A stretch of DNA of 64,000 bases, taken from Ruminococcus flavefaciens (GTDB lineage Bacteria > Bacillota > Clostridia > Oscillospirales > Ruminococcaceae). Location: the NCBI GenBank assembly GCA_902777125.1, contig CACYSQ010000013.1, forward strand, positions 1 through 64,000, written 5' to 3'. The notes under the pieces were generated by a model. It had not been told where the DNA came from. It saw only the letters and a program-made list of their open reading frames with translations, and did not search any database. Shown here piece by piece: positions 1 through 64,000 of this stretch (position 1 is the stretch's first letter; every line of letters begins with the position of its first letter). Position numbers and translations under genes: made by a program.

Positions 1-20
1 TCTCTTTTTCTTCTTGCCAT
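1..20 (-). CDS. Start of an unidentified gene running off the left edge
   Basis: On the minus strand an AGGAGG lies 10 bases before an ATG at 20-18. Only six codons remain (M-A-R-R-K-R), so the product cannot be named. The basic start is seen in many small DNA-binding or ribosomal proteins but proves nothing. Confidence 0.35.
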
Positions 21-70
21 AAAAAATCAGCCTCCTGTGATATTAATTCTATTTTATCACAGTTGACTGA

Positions 71-247
71 TTTTTTACAGACTTTTTTTCAGAGGCTCGT
101 GATATTCTTAAAGATAACAATAAAGTCCCTAACTACGTTATTATTTCCCTAGCAAGATTATTGTTACCATATATACAAGCATATTACAATAGCGAAAGAA
201 ACAGTGCTACAGTAATTCAATCAAATTCAAAAAATAAGGTCAGCTGA
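71..247 (+). pseudogene. Possible C-terminal remnant of a mobile-element protein
   Basis: A 58-codon stretch open from the stop at 68-70 to TGA 245-247 reads as plausible protein (core V-P-N-Y-V-I-I-S-L-A-R-L-L-L-P-Y-I-Q) but has no start codon or ribosome binding site. The style recalls small hypothetical proteins of conjugative elements. It overlaps the upstream region of the left-edge minus gene, so it is probably debris. The assignment is weak. Confidence 0.3.
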
Positions 248-259
248 AAAGCTGACCTT
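236..259 (+). terminator. Hairpin terminator
   Basis: A perfect 10-bp stem AAGGTCAGCT / AGCTGACCTT around a GAAA loop is flanked by A-rich sequence upstream and TATAAAT downstream. It sits just at the end of the 71-247 remnant. The T-tract is weak. Confidence 0.5.
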
Positions 260-458
260 TATAAATCATAGATAATAAACGACACCAAAAGCGTTAGCAA
301 GGTAAAAGTGTTTCGTTTATGTTTGAGCGAGCGTCACCATTCAACGTCCTCGGAAACAGCGTAATATCGCCGTTTTCGAGTTTTGCTTTTTATGCGAAAA
401 TGCCATTTGTTCTTTGTTTGTTCTTTATTTCAAAAAACGTCGTTTTCAGAGCCGGAGG
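260..458. other. Integrase-side non-coding stretch
   Basis: No gene is visible. Near the integrase stop, GAGCCG-GAGGT (451-461) pairs with ACCTC-TCGGCTC (467-478) across the last integrase codons. A nearby AAAACGTCGTTTT palindrome lies at 435-447. One of these could be the integrase terminator, or the element's attachment site could lie here, but no duplicated att core can be recognised from one end. Confidence 0.3.
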
Positions 459-1649
459 TCAAGCACCTCTCGGCTCCTTTTTGTTGCCCGAAAAATCAAG
501 TGCTGCACTGACAGCTTCGGAGACTTTTGCTCTTGCTTCGTCGAGCATATGACAATAAATATTACTTGTTGTAGAAACTGTTGAGTGTCCTAACGCTCCC
601 GAAACAGTCACGATGTCTACGCCCTGGTTGACGAGAAGTGAGGCGAACAAGTGCCTGAAACTATGTAAGCCATAGAACGGAAGGTAGTGCTTCTCACAGA
701 ATTCACCGAGCCAGAAGTATGGAGTGCCGTTCTGCATAGGCAGACCGTTCCACTTGGTATAGAGCCTGTCGGTCTCCACCCACTTGTCACCGCATTTGAG
801 AGCCTGCATATCCTGCTCGTCCTTGTACTCTCTGAGCATATCCATTATCTCCTGCGGAAACTTCAGCGTTCTTTGTGACTTCTTTGTCTTGGCGGTATCT
901 GTGTACGTACCCTTCTTGACTGTGTAGTTACTTGTACGGCGGACACTGATGATGTTGTTCTCGAAATCCACATCTTTCCATTCCAGTCCCAGCATCTCCC
1001 CACGGCGAAAACCGCTGTAGATCATCAGGTTGAAGAAAGTGCGATACTTCAAAGGCTCATCATTCAGCAGAGAAAGAAACCTCTGCACCTGTTCGGGAGT
1101 GTATATCTTTTTCTCGTTGTGATGATCCTTCGGCAGCGTGACCTTTGAGCATGGATTGTCGTTCACCACGCCCATTTTCACAGCATAACTGAAAACATCG
1201 GATATGAAGCTCAGGTTATGGCGTATGGTCTTCGGTGCGAGAGGCTTGCCTGTACGCTCATTTGCTCCCTCTTTGGAGAGCGAATTCACGAATGCCTGTA
1301 TCTGTCTCGGAGTTATCTTGTCCATTCTCATGTGTCCGATAGCAGGGTATATCCTGCCTCTGAGCTGTAGCATACGTTCATATGTAGTATTCCTTAGATT
1401 TGGCTTAGCGTACTCCTCAAACCATTGCTCGGCAAACACCTCGAACTTTATCGCCTTGCTCTGGTAGCCCTTGTTGCAGGCTTCCTCAAACATGACAGCC
1501 TGCCTGTTAACCTCTTTCTCGATCTGCTTCGTGGTCATACCATCTTCGGGCTTCCATGTCATGGACTGTATCATCTGTTTGCCTTTGCTGTTGTAGCCAC
1601 AGCTCACTCTTATGGAGTAGCTGTCGCCACGTTTCTTAATAGTACCCAT
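459..1649 (-). CDS. int: Tyrosine recombinase / phage-type integrase
   Basis: This is a site-specific tyrosine recombinase of 396 residues, the usual length for Tn916/phage-type integrases. The N-terminal part (about 1-60) resembles the arm-binding domain, followed by a SAM-like core-binding domain (about 70-170). The catalytic domain shows the first Arg in S-G-F-R-R-G-E, the H-x-x-R box (H-S-F-R-H), the later His (L-G-H-S) and the Tyr nucleophile (I-Y-C-H-M). The start at 1649 is chosen because GAGGAGGG lies 7 bases upstream; a longer frame to 1724 runs through the promoter. The gene appears intact, unlike its decayed neighbours, and presumably belongs to the element that brought them in. 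Its partner excisionase is not seen. Confidence 0.93.
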   Translation of the reverse strand: MGTIKKRGDSYSIRVSCGYNSKGKQMIQSMTWKPEDGMTTKQIEKEVNRQAVMFEEACNKGYQSKAIKFEVFAEQWFEEYAKPNLRNTTYERMLQLRGRIYPAIGHMRMDKITPRQIQAFVNSLSKEGANERTGKPLAPKTIRHNLSFISDVFSYAVKMGVVNDNPCSKVTLPKDHHNEKKIYTPEQVQRFLSLLNDEPLKYRTFFNLMIYSGFRRGEMLGLEWKDVDFENNIISVRRTSNYTVKKGTYTDTAKTKKSQRTLKFPQEIMDMLREYKDEQDMQALKCGDKWVETDRLYTKWNGLPMQNGTPYFWLGEFCEKHYLPFYGLHSFRHLFASLLVNQGVDIVTVSGALGHSTVSTTSNIYCHMLDEARAKVSEAVSAALDFSGNKKEPRGA

Positions 1650-1672
1650 ATTATTACCCTCCTCGGTAATAT

Positions 1673-1735
1673 CACAGCGTACCTTTCCAATGTCAATTGT
1701 AGCGCAATACACAGGCTTTGTCAAGGTACGCCGTG
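1673..1735 (-). promoter_or_regulatory. Integrase promoter between inverted repeats
   Basis: Minus-strand SigA-type promoter: -35 TTGACA at 1724-1719 and -10 TACAAT at 1701-1696 with a 17-bp spacer. It is enclosed by 13-bp inverted arms CACAGCGTACCTT (1673-1685) and AAGGTACGCCGTG (1723-1735), which match at 12 of 13 positions. The right arm overlaps the -35. This looks like an operator for autoregulation or a recombinase-recognised inverted pair. Confidence 0.6.
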
Positions 1736-1759
1736 TTTATATTATTTTCCTCTCCTGTA

Positions 1760-1788
1760 TTGCATAAATCGATACGATATGTTATAAT
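1760..1788 (+). promoter_or_regulatory. Promoter of the SIMPL gene
   Basis: TTGCAT, a 17-bp spacer and TATAAT (1783-1788) lie 30 bp before the ATG at 1819, whose ribosome binding site is GAAAGGAG. Confidence 0.65.
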
Positions 1789-1818
1789 TAAGCAAATACA
1801 TGAAAGGAGTTCCTTGTT

Positions 1819-2472
1819 ATGGGAAAAATCAAAATTATCGGCACGGCTCAAAGAAATGTTCCTTATGATGTGATGAACATAACCATTACTTTCAATTCGT
1901 GGGAAAAGACTCCTTCTGCTGCTCTGAACCATGTGGATGAACAGTGTGAAAGATTCTTGTCATTATTGAAAGAAGATGGATTTGATATCCACAAGCTTCG
2001 TATGTCTGATACAAAACTCTCTCAGGATCGTGTAAAAAACGATGATGATGACGATGAAGAAAACGAATGGCTTAGGTTAGAAGCAACTGCAAGTATAGAT
2101 ATCAAAATTCCTGTGAAATATGATATGTCTGTTTTGAATCATATCAAAGAAACCCTGAAAAAAGAGAACTTTGATGCAGATCTCAGTATCTATAATTATA
2201 TTTCTAATATTCTTGATATTCATAAGGAACTTCTGAAAGAAGCAATTGAAGATTCAAAGGCTAAAGCTGAAATAATCGCTTCAACCATGGATCAAAAAAT
2301 CATCGGAATCGATAAGGTTTTGTTTGGAGACAAATACGGCCGCATAGAAACCGAGGAAGAATTCTTTGAAGAACAAGTTCATGCTTTGAGAGGAAGCAGT
2401 CTTTCAGACGAGCTGAGTGCCGATACGCAAACTGTAAAAGAATGTGTTGAAGTTGATTGGATAATCGAATAA
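1819..2472 (+). CDS. SIMPL (DUF541) domain protein
   Basis: This 217-residue protein has the SIMPL/DUF541 pattern. It opens with G-K-I-K-I-I-G-T-A and N-I-T-I-T-F, has a middle segment giving paired beta strands, and a helix rich in K-A-K-A that precedes the closing strands. No signal peptide is present, whereas many relatives (for example periplasmic YggE) are exported. An acidic run (D-D-D-D-D-E-E) around residue 75 is probably a loop. It has its own promoter and ribosome binding site and stands alone between the integrase and a broken gene, so it is likely cargo or an old chromosomal gene in the island. The biochemical role of the family is not settled. Confidence 0.7.
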   Translation: MGKIKIIGTAQRNVPYDVMNITITFNSWEKTPSAALNHVDEQCERFLSLLKEDGFDIHKLRMSDTKLSQDRVKNDDDDDEENEWLRLEATASIDIKIPVKYDMSVLNHIKETLKKENFDADLSIYNYISNILDIHKELLKEAIEDSKAKAEIIASTMDQKIIGIDKVLFGDKYGRIETEEEFFEEQVHALRGSSLSDELSADTQTVKECVEVDWIIE

Positions 2473-3000
2473 TCAGGGCGGTGCGTTATGCACCGCTTTT
2501 CTGTTTATTTCAGCCATGTTCTTGATAGTATCCCGCATGGCAAGTTTCCCCGACCTGTCCGCATGGATAAACTCATCGCACAGCCACTCTGCATAGTCAA
2601 GGTGGTGCAGGCTGTATACGAATCTCTCGTCCTGCACATCATCGGGAGCCTTCGGTGAAAGCTCTCGCCATTCACGCATGAGCCACAGGTAATCATGAAG
2701 CGTTCTCCACGCCTGTTTCTCCCACTGTTCATAAGCTCTGCGAGCTTCTATACGCTTATGATACTCGGACACCTCCGCAGCCGTAGGAGCCTTACCCACG
2801 CTTATATGCAGACCGTAGTCAGCGTTCAGCTTCTTTACCGCTTCAATAGGTTCGGCAATGCTGAACATCTTCTGCGTGAAGCCTATAACGTCCGCAGACG
2901 TACCGCAGCCGAAGCAGTAAATGTTATGTGGATAGACCTTTGCGGAGGGAGGTTTCTCCGCATGGAAGCAGTATAATTCAAACAAAAAACCTTTGTCCTG
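2473..3000 (-). pseudogene. Truncated CHC2 zinc-finger (primase-type) protein of a conjugative element
   Basis: The minus-strand frame carries the second half of a CHC2 zinc finger (Y-C-F-G-C-G-T-S-A-D-V-I-G-F) and then the helical tail typical of small CHC2 proteins in integrative conjugative elements (R-R-A-Y-E-Q-W, L-H-D-Y-L, D-E-R-F-V). The expected start (about 20-25 residues ending in C-P-F-H) is missing. Only C-F-H remains, with one residue lost between Cys and His, and the upstream frame has no ribosome binding site. It is best read as a broken remnant of an integrated conjugative element. Confidence 0.7.
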
Positions 3001-3019
3001 ACATGGAACAGAAGCACTT

Positions 3020-3180
3020 GAAGATTGCAAAGATATCGGACGTCTGCAATGTTGAAATCGGAGTAATAATCAAGCTGAACCAACGTAATACAGCGCATTG
3101 TCGGTCGTCATACCTACTCATAAAGGGGAAGATTGCAAGGTCGCAAGTTTTTTTAATGTTTGCAACCTTGCAATGTTGAA
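3020..3180. repeat. Duplicated motif with a near-perfect inverted repeat
   Basis: GAAGATTGCAA and TGCAATGTTGAA occur as a pair at 3020-3056 and again at 3128-3180. In the second copy TTGCAAGGTCGCAA (3133-3146) pairs with TTGCAACCTTGCAA (3160-3173), 13 of 14 positions, around a T-rich loop. It lies between two broken genes and may be the end of a lost element or an iteron-like site. Confidence 0.5.
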
Positions 3181-3270
3181 TTGAAAGCTTACCGAATACG
3201 CAGGTTTATATTGAACCGACTCGACAAAATCGCTTTGCTGATGTATAATAATATCAAGTGAATATGCTGA

Positions 3271-4999
3271 TTAAAGATAGGGAGGCAGATATGGACAAGT
3301 ATTATACGCTACAAGCAGGACGAATACAAACAGCTCAACGAGTTCTATCAGCAGAAAATACAGCAGATACATATAGTCGGCGAGTATGCAAATATGATGG
3401 TGCGTGATTATAACGAAGCACTGCAATTTGTTAATGACTATTTCCAGATGGACTATAAAAAGTTTCTGTCGCAGTATTTCTCAGGCGAACGTGCCGCCCA
3501 GATCGAACGCAATATCACGCCTGAAAAATACAGACAGCTTTTTGATACGCTGTCCGAGCGTCAGCTTGAGATCATAAACGATGACAGTTCAAAATATATC
3601 GTTGTATCAGCAGGCCCCGGAAGCGGAAAAACAAGAGTGCTTGTGCATAAGTTGGCATCACTTCTCCTGCTCGAAGACGTGAAACACGAACAGCTTCTTA
3701 TGCTGACATTTTCAAGAGCCGCGGCTATTGAATTCAAGCAGAGGCTTCGTGAGCTTATCGGAAATGCTGCCAATTTCATAGAAATAAAGACCTTCCATTC
3801 CTATTGCTTTGATCTGCTCGGAAAGATAGGTAATATAAATGAATCAGAAAATGTTGTAAAGGATGCGGTGCAGCTTCTCTGCGGAGATGATATTGATGCA
3901 AGCAGAACAACAAAATCGGTGCTTGTTATCGACGAAGCGCAGGATATGGATTTCTACGAATATCAGCTTGTTTACGTGCTTATGACACGCAATGAAGATA
4001 TGCGTGTTATCGCTGTGGGCGATGATGATCAGAATATCTACCAGTTCCGCGGCTCTGATTCAAAGTATCTGAGATCGTTTATCACAGAGCATGATGAAAA
4101 ACAGTATTCTCTTATCGACAATTACAGAAGCTGCCGGAGTATCGTTTCATTTGCAAATCAGTTTGTGAAGACAATTTCCGAGAGAATGAAAACTGAGGAT
4201 ATCGCAGCAGTCAAAGAAAGTGAAGGACAGGTCAAGCTGATAAAGCACAGCGGTGCTGACATGGAAACGGCGCTGGTGGAAGATGTTCTGTCTGTCAAAG
4301 CAAAGGGAACGACTTGTATACTGACTAATACCAATCGTGAAGCACTGCTCGTTCTCGGCGTACTAAAGCAGAAGAATATTCCTGCGAAACTTATACAATC
4401 CATTGACGGTTTTGATATGTATGATATAGCCGAGATACGCTATTTCCTGAAAAAGCTGAACATCGAAAACTCATCGCCAGTTATCAGCAATGAGCAGTGG
4501 AACAATGCCGTTGAAGCATTACAAAACCGGTATCAGGGCAGCAGCTGTATGCCGGTCATTATGAATATCCTGACCACATTTGAAGAGACAAATGAGAAGA
4601 AATATCGCACTGATCTCGAAATGTTCCTGCACGAATCAAAGATAGAGGATTTCTATACTAACGATAAGGGCGTTATTACTATCTCGACTATGCACAAGTC
4701 AACGGTTCCGATAAGCGTTATATACTTAAACCGGAAAAATGATAATGCGGCGCCGGACTTCATGAAGCCGGATACAGTCCGTGAGTACAAGAGTACACAG
4801 CTTGGCGCTGCACCTTATACCTTCTTAGGCCTTGCGGATTATGTGAAATCGGAAGTCTCTAAGCCCATGAACTGGTGTGGAAGCGAAGAGAGTACGGTGG
4901 CTTACGAAAGATGAGCTTGATAGTGTGAAGTTGCTGCCGGCGGATCTGGGACTGGTGGAGATGATACGCAAGAGAATAAAGCCGATCAAGGGAGAGTAA
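3271..4999 (+). pseudogene. Collapsed RecQ-UvrD helicase fused to helicase/NUDIX tail remnants
   Basis: The frame is open from 3271 without a proper start. Residues encoded from about 3307 (R-Y-K-Q-D-E-Y..Q-I-H-I-V-G-E-Y-A-N) match the RecQ C-terminal part of RecQ-UvrD fusion helicases. A UvrD core follows: Walker A A-G-P-G-S-G-K-T, Walker B V-I-D-E-A-Q-D-M, motif III G-D-D-D-Q-N-I-Y-Q-F-R-G, Y-R-S-C. It stops abruptly after T-M-H-K-S, where helicase motif V should continue. The next part (A-P-Y-T-F-L-G-L-A-D-Y-V) resembles the DUF3427 tail of another helicase family. After a frame change near 4871, W-L-T-K-D-E-L-D-S-V..L-P-A-D resembles the end of a MutT/NUDIX hydrolase. Three or more genes appear joined by deletions. 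The longest ATG-started frame is 3394-4914. Confidence 0.7.
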
Positions 5000-5000
5000 T

Positions 5001-5465
5001 ATGCGAACGTATTATTGTATGTGCCTTAAATGTCAAAAGAAGGATCAGACGAATTTGGAGGAACCATATCCTGAATATGGTGATACGTTTATTCATTTTT
5101 GTCGTCAATGCGAGGAAGACACGGACCATACTTTGGTATTGACTAAGAAACTTGCTTCTCAACTGAGAGTACAAGAAGCAGAAAAAGAACTAAAAGAATC
5201 TATAATCAATTACTGTAAAACATATGGTTTCACCTGCCGCTTTTTATATGAATCTGTCATTATAACCACACCGATCTCCAGTTGGCAATATCAGTATCAT
5301 TCATCAAAGAAAACGCTTCGTCATGAAAGTACAGTTAAGATCAATTTTGAGACAGGAGACTACGCAAAAACACATGAAAAATTCCGCAACAGAAAGATGA
5401 CAAATGAAGAAATTATCGATTATATCGCCGCACATGATAAATGGAGGCAAAAACACATGAAATGA
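5001..5465 (+). CDS. Orphan zinc-ribbon protein
   Basis: A 154-residue protein of unrecognised family. Two CxxC pairs near the N-terminus (C-L-K-C at about 8-11, C-R-Q-C at about 34-37) form a likely zinc ribbon. A charged helical middle and a beta-rich part follow (V-I-I-T-T-P-I-S-S-W). The start has GGGAGAG 5 bases upstream, and its ATG follows the NUDIX stop by one base, so it was probably coupled to the gene now lost upstream. A strong terminator ends it at 5598-5628. Function unknown; a nucleic-acid-binding accessory protein is possible. Confidence 0.65.
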   Translation: MRTYYCMCLKCQKKDQTNLEEPYPEYGDTFIHFCRQCEEDTDHTLVLTKKLASQLRVQEAEKELKESIINYCKTYGFTCRFLYESVIITTPISSWQYQYHSSKKTLRHESTVKINFETGDYAKTHEKFRNRKMTNEEIIDYIAAHDKWRQKHMK

Positions 5466-5597
5466 TTGATGCGAGACATTCATGAACTGAAAATATAAAA
5501 ACTTCACTCGAAGGTAAAGGCAACAGATAATAATATCAAAAATATTTTTTGAAGAATGACCTGCCACAACAAGCCACAAATCTTAATAAATGGAAAG

Positions 5598-5628
5598 CGG
5601 GAACAGTTAGGAACTGTTCCCGTTTTTT
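5598..5628 (+). terminator. Strong intrinsic terminator
   Basis: A perfect 11-bp stem CGGGAACAGTT / AACTGTTCCCG with a 3-base loop AGG is followed by six T. It closes the accessory island. Confidence 0.9.
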
Positions 5629-5663
5629 GGGGATATATAAGCTTTGCGCTGCACAAAGACGGT

Positions 5664-6842
5664 TCAGTCGAGTACACTCAGGTCATAGGAGGCTGAATCA
5701 TTGATAGGCGAACACTCAGCGAGACGATTCCTGATATATTCGCCGTTCTCGGGAAGCTCGGCATCGTCGTTGAAAAGGAGCTCGCTTACTTCAAACTCCT
5801 CATAGTATTCGCTGCCGTAGCTGAGCTTAGCCCTGAGGATAATGCCGGTCTCGTTGTCAACAGTGAGCGAGAGCACCTGATCTATCTCAGAATCGAACGG
5901 GGCATCTTCTGTCGGAGCCATCGAGGGGTATGCCGCGGTGTCGACAGCGGGCTTTTCGTTAAGCTTCTTATCGGCATCGTGTTTCAGGAGGACGTCCGTG
6001 CAGTTTCTGCCGAGGAATGTGGTATTCTCGGTGATATCCTGTATCTCGAAATGGTCGATACGCTCCCGGACGATGCTCTCGGAAAAGGTATCTGAGAATA
6101 TGGTCGGCTGGTCAAGGGGATAATTGCTGCGGTCAACTATCTCATAAAGCTGTGAGATCTTCCGGTCGTTATCGCCGTATGAGCCGTATACGCAAATGAA
6201 CATATCCTTTGCGAAGAACATTTCGTTTCTGGTGATGTTCTTTGCGAGCTCCTCGGGAGTGGTATTATCCCTTGTGAGGATATCGGGATCAATATCCTTG
6301 AAGTATTCGGGGGTATGCGTCCACGTTTTCACCACCGATTCGCTGCCCGTCAGACCGTCTCTCTTGATGGAACCGTCCAGGAACGATACGCCGTTCTCTG
6401 TCAGTCTGTACTTCATATTGATACGGTCAAACGAAGCGTAGTCCCTGCTTTTTATCCTGTTCAGGACCTCCTCTTTGGTGAGCTTTGCGGGGATCGTGAA
6501 CGTTTCAACGGTAGTCTCCTCCTCAGTCGAAGCCTCATAAACCTGCATTGCGAAGCTGCTCTCTGCGGGGCTGCCGTTGTTTCTGAGGAGGTGCCAGCCA
6601 ATGCCTGCCACTCCGGCAGTCACCACGAGTGCGGCGGCGGCAGATGCCACCTTCATGGCTATTCTCGGACGGTAAGTTTCTGTTCCGCTGGCATCGTCCT
6701 CTGCCGTAAAGGTGCCGTTGACACGCTCCTCAACCTTTTTGAAAAGGCGGTCGCGCTGCTTTTTATCTCCGGTAGGGTATTCATCGGCTATTTTAGCGGC
6801 ATCTTCATCGCTTATATTCCTGAATATCTCATTCTTTTTCAT
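5664..6842 (-). CDS. Membrane-anchored anti-sigma-like regulator
   Basis: A 392-residue protein with a cytoplasmic head (1-80), one membrane helix near 82-105 (V-A-S-A-A-A-A-L-V-V-T-A-G-V-A-G-I-G-W) and a long outside part with no recognised catalytic motif. Its ATG overlaps the stop of the ECF sigma gene by 4 bases (6839-6842), which implies translational coupling and a sigma/anti-sigma pair. The HxxxCxxC zinc motif of classical ZAS anti-sigma factors is absent. The outside part contains repeated acidic and Tyr-rich stretches and could sense an envelope signal. The function is inferred from position and topology only. Confidence 0.7.
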   Translation of the reverse strand: MKKNEIFRNISDEDAAKIADEYPTGDKKQRDRLFKKVEERVNGTFTAEDDASGTETYRPRIAMKVASAAAALVVTAGVAGIGWHLLRNNGSPAESSFAMQVYEASTEEETTVETFTIPAKLTKEEVLNRIKSRDYASFDRINMKYRLTENGVSFLDGSIKRDGLTGSESVVKTWTHTPEYFKDIDPDILTRDNTTPEELAKNITRNEMFFAKDMFICVYGSYGDNDRKISQLYEIVDRSNYPLDQPTIFSDTFSESIVRERIDHFEIQDITENTTFLGRNCTDVLLKHDADKKLNEKPAVDTAAYPSMAPTEDAPFDSEIDQVLSLTVDNETGIILRAKLSYGSEYYEEFEVSELLFNDDAELPENGEYIRNRLAECSPINDSASYDLSVLD

Positions 6843-7396
6843 AATATCTCTCCTTTGTCAGGGTCGCTGAGAAGGCTCCTGAGCTTCTTGACGGCTCTCG
6901 AACAGCGCATACGCACTGCGGCAGAGCTCATGCCTGTCAGTCTGCCTATCTCCTTAGCGTTCCGTTCGTAGTAATATTTTTGTATGATTATAGTTGAATC
7001 GGGCTCGCCGAGTTCTTTTATCCTCCGCAGTATAAGCGCGGTTCTTTCAGAATTCTCAACGCTCTGCTCAAGACGTTCGGCTGACGGGAGCTCTCCGAAT
7101 TCATCGCTGTCGATAGAGATGCTTTTTCCGAGACCTCCTGCAAGACCTCTCCGCATATTGAGAGCCTTGTTCCGGGTGACTGCACCGATAAAGGGCTTGA
7201 GAGCTTCGCCGCTGACATTGTTTATGACGGCGGCGAAAGAATCGATTACACATTCCTCAACGTCCTCGGGAGAGCCGTAACCTCTGAGAATGTTAACTGA
7301 TATAGCGTATACATAGCTGTAGTATTCCTCGAACAGAGCCCTGTGACCCTGCTGAGGCGAGCGCTTCATAAGTGATAGAATTTCCGAGTCCGTCAT
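6839..7396 (-). CDS. ECF-type RNA polymerase sigma factor
   Basis: The 185-residue protein has sigma region 2 (L-F-E-E-Y-Y-S-Y-V-Y..S-P-E-D-V-E-E-C-V-I-D-S-F) and region 4 with its helix-turn-helix (Y-Y-E-R-N-A-K-E-I-G-R-L-T-G-M-S-S-A-A-V). The linker is poorly conserved, as usual for ECF factors. It is co-transcribed with and overlaps the membrane regulator downstream. AAGGAGG lies upstream of the ATG at 7396. A SigA-type promoter is visible; an extra autoregulated promoter cannot be judged by eye. Confidence 0.88.
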   Translation of the reverse strand: MTDSEILSLMKRSPQQGHRALFEEYYSYVYAISVNILRGYGSPEDVEECVIDSFAAVINNVSGEALKPFIGAVTRNKALNMRRGLAGGLGKSISIDSDEFGELPSAERLEQSVENSERTALILRRIKELGEPDSTIIIQKYYYERNAKEIGRLTGMSSAAVRMRCSRAVKKLRSLLSDPDKGEIL

Positions 7397-7431
7397 TGAA
7401 CACCACCTCCTTGTTCAGCAGATCTGCTTTC

Positions 7432-7460
7432 ATTATACATATACACAAATAATTTTTCAA
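7432..7460 (-). promoter_or_regulatory. Promoter of the ECF sigma operon
   Basis: On the minus strand TTGAAA (7460-7455), a 17-bp spacer and TATAAT (7437-7432) lie 35 bp before the sigma ATG. Confidence 0.7.
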
Positions 7461-7534
7461 GTGCAACAGGGGACTGTTTTTTTCTTGGAAAATTTTTTTC
7501 GGCGTTCAGTCAGCCGCTTCCGGGAAAGCTCCTG

Positions 7535-7563
7535 TTGTCAGAAAGAGCGTTCCGTGGTATAAT
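7535..7563 (+). promoter_or_regulatory. Promoter of the CPBP protease operon
   Basis: TTGTCA, a 17-bp spacer and TATAAT (7558-7563). The expected start near 7570 leaves a leader of about 185 nt. Confidence 0.8.
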
Positions 7564-7570
7564 AGATGTG

Positions 7571-7756
7571 TACCTCCTCCCTCAGTGGACGCATTGCCGT
7601 ATCCGGCTATAAATAGCCAATGCAACGGTAATTGACACGAATGTTAACGTCCGTTGACAGATTTCCTGCGCCAGTTGGTAGACTTCCACAGGCAGAAATG
7701 GTAACATGGAGTCATAAGAAAAACCTGCCGCCGAGCGGCAGAGGGAGGTATCATTT
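7571..7756 (+). ncRNA. Structured 5' leader with an anti-Shine-Dalgarno segment (candidate cis-regulatory RNA)
   Basis: Visible helices are GCATTG..CAATGC enclosing GGCTA-TAAA-TAGCC (about 7588-7612), GACTTCCA..TGGAGTC (about 7681-7713) and CTGCCGC-CGA-GCGGCAG (7725-7741), which ends directly at the ribosome binding site GGGAGG. The first bases of the leader include TACCTCC, complementary to GGAGGTA of the ribosome binding site. This allows a long-range on/off switch. I recognise no known riboswitch class. Confidence 0.45.
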
Positions 7757-8734
7757 ATGAAAAACAGTATAATATTAAACAAAAACATTTCCGGTCAGGG
7801 AACCGGAGGGAAGCTCAGAACATTCTTTAAAAATATCAGTCCCCTCAATAACAGGTCTGATATGCCGCAGTTCCTTTTCGTGGTGAAAAAGCTGCTCACA
7901 TTTGCCTTTTGCTACTGGGCAGGACTGCTCCTTGCCGAGGCGCTCGTCATAGGCGGGCTCTACGCTTGCGGTAAAAACTTTTTACATGGCGAGATGTTCA
8001 GCGACGATGTTATGATGCTCATCAAGCTCTACGGTATGGCAGTTGTTATTGCCGTAAGCGTCCTCTGCTGGAAGCGCATCGAAAAGCGTAAGCTCTCAGA
8101 AATGGGCGTTACCGGGAAGGTGCCTGACTGGTTCGTCGGCGCAGGCATCGGCTTACTGTTGATTTTGGTCTCGGTTTTTGCTATAATGACAACAGGTACT
8201 ATTAAATATGAAAGCGTTTCAGCTGACCCCGACATAACAATGCTGCTGCTCATGCTCGGCGGATATGCGGTCCAGAGTGCTGCGGAGGAATTCCTTTCAA
8301 GAGGCCTTGTATTCTGCGGACTTAAAGACAGGGTACCGCTTCCCGTTGCTGTTGCCGCAAACGCATTTGTATTCACAGTTCCGCATCTCAGCAGTATGAG
8401 CGGTTCAGAGCCGCAGTTCGTGCTCTCGGGTATCATCAATCTGGCAGCTATCTCGTGCCTTTTCTCGTTCCTGACACTCCGGACCGGGAACATCTGGGCA
8501 GCCACCGGACTCCATTCGATGTGGAATTTCGGCCTCGCCTGCGTCCTCGGACTCGGTCTCAGCGGCAGCGAGGGAAATGTTTCTGTCATAAATATGAGAG
8601 CAGAGGGCGAAAACCTCCTCAATGGCGGTATCTACGGCATTGAAGCAAGCATCATCACAACTTCGCTACTGATCGCTGCGGCTCTACTGGTGTGGCATTC
8701 ATATAAAAAAGACAATTCGGAAAGGAAGGCTTGA
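7757..8734 (+). CDS. CPBP-family intramembrane protease (CAAX/Abi-like)
   Basis: The 325-residue multi-pass membrane protein has the CPBP signature: E-E-F-L-S-R (motif EExxxR, about residue 175), a Phe/His motif (F-V-F-T-V-P-H-L, about 213) and L-H-S-M-W-N-F (about 251). These residues form the glutamate/histidine site of the Rce1-like fold. Members process membrane peptides or protect against bacteriocins; the substrate here is unknown. The N-terminus carries an extra cytoplasmic segment before the first helix. It shares an operon with the membrane-anchored XRE regulator 3 bases downstream, a pairing that suggests control of peptide signalling or immunity. Confidence 0.88.
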   Translation: MKNSIILNKNISGQGTGGKLRTFFKNISPLNNRSDMPQFLFVVKKLLTFAFCYWAGLLLAEALVIGGLYACGKNFLHGEMFSDDVMMLIKLYGMAVVIAVSVLCWKRIEKRKLSEMGVTGKVPDWFVGAGIGLLLILVSVFAIMTTGTIKYESVSADPDITMLLLMLGGYAVQSAAEEFLSRGLVFCGLKDRVPLPVAVAANAFVFTVPHLSSMSGSEPQFVLSGIINLAAISCLFSFLTLRTGNIWAATGLHSMWNFGLACVLGLGLSGSEGNVSVINMRAEGENLLNGGIYGIEASIITTSLLIAAALLVWHSYKKDNSERKA

Positions 8735-8737
8735 ACT

Positions 8738-9130
8738 ATGGAATTCAATAATAAGCTCTATGAACTCAGAAAGAAAAAGGGTCTGTCTCAGGAGGAGCTC
8801 GCAAACCGGCTGAACGTTTCGCGACAGACCGTCTCGAAGTGGGAACTCGGCGATTCTACGCCCGATATGGAGAAGCTCGTCGCTATGAGCGACCTGTTTG
8901 AGGTGTCGCTCGATGAGCTGATCCTGAACAAGAAGCCCGACCCTGCACCGGAACAGCAGCCCGTAAAGCCGGACCTCTACTCCGATATCAAGGAGAAGGT
9001 CCTCACTGAGGAAAACGGCAAAAAGGCTAAAAAAGGACTGAAAATAGCCGGATTGGTACTGGCGGCGATCGCCCTCGCCGATATCGTTTCGTTCGTGATC
9101 TACGTCAGCCTGAACGGTTTCCCCAAATAA
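8738..9130 (+). CDS. XRE-family regulator with a C-terminal membrane helix
   Basis: The 130-residue protein has an XRE helix-turn-helix at 1-62 (L-S-Q-E-E-L-A-N-R-L-N-V-S-R-Q-T-V-S-K-W-E), a Pro-rich linker, and a single hydrophobic helix at about 103-125. This makes a tail-anchored repressor. It follows the protease by 3 bases with ribosome binding site GGAAGG. Membrane-tethered XRE proteins next to CPBP proteases suggest regulation by release or conformational change; that link is inference. No terminator is evident after it. Confidence 0.85.
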   Translation: MEFNNKLYELRKKKGLSQEELANRLNVSRQTVSKWELGDSTPDMEKLVAMSDLFEVSLDELILNKKPDPAPEQQPVKPDLYSDIKEKVLTEENGKKAKKGLKIAGLVLAAIALADIVSFVIYVSLNGFPK

Positions 9131-9203
9131 GCAGATCTGTCCGCGATTTTTCCGCCGGGAACCTTGACGTGCAAAAAAACTGAAAAAATTCATCATTTGT
9201 TTA

Positions 9204-9232
9204 TTGATTTTTATCCGGATATGTTATATAAT
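9204..9232 (+). promoter_or_regulatory. Promoter of the GGDEF-like gene
   Basis: TTGATT, a 17-bp spacer and TATAAT (9227-9232), about 75 bp before the coding start. Confidence 0.65.
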
Positions 9233-9309
9233 AATATGTACAAGGCTGGTTTGATTACGGAATCAATATAATGCTGCAATGACAGAACGATATGAAAGGT
9301 CGTGGATTT

Positions 9310-10047
9310 ATGTATAATATAGTTGTTCTCAGCGATAATGACGCCCGTCTGAAGGAAGCGCTGCCTGTATCGGAGGAGCTCTCGTTCACCTTTACCGCCT
9401 CCGCCGACGTTCAGCCCGATACCGAGTGCGTTCTGATTTCTCAGGAGCATTTCTCGGCGGATATCGGCGAGACCGTCAGCACCTTCAAAAGACACGGTAT
9501 ACCCTGCGCTGCCGTTACCTTCGACGGCTCCGACGAGAACAAGGCGAAGCTCATTGATAAGGGCGTTACCGATATTATCGTGTTCCCAACCTCCGCAGAA
9601 CTCCTCGCCAGGCACATCACCGCAATGCTCTCCTCCCAGAGATTAGGCGCAGATGTGGGCTTTGAAACTTTCGCCAAGGCTGTTGCCCTCGATGAGCAGA
9701 GAGGCGCCTTTGTAGTGCATGAATCCAACTTCACCAACCTCTACAGGTTCGTCAAGCGTCTGCTCGACCGTTCGGAAAAGACCGCATATCTCGTGAAATT
9801 CACTTTCAGCAGCCCACATAAGGGCGGACTTGAGCCCGGCGCTCTCGAGGAGGCTTTCCTTATTATAAAGATGTGCCTCCGCCGCGGAGATGTGGTCTCG
9901 ATATACGGAAGCTGCATCTTTGCTATCCTTATGGGAGCTGATGCTGACGGTGCAAAGACCGCTGCACAGCGTATCGTTGATACATATCAGGGCTTCTGCT
10001 GCGACAGTACCTACGATATGAACTACGAAACACAGGAGATAAAGTAA
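9310..10047 (+). CDS. Receiver-like plus degenerate GGDEF-like protein
   Basis: A 245-residue soluble protein. The first half (about 1-110) looks like a receiver fold (N-I-V-V-L-S-D-N, C-A-A-V-T-F-D-G-S-D, V-T-D-I-I-V-F-P) without a clear phospho-acceptor set. The second half resembles a GGDEF domain: L-R-R-G-D-V-V-S-I-Y-G-S-C-I-F-A-I-L-M-G-A, where Y-G-S-C-I-F stands in place of G-G-D-E-F. It therefore should not make cyclic di-GMP and may bind a nucleotide or act as a scaffold. The ATG at 9310 is preferred to 9292 because purine-rich AAAGG/GTGGA precedes it. A terminator follows at 10074. Confidence 0.55.
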   Translation: MYNIVVLSDNDARLKEALPVSEELSFTFTASADVQPDTECVLISQEHFSADIGETVSTFKRHGIPCAAVTFDGSDENKAKLIDKGVTDIIVFPTSAELLARHITAMLSSQRLGADVGFETFAKAVALDEQRGAFVVHESNFTNLYRFVKRLLDRSEKTAYLVKFTFSSPHKGGLEPGALEEAFLIIKMCLRRGDVVSIYGSCIFAILMGADADGAKTAAQRIVDTYQGFCCDSTYDMNYETQEIK

Positions 10048-10073
10048 GACGGTCCCGCGTCCGATAGATAAGA

Positions 10074-10104
10074 AAAGTCCCTGCATTTGCAGGGACTTTG
10101 TGTT
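10074..10104. terminator. Bidirectional terminator
   Basis: A perfect 12-bp stem AAAGTCCCTGCA / TGCAGGGACTTT with a TT loop. It serves the plus gene ending at 10047 and the minus gene ending at 10142. Confidence 0.88.
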
Positions 10105-10141
10105 TTACTGATACCTGAGTGCGTATTTGAAAGCCCTCGGC

Positions 10142-11098
10142 TTAATAGAAAGTCGCAACTTCCTTTGCGGGCGGTGCGGCAGGGTTTATCTCCAGAACGC
10201 GGAGAACGGGTCCCTTTCCGCGGTAGAACTTGTGCTTCTGAACCTTTATCGCTGCCCGGACGATATACCAGCTTCTCTCCTTTATACCGGAAGCGTCCGC
10301 GGATTCGGTGACGAACCAGCAGAACTGTATATCCTCGACGCAGCAGGTCATGATGTTCCTGCCCATAGCGAAGACGTCCGGCGGGAACTTGGGGTTCCTT
10401 GCGGTCATGCCCTTGAAGTTGATGATCTTGCCGTCGTATTTCAGCGGCTCCTCCATGATATCGCGGTAGAAAAGGGCGAAATCCTCGTCGTTGATGGTGA
10501 TCTCGTCCGCCTCGACGTCAAAGGGGAGAGGGTCCTCGATATCGTCATAGGCGACGGTACCGTCGGTGTACTCATAGGCGATCTCGGTGCGTCTGCTTAC
10601 ACCGCGGACTATCTTGTGGAACTCATTGGGGTCCATATCGCGTGTGTAGCGGTTGAAGATAGTCAGCTCGGTGACGTTGAGCTTGTCCACAACGAGGCTG
10701 CGCATATTGTTATTATAATTAAGGAAAGTGGAGGCGTCCGCGAAGAACATCACCTGATATATCGCCCATGATTCCGGCATGGCGTTGAAAAGGTCGTTCA
10801 CCAGCCACATACCGTTATACTCTATGACAACGCGCTCGGCGCGTGTCTCCTTCACGAAGCCGGCAAGCTTCTCCTCGGTGAGGTCCTCCTTTTCCTCGAT
10901 AGTGCGGAACTCCACATTTTTTGAGGGATATTTCGAGCTGTCGTACTCCTCGATGCCCTCCTCGCAGACGAGGACGAGGGTGCGCTCACCGGAATTAAAG
11001 CGCTTGTCCTCGAGGGTCTCCTGTATGAACTTGGTCTTGCCTGATTCAAGAAATCCCACAAACAGATATACCGGGACTTCATTATTATTCTGCGGCAT
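10142..11098 (-). CDS. CobW-like P-loop GTPase with a TIGR03943-like OB domain
   Basis: The 318-residue protein starts with a P-loop (G-F-L-E-S-G-K-T-K-F) in a G3E/CobW-type fold. Its C-terminal third (Y-D-G-K-I-I-N-F-K-G..M-T-C-C-V-E-D-I-Q-F) resembles the TIGR03943/DUF1980 domain, including its conserved C-C-x-x-D. The start is 11098: AGGAGG is 7-8 bases upstream, whereas an ATG at 11116 would place that ribosome binding site inside the coding region. It lies next to and in the same direction as the His-rich G3E GTPase, and the two probably work in metal handling. The GTPase motifs after the P-loop are divergent, so nucleotide hydrolysis is uncertain. Confidence 0.75.
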   Translation of the reverse strand: MPQNNNEVPVYLFVGFLESGKTKFIQETLEDKRFNSGERTLVLVCEEGIEEYDSSKYPSKNVEFRTIEEKEDLTEEKLAGFVKETRAERVVIEYNGMWLVNDLFNAMPESWAIYQVMFFADASTFLNYNNNMRSLVVDKLNVTELTIFNRYTRDMDPNEFHKIVRGVSRRTEIAYEYTDGTVAYDDIEDPLPFDVEADEITINDEDFALFYRDIMEEPLKYDGKIINFKGMTARNPKFPPDVFAMGRNIMTCCVEDIQFCWFVTESADASGIKERSWYIVRAAIKVQKHKFYRGKGPVLRVLEINPAAPPAKEVATFY

Positions 11099-11116
11099 AT
11101 TTTTACCTCCTGCCAT

Positions 11117-11222
11117 TCAGAATTGAGAATTGAGAATTAATTGTATCAGAACGTTTCTTCAGATCCGTCCGCGTCAGCGGACACCATAATTGCGCATTAC
11201 GCATTATGAATTATGCATTAGT
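11117..11222. repeat. Family I dispersed repeat, copy A
   Basis: AATTGAGAATTGAGAATT start, hairpin GTCCGC-GTCA-GCGGAC followed by ACC, and an end with GCATTACGCATTATG. The second hairpin of the family is degraded here. It separates the two GTPase genes. Confidence 0.65.
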
Positions 11223-11225
11223 TTA

Positions 11226-12353
11226 TTATGCGCGGAAAAGCTCTGCAATGGCTTCCTCGTTTATCTTTGAGCCGATAACGCAGAGCCTTCCGATAGTGCC
11301 GGCACTGCCTGTGCGGACATCCGGAACGCCGGGAACGTAGTCGAAGTGTATCCACTGACCGTCCTGACCGGCAACGATGCCCTTTGCACGGAGGATAATG
11401 CCGTACTTCTCCTCGTCACCGAGACTGCCGAGAATAGCCTTTATCTCGTCCTGAGTGTAGGAATTGGGAGTCTCTCTGCCCCAGCTTGTGAATACCTCGT
11501 CAGCGTGGTGGTGGTGATGCTCATGGTCGTGGTCGTGACAGCCGCAGGTGCAGTCCGGACCGTGATCGTGGTGGTGCTCATGTTCGTCATGGTCATGGTG
11601 GTGCTCATGCTCATCATGGTCATGGTGGTGCTCATGCTCGTCATGGTCATGGTGGTGATGCTCATGCTCATCATGGTCATGGTGGTGCTCATGCTCGTCA
11701 TGGTCATGGTGATGATGCTCGGCTTCCTCGAGAAGCTCCTTCAGCTCGTCATCAAGGGTGTTCTTCTGCGTCATTGCGTCAACAAGCTGCTGACCTGTGA
11801 GCTGATCCCACTCGGTAGTAACGACCGGTGCGGAGGCGTTGAGCTCCTTCACGATAGCTACAGCCTCGCCGATCTTCTCCTCGGAAAGTCCGGAGGTATG
11901 GCTGAGGATAACGCAGCTCGCGTAGGTTATCTGATTGTTGAAGAATTCACCGAAATTCTTGTGGTACATCTTGCACTTCTTCGCGTCAACAACGGTCGTG
12001 AAGCCGTCGAGCTCAACGTCATGGGCGTTGATGTTCTGTACCGCACGGATAACGTCGCTGAGCTTGCCGACGCCGGAGGGTTCAATGAGTATACGGTCGG
12101 GAGCATAGTCCGCAAGCACCTTTTCGAGAGCCTTTCCGAAATCGCCGACGAGTGAGCAGCAGATGCAGCCGGAGTTCATCTCGGTTATCTCAACGCCTGC
12201 GTCCTGTAAAAATCCGCCGTCAATGCCTATCTGTCCGAATTCGTTCTCGATAAGGACGAGCTTTTCGCCCTTATAGCCCTCGGCAATGAGCTTCTTTATG
12301 AGAGTGGTCTTGCCTGCGCCGAGAAATCCGGAGAATATGGTTATCTTTGTCAT
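11226..12353 (-). CDS. G3E/COG0523 GTPase with a His-rich metal-binding region
   Basis: The 375-residue protein is a COG0523 (CobW/ZNG-like) metal chaperone or insertase. It has Walker A G-F-L-G-A-G-K-T-T, the metal-binding C-I-C-C in N-S-G-C-I-C-C-S, the E-P-S-G switch (I-L-I-E-P-S-G-V) and a CobW C-terminal domain. A His/Asp/Glu repeat region of about 70 residues (coded at 11503-11721) plus C-T-C-G-C-H is inserted between the two domains. The start at 12353 matches the family N-terminus. A consensus SigA promoter lies upstream. Zinc or nickel is the likely metal; Zur control is common in the family but no Zur box was identified. Confidence 0.9.
   Translation of the reverse strand: MTKITIFSGFLGAGKTTLIKKLIAEGYKGEKLVLIENEFGQIGIDGGFLQDAGVEITEMNSGCICCSLVGDFGKALEKVLADYAPDRILIEPSGVGKLSDVIRAVQNINAHDVELDGFTTVVDAKKCKMYHKNFGEFFNNQITYASCVILSHTSGLSEEKIGEAVAIVKELNASAPVVTTEWDQLTGQQLVDAMTQKNTLDDELKELLEEAEHHHHDHDEHEHHHDHDEHEHHHHDHDEHEHHHDHDEHEHHHDHDEHEHHHDHGPDCTCGCHDHDHEHHHHHADEVFTSWGRETPNSYTQDEIKAILGSLGDEEKYGIILRAKGIVAGQDGQWIHFDYVPGVPDVRTGSAGTIGRLCVIGSKINEEAIAELFRA
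11503..11721 (-). repeat. 27-bp tandem repeat encoding the His-rich region
   Basis: About five tandem copies of a 27-bp unit code for D-E-H-E-H-H-H-D-H; one unit carries an extra His codon. Copy number can vary by slippage, which would change metal capacity. Confidence 0.85.
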
Positions 12354-12405
12354 ATCAAGCACTTCTTTCTGTATGATAATTATTGGTGTTCGCACATCAA
12401 CCTTT

Positions 12406-12435
12406 ATTATACCACTTTTGATGCACGTTTGTCAA
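12406..12435 (-). promoter_or_regulatory. Promoter of the His-rich GTPase gene
   Basis: On the minus strand TTGACA (12435-12430), an 18-bp spacer and TATAAT (12411-12406). Confidence 0.85.
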
Positions 12436-12475
12436 ATTCCGGGCGGAAGGCGTTGCTGAGTGAAAAAATATATGT

Positions 12476-12541
12476 ATTTCGTGCCATAATCGTGCATTTC
12501 GTGCCGCAGGGCTTGACATAGGGGATAAATTGTTGTATAAT
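12476..12541 (+). promoter_or_regulatory. Promoter with upstream direct repeats (lipoprotein gene)
   Basis: TTGACA (12513-12518), a 17-bp spacer and TATAAT (12536-12541). Just upstream ATTTCGTGCC occurs twice (12476-12485 and 12496-12505), 20 bp apart, placed for a DNA-binding protein on one face of the helix. Confidence 0.75.
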
Positions 12542-12615
12542 GAAGGCGAAAACGGCAGAGCGTCAGATGCCATTGAAAAGAACGAACGATCACCCCTGAT
12601 CAAGGAGATGATATT

Positions 12616-13335
12616 ATGAAAAAAATCGCGTTTATAACAGCAGTTGCGGTATTATCCGCTTTTTCGGCGGTATCATGCTCAGACAATGGTGATTCCTCCG
12701 GTCGAGCTGTGCAGACAACAGAAAAATCAGCAGTGACCGAGGCTGATATAGAGCTTATCACAGACGCGGTCAATCTATCTGACTACCCTGCCGGGGGAGT
12801 GCTTCCTTCCGAGCAGTACAGGGTATCTCTCCTCAGAGGACAGGAGAATGATATCGGCTATGAGCAGTTCCTTGAGAACGATTTGTTCAAGGGCATGATG
12901 ATGAACTTCACCTCTGAACAGAATCCTCTCCAGCTGAAAAGCGGAACCGACGGAAATGCCCATGTTTCACAGGTATTCAGGGTCGCAGTCGTTGATGATG
13001 AAAAGGTGCTTGGCACCTCAAACATATGGAACTATCTTGTTTCGGCGGATGACAGATACCTCGGCGTTATCAAGGTGGACTGCCGGGACGGTATGCCTCA
13101 GGCACACCAGTTTTTCGCCTCACAGGATATAGCTCCGCGGCTCAATGAGGCAGGAGAGAGCGGACGCCTTGCCGTATTCAATGACGGCAGCGAGCTTGAA
13201 CTATACGGTATCTTCGAGGACGGCAGGGTCATCACCCTCACGGGAAATGAACAGTATACCGGAAGTCTGACCTACAGTGATATCGCGGCGGAAAATAATA
13301 TCATCACCGTCGGCGGATACGGCAAACAATTATAA
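12616..13335 (+). CDS. Lipoprotein of unknown function
   Basis: A 239-residue predicted lipoprotein: the signal peptide ends in the lipobox S-A-V-S-C (Cys 21), followed by a Ser/Asp linker. The mature part shows no family I recognise. It is rich in Asp/Glu and alternates beta segments (G-N-E-Q-Y-T-G-S-L-T-Y near the end). It has its own consensus promoter and a terminator, so it is a single-gene unit divergent from the metal GTPase. The shared upstream region might mean shared control. Confidence 0.7.
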   Translation: MKKIAFITAVAVLSAFSAVSCSDNGDSSGRAVQTTEKSAVTEADIELITDAVNLSDYPAGGVLPSEQYRVSLLRGQENDIGYEQFLENDLFKGMMMNFTSEQNPLQLKSGTDGNAHVSQVFRVAVVDDEKVLGTSNIWNYLVSADDRYLGVIKVDCRDGMPQAHQFFASQDIAPRLNEAGESGRLAVFNDGSELELYGIFEDGRVITLTGNEQYTGSLTYSDIAAENNIITVGGYGKQL

Positions 13336-13342
13336 CACCTGC

Positions 13343-13374
13343 AAGGGCGGAAGTATCCGCCCTTTGTTTATTTT
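13343..13374 (+). terminator. Intrinsic terminator
   Basis: AAGGGCGGA / TCCGCCCTT stem with AGTA loop, then TGTTTATTTT. Confidence 0.82.
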
Positions 13375-13385
13375 CGGCAAAAGTA

Positions 13386-13512
13386 TTGAAATTTACGGAA
13401 AAGTGTGTTATAATATAATTTATCCCATGCTGCGCTTGTACCGGGAACGGTCAATGGCGACCCGTTCCGGAAGTCCCTGCGCGGTAAATCCACGTTCAGG
13501 AAGGTAAAGACA
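13386..13512 (+). promoter_or_regulatory. nfnAB promoter and hairpin leader
   Basis: TTGAAA (13386-13391), a 17-bp spacer and TATAAT (13409-13414). The leader of about 90 nt contains a hairpin built from CCGGGAACGG (13440-13449) and CCGTTCCGG (13462-13470). No known riboswitch was recognised. Confidence 0.65.
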
Positions 13513-14352
13513 ATGTACGAAATACTCGAAAAAAGAAGTCTCAATCCGACCGTTACCCTTATGAAGATCGCTGCGCCCAAGGTGGCGAAAAAGGCTGAGC
13601 CCGGTCAGTTCATCATTCTCAGAACTGATGCAGAGGGCGAGCGCATTCCGCTCACTATCGCCGATTTCGACCGCAGCGCGGGTACTGTCACCATAATTTT
13701 CCAGATAGTAGGCGCTACAACAGAAAAGCTCAACCACCTCAATGAGGGCGAATGCCTCCACGATTTCGTCGGACCTCTCGGCAGAGCTACCGAGACTGAG
13801 GGTCTGAAGAAGGTCGCTGTTGTCGGCGGCGGTGTTGGCTGCGCTATCGCTTACCCCGTTGCAAAGAAGCTCCACGACCTCGGCGTTGAGGTACACTCAA
13901 TAGTCGGCTTCAGAAACAAGGACCTCGTTATCCTCGAGGACGAATTCAAGGCTGCAAGCTCCAAGTTCGTGCTCATGTCCGATGACGGTACTGCCGGCGA
14001 GAAGGGTCTCGTTACCGATGCCCTCAGAAAGCTCATCGAGAGCGGCGAGAAGTACGACCGCGTTATCACTATCGGTCCGCTCATCATGATGAAGTTCGTC
14101 TGTCAGCTCACAAAGCAGTACGAGATACCCACAGTAGCCTCCATGAACCCCATTATGATCGACGGAACAGGTATGTGCGGCGGCTGCCGTCTTACCGTCG
14201 GCGGCGAGACCAAGTTCGCCTGCGTTGACGGTCCCGAGTTCGACGGTCACCTCATCGACTTCGACGAGGCTATGGCAAGAGGAGCTATGTATAAGCCTTT
14301 TGAGCGCAAGGCTCATGAGGATACCTGCAATCTGTTCAAGGGGGTAAAGTGA
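13513..14352 (+). CDS. nfnA: NADH-dependent ferredoxin:NADP oxidoreductase subunit A
   Basis: The 279-residue protein has a ferredoxin-reductase-like FAD domain (E-P-G-Q-F-I-I-L-R..I-P-L-T-I-A-D), an NAD-binding domain (V-A-V-V-G-G-G-V-G-C-A) and, near the end, the [2Fe-2S] motif D-G-T-G-M-C-G-G-C-R..F-A-C-V-D-G. This is the NfnA/SudB-type subunit. With NfnB, one base downstream, it forms the electron-bifurcating transhydrogenase that balances ferredoxin, NADH and NADPH in the cytosol. The codon choice is strongly biased, as in highly expressed genes. Ribosome binding site AGGAAGG. The related dihydroorotate dehydrogenase subunit PyrK is shorter and lacks the glutamate-synthase-like partner. 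Confidence 0.92.
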   Translation: MYEILEKRSLNPTVTLMKIAAPKVAKKAEPGQFIILRTDAEGERIPLTIADFDRSAGTVTIIFQIVGATTEKLNHLNEGECLHDFVGPLGRATETEGLKKVAVVGGGVGCAIAYPVAKKLHDLGVEVHSIVGFRNKDLVILEDEFKAASSKFVLMSDDGTAGEKGLVTDALRKLIESGEKYDRVITIGPLIMMKFVCQLTKQYEIPTVASMNPIMIDGTGMCGGCRLTVGGETKFACVDGPEFDGHLIDFDEAMARGAMYKPFERKAHEDTCNLFKGVK

Positions 14353-14353
14353 A

Positions 14354-15739
14354 ATGCCTAATATGAGAGCTACAAGAAACGAAATGCCCGTTCAGGAGCC
14401 CGATGTCAGAAACAAGAACTTCAAGGAGGTCGCACTCGGCTACACTGAGGAACAGGCTATTGACGAGGCACAGCGCTGCCTCAACTGCAAGAACAAGCCC
14501 TGTGTTACAGGCTGTCCCGTGCAGATAGATATACCTTCATTCATCGCAGAGGTAGCAAAGGGCGATTTTGCTGCCGCTTACAAGATAATCACACAGTCCA
14601 GCTCACTTCCGGCTGTATGCGGCAGAGTTTGTCCGCAGGAGAACCAGTGCGAGGGCAAGTGCGTCCGTGGTATCAAGGGCGAGGCTGTTGCTATCGGACG
14701 TCTTGAGAGATTTGTTGCAGACTGGCACAATGCCCAGCCCGAGACTGCCGTTGAGAAGCCTGTCTCCAACGGTCACAAGGCTGCTATCATCGGTTCAGGT
14801 CCTTCCGGTCTTGCCTGTGCAGGCGACCTCATCAAGAAGGGCTACGATGTTACTGTATTCGAGGCTCTTCACGTTGCCGGAGGCGTTCTCTCCTACGGTA
14901 TCCCCGAGTTCAGACTTCCCAAGAGCATCGTTCAGAAGGAGATAGAGGGTCTCAAGGCTCTCGGCGTTAAGGTCGAGACAAATACCGTCGTTGGACGCAC
15001 CGTTTCTATCGACGAGCTTATGAAGGAGGAGGGCTTCGAGAGCGTATTCATCGGCTCCGGCGCAGGTCTTCCCAGATTTATGAAGATACCCGGCGAGAAC
15101 CTCAGCGGCGTTTATTCGGCTAACGAGTTCCTCACCCGTATCAACCTCATGAAGGCTTACAAGGAGGACAGCTCAACTCCCGTTCAGCACGGCAAAAAGG
15201 CTGTTATCGTAGGCGGCGGAAACGTTGCTATGGACGCTGCAAGATGTGCAAAGAGACTCGGCGCTGACGTTACTATCGTCTACAGACGTACCGAGACTGA
15301 GCTTCCCGCAAGAGCTGAGGAGGTCGAGCACGCTAAGGAGGAGGGCATCGTTTTCCGCTTCCTCACCAACCCTGTTGAGATAAAGTCCACCGAAAACGGC
15401 TGGGTTAAGAGCGTCGTTTGTCAGGAAATGGAGCTTTCCGAGCCTGACGCTTCCGGACGCGCAAAGCCTGTTCCGAAGGAGGGTGCTTTCGTTGAGATAG
15501 AGGCTGACTGCGTTATCATGTCTATCGGAACATCTCCCAATCCGCTCATCAAGGCTACCACCGAGGGACTTGATACCCAGAAGTGGGGCGGTATCATTGC
15601 GGACGAGGACGGTCTTACCTCCAAGGAGGGCGTTTACGCCGGCGGCGATGCCGTTACCGGTGCTGCGACCGTTATCCTTGCAATGGGCGCTGGCAAGAAG
15701 GCTGCCGCTGCAATGGACGCATATATGCAGAACAAGTAA
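14354..15739 (+). CDS. nfnB: NADH-dependent ferredoxin:NADP oxidoreductase subunit B (GltD-like)
   Basis: The 461-residue flavoprotein resembles the small subunit of glutamate synthase. An N-terminal double [4Fe-4S] domain (C-L-N-C-K-N-K-P-C..C-P and C-G-R-V-C-P..C-E-G-K-C) is followed by an FAD site (I-I-G-S-G-P-S-G-L-A-C-A-G) and an NADPH site (V-I-V-G-G-G-N-V-A-M-D-A-A-R). Its ATG lies one base after the nfnA stop with GGGGGT upstream. This pairing indicates Nfn transhydrogenase rather than glutamate synthase, for which the large subunit is absent. Annotations as gltA are common for this family. Confidence 0.92.
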   Translation: MPNMRATRNEMPVQEPDVRNKNFKEVALGYTEEQAIDEAQRCLNCKNKPCVTGCPVQIDIPSFIAEVAKGDFAAAYKIITQSSSLPAVCGRVCPQENQCEGKCVRGIKGEAVAIGRLERFVADWHNAQPETAVEKPVSNGHKAAIIGSGPSGLACAGDLIKKGYDVTVFEALHVAGGVLSYGIPEFRLPKSIVQKEIEGLKALGVKVETNTVVGRTVSIDELMKEEGFESVFIGSGAGLPRFMKIPGENLSGVYSANEFLTRINLMKAYKEDSSTPVQHGKKAVIVGGGNVAMDAARCAKRLGADVTIVYRRTETELPARAEEVEHAKEEGIVFRFLTNPVEIKSTENGWVKSVVCQEMELSEPDASGRAKPVPKEGAFVEIEADCVIMSIGTSPNPLIKATTEGLDTQKWGGIIADEDGLTSKEGVYAGGDAVTGAATVILAMGAGKKAAAAMDAYMQNK

Positions 15740-15750
15740 TTATAATTGAG

Positions 15751-15777
15751 GGGCTGCCTTTGGCAGCCCGCTTTTTT
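15751..15777 (+). terminator. Intrinsic terminator after nfnB
   Basis: GGGCTGCC / GGCAGCCC stem, TTT loop, then GC and six T. Confidence 0.92.
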
Positions 15778-15799
15778 AGTGCCGCCATTTTTATTACCG

Positions 15800-16110
15800 G
15801 AACAGACAGCTTGTATGGGACGGCGTCCCCGACGTCCCGCACCATAACGATGCAACAATCCAAAAACGAACCGTAGGGGCGGATATTATCCGCCTGCTGG
15901 TTGCGATACGACAAACATGACCCAAATTCCGTAGGGAACGCCGCCCTCGGCGTTCCTTCACCTGCGGTACATATTGCCAATAACCGTGGAACGGCGAGGC
16001 GCCGTTCCCTACACATTGTTCCCGGTAATTTATCCGTGACCGCGGGACGTCGAGGATGCCGTCCCCTACAATTGGTTATTGTTTGTTTCGTCGTATGGCA
16101 CGGGTGCACA
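15800..16110. repeat. Family II hairpin-module array
   Basis: Four modules follow each other: GGGACG..CGTCCC, GTAGGGGCGGATATTATCCG, GTAGGGAACGCC..GGCGTTCC and a copy of the GGGACG type in reverse. Between them are tails like GATACGACAAACATGACC. No gene is seen in the 15740-16243 gap apart from these and the terminator. Confidence 0.7.
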
Positions 16111-16243
16111 ATGTGCGCCCCACATACAGAGAAAATGGCTATATACCGTCACTCTACCGTTGGTTGAGTTCCGCATTCAACCAACGGTGTGTTGTAAAAC
16201 GTTCCCGCATGGGCTATAATCGGAAGTGAAAGGAGGGCGTGAC

Positions 16244-16861
16244 ATGGATCAGCTCAAAATCGGAAAATTTATTTCGGAAAAACGTAAGGCAAAGGGCATG
16301 ACGCAGGCTCAGCTTGCGGAAAAGCTCGGTATCACCGACAGGGCTGTGTCAAAATGGGAGACCGGCAGATCTATGCCGGACGTTTCACTGATGCTGGAGC
16401 TTTGCAGTTTGCTCGGCATCACAGTCAATGATCTTTTATGCGGGGAGGTCGTATCTATGGAGAAAATCAATGAGACAACAGAGAAAAATCTGCTCGAAAT
16501 GGCTGGTCAGAAGGAGGCTGCGGACAAGAGACTGCTCAGGCTTGAGGTGGTAATGATGGTGATAGCTTCGCTGTTTTTGCTGACAATGCTGCTGACAGCC
16601 GTATTCATCACGAAAAAGAGCCTGCTCAGCTTCGGTTTTATAGGACTGGGCCTCGTGACGTTCGTTATCGCCAGTCTTTTTGCACTCAGGATAGAGCAGG
16701 TCGCAGGCTATTACGAGTGCCGGAAGTGCGGACACAGGTACGTTCCGACCTACTGGAACGTCAACAAGGCTATGCACATGGGCAGAAAGCGCTATATGAA
16801 ATGCCCGAAATGCGGCGAGAAATCGTGGCAGTGCAAGGTAGTCGGCGAAACTGAGAGCTAA
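16244..16861 (+). CDS. XRE regulator with two membrane helices and a zinc ribbon
   Basis: The 205-residue protein has an XRE helix-turn-helix at 1-65 (M-T-Q-A-Q-L-A-E-K-L-G-I-T-D-R-A-V-S-K-W-E), two hydrophobic helices (about 105-128 and 134-155) and a C-terminal zinc ribbon (C-R-K-C..C-P-K-C). The start at 16244 is set by AAAGGAGGG 6 bases upstream; a GTG at 16226 would place it inside the gene. The combination is widespread in Clostridia as a membrane-bound regulator, but its target is unknown. It stands alone between repeat arrays with its own terminator. Confidence 0.85.
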   Translation: MDQLKIGKFISEKRKAKGMTQAQLAEKLGITDRAVSKWETGRSMPDVSLMLELCSLLGITVNDLLCGEVVSMEKINETTEKNLLEMAGQKEAADKRLLRLEVVMMVIASLFLLTMLLTAVFITKKSLLSFGFIGLGLVTFVIASLFALRIEQVAGYYECRKCGHRYVPTYWNVNKAMHMGRKRYMKCPKCGEKSWQCKVVGETES

Positions 16862-16871
16862 GATTTACAGG

Positions 16872-16899
16872 GGGACGCCTTTGGGCGTCCCTTAGTTTT
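16872..16899 (+). terminator. Intrinsic terminator
   Basis: GGGACGCC / GGCGTCCC stem with TTTG loop, then TTAGTTTTT. Confidence 0.85.
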
Positions 16900-16904
16900 T
16901 CATG

Positions 16905-17090
16905 GTAGGGGACGGCGTTCCTCGGCTTCCCTCAGTAGGGGCGCATTCCGTGCGCCCGGCGTTACGCTGCCCGTGTCATACGATGAAACAAACAAGAACT
17001 GACCGAGGCGACAGCCGAGACCCGGATATTATCCGTTTGCGGATAACGGAGATGTGATGCGGGCGCACGGAATGCGCCCCTACACTTAGT
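16905..17090. repeat. Family II hairpin-module array
   Basis: Modules of the type TAGGGGACGGCG and TAGGGGCGCATTCCGTGCGC in both orientations, with the tail GATGAAACAAACAAGAACTG between. The 16862-17249 gap otherwise holds only the terminator and the ruvC promoter. Confidence 0.65.
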
Positions 17091-17147
17091 CCTTAGCTCT
17101 TATTTTTTGATCCCAAATATAAAAAATATAAAAAATACATAAATATC

Positions 17148-17177
17148 TTGCAAAAGGGGATATGAATGTGGTATAAT
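17148..17177 (+). promoter_or_regulatory. ruvC promoter
   Basis: TTGCAA, an 18-bp spacer and TATAAT (17172-17177) in an A/T-rich stretch. Confidence 0.65.
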
Positions 17178-17249
17178 AATAAAGTATAGTGTTAGGTGCG
17201 GCCGGAAATATCGTTTAAATTTTTAGCTGAAACGCTTGCGGAGGTTCAT

Positions 17250-17735
17250 ATGAAAAAGATAAGGATACTCGGTGTTGACCCCGGATATGCGATCGTAGGC
17301 TTCGGTGTGCTCGATTACGACGGTATGAGGTTCGAGCCGATCGAGTACGGCGCTGTTCTCACCGAGGCGGGAACGCCCTTCCCGGAACGCCTTAAAGCTA
17401 TTTTCGAGGATATCGAGTTCATCTTCGACAAGTTCAAGCCGGACTGCATGGCGATCGAACGGCTCTATTTTACCACAAATCAGAAAACAGCGATAGATGT
17501 TGCACAGGCAAGGGGAGTTACAGTGCTCTCTGCGGCAAGGCGAGCTGTTCCGGTATCGGAATATACGCCCCTTCAGGTGAAAATGTCGGTAACAGGCTAC
17601 GGAAAGGCTGAAAAGAAGCAGGTCATGGAAATGACCCGTCAGATTCTCGGGCTCGCACAGATACCCAAGCCGGACGATGCTGCCGATGCCCTTGCAATAG
17701 CCATTTGCCACGGACACTCCGTGCGGTATAGTTAA
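17250..17735 (+). CDS. ruvC: Holliday junction resolvase RuvC
   Basis: The 161-residue endonuclease resolves Holliday junctions cut within the RuvABC complex. Catalytic acids are visible: Asp in G-V-D-P-G (about residue 8), Glu in I-E-R-L-Y-F (about 69) and the two Asp of P-K-P-D-D-A-A-D-A (about 140). Start 17250 has GGAGG 5 bases upstream; earlier in-frame codons lack the family sequence. It opens the ruvC-ruvA-sseB-ruvB run, interrupted by a family II repeat at 17755. Confidence 0.97.
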   Translation: MKKIRILGVDPGYAIVGFGVLDYDGMRFEPIEYGAVLTEAGTPFPERLKAIFEDIEFIFDKFKPDCMAIERLYFTTNQKTAIDVAQARGVTVLSAARRAVPVSEYTPLQVKMSVTGYGKAEKKQVMEMTRQILGLAQIPKPDDAADALAIAICHGHSVRYS

Positions 17736-17754
17736 TGCGTGATTATTAGTATCA

Positions 17755-17848
17755 GGTTCGCTGCATCGTAACCGTGGGACGTCGAGGACGCCGTCCCCTA
17801 CACTGCTTTCTAAGCACTGCGCACTAACAACTGAGAACTAACAGAGAT
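17755..17848. repeat. Family II module and flanking short repeat
   Basis: GTGGGACGTCGAGGACGCCG followed by TCCCCTACA, then AACTGAGAACTAACAG, a flank sequence also seen around family I copies. Confidence 0.6.
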
Positions 17849-17861
17849 ATGGGGAAAAAAT

Positions 17862-18482
17862 ATGATATACAGTTTAAGAGGGAAGCTCACAGTCAAGGAG
17901 CTCGGCTTTGCCGTTGTTGAATGCGGCGGAGTCGGCTACGGCTGCCGGACTTCATACAATACAGTCGCTTCGCTGGGAGATATCGGCAGCGAGGTGATGC
18001 TCTACACCTACCTTTACGTCAGAGAGGACGTCGTCGAGCTGTTCGGCTTCGCCACAACTCAGGAGCTTAGCTGCTTCAAGCTGCTCATTTCCGTTTCGGG
18101 AGTGGGTCCGAAGGCGGCTACTGCCATACTCTCGGACGTTACTCCGGAACGCTTCGCTTTTCTCGTTGCTTCCGGCGACAGCAAGACCTTCACCAAGACC
18201 AAGGGCATCGGCGCTAAGACCGCGCAGAGGATAGTCCTTGAGCTCAAGGACAAGATGTCATCGGAGACCGTCAGCGGAAGCATCTCCGCAGATGCCGCTG
18301 ATTTCGCAGCAATGCCCTCCGGAAGCGCAGGTGCTTCCGTTACAGAAGCCCTCGAAGCACTCATGGTTCTCGGCTATTCTCAGGGCGAGGCGGCACCTGT
18401 CCTCACAAAGCTTGACCCATCGCTCCCGACTCAGGAGCTTATTAAAGAGACACTAAGGATAATGGCAGCAAAAAATTCATGA
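17862..18482 (+). CDS. ruvA: Holliday junction branch-migration protein RuvA
   Basis: The 206-residue protein has an OB-fold N-terminal domain (M-I-Y-S-L-R-G-K-L), paired helix-hairpin-helix motifs (V-S-G-V-G-P-K-A-A and T-K-G-I-G-A-K-T-A-Q-R-I) that bind junction DNA, and the small C-terminal domain that contacts RuvB (S-V-T-E-A-L-E-A-L..L-G-Y-S). The length is normal. GGGGA precedes the ATG. It is co-directional with ruvC. Confidence 0.97.
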   Translation: MIYSLRGKLTVKELGFAVVECGGVGYGCRTSYNTVASLGDIGSEVMLYTYLYVREDVVELFGFATTQELSCFKLLISVSGVGPKAATAILSDVTPERFAFLVASGDSKTFTKTKGIGAKTAQRIVLELKDKMSSETVSGSISADAADFAAMPSGSAGASVTEALEALMVLGYSQGEAAPVLTKLDPSLPTQELIKETLRIMAAKNS

Positions 18483-18528
18483 TAATCAACCGGAGTTCAT
18501 CTCCGAAGTACAGAAGGGAAGTATCATT

Positions 18529-19260
18529 ATGAATCTTGACGAATTACTGAAGGCGGCAATAAAAGACCCATCACAGCGCTCGGTCTTTCTACAGACACTT
18601 ATCAAGAGCGACGTTTACGTTATCTGCAAGAACCCTGTCAAGCAGGAACGCGGCAGGGCTGAGGGCGGTGTACAGCTTGAGCTCATCACGACCCAGAACC
18701 CCGACGGCGACGTTTTTATCCCGTTTTTCACAAGCTACCGTGCTCTCCAGCAGTTCGCAAAGAGATATGTTGACTGCTATAAGATAAACTGTCTGCGCCT
18801 TTTCGACCTTATCCAGTCGGTATCGGCAGTTCTCAACCCCAATTCCTACGGTAAGGAGTTCTCCTCGCAGGAGATAAAGAGCATTCTCCTCATCGCGAGA
18901 AACCTCAAGATAAAGGCTATCTCCTACAATGAGGCTGATATCATCAATTACCGTCCCGTAGAGCATTCCGTGGCGCATATCACCAAGGCTGCAAGCAAGT
19001 TCCTCTCCAAGCAGCCCAACGTTGACCGTGCGTTCATCATGGAGATGATAAAGGGCTGTGAAAAGCCGCAGATACTTATGGTACTCGACATGATCGGCAG
19101 CACAAGAAAGCTTTTCGTGCCGCTCTCGAAGTACCTTTCCAAGACCGTCAAGGCGAACGAGCACCTCTGCTTTATCAGCTACGAGCAGGATATGGGCAAG
19201 AAGGCTGCCGAGACCGTTGACCCCTTCTATGTCCGCAAAAAGCGCTATTTCGAGCGCTAA
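18529..19260 (+). CDS. SseB-family protein
   Basis: The 243-residue soluble protein matches the SseB pattern: an N-terminal domain (L-L-K-A-A-I-K-D-P-S-Q-R..V-Y-V-I..F-I-P-F-F-T-S-Y-R-A-L) and a C-terminal SseB-like domain after about 160. The family was named from serine sensitivity in E. coli; its molecular role is unclear. It sits between ruvA and ruvB with ribosome binding site GAAGGGAAG, probably on the same transcript. Confidence 0.75.
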   Translation: MNLDELLKAAIKDPSQRSVFLQTLIKSDVYVICKNPVKQERGRAEGGVQLELITTQNPDGDVFIPFFTSYRALQQFAKRYVDCYKINCLRLFDLIQSVSAVLNPNSYGKEFSSQEIKSILLIARNLKIKAISYNEADIINYRPVEHSVAHITKAASKFLSKQPNVDRAFIMEMIKGCEKPQILMVLDMIGSTRKLFVPLSKYLSKTVKANEHLCFISYEQDMGKKAAETVDPFYVRKKRYFER

Positions 19261-19274
19261 ACTTAGAGGAATCA

Positions 19275-19405
19275 GAGAGCAGTTTTTAGTTGTTAGTTAT
19301 TAGTGCTTAGTTAAGGTGTCCGCCTTTCGGCGGACGGATTTAAAAAAAGCTGCCGTAACCACAGCTATGCACTATGCACTATGAACTAATAACTAATTCA
19401 GCATT
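19275..19405. repeat. Family I dispersed repeat, copy B (partial)
   Basis: Hairpin GTCCGCC-TTTC-GGCGGAC flanked by TTAGTTGTTAGTTATTAG-type and CTAATAACTAATTC-type arms in inverted arrangement. The second hairpin is lost. Confidence 0.6.
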
Positions 19406-19425
19406 AAAGATACAAGGGAGAAAAA

Positions 19426-20490
19426 ATGATACAAACAGAAGAAATGGAGTTCGCTCCGAGGGTCATCGCCCCGGAGAATATCCCCGAGGACGGTGATATC
19501 GAGGTCACTCTGCGTCCACAGACACTCCACGATTACATCGGTCAGGAGAAGGTCAAGGAGAAGATCGCTATCTACATCGAGGCTGCAAAACGCCGCGGCG
19601 AACCGCTCGACCACGTTCTGCTATATGGTCCTCCCGGTCTCGGAAAGACCACGCTCTCCGCGATAATCGCCCATGAGCTCGGTGTAAACCTCCGCGTTAC
19701 GACGGGTCCGGCTATCGAGAAGCCCGGCGACCTTGTTTCGCTGCTGACCAGCCTCAACGACAATGACGTCCTCTTTATCGACGAGATACACCGCCTTTCA
19801 CGCGCGGTCGAGGAGATACTCTACCCCGCCCTCGAGGACAGGGTCATAGATATTATTATAGGTAAGGGTCCCTCCGCACGTTCTATCCGCATGGATCTGA
19901 AGCCGTTCACGCTCATCGGTGCAACTACCCGTGCGGGACAGCTCTCAGCACCTCTCCGCGACCGTTTCGGCGTTATCGAGAGACTTGAGCTCTACTCGAA
20001 GGAGAACCTCACGGACATCGTCCGCAGAAGTGCCATGATACTCGGTATCCCCTGCGAGACAGACGGCGCTGCGGAAATCGCCGGACGCGCAAGAGGTACG
20101 CCGCGTATCGCGAACCGTCTCCTGAAAAGAGTGCGCGATTTTGCCGATGTTATGGGAAACGGTCAGATAACGCAGGAGATAGCTTCGATAGCGCTGAGCC
20201 GTCTTGAGATAGACCAGCTCGGTCTCGACAGCCTCGACAGGCGTATGCTCGACATGATAATCAAGGGCTACGGCGGAGGTCCGGTCGGACTGGAGACGCT
20301 TGCGGCTGCTATCGGCGAGGAATCTGTCACCCTCGAGGACGTCTGCGAGCCTTTCCTCATGCAGCTCGGCTTTCTCGGAAGAACTCCCCGCGGCAGACAG
20401 GCGACAAGGCTTGCCTACGAGCATCTGGGCTATACGCCCCCGGAACAGGCAGCTTCTCCTGACACGGGACAGCTCTCTTTCAATGCGTAA
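19426..20490 (+). CDS. ruvB: Holliday junction helicase motor RuvB
   Basis: The 354-residue AAA+ ATPase drives branch migration as a hexamer on RuvA-bound junctions. Motifs: Walker [10 protein letters not shown], Walker B F-I-D-E-I-H, sensor G-A-T-T-R-A-G, Arg finger region L-R-D-R-F-G and the winged-helix C-terminus ([16 protein letters not shown]). Ribosome binding site AAGGGAG. Family I repeats lie on both sides, so it may be transcribed both by read-through and separately. Confidence 0.98.
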
Positions 20491-20491
20491 C

Positions 20492-20665
20492 TGGTTATTA
20501 GTTCATAGTGCATAGCAGGGGACGGCGTACTCGACGTCCAACAAGTTGAGAGTGCAGAGTTGAGAGATGCGGTGCCTGCTGAAGCAGACTTATTTAAGTA
20601 ATATCGCCTTCAGGCGATACATTAACATTAACTAAGAACTGATAACTATAAACTAAGAACTAAGA
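20492..20665. repeat. Family I dispersed repeat, copy C, with a family II insert
   Basis: The core is complete: GGTGCCTGC-TGAA-GCAGAC, linker TTATTTAAGTAA, TATCGCC-TTCA-GGCGATA. Flanks are AACTAAGAACTGATAAC-type repeats. A truncated family II module (GGGGACGGCGTACTCGACGT) lies at 20517-20543. Confidence 0.7.
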
Positions 20666-20690
20666 GTTTTGCTGGCAGCATGATTTTGAG

Positions 20691-21212
20691 ATGATTAAGA
20701 AGTTCAACGTCCGGCACAACACCGGCAGGGTCACACCGCCGGAGACCGGGAAAATGATAAACGGACAGGCTCTCGGTGAGATCTCGCAGATGCGATACGG
20801 TCTCTGCCGCATGAGCTTCAACGGCTGCGAGGTCATAGCCGTTCACAATGCGCTGGTATATCTGGGCATACCGCGTCCGGCAGCGGAAATAGCTGCCTAT
20901 ATGGAACGCTTCCGTATGCTTTTCGGGATATTCGGGTGCAGTCCCTATAAAATAGGAAAAGCCCTCGCTCACTTCGGCGCGTCGTTTCAGCGCAGGAAGC
21001 TCCCGGAGGATGCGGAGGCTTTCATCATGACCTTCTGGACGAAGCGTCCGTTCCTTTCGTCGATACACACGGTTTTCTGTACCCGTGAGAAAAACGGCGT
21101 CAGGGTCTACAACGTCTACAACAACTGCGCCGAGGCAAGGCTTTACAAAGATACAGCGTCCTTTGCCGGAAAGCGCCGGCCTATAGCGGTATATGCCGTA
21201 TTCAATGCGTAA
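20691..21212 (+). CDS. Papain-like (C39-type) fold protein, putative
   Basis: A 173-residue protein with a likely cysteine-peptidase-like layout: Cys46 in N-G-C-E-V-I-A-V-H-N-A-L at the start of a helix, His126 in S-S-I-H-T-V-F and Asn in Y-N-V-Y-N-N. That is the Cys/His/Asn order of C39-type folds. No transporter or substrate is nearby, and there is no signal peptide. The upstream ribosome binding site is weak. It could be an inactive relative. The family is named with low certainty. Confidence 0.5.
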   Translation: MIKKFNVRHNTGRVTPPETGKMINGQALGEISQMRYGLCRMSFNGCEVIAVHNALVYLGIPRPAAEIAAYMERFRMLFGIFGCSPYKIGKALAHFGASFQRRKLPEDAEAFIMTFWTKRPFLSSIHTVFCTREKNGVRVYNVYNNCAEARLYKDTASFAGKRRPIAVYAVFNA

Positions 21213-21256
21213 TCAAAGCTGAGAGCTGATGTATTGCTGACGCGATATTACGCATT
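21204..21256. repeat. 10-bp perfect inverted repeat (short family I relic)
   Basis: AATGCGTAAT (21204-21213) and ATTACGCATT (21247-21256) enclose a short remnant with GTATTGCTGACGCGATA. The left arm covers the stop codon of the C39-like gene. Confidence 0.55.
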
Positions 21257-21286
21257 ACGAATTGATACATTCAGGAGAACAATAAA

Positions 21287-22642
21287 ATGTCAAGATTATT
21301 CGGTACCGACAGCGCAAAGGGTGCTGTCATAGCCGACCTTTCGTGCGAGATCGCCATGCAGGCGGGAAGAGCTGCCGCGGCTGTTCTCTCGGGAGGTCAG
21401 GAAAAACGTTCAAAAATAATAATCGCCAAGGACGGAAGGCTTTCCTCCGATATCCTTGAAGCCGCGATCTGCGCGGGTATATGCTCTGCCGGGGCTGATG
21501 CCGAGGGCATCGGTACTGTTCCGGCTCCTGCGGCGGCAATGCTCACGAAAAAGCGTGACGCTGACGCCTGCATTATGATAGCGGCTGCCGGAACTGACGC
21601 CAATTCCAGCGGTATACGCATCTTTTCCCCCGAGGGCAAGCGCTTTTCCGCCGATACCGAGGCTGAAATGGAACGCCTTGTCTTCGGTATAGGCGCCGGC
21701 TCGGTCCTCGCGAGACCCTCCGCTGAAATGGGACGTATGCTCCGTTATGACGGCGCTGAGGACGATTACATCGGATACATAAGCGAGCTTATCCCGACCT
21801 GCCTTTCGGGAATGAAGGTCGCCCTGAGTTGTTCCGGAAGCTGCACCTCCGTGACCGCTGAGAGGCTGTTTATCGAGCTCGGTGCGGAGGTCATGATACT
21901 CCCCGAGCCGGAAGGACAATTCGATTCCGATATCGAAATGGCTTCCACCAATCTCGAAAGGCTCATGGAATTCGTCCCGGCAAACGGCTGCGACTGCGGT
22001 TTTGACTTCGACAACGAGGGCTTCGGCTGTCTTGCTGTGGACGAGACCGGCAAGCTCACCGACGGTGACTCCATGCTCGCCATTTTCGCGAAGGCATACA
22101 AGGAAATGGCGAAGCTCCGCGGAAATTCTATCGTGGTGAACTACATGAGCGGACTCGGACTGCTCAATTTTGCCCGTGACAACGGCATAAACGTCCTTAC
22201 CTCCGGGGCAGGCGACAGGTATATCCTCGACCGCATGGTGGAGGAGGAATGCTCCCTCGGCGGCGAGAGGAGCGGTCATATCATCTTCCTCGATGACTGT
22301 CCCGTCGGTGACGGACAGCTCTGCGGTGCGAGACTGCTTGAGATAATGAAAGTGACCGGAAAGAAGCTCAGCGAGCTTGCCGGCGAGATGCAGAAGCTCC
22401 CGCAGATCGTCCTCAACGTCAGGATCGACCCGCGGAAGCGCGAAATATGGAAAAACGACAGCGTCATCACCGACCTCATAAAAGAGAGCTCGGAAAGGCT
22501 CGGAGAAAGCGGCAGGGTCATCGTAAGGGAGGCTTACGGCGCTGACCCGTTCATTCGCGTGGTCATTGAGGGCAGCGATTTCGGCGCTATAAACGAAATG
22601 GCTATGGATATCGCCCGGACTATCAAGTCAAGATGCGCTTGA
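21287..22642 (+). CDS. Degenerate GlmM-like phosphohexomutase homologue, probably non-catalytic
   Basis: Its 451 residues align end to end with GlmM (F-G-T-D start, four domains), but the catalytic loops are changed. The phospho-Ser loop (normally S-A-S-H-N-P) reads A-A-A-G-T-D, with Ala101 for Ser. The metal loop D-G-D-G-D-R reads D242-N-E-G-F-G. The phosphate loop R-P-S-G-T-E-P reads R414-E-A-Y-G-A-D-P. Only the sugar-binding loop G-G-E-R-S-G-H (325-331) is intact. The gene is full-length, uses ordinary codons and has a good ribosome binding site (CAGGAGAAC), so it looks maintained. A regulatory or sugar-phosphate-sensing pseudoenzyme is the inferred role. The methyltransferase follows 33 bases downstream. 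Confidence 0.8.
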   Translation: MSRLFGTDSAKGAVIADLSCEIAMQAGRAAAAVLSGGQEKRSKIIIAKDGRLSSDILEAAICAGICSAGADAEGIGTVPAPAAAMLTKKRDADACIMIAAAGTDANSSGIRIFSPEGKRFSADTEAEMERLVFGIGAGSVLARPSAEMGRMLRYDGAEDDYIGYISELIPTCLSGMKVALSCSGSCTSVTAERLFIELGAEVMILPEPEGQFDSDIEMASTNLERLMEFVPANGCDCGFDFDNEGFGCLAVDETGKLTDGDSMLAIFAKAYKEMAKLRGNSIVVNYMSGLGLLNFARDNGINVLTSGAGDRYILDRMVEEECSLGGERSGHIIFLDDCPVGDGQLCGARLLEIMKVTGKKLSELAGEMQKLPQIVLNVRIDPRKREIWKNDSVITDLIKESSERLGESGRVIVREAYGADPFIRVVIEGSDFGAINEMAMDIARTIKSRCA

Positions 22643-22675
22643 ACGATCCCAGATTGAAAAGTTAGGAGAATAGAT

Positions 22676-23539
22676 TTGAGGACTGCAAATAACTGGAAGG
22701 ATTACATACTGCTCGACGCTTCCGGCGGCGAGAAGCTCGAAAAATGGGGAGATATCAGCCTTGTGCGTCCCGACCCGCAGATAATCTGGAAGACCGACAG
22801 GGCGGACCGTCTCTGGGAGACCGCTGACGGTCACTACCACCGTTCCGACAAGGGCGGCGGTCAGTGGGAATTCCGCAGGAAGCTTCCCGGCGCTTGGAAC
22901 ATCTCCTACCGCGACCTCACCTTCAATATACGTCCCACCGGCTTCAAGCACACCGGTCTTTTCCCGGAGCAGGCTGTGAACTGGGACTTCATGGACGAGA
23001 AGATACGTTCTGCCGGCAGGGAGATAAGCGTCCTCAACCTCTTCGCCTATACCGGCGGAGCAACCCTTGCCTGTGCCGCGGCTGGAGCCTCGGTCTGCCA
23101 CGTTGACGCCTCAAAGGGCATGGTTCAGTGGGCGAGGGACAACGCGGCGGCTTCCGGTCTTTCGGACAAGCCTATCCGCTGGATAGTGGACGACTGCGAG
23201 AAGTTCATCGCCCGTGAGATACGCCGCGGACGCCGTTACGATGCGGTCATAATGGACCCTCCGAGCTACGGCAGAGGTCCCGGCGGCGAGGTGTGGAAGC
23301 TCGAGGACTGCGTTTACGACCTTGTGAAGCTGTGCTCCGGAGTGTTCTCGGACGACCCGCTGTTCTTCCTGATAAACAGCTATACTACGGGACTTTCGCC
23401 GTCCGTTATGGGATATATCCTCGGAACTGTTCTCACCGGGAAATTCGGCGGCAGCGTGACCTTCGACGAGATAGGTCTCCCCGTAAAGTCCACCGGTATG
23501 ACACTTCCCTGCGGCTCGACCGCCATATGGCAAGCGTGA
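22676..23539 (+). CDS. Class I SAM-dependent methyltransferase (RlmI-like)
   Basis: The 287-residue protein has a Rossmann SAM site (V-L-N-L-F-A-Y-T-G-G-A-T-L-A-C-A) and an acceptor motif M-D-P-P-S-Y-G-R-G, typical of the 23S rRNA m5C1962 methyltransferase group. It lacks the N-terminal PUA domain of RlmI (about 390 residues). Translation starts at a TTG with AGGAG about 9 bases upstream. It is probably in one operon with the GlmM-like gene. The RNA target is inferred from family only. Confidence 0.82.
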   Translation: MRTANNWKDYILLDASGGEKLEKWGDISLVRPDPQIIWKTDRADRLWETADGHYHRSDKGGGQWEFRRKLPGAWNISYRDLTFNIRPTGFKHTGLFPEQAVNWDFMDEKIRSAGREISVLNLFAYTGGATLACAAAGASVCHVDASKGMVQWARDNAAASGLSDKPIRWIVDDCEKFIAREIRRGRRYDAVIMDPPSYGRGPGGEVWKLEDCVYDLVKLCSGVFSDDPLFFLINSYTTGLSPSVMGYILGTVLTGKFGGSVTFDEIGLPVKSTGMTLPCGSTAIWQA

Positions 23540-23599
23540 CGCTTGACCCTTCCGCGATGATAGTTCGTGAGTAAGGTGAAGTCTCCGTTCGCACACGTT

Positions 23600-23752
23600 A
23601 CGGATTTAATTCGGAATTCGGAATTGTGGTGTCCGCTGACGCAGACTTATTAAAATAATATCGCCGTCAGGCGATACCGCAATTATTCACTATTCATTAT
23701 TCATTCTTAACTATTCACTTATTCCGAAGGGGACGGCTTCCCCTACAGTAAA
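23600..23752. repeat. Family I dispersed repeat, copy D, with a family II end
   Basis: Core GGTGTCCGC-TGAC-GCAGAC, linker TTATTAAAATAA, TATCGCC-GTCA-GGCGATACC. Flanks are AATTCGGAATTCGGAATT and a TTCACTATTCATTATTC type. A short GGGGACGGCTTCCCCTACA module follows at its right end, only 10 bp before ecfA1. Confidence 0.7.
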
Positions 23753-23762
23753 TTTACGATAA

Positions 23763-24611
23763 ATGAAAAATATAATTGAAATAGAAAACCTGCATTTCAG
23801 CTATCCCGCGGAGGAGGACACCGAGCCTGCGGAGGTGCTGAAAGGCATCGACCTCAGCATAGGCGAGGGCGAACTTGTCGCGATACTGGGACATAACGGT
23901 TCCGGCAAGTCCACGCTTGCCAAGCACATAAACGCCATTCTCCTCCCAACAGAGGGAAAGGTCACGGTCAACGGCATCGACACCGCTGACGAGGAAAAGC
24001 TCTTTGAGCTGCGTCAGTGCGCCGGAATGGTCTTTCAGAACCCCGATAATCAGATAGTTTCCTCCATAGTCGAGGAGGACGTTGCATTTGCACTGGAGAA
24101 TTTAGGCGTACCCTACGAGGAGATGCGCCGGCGCGTTGACGATGCGCTGAAAGCCGTCGGAATGTACGAATACAGGCTGCATTCACCGGCACAGCTCTCC
24201 GGCGGACAGAAGCAGAGGATAGCCATTGCCGGCATCATTGCCATGCAGCCAAAGTGCATAATCCTCGATGAGCCCACCGCGATGCTCGACCCGCAGGGGC
24301 GCCGTGAGGTCCTTGCGACAGTTCAGCGCATGAACCGTGAGCAGGGCGTTACTATCGTCCTCATCACGCACTATATGGACGAGGCGGCACAGTGCGGCCG
24401 CGTGGTCGTCATCGACAAGGGCAGTCTCGCCATGGACGGCACTCCCCGGGAGGTATTCTCGCAGGTCGAACGCATAAAGGCTCTCGGACTTGACGTTCCG
24501 CAGGCAGCAGAGCTTGCCTATGAGCTGCGGAAAGCCGGCTGCGATATCCCGGAGGGCATACTCACCGAGGAGGAATGCGCGGAGGCGCTGCTCGCTTTGA
24601 TAAATAATTAG
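23763..24611 (+). CDS. ecfA1: Energy-coupling factor transporter ATPase EcfA1
   Basis: The 282-residue ABC ATPase of the ECF vitamin transporter module has Walker [11 protein letters not shown]-loop V-F-Q-N-P-D-N-Q, signature L-S-G-G-Q-K-Q-R and Walker [13 protein letters not shown]. With EcfA2 and EcfT it forms the shared module that powers several substrate-binding S components located elsewhere. No S component is present here. The start lacks a clear ribosome binding site because a repeat abuts it. Confidence 0.95.
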
Positions 24612-24765
24612 CTATTAGTTCATAGTGCATGGTTAGTTGAGAGTTGAGAGTGGAGAGCGGAGAGTTATTGTGTCGCCTGACGGCGATGATATTCAAATAA
24701 GTCCGCGTAAGCGGACACCATAACTTTCAACTATGCACTCTCAACTTTCAACTATGATCCGGCAT
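24612..24765. repeat. Family I dispersed repeat, copy E (reverse orientation)
   Basis: GTCGCC-TGAC-GGCGAT, linker ATATTCAAATAA, GTCCGC-GTAA-GCGGACACC. Arms GTTGAGAGTTGAGAGTGG and ACTCTCAACTTTCAAC are inverted. It sits between ecfA1 and ecfA2 within the operon. Confidence 0.7.
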
Positions 24766-24788
24766 TACGAAAAAAAGGAGAATTTCCA

Positions 24789-25661
24789 TTGCCAATACTC
24801 GAAACACAGGAGCTGACCTATACCTACAGCAGGGGAACGCCCTTTGAGGCTACGGCAGTCGATCATGTGAGCCTCTCCATAAACGAGGGCGAAATGATAG
24901 GCGTCATGGGACATACCGGCTCGGGAAAGTCCACCCTTATCCAGCACTTCAACGGTCTGCTCCAGCCCACCTCCGGAAAGGTGCTCCTCGACGGACGCGA
25001 TATATGGGCGGACAAAAAAAAGATACGCGAGGTACGCTTTCAGGTCGGACTGGTCTTCCAGTACCCCGAATACCAGATATTCGAGGAGACCGTCTTCCGC
25101 GATATCGCTTTCGGTCCCAAGAATATGGGGCTGGACGAGGCTGAGATAAAGCGGCGCGTTCTTGAAACTGCCAACGATATCGGTTTCCCGGAGGAGCTCA
25201 TGGAGCGTTCGCCCTTTGAGCTTTCCGGCGGACAGAAGCGGCGCGTTGCCATTGCGGGAGTTATGGCTATGGAGCCGAAGGTGCTGATACTGGACGAGCC
25301 CACCGCAGGTCTTGACCCTGCCGGACGCGACCTTATCCTCGGGCAAATAAAGGCTTACCACCGCAGAACGCGGAACACTATCCTCATTGTTTCTCACAGC
25401 ATGGAGGACATCGCGACCTTTGCCGACCGCATACTCGTCATGAACAAGGGCAGCCTGTTCTGCTTTGACGAGCCGGAAAGAGTTTTCGCAAGGGCTGACG
25501 AGATCGCCCGGATAGGTCTTGACGTTCCGCAGGTAACAAGGATATTCATGGAGCTAAAACGCCGGGGACTTGACCTCGGAAAAGAGGTATACACCGTTGA
25601 CTACGCGAAGGAGCTTGTCCTCCGCAGACTTAGGGAAAGGGGAGCAGCTGCGCCTTGCTGA
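24789..25661 (+). CDS. ecfA2: Energy-coupling factor transporter ATPase EcfA2
   Basis: The 290-residue partner ATPase has Walker A G-H-T-G-S-G-K-S-T, Q-loop V-F-Q-Y-P-E-Y-Q, signature L-S-G-G-Q-K-R-R and Walker B L-I-L-D-E-P-T-A-G-L-D-P. It starts at a TTG with AAGGAG 8 bases upstream. Its stop overlaps the start of ecfT, so the two are translationally coupled. Confidence 0.95.
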   Translation: MPILETQELTYTYSRGTPFEATAVDHVSLSINEGEMIGVMGHTGSGKSTLIQHFNGLLQPTSGKVLLDGRDIWADKKKIREVRFQVGLVFQYPEYQIFEETVFRDIAFGPKNMGLDEAEIKRRVLETANDIGFPEELMERSPFELSGGQKRRVAIAGVMAMEPKVLILDEPTAGLDPAGRDLILGQIKAYHRRTRNTILIVSHSMEDIATFADRILVMNKGSLFCFDEPERVFARADEIARIGLDVPQVTRIFMELKRRGLDLGKEVYTVDYAKELVLRRLRERGAAAPC

Positions 25662-26449
25662 GAGATATTACCATAGGACAGTATTTCCCCGGGGAGAGCA
25701 TTATCCACCGGCTCGACCCCCGTTTCAAGATAGTCATTACGCTTATCTATATTGTGATGCTTTTCACGGGCAGCACTCCGCTTTGCCTGTGCATAGGCGC
25801 TCTCTACACCTTTATCGCGATAGCTCTCTCAAGGGTACCGCTGAAGCTGTTCTGGAAGAGCGTGAGACCGCTCCTGCCGTTTCTTGTGATAACGGCTGTG
25901 ATAAATATACTGATAGTCCGCTCCGGCGACGTCATCTGGAGCTGGAAATTCCTGAAAATAACCGAGGACGGCGTCAACATCAGTGCTTACATGATCGTGA
26001 GGATATCCCTGCTAGTCATGGGCACTTCGATACTGACCTACACAACATCGCCGGTAACGCTCACTGACGCTATCGAGAGACTTCTCTCGCCGCTGAAAAA
26101 GCTGCACTTCCCTGTGCATGAGCTCGCGATGATGATGACGATAGCGCTGAGGTTCATACCCACGCTCATCGAGGAAACCGACAAGATAATCTCCGCCCAG
26201 AAGGCAAGGGGCGCTGAGATAGATACGGGAAGCTTCATTGCCCGTGCAAAGAGCCTGATATCGGTGCTTGTGCCGCTTTTCGTATCCGCATTCAGAAGGG
26301 CGGACGAGCTCGCAACGGCAATGGAGTGCCGCTGTTACCACGGCGGCGCAGGAAGAACACGGCTCAGACAGATGAAGTCGGCACCGCGCGACTACATAGC
26401 TCTGCTTATCACCGCAGGTTTTCTTGCGGCAGTCATATACCTGAAATAA
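25655..26449 (+). CDS. ecfT: Energy-coupling factor transporter transmembrane protein EcfT
   Basis: The 264-residue scaffold of the ECF module has about six membrane helices and the coupling motifs that contact the ATPases: A-Q-K-A-R-G-A-E and the variant M-E-C-R-C-Y-H-G-G. It starts at a TTG inside the end of ecfA2. It docks interchangeable S components in the membrane. Confidence 0.93.
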   Translation: MLRDITIGQYFPGESIIHRLDPRFKIVITLIYIVMLFTGSTPLCLCIGALYTFIAIALSRVPLKLFWKSVRPLLPFLVITAVINILIVRSGDVIWSWKFLKITEDGVNISAYMIVRISLLVMGTSILTYTTSPVTLTDAIERLLSPLKKLHFPVHELAMMMTIALRFIPTLIEETDKIISAQKARGAEIDTGSFIARAKSLISVLVPLFVSAFRRADELATAMECRCYHGGAGRTRLRQMKSAPRDYIALLITAGFLAAVIYLK

Positions 26450-26457
26450 AAGCTTTC

Positions 26458-26580
26458 AGCAAACTGAGAATGGAGAATTGAGAATTATGGTATCGCTTAT
26501 GCGATATTATTTAGATCTGTCCGCGAAGCGGACACCTCAACTAACCACTATTCACTAATAACCAAGAACTAATATTAAGA
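26458..26580. repeat. Family I dispersed repeat, copy F (reverse orientation)
   Basis: GGTATCGC-TTAT-GCGATA, linker TTATTTAGATCT, GTCCGC-GAA-GCGGACACC. Left arm GAATGGAGAATTGAGAATT; right arm of the CACTAATAACCAAG type. Confidence 0.7.
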
Positions 26581-26591
26581 GAGATGGAATA

Positions 26592-29500
26592 ATGGAAACA
26601 AATCAGACAGATAACAAAACAGAATATACCGAGGAGATAGTCGGAAGTATCGCTCAGACTGAGGAGATAGTCGGGAGCATCGCTCAGACCGGGGAGGCCG
26701 TTCCTCAGTCTCAGAAGCGTGAATGCCGCGCAAGAACAAAGCTCAGACGCTTTCAGTCGGGGAAATTCTGGGATATCGCCTACAACAAGGGCAGCCTTTA
26801 CTTTATACTGGCCTTTGTGATATCCGCAGTCATAATGTCGATAGCTATGGCTGAGGAGGGCATACGTCCCTTCAAGGGGAACAATCAGATGCTCGTTGTC
26901 GATCTTTGGCATCAGTACTACCCCTTTTTCAGAGTTGAACGCGAAAAGCTCCTGACGGGCGGCTCGTTCTTCTATTCCTGGCAGAACGGTCTCGGTTCAA
27001 ACTTCATCTCGCTGATATCCTACTACGCCATGAGTCCGCTGAACTGGCTCTCGGTGTTCTGGGACGGCGACCATGTCCGCGAGGCTCTGACGGTCATACT
27101 CATTATGAAAATAGGCTTCGCCGGAGCATTCTTCCAGCGCTTCCTGAGATACACCTACAGGCGAAACGACTTCTCCACCTGCGTATTCTCCGTGATGTAC
27201 TCGCTTTCGAGCTTCACCCTCGGCTACTACTGGAACGTTATGTGGTTCGATACCATTGCGCTTTTCCCGCTGGTAATGCTCGGCATCGTGAAGATCTGCC
27301 GCGAGGGAAAGTGGAAGACCTACACCTTCTCGCTTGCGCTCTCGCTCATCGCCAACTACTACATCGGCTATTTCACCTGTATTTTCTCGGTGTTCATGTT
27401 CTTTGCCGCCGGGGCGATAGAGTTCCGCGGCGTCAAGGACTGGCTCTATAAGTTCTGGGTAATGATACGCTCGTCCATACTTGGACTTGCACTCAGCGCC
27501 TTCATAACCGTTCCGGCTTATCTCGGCTTGCAGACCACCTACAGCGCCGACAACCGCTCGATATGGGAGAAGCTCCGCGCTATCCTTTCCGAGGACACCA
27601 AATACTACGAGAGCTGGAAGTCCCTCCTCGCCAACACCATTTCCTACAATGCCCCCACAAAGGTCGAGGGACTGCCGAATTTCGCCTGCGGTATGCTCGC
27701 ACTGGTGCTTTTCGGAGTGTTCCTGTTCTCATTCAGGATAAAGCTCAGCGAGAAGATATCCACCCTTATCATGCTGTATGTCATAGTTATAAGCTGCAAT
27801 ATGCGCCAGCTCAACTACATATGGCACGGCTTCCACTTCACTAATCAGATACCCTACAGATTTGCTTTCATATTCAGCTTCGTGCTTGCGGCGGCGGCTT
27901 ACCGTGCGTATGACGTAATACTCACCCACGGCATAAAGCTAAGTCAGCTCAGTGCGATGTTCCTGTGTCCGGCGTTCGTATTCTGGCTGAATTACGAGAT
28001 AAAGCGCCGCGAGACTGCCTACGACCTCAGAAAACAGACGATCACCTTTGCGATCCTCGAACTAATCGTGCTTGCGGTAATTGTTATATCCGCAGCAGTT
28101 CTCCTGACGGTCATGAAGAAGAAAGGCACGCCTGTTTCAAAGAAAAATGTACGCTTTGGAGCAGCGGTCCTGTTCACTGTTGTGATCGCAGTCCTCACGG
28201 TATCGCCGTTCATACTGCTCATCATAAAGGAAAAGAGCTTCCGGAAGAACGAGGCTTTCACCGATTCCCTCATAATCACGGGTGCGCTTCTGCTCATATT
28301 CGTTGCAGCGAAGGTCTTCCCGTTCAGACGCAGGGAGGTACGCAATGCCGTCATGAGCATAGCGCTTGCGGCAGCGGTTTTCAGCGAATTCTACGCTAAT
28401 ACCTGCAAGGGCGTTCAGACGGTCGGCCATAGCAGCTACACTGAATACCCCACCCGCGGTGCCGAGGTCACATCTCTTGTGAATACCGCTAAACAGGCGG
28501 ACGATGAACTCTTCTACCGCACCGAGATGAACGATACATGGACCCTCAATGACAGTGCGCTCTACGGCTACTACGGCATCTCGCAGTTCTCGTCTGCGGC
28601 GAACGTCGATGTGACAAGGCTCTGCAAGAGGCTCGGACTTTACGGCTCAGAAGCCGGAAACCGCTACTACTACCACATTAACACTCCGATCACGAACGCT
28701 ATCTTCAGCTTGAAATATATGATAAGAAGAGGCGGCGAGATCCGTACAGACAGCTATACCCTTGATTTCGCAGGCAAGGCTGGCGGAAGCTATATGTATC
28801 AGAACAGATATTTCCTCCCGATAGGCTTCATGGTAAGCTCCGACGTACTGAACATGGAGAACAAGGAGGCTGTCAATCCTTTCGAGTATCAGAACGAGAT
28901 AATGCGTGTTTCCAGCGGTTCCTCGGAGAACTGCCTTGTCGCACAGCCGGTAAAGTATGTGGAATACACCAACATGGACGTCACAAAGAGCGGCTACGGC
29001 AATTACAGCTTCCGCGTTCCGGAGCCGTCGAAGGTCGCCAATACGAAGTATACCTTCGCCCACAAGGAGGGAATGCACCTTTACGGCTACGGAAGCACTA
29101 CCGGCGGCGCCTGCAATTACATCACCGTTCTCTGCGGCAATGTCTCGATAGAGAGCGGCGACCTCATAAGCAAGTACCCGATAGTATTCCCCATGGGCAA
29201 CGGTGCTGAGGGGGACGAGACCACTATCGAGATGAAGGCGGCTGACGGAAGACAGTCCGGAAACTTCAAGCTCGTGGTATACGCCCTCGACGAGAAGATC
29301 TTCAACGAGCAGTTCGAGCGTCTTGCCGATGAAAAGCTCGAGCTCACAAGCTTCAGCGACAAGAAGATCAAGGGCACTGTAAACGCTCTCGAGGACGGCG
29401 TCCTCTACCTCTCGATACCCTATGAGAAGGGCTGGACTGCCTATATCGACGGCAAAAAGACTGATACCTTCCGCGTTTTCGGCGCAATGATGGGAGTTAA

Positions 29501-29834
29501 GGTCGCTGCCGGAGAGCACGACGTAAGGCTCGAATACGTTCCGGAGGGACTGGTGCCCGGAGTTATCGTGAGCGGCTGTGCTGCTGCTGCGACCGGTGCG
29601 CTCATATGGTTCGAGTTCAGGAGAAAGAAGAAAAAGAACCGCAGGTCCTCTGAACCGGCAGATATCACCGCAGGTGACGATCCGGAAAGCACTCCCGCTG
29701 AGGAGGAGACCGTCGTTGTCGGCGAGATATACAATCAGGCTGTGGAGGAGGTCGGGCCGCAGGAGGCTCCCGCCGCTGCACCGGAGGTGAATGATGAGAA
29801 ACCTGAAGGTAATGATGGCGTACAGGGGGACTAA
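26592..29834 (+). CDS. YfhO-family membrane protein
   Basis: The 1080-residue protein has a cytoplasmic N-terminus with a short internal duplication (E-E-I-V-G-S-I-A-Q-T twice, residues about 14-37), about a dozen membrane helices, a large outside domain (about 650-960), a final helix and an acidic Pro/Glu/Ala tail. Signature stretches D-L-W-H-Q-Y-Y-P-F and W-Q-N-G-L-G-S-N-F match YfhO, a GT-C-like family implicated in glycosylating envelope polymers such as lipoteichoic acid. It overlaps truA by 44 bases, so the pair is likely co-expressed. The donor and acceptor cannot be deduced. Confidence 0.88.
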   Translation: METNQTDNKTEYTEEIVGSIAQTEEIVGSIAQTGEAVPQSQKRECRARTKLRRFQSGKFWDIAYNKGSLYFILAFVISAVIMSIAMAEEGIRPFKGNNQMLVVDLWHQYYPFFRVEREKLLTGGSFFYSWQNGLGSNFISLISYYAMSPLNWLSVFWDGDHVREALTVILIMKIGFAGAFFQRFLRYTYRRNDFSTCVFSVMYSLSSFTLGYYWNVMWFDTIALFPLVMLGIVKICREGKWKTYTFSLALSLIANYYIGYFTCIFSVFMFFAAGAIEFRGVKDWLYKFWVMIRSSILGLALSAFITVPAYLGLQTTYSADNRSIWEKLRAILSEDTKYYESWKSLLANTISYNAPTKVEGLPNFACGMLALVLFGVFLFSFRIKLSEKISTLIMLYVIVISCNMRQLNYIWHGFHFTNQIPYRFAFIFSFVLAAAAYRAYDVILTHGIKLSQLSAMFLCPAFVFWLNYEIKRRETAYDLRKQTITFAILELIVLAVIVISAAVLLTVMKKKGTPVSKKNVRFGAAVLFTVVIAVLTVSPFILLIIKEKSFRKNEAFTDSLIITGALLLIFVAAKVFPFRRREVRNAVMSIALAAAVFSEFYANTCKGVQTVGHSSYTEYPTRGAEVTSLVNTAKQADDELFYRTEMNDTWTLNDSALYGYYGISQFSSAANVDVTRLCKRLGLYGSEAGNRYYYHINTPITNAIFSLKYMIRRGGEIRTDSYTLDFAGKAGGSYMYQNRYFLPIGFMVSSDVLNMENKEAVNPFEYQNEIMRVSSGSSENCLVAQPVKYVEYTNMDVTKSGYGNYSFRVPEPSKVANTKYTFAHKEGMHLYGYGSTTGGACNYITVLCGNVSIESGDLISKYPIVFPMGNGAEGDETTIEMKAADGRQSGNFKLVVYALDEKIFNEQFERLADEKLELTSFSDKKIKGTVNALEDGVLYLSIPYEKGWTAYIDGKKTDTFRVFGAMMGVKVAAGEHDVRLEYVPEGLVPGVIVSGCAAAATGALIWFEFRRKKKKNRRSSEPADITAGDDPESTPAEEETVVVGEIYNQAVEEVGPQEAPAAAPEVNDEKPEGNDGVQGD

Positions 29835-30552
29835 GTACCACGGCTTCCAGCGCCAGAACAACGCACTGACCATACAGGAGGTAGTTGAGCGCCATGTCTC
29901 AAAGGTGCTCAACGAGCCTGTTATCATAAACGGCTGCTCCCGGACGGATACCGGAGTTCACGCGAACAATTACTGCTTCAACGTGCATACCGGCAGCAGT
30001 ATAAACTGCCGCGGGTTCGTCAGGGGAGTGAACGGTCTGCTGCCGGACGATATCTCGATACTGAGCTGCGAGGACGTTCCGGAGGACTTCCACGCGCGGT
30101 TCGGCTGCGTGGGGAAGGAGTACATCTACAAGATGCACTGCAATGAGTCGAAGAACCCGTTTGCGGCTGACCTGAAGTACCATTACAGGCGTCCGTTTCA
30201 CATCGAAAGGGTGAGGGAGGCGGCAAGGCACTTTGTAGGTGAGCATGACTTCTCGTCCTTTTGTAGTGAATGCTCAGAACTTTCAACACATACGCGCACA
30301 ATTTATTCATTCAGAATAGAAAATTGTGGAGATTCTGTTAATCTACTTGTAAAAGGCAACGGTTTTTTGTATAATATGATTAGGATAATGGTAGGAACTC
30401 TTATCGACGTCAATGAGGGTATCTTTTCCCCCGATGACATTCCTGCCATACTCGCTGCAAAGGACCGTCTCCGTGCCGGAAGGACCGCTATGGCGCACGG
30501 CCTTTACCTCAACCGCGTGTTCTACTCCGAGGAGGAGCTGCGGCTCGATTGA
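29791..30552 (+). CDS. truA: tRNA pseudouridine(38-40) synthase TruA
   Basis: The 253-residue enzyme has the catalytic Asp in C-S-R-T-D-T-G-V-H-A (Asp 53), the Y-R-G-T-K-Y-H-G-F-Q start and the conserved G-N-G-F-L-Y-N-M-I-R-I-M-V-G-T-L near the C-terminus. It modifies the anticodon arm of tRNAs. It starts inside the yfhO end with GGAGGTGA upstream. Bases 30258-30400 are distinctly A/T-rich with codons unlike the rest of the gene, although the reading frame and family motifs persist. Confidence 0.95.
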   Translation: MMRNLKVMMAYRGTKYHGFQRQNNALTIQEVVERHVSKVLNEPVIINGCSRTDTGVHANNYCFNVHTGSSINCRGFVRGVNGLLPDDISILSCEDVPEDFHARFGCVGKEYIYKMHCNESKNPFAADLKYHYRRPFHIERVREAARHFVGEHDFSSFCSECSELSTHTRTIYSFRIENCGDSVNLLVKGNGFLYNMIRIMVGTLIDVNEGIFSPDDIPAILAAKDRLRAGRTAMAHGLYLNRVFYSEEELRLD

Positions 30553-30567
30553 ACATCAAGAACTAAG

Positions 30568-30650
30568 CAGGGGCGAGTTCCACTCGCCCGAAAACGCAAA
30601 CGCTCGGAATAAGCGGGCGCTCGGAAAGCACCCCTACAGGAACAGAATTT
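30568..30650. repeat. Family II-like hairpin modules
   Basis: GGGGCGAGTTCCACTCGCCC followed by GGGCGCTCGGAAAGCACCCC and CTACAGG: short hairpin units of the GGGG..CCCC kind between truA and the DUF5711 gene. Confidence 0.5.
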
Positions 30651-30701
30651 CAGGGTACGGTATACCGTGCCTTACTAAATATAAATAAGGAGATGAACGC
30701 C

Positions 30702-31868
30702 TTGGCGGTATACGACGCAGATGATATCGTCGAAATGAAAAAACGAAAAAAACGCCGGCAGAGACTCGTTAAGCTGCTTTCGGCGGCACTGGTCGCCGTT
30801 ATCGCAGCCGGACTCTATTTTACAAAGGATACATGGTACCCTAAGCTGCGCGGTATCGGAAAACAGTACAAGACCATTGTCAATTCCGGGCAGCTCGCAT
30901 CCGGCAACTTCCCGATAGAGGTCTCAACAGGTACGGACTATCAGCTCAGATATACCGTGAAAAAGATCATGGTCATGAGCGATACCAACCTGTATATCTA
31001 CGATACAAGCGGTACGCTCCTGAAAAAGCGTCAGCACAACTACTCCAATCCCATTCTCCGTGTGGCTAACGGCAGAGCTCTCGTCTATGAGAGCGGCGGC
31101 TATAAATTCTCCATGGAGGACGAGGACGAGGTGTTCTACAGCAGGGAATTCGATGACAATATCCTCTTCGCAAGGATAAGCTCCCAGGGCTATACTGCGG
31201 CTGTTACGACCGCTGAGAATTACAGCTGCCGCATAATCGTCTATAACCGCAAGGGCAAGGTCGTGTACGAGAGGAAATGTATCGACCCGGTAAGCGACCT
31301 CAGCTTCATCGACAGCAGCGACGGCTGTATGGTGACCTACATCAAGGCAGAGAACGGCAGACATACCACAACTGTACAGAAAATAGACTTTTCCGAGAGC
31401 GAGGCTGACTGGACATCTCCCGGTATCAGTACGCTCGGACTTGAGGTCTTCGGCTCGGGCGAGGGCGCCTTCGTCTACGGTCTCGATGCCTGCGGATACG
31501 TCAACAGACAGGGACAGATAAGCTCCTTCTACAAGTACGAGGGCGATCTCGTCGCCGCCGCAAGCATAAGCGGACGTTCCGCCGTTGTCATAAACGATAC
31601 GGAGGCACATAAGTATATCGCAGCGCTCTTCCCGGATAATTCCTCCGAGCCCGTGATAATAGACCTCAATACCCCCGGAGTTGACGTTTCGGTATTCAAG
31701 GGGCTCGCTTACATACTCTGTCAGGACGGAGTATATACCTACGATTTCAGCGGCGGACTGCGTTCCACCGCGGCAGTGAACGATTCCTACACAGGCTTCG
31801 TAAGAAGCGACAAGCATATCTTCCTGAAGGGCTTCAACAGGATAGACCGTATCGACTATGATACATGA
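30702..31868 (+). CDS. DUF5711 membrane-anchored protein
   Basis: The 388-residue protein has a basic cytoplasmic start (K-K-R-K-K-R-R-Q-R), one membrane helix (about residues 25-45) and an outside beta-propeller-like region of repeated strands (V-M-S-D-T-N-L-Y-I-Y-D-T-S-G-T; C-R-I-I-V-Y-N-R-K-G-K). I chose the TTG at 30702, 9 bases after AAGGAG; an ATG at 30693 directly touches that ribosome binding site. It is followed by a CvpA-like gene and the Clp ATPase. Function unknown; a surface sensor or scaffold is possible. Confidence 0.75.
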   Translation: MAVYDADDIVEMKKRKKRRQRLVKLLSAALVAVIAAGLYFTKDTWYPKLRGIGKQYKTIVNSGQLASGNFPIEVSTGTDYQLRYTVKKIMVMSDTNLYIYDTSGTLLKKRQHNYSNPILRVANGRALVYESGGYKFSMEDEDEVFYSREFDDNILFARISSQGYTAAVTTAENYSCRIIVYNRKGKVVYERKCIDPVSDLSFIDSSDGCMVTYIKAENGRHTTTVQKIDFSESEADWTSPGISTLGLEVFGSGEGAFVYGLDACGYVNRQGQISSFYKYEGDLVAAASISGRSAVVINDTEAHKYIAALFPDNSSEPVIIDLNTPGVDVSVFKGLAYILCQDGVYTYDFSGGLRSTAAVNDSYTGFVRSDKHIFLKGFNRIDRIDYDT

Positions 31869-31908
31869 CATAATTGAGGACATACAGTTTAAAAGAGGGT
31901 GATATTTG

Positions 31909-32814
31909 ATGATGGGTGAACAATTCTGGTGGTTTTATGACCTGATAGTCGTTGCGGCTGTTGCTGCCAGTATGTACATATCCGGAGGAAAGGGCGCAAT
32001 GAAGGCGTTCGCGACCTTCGTAGCATATCTTGTTGCTATAGTTTTGGGACTTTCGATAAGCGCCTCCGTTTCGGATTCGCTTTCGCGCAATTCCATAAAG
32101 AACAGCAACGCGAAAAAAATAAACACAACGCTTGAAAATTACAAATTCTGTGACAAGGTCGCTGAGTGTATCGCGGGAATGGACTACCATATCAAGGTCG
32201 AAACAGCCCAGCTTGAAAAGATCTATATGGGAAACAAGAATTACGACGACGAGATATTCAGGCTCCTCAATAACAGGACAAGCAGAAAGATACCGGATAC
32301 CAAGGAGGTCTTCGCTGAAAAGCTCCATAAGGGCTATGCGGAGATAATCAAGAGCATAGTTGCCGATGAGCTCGGAAAGTACGCCGCGGAGGTCGCTTAC
32401 AGGGAGGCTCTCGAAAATCCGGAATACTTCGATCTTTTCATTCCTCTTATTAATACAAAGGAGGACCACAGACCTGCGGCGGACTTTATCTCCGACTACT
32501 ACACACGCCCTGCTTACAGGACTATGATATGGCTCATAACCTTCATGATATTCTTTACGCTGATACTCGTTGGTATGCTCCTTCTGATGAATTACGTCAT
32601 CGGAAACCACTATCATGAGCAGCAGCTCGCCTCGCATATCGGAGGTGCTCTCATAGGCATACCAAAGGGCTTGATACTGAGCTTTGCGGCGGCTGTAACA
32701 GTGAGACTCTTCGTTGTAATGGGCAGCGATGAAATGCTTTTCTTCAACTTTAAAGCAGTCGATAAGACATATCTTTTCAAATATCTGTATAATTATGTTG
32801 CAGACCATATGTGA
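31909..32814 (+). CDS. CvpA-like membrane protein
   Basis: About 301 residues. The N-terminus (D-L-I-V-V-A-A-V-A-A-S-M-Y and G-A-M-K-A-F-A-T-F-V-A-Y-L-V-A-I-V) resembles CvpA/colicin V production proteins, with two helices. A soluble insert of about 130 residues follows, then two more helices with the CvpA-like G-A-L-I-G-I-P-K-G. ATG 31909 lies 6-7 bases after GAGGGTGA. It is co-directional with DUF5711 upstream and clp downstream. A role in envelope homeostasis is inferred from family. Confidence 0.7.
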   Translation: MMGEQFWWFYDLIVVAAVAASMYISGGKGAMKAFATFVAYLVAIVLGLSISASVSDSLSRNSIKNSNAKKINTTLENYKFCDKVAECIAGMDYHIKVETAQLEKIYMGNKNYDDEIFRLLNNRTSRKIPDTKEVFAEKLHKGYAEIIKSIVADELGKYAAEVAYREALENPEYFDLFIPLINTKEDHRPAADFISDYYTRPAYRTMIWLITFMIFFTLILVGMLLLMNYVIGNHYHEQQLASHIGGALIGIPKGLILSFAAAVTVRLFVVMGSDEMLFFNFKAVDKTYLFKYLYNYVADHM

Positions 32815-32859
32815 TACAAAAGGCAATATGCAGAGAACAAACAGGAGGGAATTTACCTG

Positions 32860-35181
32860 ATGATAATGTGCAGCAAATGCAAAAAGCGTCCCGCGGTGGT
32901 GTTCATAACATCAGTGCAGGGCAACGAGAAAAAGAACGAGGGGCTCTGCCTTTCGTGTGCAAGAAAGAACAATATACCGCAGGTAGCTGAGTATATGGAT
33001 AAGCTCGGCATTACCGACGAGGAGATAGACCAGCTCTCAGACCAGATGATGGGTATGCTCGACGGCGACGCCTTTGAAATGGGCGGAAGCGGTCTCATGC
33101 CCGACTTCATATCGAATATGTTCGGCGGTGCAGGCGAGGATAACGGCGCTGTTTCCGGCGATGACCAGCAGAATAACGCTCCCGGAGGCGGCGAGACCAA
33201 GGATAAGCCCGAGAAAAAGGGAATATTCGGCAGAAATAAAGAGAAAAAGCCCAAGGAGCTCAAATTCCTCGGAAGCTACTGCACTAACCTCTCCCAGAAG
33301 GCTGCTGACGGTCAGCTCGACCGCATCATCGGCAGAGACAAGGAGATCGCCCGCGTTATTCAGATACTCTCACGCCGTACCAAGAACAATCCCTGTCTCA
33401 TAGGCGAGCCCGGCGTCGGAAAGACCGCTATTGCCGAGGGCATCGCACAGCGCATAAACGAGGGGGACGTCCCCTTCAACCTCGCAGACAAGAAGCTCTA
33501 CCTCCTCGACCTTACCGCTCTCGTTGCGGGGACCCAGTTCCGAGGACAGTTCGAGAGCCGTGTAAAGGGCCTCGTTGACGAGGTCAAGCGCGAGGGAAAT
33601 ATCATACTCTTTATCGACGAGGTGCATAATCTTGTCGGTGCAGGAGACTCCGAGGGCTCCATGAACGCCGCCAATATCCTCAAGCCTGCCCTTTCAAGGG
33701 GCGAGGTGCAGGTCATCGGCGCTACCACCTTCGGCGAATACAGAAAATACATCGAGAAGGATTCCGCTCTCGAGCGCCGTTTCCAGCCGGTAACGGTCAA
33801 CGAACCTACTATCGAGGACACGGTTGATGTTCTTCTTGGTATCAAGAAATACTACGAGGACTACCACAAGGTGCATATCTCCGACTACCTCGTCAGGGTA
33901 TGCGCTGTGCTCTCGGAGAGATATATTACCGACCGTTTCCTCCCCGACAAGGCAATCGACCTTCTCGATGAGGGCTGTGCAAGAGCCTGCATACGTTCGC
34001 CTGAAATAGCGGAGTACGCAAAGCTCACCAAGGAGATAGAGACTCTCGAGGGCATGGAGAAAAGCATCTCGGAGCAGACCGAGCCCGATTATCAGGCGCT
34101 CGCAGAGGTCAAGGGCAAGCTTATCCACGCCCGTGAGGACGCTCAGAAGCTCAAGGAAAAGGCTGAGAACGTTCAGGTCGAGGAGGGCGATATCACCAAG
34201 GTCGTTGAGCTCTGGACCGGTATCCCCGCAAGCAAGATCGCCGAGACCGAATTCCTCAAGATATCCAAGCTCGAGGGTGCGCTCAAAAAGCGTGTTCTCG
34301 GTCAGGACGAGGCTGTTGAAACACTCGCAAGGGCTATCAAGCGCACAAGAGTTCACCTCAACAAGCGCCGCAGACCTGCCTCGTTCATCTTCGTGGGACC
34401 CACAGGCGTCGGTAAGACCGAGCTCGTAAAGGCTCTCGCGGAGGAGATGTTCGATTCGCCCGAGCCGCTTATCCGTCTTGATATGACGGAATATATGGAA
34501 AAACACTCCGTTGCGCGAATGATAGGCTCACCTCCCGGCTATGTCGGCTACGACGAGGCTGGTCAGCTCACAGAAAAGGTTCGCCGCAGACCCTATTCCG
34601 TTATCCTCTTTGACGAGATCGAAAAGGCTCACCCCGATGTTATGAATATCCTCATGCAGATACTCGACGAGGGCAAGGTCGATGACGCTCACGGCAGAAC
34701 GGTCAACTTCGAGAACACCATAATCTGCATGACCTCCAATGCCGGCTCGACCGACAAGAGCGTCGGTGTCGGCTTCAACCGCACCGAGAACGAGATCTCC
34801 AAGGACAAGGCGATGAAGGGACTGAAGGACTTCCTGCGTCCCGAGTTCATCAGCCGTATCGACGAGATAGTTGTATTCAGACAGCTCACAAAGGAGAACT
34901 TCGCACATATCGCGGCACTCATGCTCGACGAGATGAAGGAGCCGCTCGCGGAGAAGAACATCTCACTCACATACACCGACGAGGCTCTCTCCCTCATTGC
35001 GGAGAAGTCCTACGGAAAGCCCTACGGCGCAAGGGATATCCGCCGCGTTATACGTCAGGATATCGAGGATAAGATCGCCGAGATAATCATTGAGAGAGCC
35101 ACCGAGATAAGCCTTATCGCGGTCTCGGCAAAGGACGGTGCTCTTATAGTTGAGGGCAAGAAGGAGAATAGTGCTGAATGA
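32860..35181 (+). CDS. Clp-type AAA+ unfoldase with a McsA-like zinc-finger N-terminus
   Basis: The 773-residue double AAA+ ATPase belongs to the ClpC/ClpE group. In place of the ClpC N-domain it starts with a zinc finger C4-x2-C7..C30-x2-C33, a helix (about 42-70), then a long Gly/Asp/Lys linker (about 75-130). AAA-1 has Walker A G-E-P-G-V-G-K-T at about 181; AAA-2 has G-P-T-G-V-G-K-T at about 513 and the arginine finger region. The loop S-V-G-V-G-F matches the ClpP-binding tripeptide, so it likely feeds ClpP. ClpE also has an N-terminal zinc finger, so the arrangement is closest to ClpE. AGGAGGG precedes the ATG. Its stop overlaps the start of the cohesin-like lipoprotein gene. Confidence 0.88.
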
Positions 35182-35927
35182 AAGCGAAAGCATTGTTTGC
35201 AGCGGCGCTCATAGCGTCGCTCACAGCTACGGGCTGCGGTTCAGAGAGCAGCGGAGGCTCTTCCTCCGTGACAGAGACTTCAAGTGCTGCCTCCGAGACA
35301 ACAGAGGAGGCGTCTGCATCGAAGCCTGCCGTTGAGCCGCACACGGCTACCAGCGCCTCGGACATAGGTCTTGACACGAGCCAGCATATTTTCGAGCAGG
35401 ACTATGCGGACGTTCCCGATGCGGACGAGGGTCCTCTCCTGAAAATAAGCGATACCACCGCCAAAGCCGGAGAGACTGCGGAGGTCACTATATCGGTCGA
35501 TAACGCCGAGGACAGGTGGGATATGTGCGGACTGCACATCGTCTATCCGACAGAGCTCGAGTGCGCCATGAGCGAAAGCGACGCGAATGAGCCTGAGTAT
35601 GAGACCGGCGAGGCTTTAAAAAAGGCTCAGGCATCTGTCGCAAGGGTATGGAACAAGAATTTCCCGGAGGACTTGCAGAAGCAGAGCAAGGGCTCAGTGT
35701 TCTTCACGGCTATATGTCCCGAAAATGAGGGAAGGGACGGCGATATCGCCACATTCTTCTTCAAGGTGCCTGCGGACGCGGCTCCCGGAAAAAAATACGA
35801 TATAAGCTTCTACTATTCCAGCAACGAATACACAAAGGATCTTTTCACCGGTACAGGCTGTGAGCCTTCATTCGAGAAGTACGCCTTCTCGCACTGCACG
35901 GCCGGAAGCATTACTGTCAATGGCTGA
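35178..35927 (+). CDS. Lipoprotein with a cohesin-like domain
   Basis: The 249-residue protein has a lipobox T-A-T-G-C (Cys 20), a Ser/Thr/Glu linker to about 70, then a single beta-rich domain of about 155 residues. The domain reads like a cohesin: L-L-K-I-S-D-T-T-A-K-A-G-E-T-A-E-V-T-I, L-H-I-V-Y-P-T-E-L-E, and G-D-I-A-T-F-F-F-K-V-P near the end. Cohesins bind dockerins of cellulosome enzymes. A membrane-lipid-anchored single cohesin would hold a dockerin protein at the cell surface. The ATG overlaps the clp stop by 4 bases; a palindromic terminator follows. The family assignment is by eye. Confidence 0.6.
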   Translation: MKAKALFAAALIASLTATGCGSESSGGSSSVTETSSAASETTEEASASKPAVEPHTATSASDIGLDTSQHIFEQDYADVPDADEGPLLKISDTTAKAGETAEVTISVDNAEDRWDMCGLHIVYPTELECAMSESDANEPEYETGEALKKAQASVARVWNKNFPEDLQKQSKGSVFFTAICPENEGRDGDIATFFFKVPADAAPGKKYDISFYYSSNEYTKDLFTGTGCEPSFEKYAFSHCTAGSITVNG

Positions 35928-35930
35928 TTT

Positions 35931-35956
35931 GCAGGGGACGGCGTCCCCTGCATTTT
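35931..35956 (+). terminator. Terminator formed by a family II-like palindrome
   Basis: GCAGGGGAC / GTCCCCTGC with GGC loop followed by ATTTTT. The same sequence type occurs as a family II module elsewhere, so here a repeat serves as terminator. Confidence 0.75.
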
Positions 35957-36013
35957 TATAAGCACGACCCATAAACAGCAGCGATCACGACATTTTAAAA
36001 GGAGTTGAAAAAA

Positions 36014-36916
36014 ATGAAAAACGAAAAGTCTTCATTCCCTATCATCAAGCTCATTATCTGTATTGCAGCAATGGTGATAATGATACCTGTAGGCTCTGCG
36101 GCTGGAATACTCAGTCTGAAAGAGCTTGTCAAGGTGAATTTCAGCAGCGGAACTGTATGGAAAATGATAATCATGATATTCGCAGTAATATCTGCGGAAA
36201 CCATCATCGTCATGCTCCTCGGTCTCCCCAAGCTGAAAAGCCACCGTGCCCGGTCGATACTCTCGATAATACAGAGCCTTATCAAGTGCATATGTATCGT
36301 AGCAATGATATGCTGGGGACTTTCGATACTCGGCGTGAATATCGGCACTATCATCGCAAGCCTCGGAATTTTGGCTCTGATAGTCGGCTTCAGTGCCGAG
36401 AGCCTCATCGCTGACATCGTTACCGGTGCATTCATCATTATCGAGAACCAGTACAACATCGGCGATATCATCGAGGTAGACGGTTTCCGCGGAACAGTTA
36501 CGGCTATCGGTATCCGCACCACCTGCATAACCGATACCGGCGACAATGTCAAGATAGTCAACAACAGCTCGATGAAGAATATCCTCAACCGTTCGGACAA
36601 GTTCTCACGCGCTATCAGCGATATCGGCATTCCCTATGAGACCGACCTCGTTGAGCTCGAATCGCACTTCCCGGAGCTTATGAAGGATATTTTCGCAAAG
36701 CACAGCGATATCATGAAGAATCCTCCGCGCTATCTCGGTGTTCAGCAGCTTGGCGACAGCGCAGTTATCCTCCGTTTCGTGGCAGACGTCGAGGATAAGG
36801 ACATATTCATGGGTGTGAGAGCTCTCAACCGCGGACTCTGGCTCGGCTTCCGCGAGCTCGGCATCGAGGTACCCTTCTCACAGCTCGATGTCCACATGGA
36901 CAGCAATAAGCAGTAA
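36014..36916 (+). CDS. MscS-family mechanosensitive channel
   Basis: About 300 residues with three membrane helices; the pore helix is A-S-L-G-I-L-A-L-I-V-G-F-S-A-E-S-L-I-A-D-I-V-T-G. A beta domain follows (I-G-D-I-I-E-V-D-G-F-R-G-T-V-T-A-I-G-I-R-T-T) and a C-terminal alpha/beta part. The vestibule motif is typical for MscS, which opens on hypo-osmotic shock. AAAAGGAG lies 9 bases before ATG 36014; a TTG at 36005 is too near that site. Confidence 0.93.
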   Translation: MKNEKSSFPIIKLIICIAAMVIMIPVGSAAGILSLKELVKVNFSSGTVWKMIIMIFAVISAETIIVMLLGLPKLKSHRARSILSIIQSLIKCICIVAMICWGLSILGVNIGTIIASLGILALIVGFSAESLIADIVTGAFIIIENQYNIGDIIEVDGFRGTVTAIGIRTTCITDTGDNVKIVNNSSMKNILNRSDKFSRAISDIGIPYETDLVELESHFPELMKDIFAKHSDIMKNPPRYLGVQQLGDSAVILRFVADVEDKDIFMGVRALNRGLWLGFRELGIEVPFSQLDVHMDSNKQ

Positions 36917-36951
36917 GCACCCCTTATTTTACTGTGAAAGGGGGCTGAAAT

Positions 36952-39831
36952 ATGCTTGACGACAAGGAATACAGAATGCCGGAGGAATTTTGCTCTCCCG
37001 CAGAGCCTCCGACTGATATGGAAAGGGAATTCAATACCTCCATGCCCGTGAGGACTACCCTTGCAAAGAAAAGGGACAAGTCGCGTCTGCTCAAACGCAA
37101 GGCGGGCGGCTTCATAGCGGCAGCTTTTTCGGCTGTTTACGTCTTTCTCCCGATGTACGGCATTCCGCTGTTCAATGCGGATAAGGCAGATTCCGGATCC
37201 TTTGCCGTAGCGGAGATGTCAACGGGCGGCTATGAGGGCAAGCTCGAATTTGAGTATTTCTACACTACCCGTAACGCGGAATATGGCTGCAATGCCCGCA
37301 CACACCACATACATCACACCTACTACTATCATACTCCCGACGGCACAGAGGAAAGCGTTGATCTTGGAAGCATTGAGTCCATAAGCGGTTTGCCCGATGC
37401 TAAGGTGATATCCTTCTTCACGGAGCGCGGACTTAATATTTATGATGCGCGTCAATTCTACTGGACGAGCGATAACTATCAGAGCTGCCATATTGAGGAC
37501 AAGGAGCATAACGTTATACCGCTGAGTGAGCTTCCGGAGGGCTATTATATCGCAGATACCCTGCCCTCTTATGTGGACTTCACCAAGAGGCTCAGTACAG
37601 AAAGGTCATACTATGAATCGCTCAGAGTGGATAACGATGACGAGTTCACCTCTCCCGCGGAGGCGGATTCGGGACTCTATGACCTCTATGTGGATTCCTA
37701 CGATTACACCTATTGGGTCGTGCCGAAAGCAGGAGAGTTCCCGGAGCACCCTGCAATAAGCAGCACGATGAACGATTACTATGCTGCCTGCGGCGGTTCT
37801 GATGCCGGCTACGCGGAGCTCGGGGCTGTTGCACCGGGAAGCGTTGATCTTGATAAAAAGTCCTTAACGCTTACTCTGTCTCCCTCCGTTATGAGGGAGC
37901 AGATCAGCGACACTGAGGAGACTCTCCACTACATGACCTACCGTCTCTATTTCGACCGCAGCGAAGTCCCCGGTCTGAAGCTGCCCTATACCGAAAGAGA
38001 GGTCGGAACGGCTGACCAGCCTTACATCATGGTCGATCCCTCGCTCCCGCTGAAGGATCAGCTCTCGAAAATGGCTGAGGCTTACGGCATTGACCCGGGC
38101 AGGCTCAGGTTCCACAGCGAGGATTGGATCTCAGAAGCTGCCGTTCTGCTTGAGGGCACGGAATATTCCGGCGATCCCGATTCGATACTCGATGTGAATA
38201 TCGAAAAGGGCATGATAACATATTACCGCTATCATACAATAAATCTGGTCCTCGCAGATGATGAGACCGAAAAGCCGGCTATCTCCGGATATGAGGGCAG
38301 GCTGACGTTCACACAGAGCGGCGGAGGCAGTATATATGCAGAATATGACGGTGTAATCAACTATCCGGAAAGGCACTTTATCTATTATTATCACACACCG
38401 GACGGCAAGCCTGAAAACTTAGAGTTCAAGTATGCCGCTACTGACTGGGATTATATGTATTCTGATCTGAAAGAGTTCTTTGACGAGCGCGGTCTTGATG
38501 TTTCTCAGGCAAAGCAATTCTTCTTTACCGGCGATAACTATATGTATTGGCGGATATTAGAAAACAACAATGGTATTCCCGGTGATGTCATAGATTGGTT
38601 GGACCTGCCTCGTGAGTATCGTAAGCGTGATAATCTTCCCAATTATGATAATTTCAAGGTCGATTTCGCCAGAGACAGAGCCGGAGAAGATAATGTAGAT
38701 GATAAGTCGTGGTATATGTCTCACCGTATAGACGATGACGATGAGTATCATCAGGAGGATCTCGCATATTTGTTGGAGGCTGTCACTGATACCTACAGCT
38801 ATTACATTGTTCCAAGCCCGGGAGAAGAACCTGAGCGCCCGAATATAAAAGATTTTAACTCTACATTTGACTTGTCAATGAATGAGTATGATCCGAGCTG
38901 CGGCGGTGCTGCTGCCGGCTATGCAGGATTACAGGCTGTTGATGCAAGCAGCATAGACCTCGACCAGAAATTCTTTACTCTTGCTCTGCGACCTTCCGTT
39001 ATGAGGGAGAAGATAAGCGATGATGAGGAAACTCTCCACTATATCGTATACTATCTCTATCTCGACCGTAATTCCGAAGGCTTCAACGGCGACATAAAGA
39101 AGTGTCCGTATCAAAGCCATACAAGCTACGATGAATTTGTTTACAAGGTCTATAATCAGGTCGATTCATCGCTTTCATTGAAGGAACAGCTTTCGCAAAT
39201 GGCAGAGGCATACGGCATTGACCCGAGCCGCCTGAGATACCACAGCGAAGTCCTCGGAACACAGTCCGCCGGCTTCCTTGACGGTTCAAAGTTCGTATCT
39301 AATCCCACAAGCGCTACCCTCGAAAGAGACGGCAAGGACGGTACAAAGATAAACTACAAGTTCCACAGGATAAGGCTCGTTCTCGCTGATTCGGGCAGCA
39401 GTCCTGCCGAGACTCCGACCACCGCAACTCCTGTCACTTACGACCTGAACAACTACAAGGACAGCTATAACTTCACCGGTCAGAGCGAGACCTATGAGGA
39501 TATCGAGCCTGGTAAGGTCAAAGTCCTGACAACTAAATATGTGGTAAGGTTCAATCAGAACGACCACCCGTTCAATGAGGAGGCTCCGAATGTGCCGGCT
39601 GATTTCGCATCGCTGCCGGACTATGACCAGTTTACAACGCTGCTGAGTCTCAACACGAACATCAAACCTTCGGAGTTGAAGCTATATGATACAGATGAGA
39701 GCTACAGCCATATCACCATGAGCGATGACTGCTTACCCGTCGGCGATATCGACGACCCGTTCAACTTGTATGTCGCCGCCGGAACAGTCTACTACCACTA
39801 TACACGAACTATCACATATGTCGTGCCATAA
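36952..39831 (+). CDS. Large membrane-anchored surface protein with two internal repeats
   Basis: A 959-residue protein of no recognised family. The cytoplasmic start is about 50 residues with basic K-K-R-D-K-S-R, one membrane helix lies near 55-75, and the rest is outside. Two repeats of about 400 residues share landmarks: Y-Y-Y-H-T-P-D-G, F-F-x-E-R-G-L, D-N-Y, S-V-M-R-E-x-I-S-D, M-A-E-A-Y-G-I-D-P and R-L-R-x-H-S-E. A third partial repeat ends the protein. There is no sortase motif or dockerin. The second repeat uses more A/T-rich codons than the first. Ribosome binding site AGGGGG; the gene ends in a terminator. Confidence 0.75.
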   Translation: MLDDKEYRMPEEFCSPAEPPTDMEREFNTSMPVRTTLAKKRDKSRLLKRKAGGFIAAAFSAVYVFLPMYGIPLFNADKADSGSFAVAEMSTGGYEGKLEFEYFYTTRNAEYGCNARTHHIHHTYYYHTPDGTEESVDLGSIESISGLPDAKVISFFTERGLNIYDARQFYWTSDNYQSCHIEDKEHNVIPLSELPEGYYIADTLPSYVDFTKRLSTERSYYESLRVDNDDEFTSPAEADSGLYDLYVDSYDYTYWVVPKAGEFPEHPAISSTMNDYYAACGGSDAGYAELGAVAPGSVDLDKKSLTLTLSPSVMREQISDTEETLHYMTYRLYFDRSEVPGLKLPYTEREVGTADQPYIMVDPSLPLKDQLSKMAEAYGIDPGRLRFHSEDWISEAAVLLEGTEYSGDPDSILDVNIEKGMITYYRYHTINLVLADDETEKPAISGYEGRLTFTQSGGGSIYAEYDGVINYPERHFIYYYHTPDGKPENLEFKYAATDWDYMYSDLKEFFDERGLDVSQAKQFFFTGDNYMYWRILENNNGIPGDVIDWLDLPREYRKRDNLPNYDNFKVDFARDRAGEDNVDDKSWYMSHRIDDDDEYHQEDLAYLLEAVTDTYSYYIVPSPGEEPERPNIKDFNSTFDLSMNEYDPSCGGAAAGYAGLQAVDASSIDLDQKFFTLALRPSVMREKISDDEETLHYIVYYLYLDRNSEGFNGDIKKCPYQSHTSYDEFVYKVYNQVDSSLSLKEQLSQMAEAYGIDPSRLRYHSEVLGTQSAGFLDGSKFVSNPTSATLERDGKDGTKINYKFHRIRLVLADSGSSPAETPTTATPVTYDLNNYKDSYNFTGQSETYEDIEPGKVKVLTTKYVVRFNQNDHPFNEEAPNVPADFASLPDYDQFTTLLSLNTNIKPSELKLYDTDESYSHITMSDDCLPVGDIDDPFNLYVAAGTVYYHYTRTITYVVP

Positions 39832-39835
39832 CAAA

Positions 39836-39865
39836 AAAACGCTCCGGTTCAATCCGGAGCGTTTT
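39836..39865. terminator. Bidirectional terminator
   Basis: A perfect 12-bp stem AAAACGCTCCGG / CCGGAGCGTTTT with loop TTCAAT. It ends the surface protein gene and overlaps the final codons of the convergent peptidase gene. Confidence 0.9.
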
Positions 39866-41576
39866 CGTTTTCTTCTGATTTTTTATCGGCATTGGGAAGG
39901 TCGGTGGTATTGAGGTAGAGTGCGGGGTTACGGCAGATACCGTACAGGCGCACCTCAAAGTGGCAATGGTTGCCGGTGGACTGTCCCGTAGTACCGACAA
40001 GGCCTATGAGCTGACCGCGGTGTACTTCCTGATCGGTCGAAACGAGGACAGCGCTCATATGCGCGTAAACGGTCTGGTAGCCGTCCTCATGGGCGATCTG
40101 CACGACGTTGCCGTATCCGCCGGTATTCCAGCCGGCAGCGATGACTATTCCGTCGGCGGCGGCGTAGATCTCAGTACCTCCGGGAGCAGCGATATCGAGG
40201 CCCTTGTGGTTGCGGTTGCTGATGAAAGGGTCGCTGATATAACCGCCGTTCACCGGCCAGCCGAACTGACCTGTGCCGTTCAGGAGTGTCGAGCCGCTGT
40301 CCGGACGGGCGGCGTAGGTGCCGATACCTATCTGCTCGACTACCGGTGCGCGGGTGACATTTGTGCGGATAGTCTTTCTTGAACGCTCTATACCGTCAAC
40401 GTAGGTTATCTGATAGGTCGTATTTTTTTCGCCGGAAACGCCCTTGACGAGGACCTGTCTTGTGCCGACGTTGAGCTCTGAGGTCTCAAATTCGACGGTC
40501 TCGTAGTTGAGCAGCGAGAAGGCTTCGACCTCTGTCACATACTGTATCGGGAGGTAGCTCTCGGTCTCATTGACGAAGAGCATCTGTCCGGGAGTGACGG
40601 TGTTCTGGAGGTCGGGATTGAGCTCGCGGAAGTCCTCGACCTTCATGTCGTACTTCCGGCATATCGAAACGACGGAATCGCCGGTCTGGGCGACATATAC
40701 CGAGCGTTTGTTTACGGAGGAGGTGAGTTTTCTGATAGTTTCCTGCTGATCGAGAACGCTGTCGGCGAGGTAGATACCGTGGGCGTATTCGATAGTATCA
40801 CGGTAGGCGATATCGGTGACATTGCCGTCGATGTGGAAGTTGAGCAGCCTGTTATCGAGGGCTTCCTCGATGGGGGTCTTATCCTTGACAGCGCCGATGA
40901 ACTGACCGTTGATGTAGATACCGTCCGCCTCGGTGAGCTCCTCATCGGAGGCTTCGAGCATTTTGTTCGCGAGCTGTTCGGCGTTGAGGATCTGATCGTT
41001 GTCGGAGACGATGCGGAGCGAGAATTTCGGGTCGAGGTCGAGGAAGACGCTTTCGGACTGCGACATTCTCTGCCGCACCTCACTCTGAGCCTTGTCGAAG
41101 TCAGCCTCCTCGGAGATAACACCGACCTCTCTGCCGTTGAACTGGACGCTTATGCCGTACTCAAGCCCTGAGCCGGTACGGACGACGCCTATGAGGAAGG
41201 CGAACGATGCGAGCGGCAGGAGGTAATTGAAAGCGGTGTAAAAGATACCGCCCTCACCGAAGAGGTAGGAGCCGATGAAGCGGACAAGAGCCGTGACATA
41301 GGTACGGCGGTCTTTTTTCTTAGCCCTCCTGACCTCCTTCTGGAGTTCGAGATTGGCTTTGTGACGGCGCCGGAGGGATTCTGTGAAGTAGGTAAAGAGC
41401 CACAGGCAGAGCTTTGCGGCGTCCCTGATGAGCTCCCAAATTTCGCTGAAAACGAGCTTTACCGTGTTGAATATGCCAAGCAGCAGAGCTGCAAAGAATT
41501 TGACTGTGGAAAGTCCGGCGAGCATGAAAAGGCCGGAAACGCTTCTGAAGAACCGTTTGAAAAGGTTTTCTTCCAA
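39849..41576 (-). CDS. M23 peptidoglycan endopeptidase with LysM and G5 domains
   Basis: The 575-residue protein has a basic helical cytoplasmic N-terminus, membrane helix near 115-135 (Y-L-L-P-L-A-S-F-A-F-L-I-G-V-V), a LysM domain (about 300-345, V-A-Q-T-G-D-S-V-V-S-I), a G5 domain (about 350-425) and a C-terminal M23 domain with the zinc-binding set H-K-G-L-D and H-C-H. It probably cleaves peptide crosslinks in the cell wall from an anchored position. The start is a TTG about 14 bases after AAAGGAG, longer than usual, so the exact start is uncertain. Confidence 0.9.
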   Translation of the reverse strand: MEENLFKRFFRSVSGLFMLAGLSTVKFFAALLLGIFNTVKLVFSEIWELIRDAAKLCLWLFTYFTESLRRRHKANLELQKEVRRAKKKDRRTYVTALVRFIGSYLFGEGGIFYTAFNYLLPLASFAFLIGVVRTGSGLEYGISVQFNGREVGVISEEADFDKAQSEVRQRMSQSESVFLDLDPKFSLRIVSDNDQILNAEQLANKMLEASDEELTEADGIYINGQFIGAVKDKTPIEEALDNRLLNFHIDGNVTDIAYRDTIEYAHGIYLADSVLDQQETIRKLTSSVNKRSVYVAQTGDSVVSICRKYDMKVEDFRELNPDLQNTVTPGQMLFVNETESYLPIQYVTEVEAFSLLNYETVEFETSELNVGTRQVLVKGVSGEKNTTYQITYVDGIERSRKTIRTNVTRAPVVEQIGIGTYAARPDSGSTLLNGTGQFGWPVNGGYISDPFISNRNHKGLDIAAPGGTEIYAAADGIVIAAGWNTGGYGNVVQIAHEDGYQTVYAHMSAVLVSTDQEVHRGQLIGLVGTTGQSTGNHCHFEVRLYGICRNPALYLNTTDLPNADKKSEENENAPD

Positions 41577-41775
41577 AACTGAAAATGCAGCTCCTTTCTG
41601 AATTGATCACATCAATAATTATATCAGCAGCGGAGTAAAAAACAACGCCGAAGCTGACGAAAAAACTTATTTGCGGGATATTTTGTATATCTGCACAAAA
41701 AACGCAGCGCATAATTGGCTGAATGGTACAAAAAGACAGGCGATAAAGGGCGGCAAAGTTTCCGTTCCTGCGGAG

Positions 41776-42627
41776 CTATACCGTTTCAAAAAGACCGGCA
41801 ATGTCCTCCGGCAGAGGTGCCGTTACCGTTATCTCCTCGCCGGTATCGGGCTCTGTGAACGTCAGCGAGCCGCAGTGGAGAGCCTGCCGCTTGATATGTA
41901 CAAGGCTTCCGCCGTACATATCGTCGCCTGCGAGAGGGTGTCCGATATAGGCGAAATGAAGCCTGATCTGGTGAGTGCGGCCGGTCTCGGGGAGGACCTC
42001 CGCGAGGGAATGGCGTCCGGAGAAGCTCAGCCGTCTGAACCGCGTAACTGAGGGCTGACCGTCCTCGCGGATACACCGCAGGATTATCGACTCGCGTTCC
42101 CTTGCGATCGGCGCATCTATCACACCCTCATCAGGGATAAGTCCCTCGGCAGCGGCGTAGTATATCTTCCGGAAGCTGCCCTGCAAAAGGCTTGCCGCGT
42201 GAGCGTCCTTTGCGGCGATGCACAGCCCGGAGGTGTCCTTGTCGAGGCGGTTCACGGGACGGAAGGTGAGCCCCGGGAAAAGGTGCGCGAAGCAGTTCCC
42301 GAGGGTGTCGCCCTGATGCTTTATCGAGGGGTGGACCGGAACTCCGGCAGGCTTATCGAACACAACGAGCCGCGCACTTTCATAGACTATGGGTATGTCA
42401 AGTCCGGCGGCAGGTTCGAGCAGACTGCTGTCCGGCAGCCGGAGGATTATCTCGTCCCCGGGGTAAACGGTGTCGATGCTGCGAATGACCTTGCCGTTAC
42501 GGGTGATGCCGTTCTCGCAGCGCTTGAGCTTAGTCAGAAGCCGTTTTGAAACGCCCTTTTTTCCGACGAGGAAGCTTTGCAGGGCGATGGGTGCGTCTGT
42601 GTCCGCGGTCAGTCTCAGTTCCCGCAA
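41776..42627 (-). CDS. RluA-family pseudouridine synthase
   Basis: The 283-residue enzyme has an S4-like start (R-L-L-T-K-L-K-R-C-E-N-G-I-T-R-N-G-K), then the RluA core with catalytic Asp in R-P-V-N-R-L-D-K-D-T-S-G-L and G-R-T-H-Q-I-R-L-H-F. It modifies uridines in rRNA or tRNA; the site cannot be told by eye. The start is a TTG preceded by GGAGGAGG. It overlaps the upstream membrane protein gene by 98 bases. Confidence 0.93.
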   Translation of the reverse strand: MRELRLTADTDAPIALQSFLVGKKGVSKRLLTKLKRCENGITRNGKVIRSIDTVYPGDEIILRLPDSSLLEPAAGLDIPIVYESARLVVFDKPAGVPVHPSIKHQGDTLGNCFAHLFPGLTFRPVNRLDKDTSGLCIAAKDAHAASLLQGSFRKIYYAAAEGLIPDEGVIDAPIARERESIILRCIREDGQPSVTRFRRLSFSGRHSLAEVLPETGRTHQIRLHFAYIGHPLAGDDMYGGSLVHIKRQALHCGSLTFTEPDTGEEITVTAPLPEDIAGLFETV

Positions 42628-43378
42628 GGTACTCCTCCTCCTTTGTGAAAATGTCTATGCTAAGGGCAAAAGCGGTCCTTATCCTCGCGACGGCAAATGG
42701 TGCTGCCGCAAACGAAAGAAGCTCCGGAAGAAATATCAGTTTCAGTCTCAGGAGAACGTTCCGCCTGCCGCTCATGAAACGGACGGAGTACATGACCGTC
42801 CGGAGAGCTGTACTTCCGGGGTATCTCGCCAGCAGGAACGGTACAGCCGCAAGGCTCAGCTTCAGCGAGAGCCATATCCCGAGGGACATAACGGTCAGCA
42901 CGGAGGCGTGAAGTGCCATGATGCCGGAGCCCTGACCTGATCTGAACAGGGAATAAGCCGTTATACCGAAGAATGCGGCAGGTGCAAGCGCGAGCAGGGA
43001 GAAAAGTTTCACCCAGAGCTGGGCGGCGATGCTTCTCCTGACAGCGTGATCCCCGGTGAGAACGTCAAACAGCGGCCTTTCGGGAACGGAGCCGCATATC
43101 GCGGAGAGCCTGTAGGCGGCGGCGTAGGTCAGCGGCGCACAGGCAGTCCAGCGGACGGCAGTGAAGCCTGCCGCGATAAGCGGAACGGCGATGTTCCTGC
43201 CGGAAAACAGCTCCAAAGGCTTTATGCCGCCGAAATATACCAGCATGGTATAAACGCAGCCCTCAGCCGAACGCAGGAGAAGTCCCGCGGTGAATGGCAG
43301 CATACAGACGAGAGCAGCGGAGAGCCGCCTTCCGCGGAGAAGCCCTCCCGAATACCTGATAAGCTCGAAAATTCGCAT
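42530..43378 (-). CDS. Multi-pass membrane protein of unknown family
   Basis: About 282 residues with four or five hydrophobic helices (A-L-V-C-M-L-P-F-T-A-G-L-L-L; L-F-S-L-L-A-L-A-P-A-A-F-F-G-I; V-L-T-V-M-S-L-G-I-W-L). The tail of about 30 residues is rich in Arg/Lys/His and is coded inside rluA, so it may simply result from the overlap. Start 43378 is chosen by GGGAGG upstream; a longer frame would run into repeat G. I see no enzymatic motif. Confidence 0.6.
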   Translation of the reverse strand: MRIFELIRYSGGLLRGRRLSAALVCMLPFTAGLLLRSAEGCVYTMLVYFGGIKPLELFSGRNIAVPLIAAGFTAVRWTACAPLTYAAAYRLSAICGSVPERPLFDVLTGDHAVRRSIAAQLWVKLFSLLALAPAAFFGITAYSLFRSGQGSGIMALHASVLTVMSLGIWLSLKLSLAAVPFLLARYPGSTALRTVMYSVRFMSGRRNVLLRLKLIFLPELLSFAAAPFAVARIRTAFALSIDIFTKEEEYLAGTETDRGHRRTHRPAKLPRRKKGRFKTASD

Positions 43379-43429
43379 ATTTCGCCTCCCTACGGAGGTA
43401 TTATGTGCCGCCGGAGGGAAAAATATACT

Positions 43430-43553
43430 TTTTAATTGAGAATGGAGAATTGAAAATTGAGAATTAATGTGTCTGCTGATGCAGACATATTTGAATAACA
43501 TCGCTGACAGGCGATACCATAATTCTCCATTCTTCATTTTCAATTCTCAATTC
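43430..43553. repeat. Family I dispersed repeat, copy G
   Basis: GTCTGC-TGAT-GCAGAC (paired substitutions against the GTCCGC/GCGGAC form), linker ATATTTGAATAA, then CATCGC-TGACAG-GCGATACC. Arms AATGGAGAATTGAAAATTG and CATTTTCAATTCTCAATT are clearly inverted. It reaches the stop codon of the next gene. Confidence 0.75.
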
Positions 43554-44193
43554 AGATATCGTCGTCCGGGTCGCCTATGCGGTCGTAGGGACAGTAGCCG
43601 AGTATCTCGACAGCCTGCGAATTCAGCCACATCTGGGCGGTAGCGATGATATCGAAGCCGCCGCCAGCCTCCGCGGTTATCTGCGAGGGCGGATACTTGG
43701 GTATGCCGAAGCAGCTCAGCATATTGGATATGACGCCGCCGTGGGTTATCATGGCGCAGTGGGTAAGTCCCTCGTACATCATATCGGTGATTATCGCGTG
43801 GAGAGCCTTGTAGGTGCGGGCGGTGAGCTCCTCGAGGCTTTCGCCCTTGGGAGGACGCGCGTCCTTTCCGCCGCGGAGCCACTCGTTGTAATCGGCACGG
43901 CGGGCGAGCTCGTCGATGCTCTTGTTCTCGAATTCGCCGAAATCAAGCTCGCGGAGGTCGTCCACGACCTGCTGGTCGGTGTATGGGAAGAGGATATCCG
44001 CGGTCTCGGTACACCTTTTCAGCGGCGAGGTATAGACCTTGTGGACGGAGGGGTAGATGAACTCGTCCATTTTCGCGGCAAGGTCAGCCGCACCCTTGGG
44101 GGAGAGTGGGAGGTCGGTAGTACCGATGTAGAGTCCCTTTTCATTTGCCTCGGTCATGCCGTGGCGGATAACGCTTATTCTGTAGCCTTTCAT
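43552..44193 (-). CDS. Histidine phosphatase superfamily protein
   Basis: The 213-residue enzyme has the phosphohistidine motif R-H-G-M-T-E-A-N at residue 10, Arg in S-P-L-K-R, E-x-x-F-G in D-F-G-E-F-E-N, and the second His in M-I-T-H-G-G-V. Members include CobC and phosphoglycerate mutase relatives. The C-terminus has an extra segment (about 185-213). AAGGTG precedes the ATG. Confidence 0.88.
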   Translation of the reverse strand: MKGYRISVIRHGMTEANEKGLYIGTTDLPLSPKGAADLAAKMDEFIYPSVHKVYTSPLKRCTETADILFPYTDQQVVDDLRELDFGEFENKSIDELARRADYNEWLRGGKDARPPKGESLEELTARTYKALHAIITDMMYEGLTHCAMITHGGVISNMLSCFGIPKYPPSQITAEAGGGFDIIATAQMWLNSQAVEILGYCPYDRIGDPDDDI

Positions 44194-44298
44194 TTTATCA
44201 CCTTAATTATGCACAAAAATCATATGCGCTTTTTGAACTTTTAGTAAATGTCACAAAAATCTGACAAAAACTGACCAATTCTTCGATAAATAATCATA

Positions 44299-44327
44299 TT
44301 TACAAATTATACATATTGTATTATAAT
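44299..44327 (+). promoter_or_regulatory. Promoter of the XRE gene
   Basis: TTTACA, a 17-bp spacer and TATAAT (44322-44327). The preceding 60 bp holds two near-copies of a CTGACAAAAA/CTGACCAA type in an A/T-rich stretch. Confidence 0.65.
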
Positions 44328-44366
44328 AGTAATATAAAACAATTCGCTCACAGGAGGATACCTTTT

Positions 44367-45083
44367 ATGAACTCAGATTTCGCAAGAATAATCACCCTTC
44401 AGAGAAAAGAACGCCATATCAGCCAGAAGCAGGCTGCTACCGATCTCGGTATCTCCCAGGCTTTGCTTTCACATTATGAGAAGGGTATCCGTGAATGCGG
44501 TCTTAACTTTCTTGTCAAGATCGCCGATTACTATAACGTTTCCTGCGATTATCTCCTCGGAAGAACTCCTGAGCCGGAGGGCAAGACCATTACTATCGAG
44601 GATATCCCCGATGACGACGGCAACAATAATCTCAAAATGCCCTCGCCTGAGATCATAAACTTCAACAGACGTATCATCAACAACTCGATAAGCCTTCTTT
44701 TCAGCCTTGCACAGAAAGCCAACAGTATCACGCTCATCAAGGAGACCTCGTCCTACCTCATGCTCTCGGTGTATAAGCTGTTCAGGATAGTCTACAACGC
44801 TAACCCCCACAACGACCAGAAGCTCTTCCGCATACCGAAGGTCATTGCCAACGACAGTGCGAATGCTATGGTATCAATGAGCGAGGCGAATATCAAGGCG
44901 GCATCGAGCGGTATCGCTCTTGACGGCAACGACTGCGTTGACAATTTCGACACCCTGTACCTGACAACAGCGACCCTGCAAAAGGACTATGCTCAGTATT
45001 CGTCCTCGCTGCTCAACCTCATCAAGCGAAGTGAGGAGAGCATCTCGCGGACGAGAGCCAAGTACCGCAGCGACGCAAAATAG
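44367..45083 (+). CDS. XRE-family transcriptional regulator with a helical C-domain
   Basis: The 238-residue protein has an XRE helix-turn-helix (about 5-65: I-S-Q-K-Q-A-A-T-D-L-G-I-S-Q-A-L-L-S-H-Y-E) and a long helical C-terminal region with no recognised domain. Start 44367 is set by AGGAGG. The helical tail may be a ligand or dimerisation domain. No adjacent target operon is obvious; the LysR gene follows. Confidence 0.82.
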   Translation: MNSDFARIITLQRKERHISQKQAATDLGISQALLSHYEKGIRECGLNFLVKIADYYNVSCDYLLGRTPEPEGKTITIEDIPDDDGNNNLKMPSPEIINFNRRIINNSISLLFSLAQKANSITLIKETSSYLMLSVYKLFRIVYNANPHNDQKLFRIPKVIANDSANAMVSMSEANIKAASSGIALDGNDCVDNFDTLYLTTATLQKDYAQYSSSLLNLIKRSEESISRTRAKYRSDAK

Positions 45084-45273
45084 TTTACGGGGCAGCATTA
45101 CCTTTCTATTATACCACTTTTCCCCGGAAAAGAAAAGCCCTTTTTGCAAATTTGCGAGGCAGAAAGCAGGATAAGCATTTCCCCGGACGGCGGAATGCCG
45201 TCCACACAGACTCAGTTCTTAGCTCTGAGTTCTGAAAAAAAGGATGGAATTTTGAAGATCAAGAGGTGTAAAA

Positions 45274-46200
45274 ATGAAACTTCAGCAATTGGAGTATGTT
45301 ATAGCGATAGCGCAGGAAGGCAGCATTACCCGCGCCGCTAAAAAACTCTTTCAGGCACAGCCGAACATAAGCACGGCTCTGAAGGAGCTCGAGGACCAGC
45401 TCAGTATCCAGATATTCAACCGTACCCCAAGCGGTATGCTCCTTACTCCCGAGGGAGAGGAGTTCCTTGCAAGGGCGAGAGGTATCATCGACGACGTAAA
45501 AAGCCTTGAAAAGGACTTCAAGGAGAGATCGATGCAAAGCACTATCTTAAAGGTGGAGTGTGCGCGTACCCCTTATTCGGCTGCCGCAGTAGCCGATATC
45601 ATGAACACATACCCTTCCGGTGAGGACGGTATGACTATACACATACTGGAAACAAGTATGCCGAGAGTTCTCGAGGATATTGCAAACGGCAAATGCGATG
45701 TGGGAGTTGTCCGCTCACCCGACAGCTACAGCAATATGCTGCTCGAACGCATTCAGTCCAAAAACATGGTGACAAAGCCCGTTAAGAAGTATAACCTTGT
45801 CCTGCTTATGAGAGCCGACCACCCTCTCGCAGCTTATGAGGACGTCCCGTTCGAGAAGCTCGCGGATTACCCGGAGGTGCTCTACGGTGACGGCGAGCCG
45901 GATATAGTCCGCCGTGCCTCCATAAACCAGAGCTTCGACAGCGATATCAGCAAGAAGAAGGTCTATATCCACGACCGCGGTAACCAGCTCACTACCATTT
46001 CCAACGTCAAAAATGCCTATATGTGGGTATCTCCGCTGCCGAAATGGCTGCTCGACCGCGTCGGACTCGTCACAAGGAAGTGCTCGTTCGCACATAATCT
46101 CAACAGCGACATCATCATCTACCGCAAAAGCCAGGAGAACAGTCCCCTCGTAAAAGCCTATATCGAATCGCTGATAAGGTTTGCGAATATGCCCGACTGA
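45274..46200 (+). CDS. LysR-family transcriptional regulator
   Basis: The 308-residue protein has an N-terminal winged helix-turn-helix (M-K-L-Q-Q-L-E-Y-V-I-A-I-A..S-I-T-R-A-A-K-K-L-F-Q-A-Q-P) and a substrate-binding domain typical of LysR. It lies directly upstream of trpB2 in the same direction, so it may sense an aromatic or sulfur-linked metabolite, but that is inference. AGAGGTG precedes the ATG. Confidence 0.92.
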   Translation: MKLQQLEYVIAIAQEGSITRAAKKLFQAQPNISTALKELEDQLSIQIFNRTPSGMLLTPEGEEFLARARGIIDDVKSLEKDFKERSMQSTILKVECARTPYSAAAVADIMNTYPSGEDGMTIHILETSMPRVLEDIANGKCDVGVVRSPDSYSNMLLERIQSKNMVTKPVKKYNLVLLMRADHPLAAYEDVPFEKLADYPEVLYGDGEPDIVRRASINQSFDSDISKKKVYIHDRGNQLTTISNVKNAYMWVSPLPKWLLDRVGLVTRKCSFAHNLNSDIIIYRKSQENSPLVKAYIESLIRFANMPD

Positions 46201-46249
46201 CAGAATAGCGCAGTTTTCAACGCTGCAATTCTTGGTGCTTAGTTCTGAA

Positions 46250-46302
46250 TCTGACATTTCTGACATTGAAAACTTGACATTGCGTTCGACCTATGGTATA
46301 AT
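46250..46302 (+). promoter_or_regulatory. trpB2 promoter with repeated TGACATT
   Basis: TTGACA (46274-46279), a 17-bp spacer and TATAAT (46297-46302). TCTGACATT is tandemly repeated at 46250-46258 and 46259-46267, and TGACATT recurs at the -35. This may be a regulator site. Confidence 0.75.
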
Positions 46303-46354
46303 AATGGTGTTTTATTACAGTCCGGTCATTTCCGGAACGAAAAGGAGAATTTCT

Positions 46355-47728
46355 ATGTCCAAAGAAACAATACCCTACAAGATCTATCTTGAAGAAAGCG
46401 AGATGCCCAAGCAGTGGTACAATGTACGCGCTGATATGAAGAAGAAGCCCTCACCGCTTCTCAATCCCGGAACAGGTCAGCCCTGCACTGCCGAGGAGCT
46501 CAGCCATGTTTTCTGCGATGAGCTCGTAAAGCAGGAGCTCAACGAGACCGATCCCTATATCGACATTCCCTCTGAGATACTCAGCTTCTATAAGATGTAC
46601 CGTCCCTCTCCTCTCGTAAGAGCTTACTGCCTCGAGAAGAAGCTCGGCACTCCCGCAAAGATCTACTACAAGTTCGAGGGCAACAACACCAGCGGCTCTC
46701 ATAAGCTCAATTCCGCTATCGCTCAGGCTTACTACGCCAAGAAGCAGGGACTCAAGGGCGTTACTACCGAGACCGGTGCAGGTCAGTGGGGTACTGCTCT
46801 TTCTATGGCTTGCTCCTACTTCGACCTCGACTGTAAGGTTTACATGGTAAAGGTATCCTATGAGCAGAAGCCCTTCCGCCGCGAGGTAATGCGTACCTAC
46901 GGTGCAAGCGTAACTCCCTCCCCCTCAATGACCACTGAGGTCGGCAGAAAGATACTCGCTGAATTCCCGGATACAAACGGAAGCCTCGGCTGCGCTATCT
47001 CTGAGGCTGTTGAGGCTGCAACCACACATGAGGGCTACCGCTACGTTCTCGGAAGCGTTCTCTCTCAGGTTCTCCTCCACCAGTCCGTTATCGGTCTCGA
47101 GACCAAGATCGCTCTCGACAAGTACGGCATCAAGCCCGATATCATCATCGGCTGTGCAGGCGGCGGTTCAAACCTCGGCGGACTTATCTCTCCCTTCATG
47201 GGCGAAAAGCTCCGCGGTGAGGCTGATTACCGTATCATTGCTGTTGAGCCGGCTTCTTGCCCGAGCTTCACAAGAGGTACCTACGCTTACGATTTCTGCG
47301 ATACAGGTAAGGTTTGCCCTCTCCAGAAGATGTACACCCTCGGAAGCGGCTTCATGCCCTCTCCGAACCATGCCGGCGGTCTCCGCTATCACGGCATGAG
47401 CGCTGTACTCTCCGAGCTCTACGATCAGGGTCTCATGGAGGCTCGCTCTGTTGAGCAGACTGCCGTATTCGAGGCTGCTGAGCAGTTCGCAAGAGTTGAG
47501 GGTATACTTCCCGCTCCCGAGAGCAGCCACGCTATCCGCGCTGCTATCGACGAGGCTATCAAGTGCAGGGAGACCGGCGAGGAGAAGACTATCGTATTCG
47601 GTCTCACAGGTACAGGTTACTTCGATATGTACGCCTACGCTGCATACAACGACGGCAAGATGAGCGATTATATCCCCACCGATGAGGAGATCGCAAAGTC
47701 CATCGCACAGCTTCCCAAGATAGGCTGA
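46355..47728 (+). CDS. trpB2: Tryptophan synthase beta chain, TrpB2 type
   Basis: The 457-residue PLP enzyme is longer than TrpB1 (about 400), as in the TrpB2 group. PLP Lys sits in G-S-H-K-L-N-S-A, the phosphate site in C-A-G-G-G-S-N-L-G-G, and E-T-G-A-G-Q-W-G is conserved. It condenses indole with serine, often without a TrpA partner, and no trpA is near. The codon bias is that of highly expressed genes. Start 46355 follows AAAAGGAG; the longer frame upstream covers the promoter. Confidence 0.94.
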   Translation: MSKETIPYKIYLEESEMPKQWYNVRADMKKKPSPLLNPGTGQPCTAEELSHVFCDELVKQELNETDPYIDIPSEILSFYKMYRPSPLVRAYCLEKKLGTPAKIYYKFEGNNTSGSHKLNSAIAQAYYAKKQGLKGVTTETGAGQWGTALSMACSYFDLDCKVYMVKVSYEQKPFRREVMRTYGASVTPSPSMTTEVGRKILAEFPDTNGSLGCAISEAVEAATTHEGYRYVLGSVLSQVLLHQSVIGLETKIALDKYGIKPDIIIGCAGGGSNLGGLISPFMGEKLRGEADYRIIAVEPASCPSFTRGTYAYDFCDTGKVCPLQKMYTLGSGFMPSPNHAGGLRYHGMSAVLSELYDQGLMEARSVEQTAVFEAAEQFARVEGILPAPESSHAIRAAIDEAIKCRETGEEKTIVFGLTGTGYFDMYAYAAYNDGKMSDYIPTDEEIAKSIAQLPKIG

Positions 47729-47734
47729 TGCAAT

Positions 47735-47828
47735 AAAAAAGGAGCGCACCGGCAGACGGCCACTCCCATGTATAAGAGGTTAAAGGATAACCGCCTTAGT
47801 TTGGAAACTGGGGCGGTTATTTTCTTTT
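47735..47828 (+). other. Terminator with remnant resembling the tail of a small hydrophobic toxin locus
   Basis: AATAACCGCC (stem ATAACCGCC 47787-47795) pairs with GGCGGTTAT (47812-47820), followed by TTTTCTTTT: a terminator for trpB2. Just before it, AAAAAAGGAGCGCACCGG could code K-K-E-R-T-G-R-R-P-L, which resembles the tails of holin-like type I toxins followed by this kind of terminator. The toxin's membrane part is absent. Confidence 0.5.
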
Positions 47829-47854
47829 ATTATGGCAAGTGCTGTTAAATAACG

Positions 47855-47938
47855 GGCTGTCGGGGACGCCAGCCCCTACAATACGCCTGTTCTGCGCTGA
47901 TTATTTTGTAGGGGACGGCGTCCTCGACGTCCCAGAAC
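47855..47938. repeat. Family II modules
   Basis: GTCGGGGACGCCAGCCCCTACA and TGTAGGGGACGGCGTCCTCG with GACGTCCC. No gene lies between 47829 and 48033 besides these and the spoVS terminator. Confidence 0.6.
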
Positions 47939-47987
47939 AGGTCTTTGACAGCCTCCGGTGCACTTATGTGTACGGTTTTCATACAAA

Positions 47988-48014
47988 AAAAGGGGCGGAT
48001 AAACCGCCCTTTTA
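47988..48014 (-). terminator. spoVS terminator
   Basis: Minus strand: AAAAGGGCGG pairs with CCGCCCCTTTT (one bulged base), then further T. It lies 20 bp past the spoVS stop. Confidence 0.75.
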
Positions 48015-48033
48015 TAATCCCTATAGGGTATGC

Positions 48034-48294
48034 TTATCTCTGCTCACAGATGAGCTTGATAGCTGTTCTCTCCTCGCCGTCGATAGTGATATTGGCGAAA
48101 GCGGGAACGCAGATGAGGTCTACGCCGATAGGTGCAAGATAGCCTCTTGCGATAGCGATGGACTTGATCGCCTGATTTGCAGCGCCTGCGCCGACAGCCT
48201 GTACCTCGACAGCTTTCTGCTCCCTGATAACTCCGGCAATAGCTCCGGCAACTGAATTAGGTGATGAATGTGATGATACTTTTAAGATCTCCAT
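48034..48294 (-). CDS. spoVS: Stage V sporulation protein S
   Basis: The 86-residue protein matches SpoVS across its length (M-E-I-L-K-V-S-S-H-S-S-P-N-S-V-A-G-A-I-A-G, R-G-Y-L-A-P-I-G-V-D-L). It is an Alba-like small DNA or RNA binding protein acting in septum and coat steps of sporulation in B. subtilis; many non-sporulating Clostridia also keep it. Ribosome binding site AGGAGG and a SigA-type promoter upstream. Its presence does not prove spore formation here. Confidence 0.95.
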   Translation of the reverse strand: MEILKVSSHSSPNSVAGAIAGVIREQKAVEVQAVGAGAANQAIKSIAIARGYLAPIGVDLICVPAFANITIDGEERTAIKLICEQR

Positions 48295-48346
48295 GATGTG
48301 AACCTCCTGTTTTGATTTTGTGAGTAATGCCGTTTTTCATGAGCTT

Positions 48347-48375
48347 ATTATACACCATGTAAAAGAAAAAAGCAA
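48347..48375 (-). promoter_or_regulatory. spoVS promoter
   Basis: Minus strand TTGCTT (48375-48370), a 17-bp spacer and TATAAT (48352-48347). Confidence 0.6.
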
Positions 48376-48398
48376 TAGCAAAAAGAAAAATTTGTATA

Positions 48399-49169
48399 TT
48401 ATCTTATAATTAATCTTTCAATTTTGTGCGTTTTGCCGCTTTTTTCGTCAAATTCCGACACAACTCCGCACAGGAAGCAGTCTCCTTCGGACTCCTTGAA
48501 CCTCACCGGAGTGCGGAAGCGGAACATCTCGATGACGTCGCTCTGCTCAACTCCGAGGCAGGAAAACTCCGGACCCGTCATTCCGGCATCGGTAATATAA
48601 GCGGTTCCGCCGGGGAGAACGCACTCGTCCGCAGTCTGAACGTGGGTATGAGTTCCGAAAACGCCGGTAACTCTGCCGTCGAGGTAGAAGCCCATAGCCT
48701 TTTTTTCGGAGGTGGTCTCAGCGTGGAAGTCCACGAAGACGTTGGGAGTGCTGATATCTGCCAGTATATCGTCGATAGCGGTGAAGGGGTTGTCGAGGGG
48801 CTCCATGAACGCGGTACCCATGAGGTTGACCACGGCTACGGAGAAAGCGCCGCAGTCGAGGACGCACACGCCTTTTCCGGGAGCACCGCCCTGCGGATAA
48901 TTAGCCGGACGGATAATGCAGTCCTTCTCGAAGATGCCGAGGGACTCCTTGCGGCGGAAGGCGTGGTTGCCGGTGGTTATGATGTCAGCGCCGGCACTGA
49001 GGAGCATATCAGCGGAGGCAGTGGTGATACCGTTGCCCTGTGCGGAATTCTCGCCGTTCACAACGGTAACGTCCACAGCGTACATACGCTTTATGAGCCG
49101 GAGCTTGCTGCTGAGGAAATCGCAGCCGGCTTTTCCGACAACATCGCCGACGAATAACAGATTTTTCAT
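48399..49169 (-). CDS. ymdB: YmdB-family metallophosphoesterase
   Basis: The 256-residue phosphodiesterase has the metal-binding motifs G-D-V-V-G at residue 8, N-G-E-N, T-G-N-H, D-F-H-A-E and G-T-H-T-H-V-Q-T. In Bacillus YmdB hydrolyses 2',3'-cyclic nucleotides and influences RNA turnover and biofilm choice. Start 49169 is set by AAAGGAGG. It is separated from spoVS by an A/T-rich gap and may use its own promoter. Confidence 0.92.
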   Translation of the reverse strand: MKNLLFVGDVVGKAGCDFLSSKLRLIKRMYAVDVTVVNGENSAQGNGITTASADMLLSAGADIITTGNHAFRRKESLGIFEKDCIIRPANYPQGGAPGKGVCVLDCGAFSVAVVNLMGTAFMEPLDNPFTAIDDILADISTPNVFVDFHAETTSEKKAMGFYLDGRVTGVFGTHTHVQTADECVLPGGTAYITDAGMTGPEFSCLGVEQSDVIEMFRFRTPVRFKESEGDCFLCGVVSEFDEKSGKTHKIERLIIR

Positions 49170-49184
49170 TTCAATATCCTCCTT

Positions 49185-49310
49185 TTGTGGGGCACGGCGT
49201 CCACGGAACACCGTGTACAGCGGATAACAGACCGATAATTATGCGTAGGGGCGGATATTATCCGCCCGTACCTTATGATGTGACAAACATTGACCGTTCT
49301 GCAATGAAGA
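49185..49310. repeat. Family II modules
   Basis: GTGGGGCACGGCGTCCACGG, GTAGGGGCGGATATTATCCG and the tail GATGTGACAAACATTGACCG, between the ABC exporter and ymdB. Confidence 0.65.
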
Positions 49311-51203
49311 TCACGATAATTCAAACATACCTGTATAGAGCTGGTAGTATTTGCCGTGCTGTGCGATGAGGGCGTTATGGTCGCCTCTCTCGATGATCTT
49401 TCCGTGTTCGAGTACCATTATCGCGTTGGAATTGCGTACTGTTGAGAGCCTGTGAGCGATAACGAATACCGTTCTGCCCTCCATGAGCTGATCCATGCCC
49501 TTTTCGATGAGAGCCTCGGTTCTGGTATCAATGGAGCTCGTAGCCTCGTCGAGGATAAGCACAGGCGGATCGGCAACTGCTGCCCTCGCGATAGCAAGGA
49601 GCTGTCTCTGACCCTGCGAGAGATTTGCACCGTCAGCCGTAAGCATCGTATCATAGCCGTTTTCGAGGTGGTGAATGAAGGTATCGGCGTTCGCGAGCTT
49701 CGCGGCAGCGTATACCTCCTCGTCAGTGGCATCGAGCTTGCCGTAGCGGATATTCTCCATGACCGTTCCGGTAAAGAGGTGGGTATCCTGCAAAACGATG
49801 GACTGAGAACGGCGGAGGTCGTCCTTCTTGATCTTGTTGATGTTTATGCCGTCATAGCGTATTTTTCCGTCGGGGACGTCGTAGAAGCGGTTGATGAGGT
49901 TGGTGATAGTGGTCTTGCCGGCGCCTGTCGAGCCGACGAAGGCTATCTTCTGACCGGCATGAGCATAGAGAGTTATGCCGTTGAGGACGGTCTTTTCGGG
50001 GGTATAGCCGAAGTAAACGTCATCGAATTCAACATTTCCGCGGACCTCGGTGTAGGTGACAGTGCCGTCAGCCTTGTGGGGGTGACGCCAAGCCCAGTGA
50101 CCTGTGCGGTGGTCAGCCTCAGTGATGGTGCCGTCGGGAGCGATATCCGCATTTACGAGGGTAACGTAGCCGTTATCAGCTTCGGGCTCCTCGTCTATGA
50201 CCGCGAAGATACGCTCTGCACCGGCAAGTGCTGTGAGCACGGAGTTGAGCTGCTGTGAGACCTGGGTTATCGGCTGTGAGAACGACCTTGTGAGCTGGAG
50301 GTAGGCGACAACGGTTCCAACGGTCATGCCGCCGATGCCCTTGACCGCCATGATACCGCCGATTATAGCGGTAACAGCATAGTGGAGGTAGGAGAGGTTG
50401 TTCATTATCGGCATGAGGACATTCGCGAAGGTGTTCGCTCTTGTTGCAGCCTCGCAGAGCTGTTCGTTGAGGACATCGAATTCCTCCTGAGCCTTTTCCT
50501 CGCGGCTGAATACCTTGACGACCTTCTGACCGTCTATCATTTCCTCGATGTAGCCGTTTACCGTTCCGAGGGCTTTCTGCTGTGCAACGAAGCCCTTGCC
50601 GCTGCGTGAGCCGATGAAGCCGATTATCCTGATTATGAGGAAGAACATGACGATAACGATTATCGTAAGTCTCCAGCTCAGTATTATCATCGAGACGAGA
50701 ACGCCGGTTATCGTTACCGCGGAGCTTATGAAGTTCGCGATGCTGTTGCTGAGCATTTCGCGTATCGCGTCGGTATCGTTGGTGTAGAGGCTCATGAGCT
50801 CGCCGTGGTTATGCCTGTCGAAATAGCGGACAGGCAGACTCTCCATGTTGTTGAAGAGGTCGTTCCTGATACGCATGAGAGTGGTCGTTGAGACCCTCAT
50901 CATAATGCGCTGGAAGGTGAAGGTAGCGGCTGCACCTGCGGCATATACGCAGCAGAGGAATATCAGGAGACTGTTGAATCTGGATTTGTCCCAATCGCCT
51001 GTGTGGAGTGCATCATTGATGTTGTCGATTATCGGCTTGAGCATATTGGTGCCGATGATACCTGCGCCTGCGCTGAGGATTATCGCGGTGACCGCAATGG
51101 TCATATGCAGCTTGAAGCCGTACATATAGCTGAATATCCTTTTCAGCGCCGGGAAAACGTGGCGCGGCTTTGCGGGAGGTCCCATATTCTTTCCAGGCGG
51201 CAT
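49311..51203 (-). CDS. ABC exporter half-transporter (catalytic-site subunit)
   Basis: The 630-residue protein is a type IV ABC exporter with six membrane helices (about 30-330) and an ATPase domain. Walker A is G-S-T-G-A-G-K-T-T, signature L-S-Q-G-Q-R-Q-L, Walker B L-I-L-D-E-A-T-S-S-I-D with the catalytic Glu. Its partner at 51203-52930 has an Asp at that place, so the two form a heterodimer with one intact and one degenerate site, as in TM287/288 or BmrCD. An extra loop of about 35 residues (about 345-390) precedes the ATPase. Substrate unknown; drug or lipid export is common. It is coupled by overlapping TAATG. Confidence 0.92.
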   Translation of the reverse strand: MPPGKNMGPPAKPRHVFPALKRIFSYMYGFKLHMTIAVTAIILSAGAGIIGTNMLKPIIDNINDALHTGDWDKSRFNSLLIFLCCVYAAGAAATFTFQRIMMRVSTTTLMRIRNDLFNNMESLPVRYFDRHNHGELMSLYTNDTDAIREMLSNSIANFISSAVTITGVLVSMIILSWRLTIIVIVMFFLIIRIIGFIGSRSGKGFVAQQKALGTVNGYIEEMIDGQKVVKVFSREEKAQEEFDVLNEQLCEAATRANTFANVLMPIMNNLSYLHYAVTAIIGGIMAVKGIGGMTVGTVVAYLQLTRSFSQPITQVSQQLNSVLTALAGAERIFAVIDEEPEADNGYVTLVNADIAPDGTITEADHRTGHWAWRHPHKADGTVTYTEVRGNVEFDDVYFGYTPEKTVLNGITLYAHAGQKIAFVGSTGAGKTTITNLINRFYDVPDGKIRYDGININKIKKDDLRRSQSIVLQDTHLFTGTVMENIRYGKLDATDEEVYAAAKLANADTFIHHLENGYDTMLTADGANLSQGQRQLLAIARAAVADPPVLILDEATSSIDTRTEALIEKGMDQLMEGRTVFVIAHRLSTVRNSNAIMVLEHGKIIERGDHNALIAQHGKYYQLYTGMFELS

Positions 51204-52930
51204 TATTCCTCAGCTCCTTTCTGCTGCGAGTCGTAAACCTCACGGTAAATAGCGTTGGAAGCCATGAGCTCGCTGTGGGTGCCGATACCGTTTATCCTGC
51301 CGTTGTCCATGACGATGATGCGGTCGGCGTCCATGACTGAGGTTATGCGCTGTGCGATGATGATAGTAGTTGTGTCCGCGAGGTCTCTGCGGAAGGCAGC
51401 GCGGATGCTGCTGTCGGTAGCCGTATCAACGGCGCTTGTGGAGTCATCGAGAATGATTATGCGCGGCTTTTTGAGGAGTGCGCGGGCGATACAGAGCCTC
51501 TGCTTCTGACCGCCGGAGACGTTCACGCCGCCCTGTCCGAGCTGGGTATCGTAGCCTTCCGGGAAGCCCTCGACGAAATCGTGAGCGCAGGCGGATTTGC
51601 AGGCAGCTATGATCTCGTCATCGGTAGCGTTTTCGTTGCCCCAGCGGAGATTATCCCTGATAGTTCCGGAAAAGAGGACGTTCTTCTGCAAAACCATTGC
51701 GACCTGACCGCGTAGGGTTTCGAGGGAATATTCCCTTACATCGTGGCCTCCGACCGTTACAGTGCCTTCCGTAGCCTCATAGAGACGCGGAATGAGCTGG
51801 ACGAGGGTGGATTTGGAAGAGCCCGTGCCGCCGATTATGCCGATGGTCTCGCCGGAACGGATATCGAGGTCGATGTGGTCGAGGGCGAGGTTATCCATAT
51901 CGTTGTAGTAGGAGAAGCTCACGCCGCGGAAGCTTATCGAGCCGTCCTCCGGCATTACCTGCGAGGACTCGTTGTCCTTTATGGAGGGCTCCTCCTCGAG
52001 GACCTCCGCAACTCTCTGCATGGAGGCGCGTGAGATAACGAACATGATGAAGAGGACTGACAGCATCATCAGGGACATGAGTATCTGTGAGACGTACATG
52101 ATGAAGCTCGAGAGCTGACCCGTCTGGATATCGCCGTCCACAGCCATATGTCCGCCGAACCACATGATAGCCACGATGCTGCCGTACATGACGAGCTGCA
52201 TTGCAGGCATCGAGAGGATAACGAGCTTTTCAGCCATGAACTGTGCAAGACGCACCTGGTCTGTCTTTTCGTTGAAGCGCTTCTTTTCGTGCTCCTCACG
52301 GGCAAAAGCCTTGACCACCCTTATGCCGACGAGGTTTTCCTGAACGCTGGCGTTCATGCTGTCGTACTGGCGGAGCATCTTCTCAAAGCGCGGGTGAGCC
52401 TTTGAGATGATGAAGAATACCGTCAGACCGAGCAGAGGTATCGCGGCAAGGAATACGAGCGAGAGCTTCGCGTTGGTGCGTACAGCCATGAAAGTCGCAC
52501 ACACCAGCATGATAGGCGACCGGAATGCCATTCGTATGAACATCATGAAGGCATTCTGGATATTGGTAACATCAGTGGTGAGCCTCGTTGTGAGCGAGGC
52601 AGTCGAGAATTTATCGACGTTGGAGAAGGAGAAGTCCTGAACCTTGCGGAACAGAGCCTTTCTCAGGTTTTTGGCAAAGCCCATTGCGGCAACAGCGCAG
52701 AAGCGTCCTGCGAGCGCACCGAAAACGAGGGAAAACAGAGCCATAGCGACCATGAGTCCGCCGAGAGCCGCAACATAGCCGATACGTCCCTTTGAAACGC
52801 CGTCGTCGATGATGTGAGCCATGACGAGGGGGATAGTAACCTCCATGATGACCTCACCGATAATGGTGACAGGCGAGAGTATTGCCTGTTTTTTGTATTC
52901 TCCGACATTCGAGAATATCGTTCTGTACAA
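51203..52930 (-). CDS. ABC exporter half-transporter (degenerate-site subunit)
   Basis: The 575-residue partner has six helices, Walker A G-G-T-G-S-S-K-S-T, signature V-S-G-G-Q-K-Q-R and Walker B I-I-L-D-D-S-T-S-A-V-D. The residue after Walker B is Asp where hydrolysing subunits have Glu. It is transcribed first from a consensus promoter and starts at a TTG with AAAGGA upstream. It forms the heterodimer with the gene that overlaps its stop. Confidence 0.92.
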   Translation of the reverse strand: MYRTIFSNVGEYKKQAILSPVTIIGEVIMEVTIPLVMAHIIDDGVSKGRIGYVAALGGLMVAMALFSLVFGALAGRFCAVAAMGFAKNLRKALFRKVQDFSFSNVDKFSTASLTTRLTTDVTNIQNAFMMFIRMAFRSPIMLVCATFMAVRTNAKLSLVFLAAIPLLGLTVFFIISKAHPRFEKMLRQYDSMNASVQENLVGIRVVKAFAREEHEKKRFNEKTDQVRLAQFMAEKLVILSMPAMQLVMYGSIVAIMWFGGHMAVDGDIQTGQLSSFIMYVSQILMSLMMLSVLFIMFVISRASMQRVAEVLEEEPSIKDNESSQVMPEDGSISFRGVSFSYYNDMDNLALDHIDLDIRSGETIGIIGGTGSSKSTLVQLIPRLYEATEGTVTVGGHDVREYSLETLRGQVAMVLQKNVLFSGTIRDNLRWGNENATDDEIIAACKSACAHDFVEGFPEGYDTQLGQGGVNVSGGQKQRLCIARALLKKPRIIILDDSTSAVDTATDSSIRAAFRRDLADTTTIIIAQRITSVMDADRIIVMDNGRINGIGTHSELMASNAIYREVYDSQQKGAEE

Positions 52931-52959
52931 ACTAACACATCCTTTCTTCAGCGCTTCCT

Positions 52960-52988
52960 ATTATAACACATGGCGGCTTTTATGTCAA
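52960..52988 (-). promoter_or_regulatory. ABC exporter promoter
   Basis: Minus strand TTGACA (52988-52983), a 17-bp spacer and TATAAT (52965-52960). Confidence 0.85.
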
Positions 52989-53049
52989 CAAGAACTGACC
53001 GGCAGTTTTGCTTCCCCGGAAAAAATCCGGAAAAATTTCCGGAAAACCC

Positions 53050-53078
53050 TTGACAAAGTAAAAATAGTGTGATATAAT
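53050..53078 (+). promoter_or_regulatory. rplJL promoter
   Basis: TTGACA, a 17-bp spacer and TATAAT (53073-53078), giving a leader of about 170 nt. Confidence 0.88.
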
Positions 53079-53094
53079 AATCAAGCTGTGAATT

Positions 53095-53212
53095 TCACAG
53101 TATCGTATTCTAAAGACAGCTGGCTGGTTTATACCGTAAGTCCCGCCGAGGAATAGCAATTGATCGAAAAATCATTGTCCTTTCCCGTGCTGTCGGAAAA
53201 GGACATTTTTAT
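53095..53212 (+). ncRNA. L10 ribosomal protein leader with attenuator
   Basis: AAAGACAGCTGGCTGG followed by TAAGTCCCGCCGAGGAA matches the kink-turn and loop pattern of L10 leaders, which bind the L10(L12)4 complex for feedback. Then TGTCCTTT (53176-53183) pairs with AAAGGACA (53199-53206) and is followed by TTTTT, an attenuator hairpin. This is autoregulation known for the family. Confidence 0.82.
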
Positions 53213-53258
53213 TGCTCTCTGAATACGATCATAAATCATTCGGAGGTGAATACAAACT

Positions 53259-53771
53259 ATGCCAAGCAATGCTGTACTCGAAGCGAAGAAGGCTAAGGTC
53301 GAGAAGCTCACCGAGATCATCAAGAATTCCGTTTCCGGCGTTCTCGTTGATTACAAGGGTATCACCGTTGAGGAGGATACCAAGCTCAGAAAGGAGCTCC
53401 GTGAGGCTAACGTCAACTACTTCGTAGAGAAGAACACACTTCTTCTCCGTGCTTTCAAGAACTGCGGCATCGAAGGTTTTGAGGAGGCTCTCAACGGAAC
53501 AACCGCTATCGCTGTTTCCAATGACGATCAGACTGCTCCTGCAAGAATCCTCGGTAAGTTCGCTGAGAAGGCTGGCGATGAGAAGTTCAATCTCAAGGCT
53601 GGCTATGTTGAGGGTGAGGTCTATGACGCAGCAGGTGTTACTGCTCTTTCAAAGATCCCGTCAAAGGACGTGCTCCTCGCACAGCTCGTTGGTTCTCTTC
53701 AGGGACCCCTTCAGAAGCTCGCAGCCGCTCTCAAGGCTGTTGCAGACAAGAAATCAGAGGAAGCTGCCTGA
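53259..53771 (+). CDS. rplJ: 50S ribosomal protein L10
   Basis: The 170-residue protein begins A-V-L-E-A-K-K-A-K-V-E-K-L and has S-G-V-L-V-D-Y-K-G-I-T-V-E-E-D-T-K-L-R as in L10. Its C-terminal helix carries the L7/L12 dimers on the ribosome stalk base. GGAGGTG precedes the ATG. Codon use is strongly biased, as expected. Confidence 0.97.
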   Translation: MPSNAVLEAKKAKVEKLTEIIKNSVSGVLVDYKGITVEEDTKLRKELREANVNYFVEKNTLLLRAFKNCGIEGFEEALNGTTAIAVSNDDQTAPARILGKFAEKAGDEKFNLKAGYVEGEVYDAAGVTALSKIPSKDVLLAQLVGSLQGPLQKLAAALKAVADKKSEEAA

Positions 53772-53857
53772 TCGTCTGCATATCATCATGGACTTTTTGT
53801 CCGCAGCTTGAAGTAAAGCCGTAAAACGGCAAAAATATTAAAAAGGAGATTATTATC

Positions 53858-54237
53858 ATGGCTTCAGAGAAGATCACAAAATTTGTTGAAGATATCAAGA
53901 CCCTGTCTGTTCTCGAGCTTTCCGAGCTCGTTGACGCTATCCAGGAGGAATTCGGCGTAACTGCAATGGTTGCTGCTGCTCCTGCTGCCGGCGGTGCTGC
54001 TGGCGGTGCAGAGGCTGCTAAGACAGAGTTCGACGTAATCCTTGCTTCCTTCGGTGATGCTAAGATGGCTGTTATCAAGGTTGCTAAGGAAGTTCTCGGT
54101 CTTGGCCTCAAGGAGGCTAAGGAAGTAGTTGAGTCTGCTCCTAAGGCTATCAAGGAAAGGAAGGCGTTTCCGAGGCTGAGGCAAACGAGCTCAAGGCTAA
54201 GTTTGAAGAGGCTGGCGCTACAATCGAGATCAAGTAA
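53858..54237 (+). pseudogene. rplL: 50S ribosomal protein L7/L12 with a frameshift near the C-terminus
   Basis: Residues 1-97 read as normal L7/L12: helical N-domain, Ala/Gly hinge, and C-domain to A-P-K-A-I-K-E. There AAGGA is tandemly repeated (54152-54156 and 54157-54161). The frame shifts and runs to 54316 as unrelated sequence. In the next frame the expected end is intact ([18 protein letters not shown]) with TAA at 54235-54237. Removing 5 bases gives a normal 124-residue protein. rplL is essential, so an assembly or sequencing error is the simplest reading, but a real mutation cannot be excluded. Confidence 0.9.
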
Positions 54238-54337
54238 GAAGCTGTTCTGCTTCGCCTTCCACGCTGATACTTTCAGCAAGCGGTATTGTCTGCTTTCGCA
54301 CATGGAAGCTGCGTGAAAGGGATACTTATTTCAACAA

Positions 54338-54376
54338 AAAAGGGACTGTACGTCGTACAGTCCCTTTTATTTTTCT
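54338..54376. terminator. Bidirectional terminator after rplL
   Basis: A perfect 14-bp stem AAAAGGGACTGTAC / GTACAGTCCCTTTT with GTC loop and flanking T/A tracts. It also covers the stop of the small convergent gene. Confidence 0.92.
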
Positions 54377-54546
54377 GCCGCGGTCGCATCGAGGTTGTCA
54401 ATAGCGTATTTCAGACATTGTGTGACAAGCTGATTCAGAGAAAGATGATTATCGAAAGCAAGCTTTTCAAGCTCATCAACGAATTCCTTCGGCAGCCGGA
54501 AGGTCTTTGTGACATATTCCTCATAACCTTTTTGTAATCTGAACAT
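54367..54546 (-). CDS. Small ribbon-helix-helix (CopG/Arc-like) protein
   Basis: The 59-residue protein has the RHH pattern: a strand (V-T-K-T-F-R-L-P), then two helices (K-E-F-V-D-E-L-E-K-L-A and S-L-N-Q-L-V-T-Q-C-L-K-Y-A-I). Such proteins are often antitoxins or plasmid/phage repressors. No toxin partner is adjacent. Start 54546 has AAAGGAGG 7-8 bases upstream. It likely represses its own gene. Confidence 0.75.
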   Translation of the reverse strand: MFRLQKGYEEYVTKTFRLPKEFVDELEKLAFDNHLSLNQLVTQCLKYAIDNLDATAAEK

Positions 54547-54632
54547 AATTGCAGCCTCCTTTATAATCATTATCTCTCATTTATTGTTAGAAATATACAA
54601 TAATTTGTAATTATCTTTGTATTAACTTTATC

Positions 54633-54661
54633 TTGTAAAATAATTGCAGATATGATATAAT
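54633..54661 (+). promoter_or_regulatory. Promoter of the TM2 gene
   Basis: TTGTAA, a 17-bp spacer and TATAAT (54656-54661). Confidence 0.6.
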
Positions 54662-54696
54662 GAACTAAAGAAATTGTTTGTATTGAGGTGATGAAT

Positions 54697-55155
54697 ATGG
54701 CAGTGATCATTGAAATAACTGACAGTAAGGTGCTCGTCGGGACTGACGACGGCGGTATCAGGGAGTTCTCGCACAGCGATCTGCATTTCTATCCGCGCGT
54801 CGGGGACGAGGTCCTTATCTTTGAAAACGAGGACAAAGTCTGCGTCGTCAAGACCCGCAGTACAGAGCCGCAAAAAAGCTCCGAAAGCTTCACTTTCAGC
54901 ATTCCCAAGCCGCAGAGACCCAATAATCCGGTAGAGCTCGACAACGGTCAGGTATCCGTGAACAAGGTGATATACTGCCTGCTCTGCATACTGCTCGGAG
55001 GCTTCGGCGCTCATAAATTCTACGTTCATCGTATCGGCACAGGCGTACTGTACCTGCTTTTCTGCTGGACTGTCATTCCATTTATTATAGCGGTAGTCGA
55101 GTTTTGCATCGCCCTCGGTATTCCCGCCGACGAAAATGGCATGATAATCATATGA
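54697..55155 (+). CDS. TM2 domain protein with an N-terminal beta domain
   Basis: The 152-residue protein has a small N-terminal strand-rich part (V-I-I-E-I-T-D-S-K-V-L-V-G-T-D-D-G), a linker, and a TM2 domain (N-K-V-I-Y-C-L-L-C-I-L-L-G-G-F-G-A-H-K-F-Y..G-V-L-Y-L-L-F-C-W) with two membrane helices. Start 54697 follows GAGGTG by 8 bases; earlier codons would overlap that site. Its role is unknown. A shared terminator follows. Confidence 0.82.
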   Translation: MAVIIEITDSKVLVGTDDGGIREFSHSDLHFYPRVGDEVLIFENEDKVCVVKTRSTEPQKSSESFTFSIPKPQRPNNPVELDNGQVSVNKVIYCLLCILLGGFGAHKFYVHRIGTGVLYLLFCWTVIPFIIAVVEFCIALGIPADENGMIII

Positions 55156-55182
55156 AAAAAGCTCCCTTACGGGAGCTTTTTT
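55155..55182. terminator. Bidirectional terminator
   Basis: AAAAAAGCTCCC / GGGAGCTTTTTT with loop TTAC, between convergent genes. Confidence 0.92.
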
Positions 55183-55366
55183 AGTTCTGATGCCTTACGA
55201 CGCCGTATTCGTCATCGAGGCGGTAGTACGGACAGGCGTAGTTTGAGCCGTTGAGGAAGCGGTACATCTCGTCCTCGTCGAGGTTGACCATACAGACGTA
55301 GCAATCGTAGTCCTCATCGTAGACGTAGTTGGTGCAGGTCTCGCAGTTTGTGACTTTTTTGTTCAT
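55181..55366 (-). CDS. Small Cys-rich protein (DUF6472-like)
   Basis: The 61-residue acidic protein has paired cysteines (C-E-T-C at 8-11, C-Y-V-C near 22-25, C near 45) and C-P-Y-Y at the end, probably a zinc site. I recall the family as DUF6472, conserved next to tsaD in Clostridia; the name is from memory. Its ATG overlaps the tsaD stop (ATGA), so it is translationally coupled to tsaD. Confidence 0.7.
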   Translation of the reverse strand: MNKKVTNCETCTNYVYDEDYDCYVCMVNLDEDEMYRFLNGSNYACPYYRLDDEYGVVRHQN

Positions 55367-56373
55367 ATATCCTCCATTGAGAGAGTTGCCATAGCGTTCA
55401 GGCTCTCGTCCGCAGTAATACCTGCGAGGAAATTGTAGCTGCCCTGACAGGCTATCATCGCGCCGTTATCGCCGCAGAGAGGCTTTTCCGGCATATAGAA
55501 CTCGAAGCCGCGCTTCTGACAGGCAGCAGAAAGCGCTGCACGGACGCCGGAATTTGCTGCAACTCCGCCTGCGAGGGCTATTTTTTTGTAGCCGAGAGCT
55601 TCCGCAGCCGCCATGGTCTTGTCCGTGAGGATACCGGCAATGGTGTATTGCAGGCTTGCGGCGAGGTCGCTGCGGTTCAGCTCGATGCCCTTCTGCTCGG
55701 CATTGTGGAGAGTATTTATGACGTTGGTTTTAAGTCCGGAGAAGCTGAAATCGAACTCGTTTCCGGCAACGGCAGGGTGCGGCAGCTTGAAAGCTTTGGG
55801 GTCACCCTCAGCGGAAGCCTTGTCGATGTGGACGCCGCCGGGGTAGGGGAAGCCCATTGCTCTCGCGCACTTGTCGAAGCATTCGCCTGCGGCATCGTCA
55901 CGGGTGCGTCCCACAACGCGGAACTTGGTGTAGTCGAGGACTTCTACGATGTGACTGTGGCCGCCGCTTGCGATAAGGCAGAGATAAGGCGGTTCGAGCT
56001 GCGGGTGAGTGAGGTAGTTCGCGGCGATATGACCGGCGAGGTGGTGGACGGGGACGAGCGGTTTTCCACATGACATCGCGAGAGCCTTTGCGAAGCTGAC
56101 TCCCACGAGGAGCGCACCGATAAGACCGGGCGCGTAGGTGACCGCGATGCCGTCGAGGTCAGCGAGGGTGACGTCCGCATCGCCGAGAGCCTTGCGGACA
56201 ACGCCGAGAATGTTCTCGCAGTGACGGCGGGAGGCTATTTCCGGCACAACACCGCCGTATTTTTTGTGTTCCTCTATCTGAGTGGATATAACGGACGAGC
56301 AAATCGTGCGGCAGTCCTTAACGACGCTTGCCGCGGTCTCGTCGCAGGAGCTTTCTATTCCGAGTATAAGCAT
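55363..56373 (-). CDS. tsaD: tRNA threonylcarbamoyladenosine transferase TsaD
   Basis: The 336-residue enzyme has the start M-L-I-L-G-I-E-S-S-C-D-E-T-A, metal-binding H-H-L-A-G-H and later D-D-A-A-G-E-C-F-D-K, and A-G-G-V-A-A-N motifs. It transfers the threonylcarbamoyl group to A37 of ANN-decoding tRNAs. Start 56373 has AAAGAGGT. The small Cys-rich gene overlaps its end. Confidence 0.97.
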   Translation of the reverse strand: MLILGIESSCDETAASVVKDCRTICSSVISTQIEEHKKYGGVVPEIASRRHCENILGVVRKALGDADVTLADLDGIAVTYAPGLIGALLVGVSFAKALAMSCGKPLVPVHHLAGHIAANYLTHPQLEPPYLCLIASGGHSHIVEVLDYTKFRVVGRTRDDAAGECFDKCARAMGFPYPGGVHIDKASAEGDPKAFKLPHPAVAGNEFDFSFSGLKTNVINTLHNAEQKGIELNRSDLAASLQYTIAGILTDKTMAAAEALGYKKIALAGGVAANSGVRAALSAACQKRGFEFYMPEKPLCGDNGAMIACQGSYNFLAGITADESLNAMATLSMEDI

Positions 56374-56605
56374 AAAAATTACCTCTTTTTGCAGATGTAT
56401 CTGTTTTATACCGTAAAAGCACAGCGTTGCGGTATAATTGCCCGATCGCAGGGAGCAGATCTCAGATCTGCGTATCTGCAAGGGCATCAAGATAAACTAT
56501 AATAATTCCTTTTGCATTTATTATACCACTTTTTTTCACAGGAAGCAAGTGCAAAAGCGGAGGGCTTACCATATTGCCTATACATCGGTATTACTGGGAC
56601 TGTGC

Positions 56606-57778
56606 TCAGGCAGCTTTTGCTGCTGCCGGAGCACCTGTGCTGTTGTATCTGACTCTGCGAATGAGGAGGGTTATCAGCAGGAGAGCCGCAGCGTATCCGG
56701 CCTCAATGAGCAGGCAGGTGACCGCCATGCCTGTGGAATACCTCGCATCGCCGCAGAGCATATCGTTCAGCTTGACGTACCAGTAAACCGGGAAGAACCT
56801 TCCCACAGCGAGAACGCCGTCCCCGAGGTAGGATTGCGGTATGAAAATACCGCATATGAAGCTCATTCCGAGACCGAGTATCTGTATCAGCAGATTGAGG
56901 ATATTCTGCGATTCAACAACGCTTGCAATGAACACTGCCAATGAGGTCACGAACGCTGAAAGGATCGCGCTGTTGAGGACGGCTATCCAAGCCTTTCCGC
57001 GGAACAATCCGCCGTACATATAAAGTCCGACTCCCATGAACAGCAGCCATACGCCGAGCACGAACAGTCCGCCGCCGGCAAAGATCTGCATGGTGTAGGA
57101 ATTGGGTGCAACGCTTGAGCAGTTGGTGCGGTAGCGGAGGTCCTTGCGGTTCATTATCATGAGCACCGGACAGAGTGCGCTGAGTATAGCGGATATCAGG
57201 ATATAGGGCATATACCTGTAATAGCCCGCGAATTTCGAGCTGAAATCGCCCTCGTCCTCGACGAAGCTCTCCACCTTGACGTCAGTTTCCGTGAGAAGGT
57301 CGCTGCCGGCATTCTCAACAGCCTCGCTGAGGGGGAGACCTGCGGTCGTGTAAGCCTTGACGGTCATGATATAGTCACTTACGACCTTCTCGGCAACGAC
57401 CTCCGCATAGCTGCCGTGAACGTGGTAGGAGCTTATTATGCCCTCAGTATCGCCTGCCGCGAGCTTTTCGGAATAGCCCTTGTTTATGACAAAAGCACAG
57501 CCTGCCTCCTCATAGTAGAGCATATCGAGAATGACATCGCGGTCGTTTTTTATTTCGATTATGTCGTATTTTTCGTCGATGAAGTCCCTGAACGCACGGC
57601 TCTCGGGAGTATCGTCCTCGTCAAAGACCGCGACCGGTATGTCTATGCCGACCGAAGTCTCAACAGAAACACTGCCGTTCGATGCGAGGAGTGCAAATGC
57701 CATGAATACACCTATGAAAGCCACTGCCGTAAAGCTGTTCTTTTTCAGGACCTTCAGAAAAGCCTTAAATACTTGCAT
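56606..57778 (-). CDS. ABC-2 type permease (second)
   Basis: The 390-residue permease has a first helix near residue 20, a large outside domain (about 40-185), then five helices at 190-380. This is the ABC-2/YhgE-like architecture of drug or polymer exporters. It overlaps the previous permease gene by 14 bases. With the ATPase at 58895 and permease at 57765 it forms a heterodimeric exporter. Confidence 0.85.
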   Translation of the reverse strand: MQVFKAFLKVLKKNSFTAVAFIGVFMAFALLASNGSVSVETSVGIDIPVAVFDEDDTPESRAFRDFIDEKYDIIEIKNDRDVILDMLYYEEAGCAFVINKGYSEKLAAGDTEGIISSYHVHGSYAEVVAEKVVSDYIMTVKAYTTAGLPLSEAVENAGSDLLTETDVKVESFVEDEGDFSSKFAGYYRYMPYILISAILSALCPVLMIMNRKDLRYRTNCSSVAPNSYTMQIFAGGGLFVLGVWLLFMGVGLYMYGGLFRGKAWIAVLNSAILSAFVTSLAVFIASVVESQNILNLLIQILGLGMSFICGIFIPQSYLGDGVLAVGRFFPVYWYVKLNDMLCGDARYSTGMAVTCLLIEAGYAAALLLITLLIRRVRYNSTGAPAAAKAA

Positions 57779-58892
57779 ACTTCCTCCTCCTTGTCATAAA
57801 GAAGCCGAGCAGTGCGAAAACTGCTGTCATTATCACCATTGTGATGACCTTTTCGGTATAGCGGTCGTAGTCCCTGTAGACGTTGAGACAGTAGTAGCTG
57901 TCGGAGATGATCGCTGCGGGGTTGATCTTGTTTACGATAGGTGCAAACCTTTCGACCTGCGTCTTCATATTTCCTACCATAAGTCCGCTGAAGAAGCAGA
58001 GCAGGAGCGAGAATGCAAGCGAGAAACCGACCTTTGTCCTTTCGCTGAAAGTTCCGATAGAGCCGATGAAGAAGCCGAGCGATACGCCGACCATTCCGGC
58101 GAGGACTGATGTGAGGTAGACGATGTGAAGTCTGTCGCCGAAGTCAATGCGGAGCACGAACGCGAGGTATGTCACGCTCATGAGCATACACAGTGCCTGT
58201 ATCAGGTAGCTTGCCATGAGAGAAGCCGTCACGCTGAGGCTCTTGGGAGTGGGCGAGCAGGACTTCCTTGCACCGAGAGCGGAGAGATTAGCCTGATTTA
58301 CCTTTGTGATGTTGAGACCCGTGAGAATTCCGAACATCGCGACCATTCCGAGCAGATTGTAGAAATACTGGATAAGGTTATCGGTATTGCCCTCCGTGAG
58401 AGGTATCTGCTTTACCGCTTCGACGTTCTCTGAGATGACTGCCGAGACCCTCTGAACGGCTGCCGGATCGTTTTCGGCAGTCCTCCTGATTATGCGGCTG
58501 CGGAGGTTGTACTCCTCCACGAAGCTCTTGAGGACAGCCTGCTCTGTTCCGTTGCCGGAAACGGAGAGCTTCAGCTCCTCGCCGGCAAAGATTATGCCGT
58601 AAACGTCGCCGTCCTTGAGGAGCTTCATTGCCTCGTCCCTGTCAGTGTAGGTCGCATTGAGCAAGGGCTCGCCGGAACTCTCCATTTCGCCGATGATACT
58701 GCGGAAAGCACCGCCGTCCTCCTCGACAACGGCTGTATCGACCGCTGAGAACTTCGTAGCCTTTTCGTATATGCCGTCGAATGCGAACTTGAAGAATGCG
58801 CCGAGAGCTATCGGGAAAAGCACCATCCATATTATGAGGTCCTTTGTCCTGACGGCGGTTTTCAGCTCATATAAAAAGTTGTGCAGGAACAT
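57765..58892 (-). CDS. ABC-2 type permease (first)
   Basis: The 375-residue protein has the same architecture as its partner: helix near 25, outside domain with D-G-D-V-Y-G-I-I-F, and five more helices. Start 58892 is chosen because GGAGG is 6-7 bases away; an ATG at 58898 touches it. The ATPase stop is 2 bases upstream. Confidence 0.85.
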   Translation of the reverse strand: MFLHNFLYELKTAVRTKDLIIWMVLFPIALGAFFKFAFDGIYEKATKFSAVDTAVVEEDGGAFRSIIGEMESSGEPLLNATYTDRDEAMKLLKDGDVYGIIFAGEELKLSVSGNGTEQAVLKSFVEEYNLRSRIIRRTAENDPAAVQRVSAVISENVEAVKQIPLTEGNTDNLIQYFYNLLGMVAMFGILTGLNITKVNQANLSALGARKSCSPTPKSLSVTASLMASYLIQALCMLMSVTYLAFVLRIDFGDRLHIVYLTSVLAGMVGVSLGFFIGSIGTFSERTKVGFSLAFSLLLCFFSGLMVGNMKTQVERFAPIVNKINPAAIISDSYYCLNVYRDYDRYTEKVITMVIMTAVFALLGFFMTRRRKYASI

Positions 58893-58894
58893 AT

Positions 58895-59845
58895 TCATTC
58901 CTCCTTGTCTCTGAGAGCCTTGCCTGTTATTTCAAGGAATACGTCATTGAGCGTGGGAAGCTCGGTGTAGACTCTGCCGAAGCCGATATCGCCGTTCTGG
59001 AGAACTCCGAGTATCCTTATGAGGTTGTGCTTGCCGCCGGAACAGTATACCGTAAGGCGCTGACCGTCGTAGGCGGTATCGTAAACGTGAGGCTGATGAG
59101 CTATCTCGTTCCTGGCATCGTCCGGGAGCCCGATGACTTCAATGGTGATAGTCTCGGTATTTTTTATCATGCGTTTGAGCTCGTCCTTAGTACCCTCAGC
59201 TATTTTTCTGCCCTTGTCCATGATAGCGATGCGGGTGCATATCTGCTCTACCTCCTCCATGTAGTGCGAGGTGTAGATTATCGTAGCACCGCTGCGGTTG
59301 AGCTCCTGAATGCCCTCGAGTATCTTGTTGCGGCTCTGCGGGTCAACGGCTACCGTAGGTTCATCGAGGATTATGAGCTTGGGCTTGTGAGCGATGCCGC
59401 AGGCGATATTCAGTCTTCTGAGAAGACCGCCGGAGAGCTTCTTGGGATAGAACTTCGTGAAGTCCTCCAGTCCGACGAACCGGATAGCCTCCTCGACGTA
59501 CTCCCGGCGCTTAGCCTTGTCCGTGATGTAGAGACCGCAGAAATAGTCGATGTTCTCGCGGACGGTAAGCTCGTCGAATACCGCGACGTTCTGCATGATA
59601 ACGCCTATCTCCTTCTTGATATCGTAGCTTGTGGGCGTCATTCCCTTGCCGAATATCTCGATGCTGCCCTTGTCGAAGGACAGGAGGGACAGCAGGCAAT
59701 TGATAGTGGTCGTCTTGCCGGAGCCGTTCGGTCCGAGAAGACCGAATATCTCGCCCTCCCTGATCTCGAGGCTGAAGTGGTCGAGTGCGATGAGCTCGCC
59801 GTAACGTTTTACGAGGTTTTCTATTTTAACTACTGCATTTTCCAT
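58895..59845 (-). CDS. ABC transporter ATPase (NatA/DrrA-like)
   Basis: The 316-residue protein has Walker A G-P-N-G-S-G-K-T-T, signature L-S-G-G-L-L-R-R-L, Walker B L-I-I-L-D-E-P-T-V-A-V-D-P and a C-terminal extension typical of DrrA/NatA ATPases. It is the first gene of a three-gene exporter operon. Ribosome binding site AAAGGAG. Confidence 0.93.
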   Translation of the reverse strand: MENAVVKIENLVKRYGELIALDHFSLEIREGEIFGLLGPNGSGKTTTINCLLSLLSFDKGSIEIFGKGMTPTSYDIKKEIGVIMQNVAVFDELTVRENIDYFCGLYITDKAKRREYVEEAIRFVGLEDFTKFYPKKLSGGLLRRLNIACGIAHKPKLIILDEPTVAVDPQSRNKILEGIQELNRSGATIIYTSHYMEEVEQICTRIAIMDKGRKIAEGTKDELKRMIKNTETITIEVIGLPDDARNEIAHQPHVYDTAYDGQRLTVYCSGGKHNLIRILGVLQNGDIGFGRVYTELPTLNDVFLEITGKALRDKEE

Positions 59846-59886
59846 ATTTAACTCCTTTCGGTCAGCGGTTCCTGATTTCTGTAATC

Positions 59887-59960
59887 ATTATACCGCAAAC
59901 CTCTGTCACATGGTAGTGTCCGCAATCAGAACATGATATGACATTTGTCACATTCTGAGG
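59887..59960 (-). promoter_or_regulatory. Exporter promoter with a likely operator
   Basis: Minus-strand -10 TATAAT at 59892-59887 lacks a good -35. Upstream, the palindrome TGACATTTGTCA (59939-59950) and a TGTCACAT pair (59904-59911, 59946-59953), 42 bp apart or about four helix turns, mark a probable regulator site. An activator-dependent promoter is inferred. Confidence 0.5.
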
Positions 59961-59990
59961 GAGGCAGTGATGGAACTGCCGGTATATACG

Positions 59991-60014
59991 AAAAAAGGAC
60001 GCAGATGCGTCCTT
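59991..60014 (-). terminator. Terminator of the small helical gene
   Basis: Minus strand AAGGACGCA-TC-TGCGTCCTT followed by TTTT. Confidence 0.88.
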
Positions 60015-60068
60015 CTCTCTGAACAAACAGCGGAGCAATGCCCGAAAGCACTGCTCCGCTGAAGCTTA

Positions 60069-60257
60069 TTACTTCTTGATCTTGCTGATAACGTCGCCGA
60101 CCTTGTCCTTGACGTCGTCAACTGACACCTTCGAGGATACTTCCTTTACGACCTTGTTGATCTTGTCATCGGGGAGGTCGATGCCGGTAGCCTTTTCGAC
60201 TGCCTTAACGGGGTCTTTTTCCTTGACGAGAGCGTCTGCTGCTTTTTTGATATCCAT
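60069..60257 (-). CDS. Small charged helical protein
   Basis: The 62-residue protein is almost all helix-forming with alternating Lys/Asp/Val (K-V-V-K-E-V-S-S-K-V-S-V-D-D-V-K). It has no recognised family. It has ribosome binding site GAAGG and its own terminator, so it is likely real and expressed. A structural or stress-related role is possible but unsupported. Confidence 0.7.
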   Translation of the reverse strand: MDIKKAADALVKEKDPVKAVEKATGIDLPDDKINKVVKEVSSKVSVDDVKDKVGDVISKIKK

Positions 60258-60431
60258 AGTAGGAGCCTTCTTTCTGTTAAAATTATACTTGCATCATAAC
60301 ACTGTAAAGCCGGTATCATAATGCTTATCCACGAACATTATAGCACACCTTTCCTGAAAATGCAACACCTTTTTTATCAGGCATTTTACGTCCGGAGAAG
60401 CCGGATTTTCAGGGGAGGAGCCTCCTCCGCA

Positions 60432-61358
60432 TCACCGTTTTTTCCACTTCATGAGTATGAGTGTCGTAACGGTCGTGAGGAATATGGTCAGGACTATCGG
60501 GAACCATGTATACGGTATCGGGAGATCGACTGTATTGATGCCGTAGAATGCGAAGACGATGTTGGGGATCTCGAGTATGACGGTCATGATAGTCAAGCGC
60601 CACATCACGAGGTTCAGGTTATTGGAAATTACCGATGAAAAGCCGTCCATCATACTGGAAAGAATGCCCGTATATATGCTCGACATCTCGATCGCCTGCT
60701 TCATCTCGATGAGAACGTCCTCGAGGAGGTCCTGATCCTCGTCGTAGAGCTTTATGACTCTGCCGCGGAATATCTTCTCGATCGTAGCCTCGTTGGCTTT
60801 GAGGGAGGTGGAGAAATATACGAGGGACTTCTCAAGGGCAAGGAGCTGCATGAGAAGCTCATTCTTCATCGCATCGTGGAGCTGCTGCTCAGCGGCAGAT
60901 GATATCTTGTCTATCTGTTTGAGGTGCATGAGGAAGAGTGCCGCGATCCTGAGAAGGAGCTGGAGCACGAACCTCGTCTTGAAATTGGGACGGAGGTTCC
61001 TTATCATGCCCTTGCGAGCCTCTGTGATAAGCTGAGTCTCCTTGATGCTGATAGTGAAGACGTAGTCCTCGGTTATGATTATGCCCATAGGCAGGGTATA
61101 GAAGCTCCGGGTATTGTCCTCGTCCGTTGACGACACAGGGGTGTCGATGATAACGAGGGTCTGTTCGTCCTCACGCTCGATACGCGAGGACTCCTCCTCA
61201 TCGAGTGAGGACTTCACAAAGCCGCTGTCGAGACCGTAGACCTCGATAAGCTTCATGACTTCTTCGGGCGTCGGGTCAACGACCGAGATCCAGCAGCCGG
61301 CGGAAAGCTCCTCGCTCTCGGCGAGTGAGCCGTTCTGCGTTGTATAGAATTTTATCAT
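60432..61358 (-). CDS. corA: CorA-family divalent cation transporter
   Basis: The 308-residue protein has a cytoplasmic domain of about 245 residues, then two membrane helices joined by the pore motif Y-G-I-N, a variant of the usual G-M-N, and a Lys-rich end. It takes up Mg2+ or exports another divalent ion. Its ATG at 61358 has no ribosome binding site of its own: the 6 bases between the stop of the upstream ORF and the ATG are CAAGCT. It probably depends on translation of that ORF. Confidence 0.88.
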   Translation of the reverse strand: MIKFYTTQNGSLAESEELSAGCWISVVDPTPEEVMKLIEVYGLDSGFVKSSLDEEESSRIEREDEQTLVIIDTPVSSTDEDNTRSFYTLPMGIIITEDYVFTISIKETQLITEARKGMIRNLRPNFKTRFVLQLLLRIAALFLMHLKQIDKISSAAEQQLHDAMKNELLMQLLALEKSLVYFSTSLKANEATIEKIFRGRVIKLYDEDQDLLEDVLIEMKQAIEMSSIYTGILSSMMDGFSSVISNNLNLVMWRLTIMTVILEIPNIVFAFYGINTVDLPIPYTWFPIVLTIFLTTVTTLILMKWKKR

Positions 61359-61364
61359 AGCTTG

Positions 61365-61502
61365 TCAGAACCGCGCAGAAAGCCCCTCCTCCGCAGTTCC
61401 TGCTCCTTTCACCGGTATTTCCGGCGAAAGTCGGAGAGCATTGCGAGCTTCCGCCGGATCAAGGGATATCATACATAAATTCCCATAAGGGTCAGAACTC
61501 AT
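61365..61502 (-). CDS. 45-codon leader ORF upstream of corA
   Basis: The ORF starts at 61502 with ACGGAGGTGCG upstream and ends with TGA at 61367-61365, 6 bases before corA and in the same reading frame. The peptide begins M-S-S-D-P-Y-G-N-L-C-M-I-S-L-D-P-A-E-A-R. It lies in the transcript from the promoter at 61562-61590. Acidic/Pro starts recall Mg2+-sensing leader peptides (MgtL-type), but that is inference. It may simply serve translational coupling. Confidence 0.5.
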   Translation of the reverse strand: MSSDPYGNLCMISLDPAEARNALRLSPEIPVKGAGTAEEGLSARF

Positions 61503-61561
61503 AACGCACCTCCGTTCTAAGATATCGGACCGGCTATGCACCGTATCCGCCGTACTCTATT

Positions 61562-61590
61562 ATTATAACAAATCCGTCCGGATTTTACAA
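61562..61590 (-). promoter_or_regulatory. corA operon promoter
   Basis: Minus strand TTGTAA (61590-61585), a 17-bp spacer and TATAAT (61567-61562). Confidence 0.7.
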
Positions 61591-61670
61591 CCCCTTTCAG
61601 AAATTTTTTTGCGTCTTTGCAGGGCAGCGTCTCCGTCAGCCGGCACGGTAAGCCTTCCCCTGCGAAATAC

Positions 61671-61699
61671 TTGCAAAACAGAGAGAAATATGTTACAAT
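61671..61699 (+). promoter_or_regulatory. Promoter of the CNNM/CorC gene
   Basis: TTGCAA, a 17-bp spacer and TACAAT (61694-61699). Confidence 0.65.
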
Positions 61700-61741
61700 T
61701 AGTTATACTCCGGCTTCATGCCGATAAAGGAAAGGCTGTTT

Positions 61742-63007
61742 ATGGACAACTCTGACTTATGGAAAATCATTCTCATCATATCTATGATGCTTTTCTCGGC
61801 ACTGTTTTCCGGTACCGAGACCGCCTATTCGAGCGTTAACAAGCTCCGCCTCAAGAACTACGAGGCTCAGGGCAGCAAAAAAGCCGCTAAGGCTCTGCGG
61901 CTCGCGAACCGTTTCGATGAGGTGCTGACTGCCGTTCTCATAGGCAACAACATCGTCAATATCGCCGCATCTTCGGTGAGCACACTGCTGTTCATCAGCT
62001 TATTCGGCGGCAACGGTCCGGTCATATCCACCATCGTGGTGACCCTCCTTGTACTCGTTTTCTGCGAGGTGCTGCCGAAGTCCTACGCAAAGAAAAATGC
62101 GGAAAAGCTCGCGCTGGCGTTTGCAGTTCCGCTGACCTTCCTCATAACGCTGTTCAAGCCGCTCGTCTTTCTGCTGAACAAGCTGTCGTCTGTTTTCGAC
62201 AGGAAGCAGACCGAGCCCAGCGTTACCGAGGACGAGCTCAAGTACATGATAGACGAGATAGAGGAGCAGGGCGTTATCGAGGAACAGGAGAGCGAGCTCG
62301 TCAAGAGTGCCCTTGAATTCGACGATATAACCGTGAATGAGATACTTATCCCCCGCGTCAAGGTCATCGGTGCGGAGGTCGGCAGCTCGATAACGGAGAT
62401 AAAGGATATCTTCATGCAGGAGATGTATTCGCGTCTGCCGGTCTACGAAAAGAGCCTCGACGATATCATCGGCATCATCACGAACAAGGCGTTCTTCAAG
62501 ATGCTGACCGAGGGCAGGGACGATATCCGCAGTATAATCCAGCCGGTTCCGCATATTGCCGACAGCAAGCTCATAAGCGAGGCTATGAAGGATATGCAGC
62601 GTTCAAAGGTGCATCTTGCGGTCGTCGTTGACCAGTACGGCGGCACCAAGGGCATCATAACCCTCGAGGACATCATCGAGGAGCTCGTCGGTGAGATCTA
62701 CGACGAGGACGACGAGATCGTGGACAATATCGTCATGACCGGCGAAAATACCTACGAGGTAGCCGGCGATGTAAGCATAAGCGATATGCTCGAAAGGCTC
62801 GGACTTGACGAAAACCTCGTCGATACGGAGTATACCTCCGTCGGCGGCTGGGTGACCGACGTCATGGAGCATATCCCCGATGCAGGCGAGACCGCTGAGA
62901 CCGGTATCTTCCGCCTTACCGCAAAGGAAGTGAGCGAGCAGACCGTTGACAAGGTCATCGTCGAGATAATAGCTCCCACGCCGGACGAGAGCTCCGAGGA
63001 AGATTAA
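61742..63007 (+). CDS. CNNM/CorC-family transporter (HlyC/CorC)
   Basis: The 421-residue protein has a CNNM membrane domain with four helices (about 5-150, F-S-A-L-F-S-G-T-E-T-A-Y-S-S), a CBS pair (about 185-320, F-D-D-I-T-V-N-E-I-L-I-P-R and V-V-D-Q-Y-G-G-T-K-G-I-I-T-L-E-D) and a C-terminal CorC domain. Members such as MgpA export Mg2+ or Na+. Divergent from corA, it fits a magnesium uptake/export pair. The ATG at 61742 has AAGGAAAGG upstream; an earlier ATG at 61718 is possible. Confidence 0.93.
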   Translation: MDNSDLWKIILIISMMLFSALFSGTETAYSSVNKLRLKNYEAQGSKKAAKALRLANRFDEVLTAVLIGNNIVNIAASSVSTLLFISLFGGNGPVISTIVVTLLVLVFCEVLPKSYAKKNAEKLALAFAVPLTFLITLFKPLVFLLNKLSSVFDRKQTEPSVTEDELKYMIDEIEEQGVIEEQESELVKSALEFDDITVNEILIPRVKVIGAEVGSSITEIKDIFMQEMYSRLPVYEKSLDDIIGIITNKAFFKMLTEGRDDIRSIIQPVPHIADSKLISEAMKDMQRSKVHLAVVVDQYGGTKGIITLEDIIEELVGEIYDEDDEIVDNIVMTGENTYEVAGDVSISDMLERLGLDENLVDTEYTSVGGWVTDVMEHIPDAGETAETGIFRLTAKEVSEQTVDKVIVEIIAPTPDESSEED

Positions 63008-63095
63008 TTGTTATGAAATCTGCACAACTCCGGCATATCGGAATTGTCAAAAACGCAGATTTTTACGATTTCGTCATTATCTTTTCCCTGACTGC

Positions 63096-63124
63096 TTGAA
63101 ATATGTGCAAATTGCGGGTATAAT
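63096..63124 (+). promoter_or_regulatory. Promoter of the cytidylate-kinase-like gene
   Basis: TTGAAA, a 17-bp spacer and TATAAT (63119-63124). Confidence 0.75.
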
Positions 63125-63155
63125 TATCCTATAATGATATTGCGGAGGGTGAACT

Positions 63156-63776
63156 ATGAAAAAAAAGATAATTACTATTGAACGTCAGTACGGAAGCGGC
63201 GGAAGCGTCATCGGAAAGCTCGCCGCAGATAAGCTCGGCATCAACTGCTATAACAGACAGATACTCGAAATGACCGCCGATAAATGCGGCATTTCCCCGG
63301 AATACCTCGAAAGCGCCGAGGAAAACGTCCCCACAAGCTTCCTCTATTCGCTGCTGCTCTCGGCTAATCCCGCAAGGTCGCTGGAGGACGATCTCCCCCT
63401 CTCCGACAAGGTGTTCCTCATGGAGAGCAGGATAATCACTGAGATCTCCGAAAAGGAGGAGAGCTTCGTCCTCGTCGGAAGATGCGGAAGCTATATCCTC
63501 GAGGATAAGGGCTGCTTCAGCGTTTACATCTACGCCGACCCTTCAGAGCGCGTGAAACGTGCCGTGAGCGAGTACGGCATTCCGGAAAATAAGGCTGAAT
63601 CTATCATGAAAAAGGCAGACAAGCGCCGCGAGACCTTCTATAACGTCAATACCGGCAAGCAGTGGCAGGACAAGGATCAGTACCACCTCTGCCTCAACAG
63701 CGCCGTTCTCGGCGACGAACTCTGCGCGGAGCTAATCGTCAAGGCGTACAACGAGTTCAACGCTAAATCTGAATGA
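63156..63776 (+). CDS. Cytidylate-kinase-like family protein
   Basis: The 206-residue P-loop kinase-like protein starts K-K-K-I-I-T-I-E-R-Q-Y-G-S-G-G-S (a variant P-loop without the usual G-K-T) and has V-G-R-C-G-S-Y-I and Y-I-Y-A-D-P-S. It belongs to the family often called cytidylate kinase-like; Cmk itself is a different protein. The nucleotide substrate is uncertain. Ribosome binding site GGAGGGTG. Confidence 0.88.
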   Translation: MKKKIITIERQYGSGGSVIGKLAADKLGINCYNRQILEMTADKCGISPEYLESAEENVPTSFLYSLLLSANPARSLEDDLPLSDKVFLMESRIITEISEKEESFVLVGRCGSYILEDKGCFSVYIYADPSERVKRAVSEYGIPENKAESIMKKADKRRETFYNVNTGKQWQDKDQYHLCLNSAVLGDELCAELIVKAYNEFNAKSE

Positions 63777-63802
63777 CCAAAGAATTATATCTCTCTTTCA
63801 TA

Positions 63803-63838
63803 GGAGCCCCTTGCGGAAACGCAGGGGGTTCCTTTTTT
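63803..63838 (+). terminator. Intrinsic terminator
   Basis: GGAGCCCCTTGCG / CGCAGGGGGTTCC with GAAA loop, then six T. Confidence 0.9.
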
Positions 63839-63859
63839 GCACACGGAAGCCGTCCCCTT

Positions 63860-63887
63860 TTGATTCTCAACTCTTTTCATGTATAAT
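63860..63887 (+). promoter_or_regulatory. Promoter of the DUF421 gene
   Basis: TTGATT, a 16-bp spacer and TATAAT (63882-63887). Confidence 0.6.
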
Positions 63888-63925
63888 CCGGCTGATTTGC
63901 GGCAGAATAATCCCGGAAGGCGGCG

Positions 63926-64000
63926 ATGATACTGACAATTGTGCTTATAAGGGCAGTTCTGCTCTATATCCTCGTTATTTTTTCGGTAAGACTCATGGGA
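63926..64000 (+). CDS. DUF421 (YetF-like) membrane protein, N-terminal part
   Basis: The first 25 codons (I-L-T-I-V-L-I-R-A-V-L-L-Y-I-L-V-I-F-S-V-R-L-M-G) match the first helix of DUF421/YetF proteins, whose next residues are normally K-R-Q. The gene runs off the window. GGAAGG precedes the ATG. Confidence 0.7.
   Translation, partial: MILTIVLIRAVLLYILVIFSVRLMG

Follow-up and report, generated by a model that had tools for sequence, protein, structure and literature searches.

A glmM homologue lacking key catalytic residues at the ancestral glmM locus of Ruminococcus flavefaciens, probably retained for a non-catalytic role

A degraded glmM homologue and its neighbourhood

The window examined here, a 64,000-nucleotide stretch at the start of a contig from Ruminococcus flavefaciens, carries a glmM homologue at 21287..22642 on the forward strand, as are all features given below with coordinates of this form. 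The gene starts with ATG and encodes 451 amino acids in an uninterrupted frame that aligns end to end with the glmM profile TIGR01455 (profile positions 1-441 of 442), so the first-pass annotation was right to describe a full-length GlmM homologue with a complete reading frame. Its score of 366.9 bits falls below the curated equivalog cut-off of that profile (447.55 bits); for comparison, the canonical copy in the same genome reaches 533.8 bits, an intact orthologue (L079) 560.9, an orthologue of the GPRG type described below (L092) 489.8 and the nearest relative (L067) 357.4. Pfam models for domains I and III exceed their cut-offs, while those for domains II (23.8 against 29.3) and IV (22.4 against 23.1) lie slightly under, in the expected places. 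Of six relatives taken from a named collection, five bear the title Ruminococcus (R. flavefaciens in two cases) and the sixth is an Oscillospiraceae bacterium.

Members of the GlmM family are mutases that work by a phosphoserine/Mg mechanism. In the window protein the active-site loop (residues 99-103; 21581..21595) reads A-A-A-G-T in place of S-A-S-H-N, the phospho-serine having become Ala101. The metal loop (residues 240-247; 22004..22027) reads D-F-D-N-E-G-F-G in place of A-F-D-G-D-A-D-R, with two of its three aspartates lost, and the phosphate loop (residues 414-421; 22526..22549) reads R-E-A-Y-G-A-D-P in place of R-x-S-G-T-E-P, retaining Arg414, the Gly and the Pro. Only the sugar loop (residues 325-331; 22259..22279) still fits the pattern of an active mutase, G-G-E-x-S-G-H, since its GGERSGH differs solely by Gln328 to Arg. 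The residues named in the first-pass annotation (Ala101, D-N-E-G-F, E-A-Y-G-A-D and GGERSGH) had all been read correctly. Scored against a signature of 16 residues, which we chose from the four GlmM loops, the protein has lost eight: S101A, H102G, N103T, D244E, D246F, R247G, S416A and T419A. Given that the phospho-serine is missing from all 23 aligned sequences of the subclade to which the window gene belongs (21 have Ala and two Thr), its loss here is more than chance. Judged by its sequence, mutase activity by the known mechanism is beyond the reach of this protein, because phospho-serine, metal-loop and phosphate-loop residues are all affected.

The usual gene order in the genus is ruvA, an sseB-like gene, ruvB, a gene for a 173-amino acid protein, the glmM homologue, a methyltransferase gene and genes for ABC ATPases. 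In the window, the upstream marker of the locus is ruvB (19426..20490) and the downstream marker a SAM-dependent methyltransferase gene (PF10672; 22676..23539), followed by two ABC-transporter ATPase genes, the first of which (23763..24611) is a further marker of conserved order, and a CbiQ-type gene. The SseB-like gene (PF07179/PF14581; 18529-19260) lies between ruvA and ruvB, as it does in most of the genus loci read. Of the 30 glmM loci with the highest scores we inspected 29, with 1.5-kb flanks; six are from the genus and 23 from other families of the order. Among the latter, ruvB adjoins glmM in 16, the methyltransferase being present too in ten of these, and neither is found in seven; all 23 encode canonical proteins with 16 of 16 signature residues. 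Since the ruvB/methyltransferase order is common to other families with a canonical glmM, the window gene occupies the ancestral glmM position.

The usual upstream neighbour, the 173-amino acid protein (20691..21212), looks papain-like by eye, with a conserved NGCE...HTVFC...YN pattern and the conserved blocks MINGQ, RYG, MSFNGCE, HTVFC and YN, and gave no sequence match in Pfam, NCBIfam or the PDB. In the 90 loci measured, the median gap between the end of its gene and the glmM homologue is about 30 bases, and in six of them the two genes overlap by 4-8 bases. An obligate partnership between the two is not supported, as the small protein has no match (E 1e-4) at seven of 112 loci, one of which (L178) starts at the glmM homologue and lacks upstream DNA. 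An apparent 603-amino acid fusion in L153 proved to be merely an open upstream frame, the small neighbour matching that DNA in a different frame.

Two copies of glmM across the genus

The source genome contains three phosphohexomutases: a 571-amino acid phosphoglucomutase-like protein (contig C3), a canonical glmM (contig C23) and the window gene. The C23 copy is referred to below as A, and the one in the window as B. The search for a canonical glmM elsewhere in the genome, recommended by the first-pass annotation, is answered by A, which scores 533.5 bits and has the four motifs intact (SASHNP, DGDADR, GGEQSGH and RESGTEP). All 16 signature residues are present in 42 of 42 aligned A sequences, a subset of the A copies found in which genome G078 is counted twice, and in each of the 23 outgroup sequences.

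Identity between A-type proteins and the window protein is low, at about 31-34%. On the tree, all 108 B sequences fall on one side of a branch with support of 100, and all 42 A sequences are likewise set apart with support of 98; the A group shares with one outgroup sequence from another family (L032) a branch 0.96 changes per column long, and L032 is 62% identical to the A of the source genome. Neighbourhoods of A differ between genomes, with a gene of family c7 often after it. A was apparently acquired from outside the lineage by transfer; an old duplication is a possible origin, but A is closer to the foreign L032 than to B. Genome G073, whose assembly is listed with 6% contamination, carries two A-type copies (L224 and L225, one of them 70% identical to the A of the source genome) together with a degraded B.

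A census of 125 genomes of the genus, with a threshold of at least 660 bits for A, found A in 109 and not in 16, and B whole or in pieces in 120. The B alignment holds 113 sequences of at least 400 amino acids in uninterrupted frames; left aside were G025 (in-frame stop), G077 and G158 (split frames), G155 and G066 (contig ends) and G051 and G036 (split over contigs). Ten genomes without an initial B match were rechecked at the locus. In five the B frame is long but very diverged, running up to a contig edge in one of them, and two have B over two contigs; in G040 the contig stops after ruvB, and in G151 neither ruvB nor the methyltransferase was found. There was no B match in G067 and G163. 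In G015 (95% complete; locus L265) B is cleanly deleted, with ruvB, the 173-amino acid protein and the methyltransferase consecutive and nothing found by tblastn. The very diverged copies L261-L264 and L271, missed at E 1e-40, are open frames of 416-443 codons between ruvB and the methyltransferase.

The state of B tracks the presence of A. All 16 signature residues are kept in 11 of the 113 B sequences, which come from nine genomes without A and two (G045 and G017) with it; put otherwise, B is intact in nine of the 12 genomes where it is full-length and A was not found, against two of 101 with A. These two exceptions defeat the stricter claim that B is degraded in every genome with A. Three genomes (G005, G037 and G074; completeness 90, 73 and 70%) have a degraded full-length B and no A or other glmM found, and there A is probably missing for want of assembled sequence. 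Two further genomes in which A was not found have incomplete copies of B: a partial one of the GPRG type at a contig end in G066, and a split one in G158 whose three visible loops are canonical.

Losses from the signature are distributed by subclade, to which we have given names of our own. The 23 GPRG sequences lack 0-4 residues, the 40 GK sequences 6-10, the 23 SAR sequences, including the window, 6-11, and the GAD group 11-14 in ten sequences and 14-15 in five very diverged ones; three basal sequences lack 4-6. Parsimony on a single FastTree topology, taken without support checks, has the phospho-serine changing eight times, His102 12 times and the metal triad twice. The question of whether the changed residues are conserved among orthologues, raised in the first-pass annotation, receives a divided answer: the serine is uniformly absent from the window's subclade, but present in 81 of the 113 B sequences overall, so that orthologues with the catalytic Ser, which had been named as evidence against a pseudoenzyme, do exist at greater distance and not inside the subclade.

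The GPRG sequences (L086, L087, L090-L092, L095-L102, L105-L109, L114, L117, L119, L124 and L130) hold 12-16 of the 16 residues though A accompanies nearly all of them, and displacement is therefore not always fatal to catalysis. They also provide a case for regarding B as an enzyme of changed chemistry or substrate instead of a pseudoenzyme: serine and metal triad are retained in 23 of 23, while the sugar and phosphate loops are altered (GGEPNGH, mostly SGKEP), and in the GK subclade the metal loop has a new consensus ending in E-R-C. Altered specificity is likely within GPRG, and B of this type may be an active mutase. As an account of B at large we consider the idea unlikely, because the window's subclade has neither the phospho-serine nor a complete metal triad and the loops vary between neighbouring subclades; we know of no mutase of the superfamily that works without phospho-serine and metal triad.

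Selection on B and its non-catalytic constants

Rates of substitution were compared in 33 pairs of close relatives, hand-picked from the tree; some synonymous distances are near or above 1 and therefore rough. For B, dN/dS is 0.034-0.079 in the four intact pairs and 0.044-0.147 in the 29 non-intact pairs, six of which are nearly canonical GPRG pairs; the window gene and L067, at 84% identity, give 0.099. In 31 readable pairs ruvB gives 0-0.052, lower than B in 29 and marginally higher in two (L147/L149 and L079/L084). Catalytically dead B is, on these estimates, under purifying selection that is strong, yet weaker than that on ruvB. The first-pass annotation had recommended such an estimation of dN/dS, and its description of a conserved pseudoenzyme is supported, in that the dN/dS range of non-intact pairs, the open frames and the subclade-wide loss of serine all speak against decay. 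With catalytic residues lost and the remainder under purifying selection, the window gene would rank as a pseudoenzyme.

It might be argued that B is instead a relic in decay, redundant and under relaxed selection, and only by luck not yet broken. B does have a higher dN/dS than ruvB in 29 of 31 pairs; it has been cleanly lost from G015, carries an in-frame stop in G025 and is split in G077 and G158; and the GAD subclade is widely divergent, some members being without the N-terminal GTDG region, which is gone in all four of the five most diverged copies whose N-terminus is visible. At least in G015 and the three genomes with broken frames, the job of B is dispensable. Against this stand 113 unbroken frames of at least 400 amino acids despite deeply diverged subclades, the low dN/dS, and residues such as Trp388 and Tyr161 that are invariant in all 113 sequences while catalytic residues disappear. 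On the strength of dN/dS, open frames and invariant non-catalytic residues we reject a decaying pseudogene, and think a relic improbable.

The columns conserved in at least 90% of the 104 non-intact B sequences include many structural glycines and, prominently, a block in domain 4 made up of E386-x-W388-K389-N390 and T395, which in the window forms part of the stretch E-I-W-K-N-D-S-V-I-T (residues 386-395; 22442..22471). Across B, Trp388 is present in 113 of 113 sequences, Lys389 in 111, Asn390 in 109 and the complete E-x-W-K-N in 107; Tyr161, Glu415 and Glu428 are likewise invariant. R/K-E-I-W-K-N-D can be read even in the five most diverged copies, which lack 14-15 of the 16 signature residues. 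At the Trp388 place, 42 of 42 A sequences have Ala; of the 23 outgroup sequences, 22 have Leu, Val, Phe, Ile or Tyr and one has Trp, and a claim that the residue is absent from outgroups fails on it. Among nine intact B sequences, Trp388 and Lys389 are found in nine, Asn390 in seven and Glu386 and Thr395 in six each. As all nine intact sequences have it, the Trp would be older than the loss of catalysis, the rest of the block being more uniform in dead copies. Because outgroups carry hydrophobic residues here, Trp388 may be structural and no binding site.

A probably displaced enzyme and its possible function

We propose that the window gene is the ancestral glmM of its lineage in its original chromosomal place, and that A, arriving from another lineage, performs the phosphoglucosamine mutase reaction. 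Position, lineage and motifs are observed; transfer and activity we infer from them. B, presumably freed from catalysis, lost its phospho-serine, metal and phosphate-loop residues independently in several sublineages, and yet its frame has stayed open and full-length, with purifying selection acting on it. Because it has been so kept with its catalytic residues lost, a non-catalytic role is most likely, and it would be one already carried by the intact enzyme, probably that of binding another protein by way of a surface to which the domain-4 stretch around Trp388 belongs. On balance we consider it probable that A catalyses while B, the displaced ancestral copy, survives as a non-catalytic and probably partner-binding protein. 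We hold more tentatively, as something quite possible rather than probable, that the ancestral GlmM of the genus had this second function before displacement, located at least partly on the domain-4 surface around Trp388, and that after the arrival of A selection ended on the active site and continued on the moonlighting surface.

The pocket of the window's nearest relatives might still bind an amino-sugar phosphate, given the kept sugar loop and Arg414. The sugar loop reads GGE-R/K-SGH in all six of the nearest sequences, for which binding of hexose or hexosamine phosphate is plausible, and the inactive vertebrate phosphohexomutase PGM5 is described in an excerpt of PMC7761743 as binding glucose-1-phosphate. 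In GAD, the sugar-loop Glu has become Asp and the His Arg in 15 of 15 sequences, and Arg414 has become His in eight of 15; these changes make sugar-phosphate binding unlikely as the shared function of B.

Two candidate partners can be weighed. B could form heterodimers with A and so tune its activity, as might be imagined from the GlmM dimer seen in crystals (PMC8573169, as excerpted) and from the co-occurrence of full-length B and A in 101 genomes; at the low identity between A and the window protein given above a shared interface is unlikely, and we think this distinctly improbable.

The other candidate is CdaA, on which B might act either as a decoy, the role suggested in the first-pass annotation, or as a regulator devoted to cyclic-di-AMP synthesis. 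The parts of the two reports considered here describe inhibition by GlmM of CdaA in Bacillus subtilis (PMC8573169) and of the cyclase DacA in Staphylococcus aureus (PMC6368335). A single cdaA is present in the source genome, with a YbbR-type cdaR after it. In Bacilli a cdaA-cdaR-glmM cluster is typical; the cdaA-cdaR locus here (contig C8, 12 kb read) contains no glmM. The B. subtilis complex depends on CdaA Arg126 and on the acidic GlmM contacts D151, E154 and D195, and R126A abolishes binding while alanine variants of GlmM have little effect (PMC8573169, as excerpted). The three GlmM places are Arg153, Gly156 and Glu197 in the window protein and are variable across B and outgroup sequences, which is a weak test because the alanine variants mattered little; A has Asp at the D151 place in 42 of 42 sequences and does not keep the other two. 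The CdaA side gives what should be the stronger test, and there the CdaA of the source genome carries Thr where B. subtilis has Arg126, a place located by counting along from residues that the paper names. With the partner arginine replaced, contact residues changed and cdaA-cdaR separate from glmM, the decoy idea is not supported, and we regard an action of B on CdaA as very improbable. This locus (L214), with a CdaA lacking the GlmM-binding Arg and no glmM near it, may mean that the GlmM-CdaA link is absent altogether from the source genome.

Moonlighting by essential enzymes is hard to study as the catalytic role cannot be removed. In Ruminococcus, evolution appears to have removed catalysis repeatedly, so that whatever stays selected marks non-catalytic function, and B offers intact, partly degraded and fully degraded orthologues at one locus in one genus, with the conserved stretch around Trp388 as a handle for finding the partner. 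If the moonlighting reading is true, a single gene position would show a natural progression that leads from active enzyme to pure moonlighter. Annotation and metabolic models call for caution too, as the gene at the usual place of glmM is probably not the phosphoglucosamine mutase here.

Among open-licence PMC papers searched by title, we found none that describes a pseudoenzyme form of bacterial GlmM or such a displacement. Compared with GlmM itself (TIGR01455; solved as 3pdk, 7ojr and 6gyz), the window protein has full-length homology, the gene position of canonical glmM in related families, the sugar loop and the phosphate-loop Arg, and differs in its sub-cut-off score and the loss of the phospho-serine, two metal-loop Asp and the phosphate-loop Ser and Thr. 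The CdaA-inhibiting GlmM of B. subtilis, as presented in the excerpt of PMC8573169, resembles what we suppose for B in having a non-catalytic role exercised by protein binding; its contact residues and the partner Arg126 are, however, unconserved here, and there is no common gene cluster. Inactive phosphohexomutases are already known in animals. PGM5 (aciculin), the vertebrate pseudo-phosphoglucomutase, occurs beside the closely related active PGM1, from which it differs in active-site loops (excerpt of PMC7761743). The bacterial B differs from it in being the original glmM, displaced by a copy from another lineage, with serine and metal ligands lost in several sublineages.
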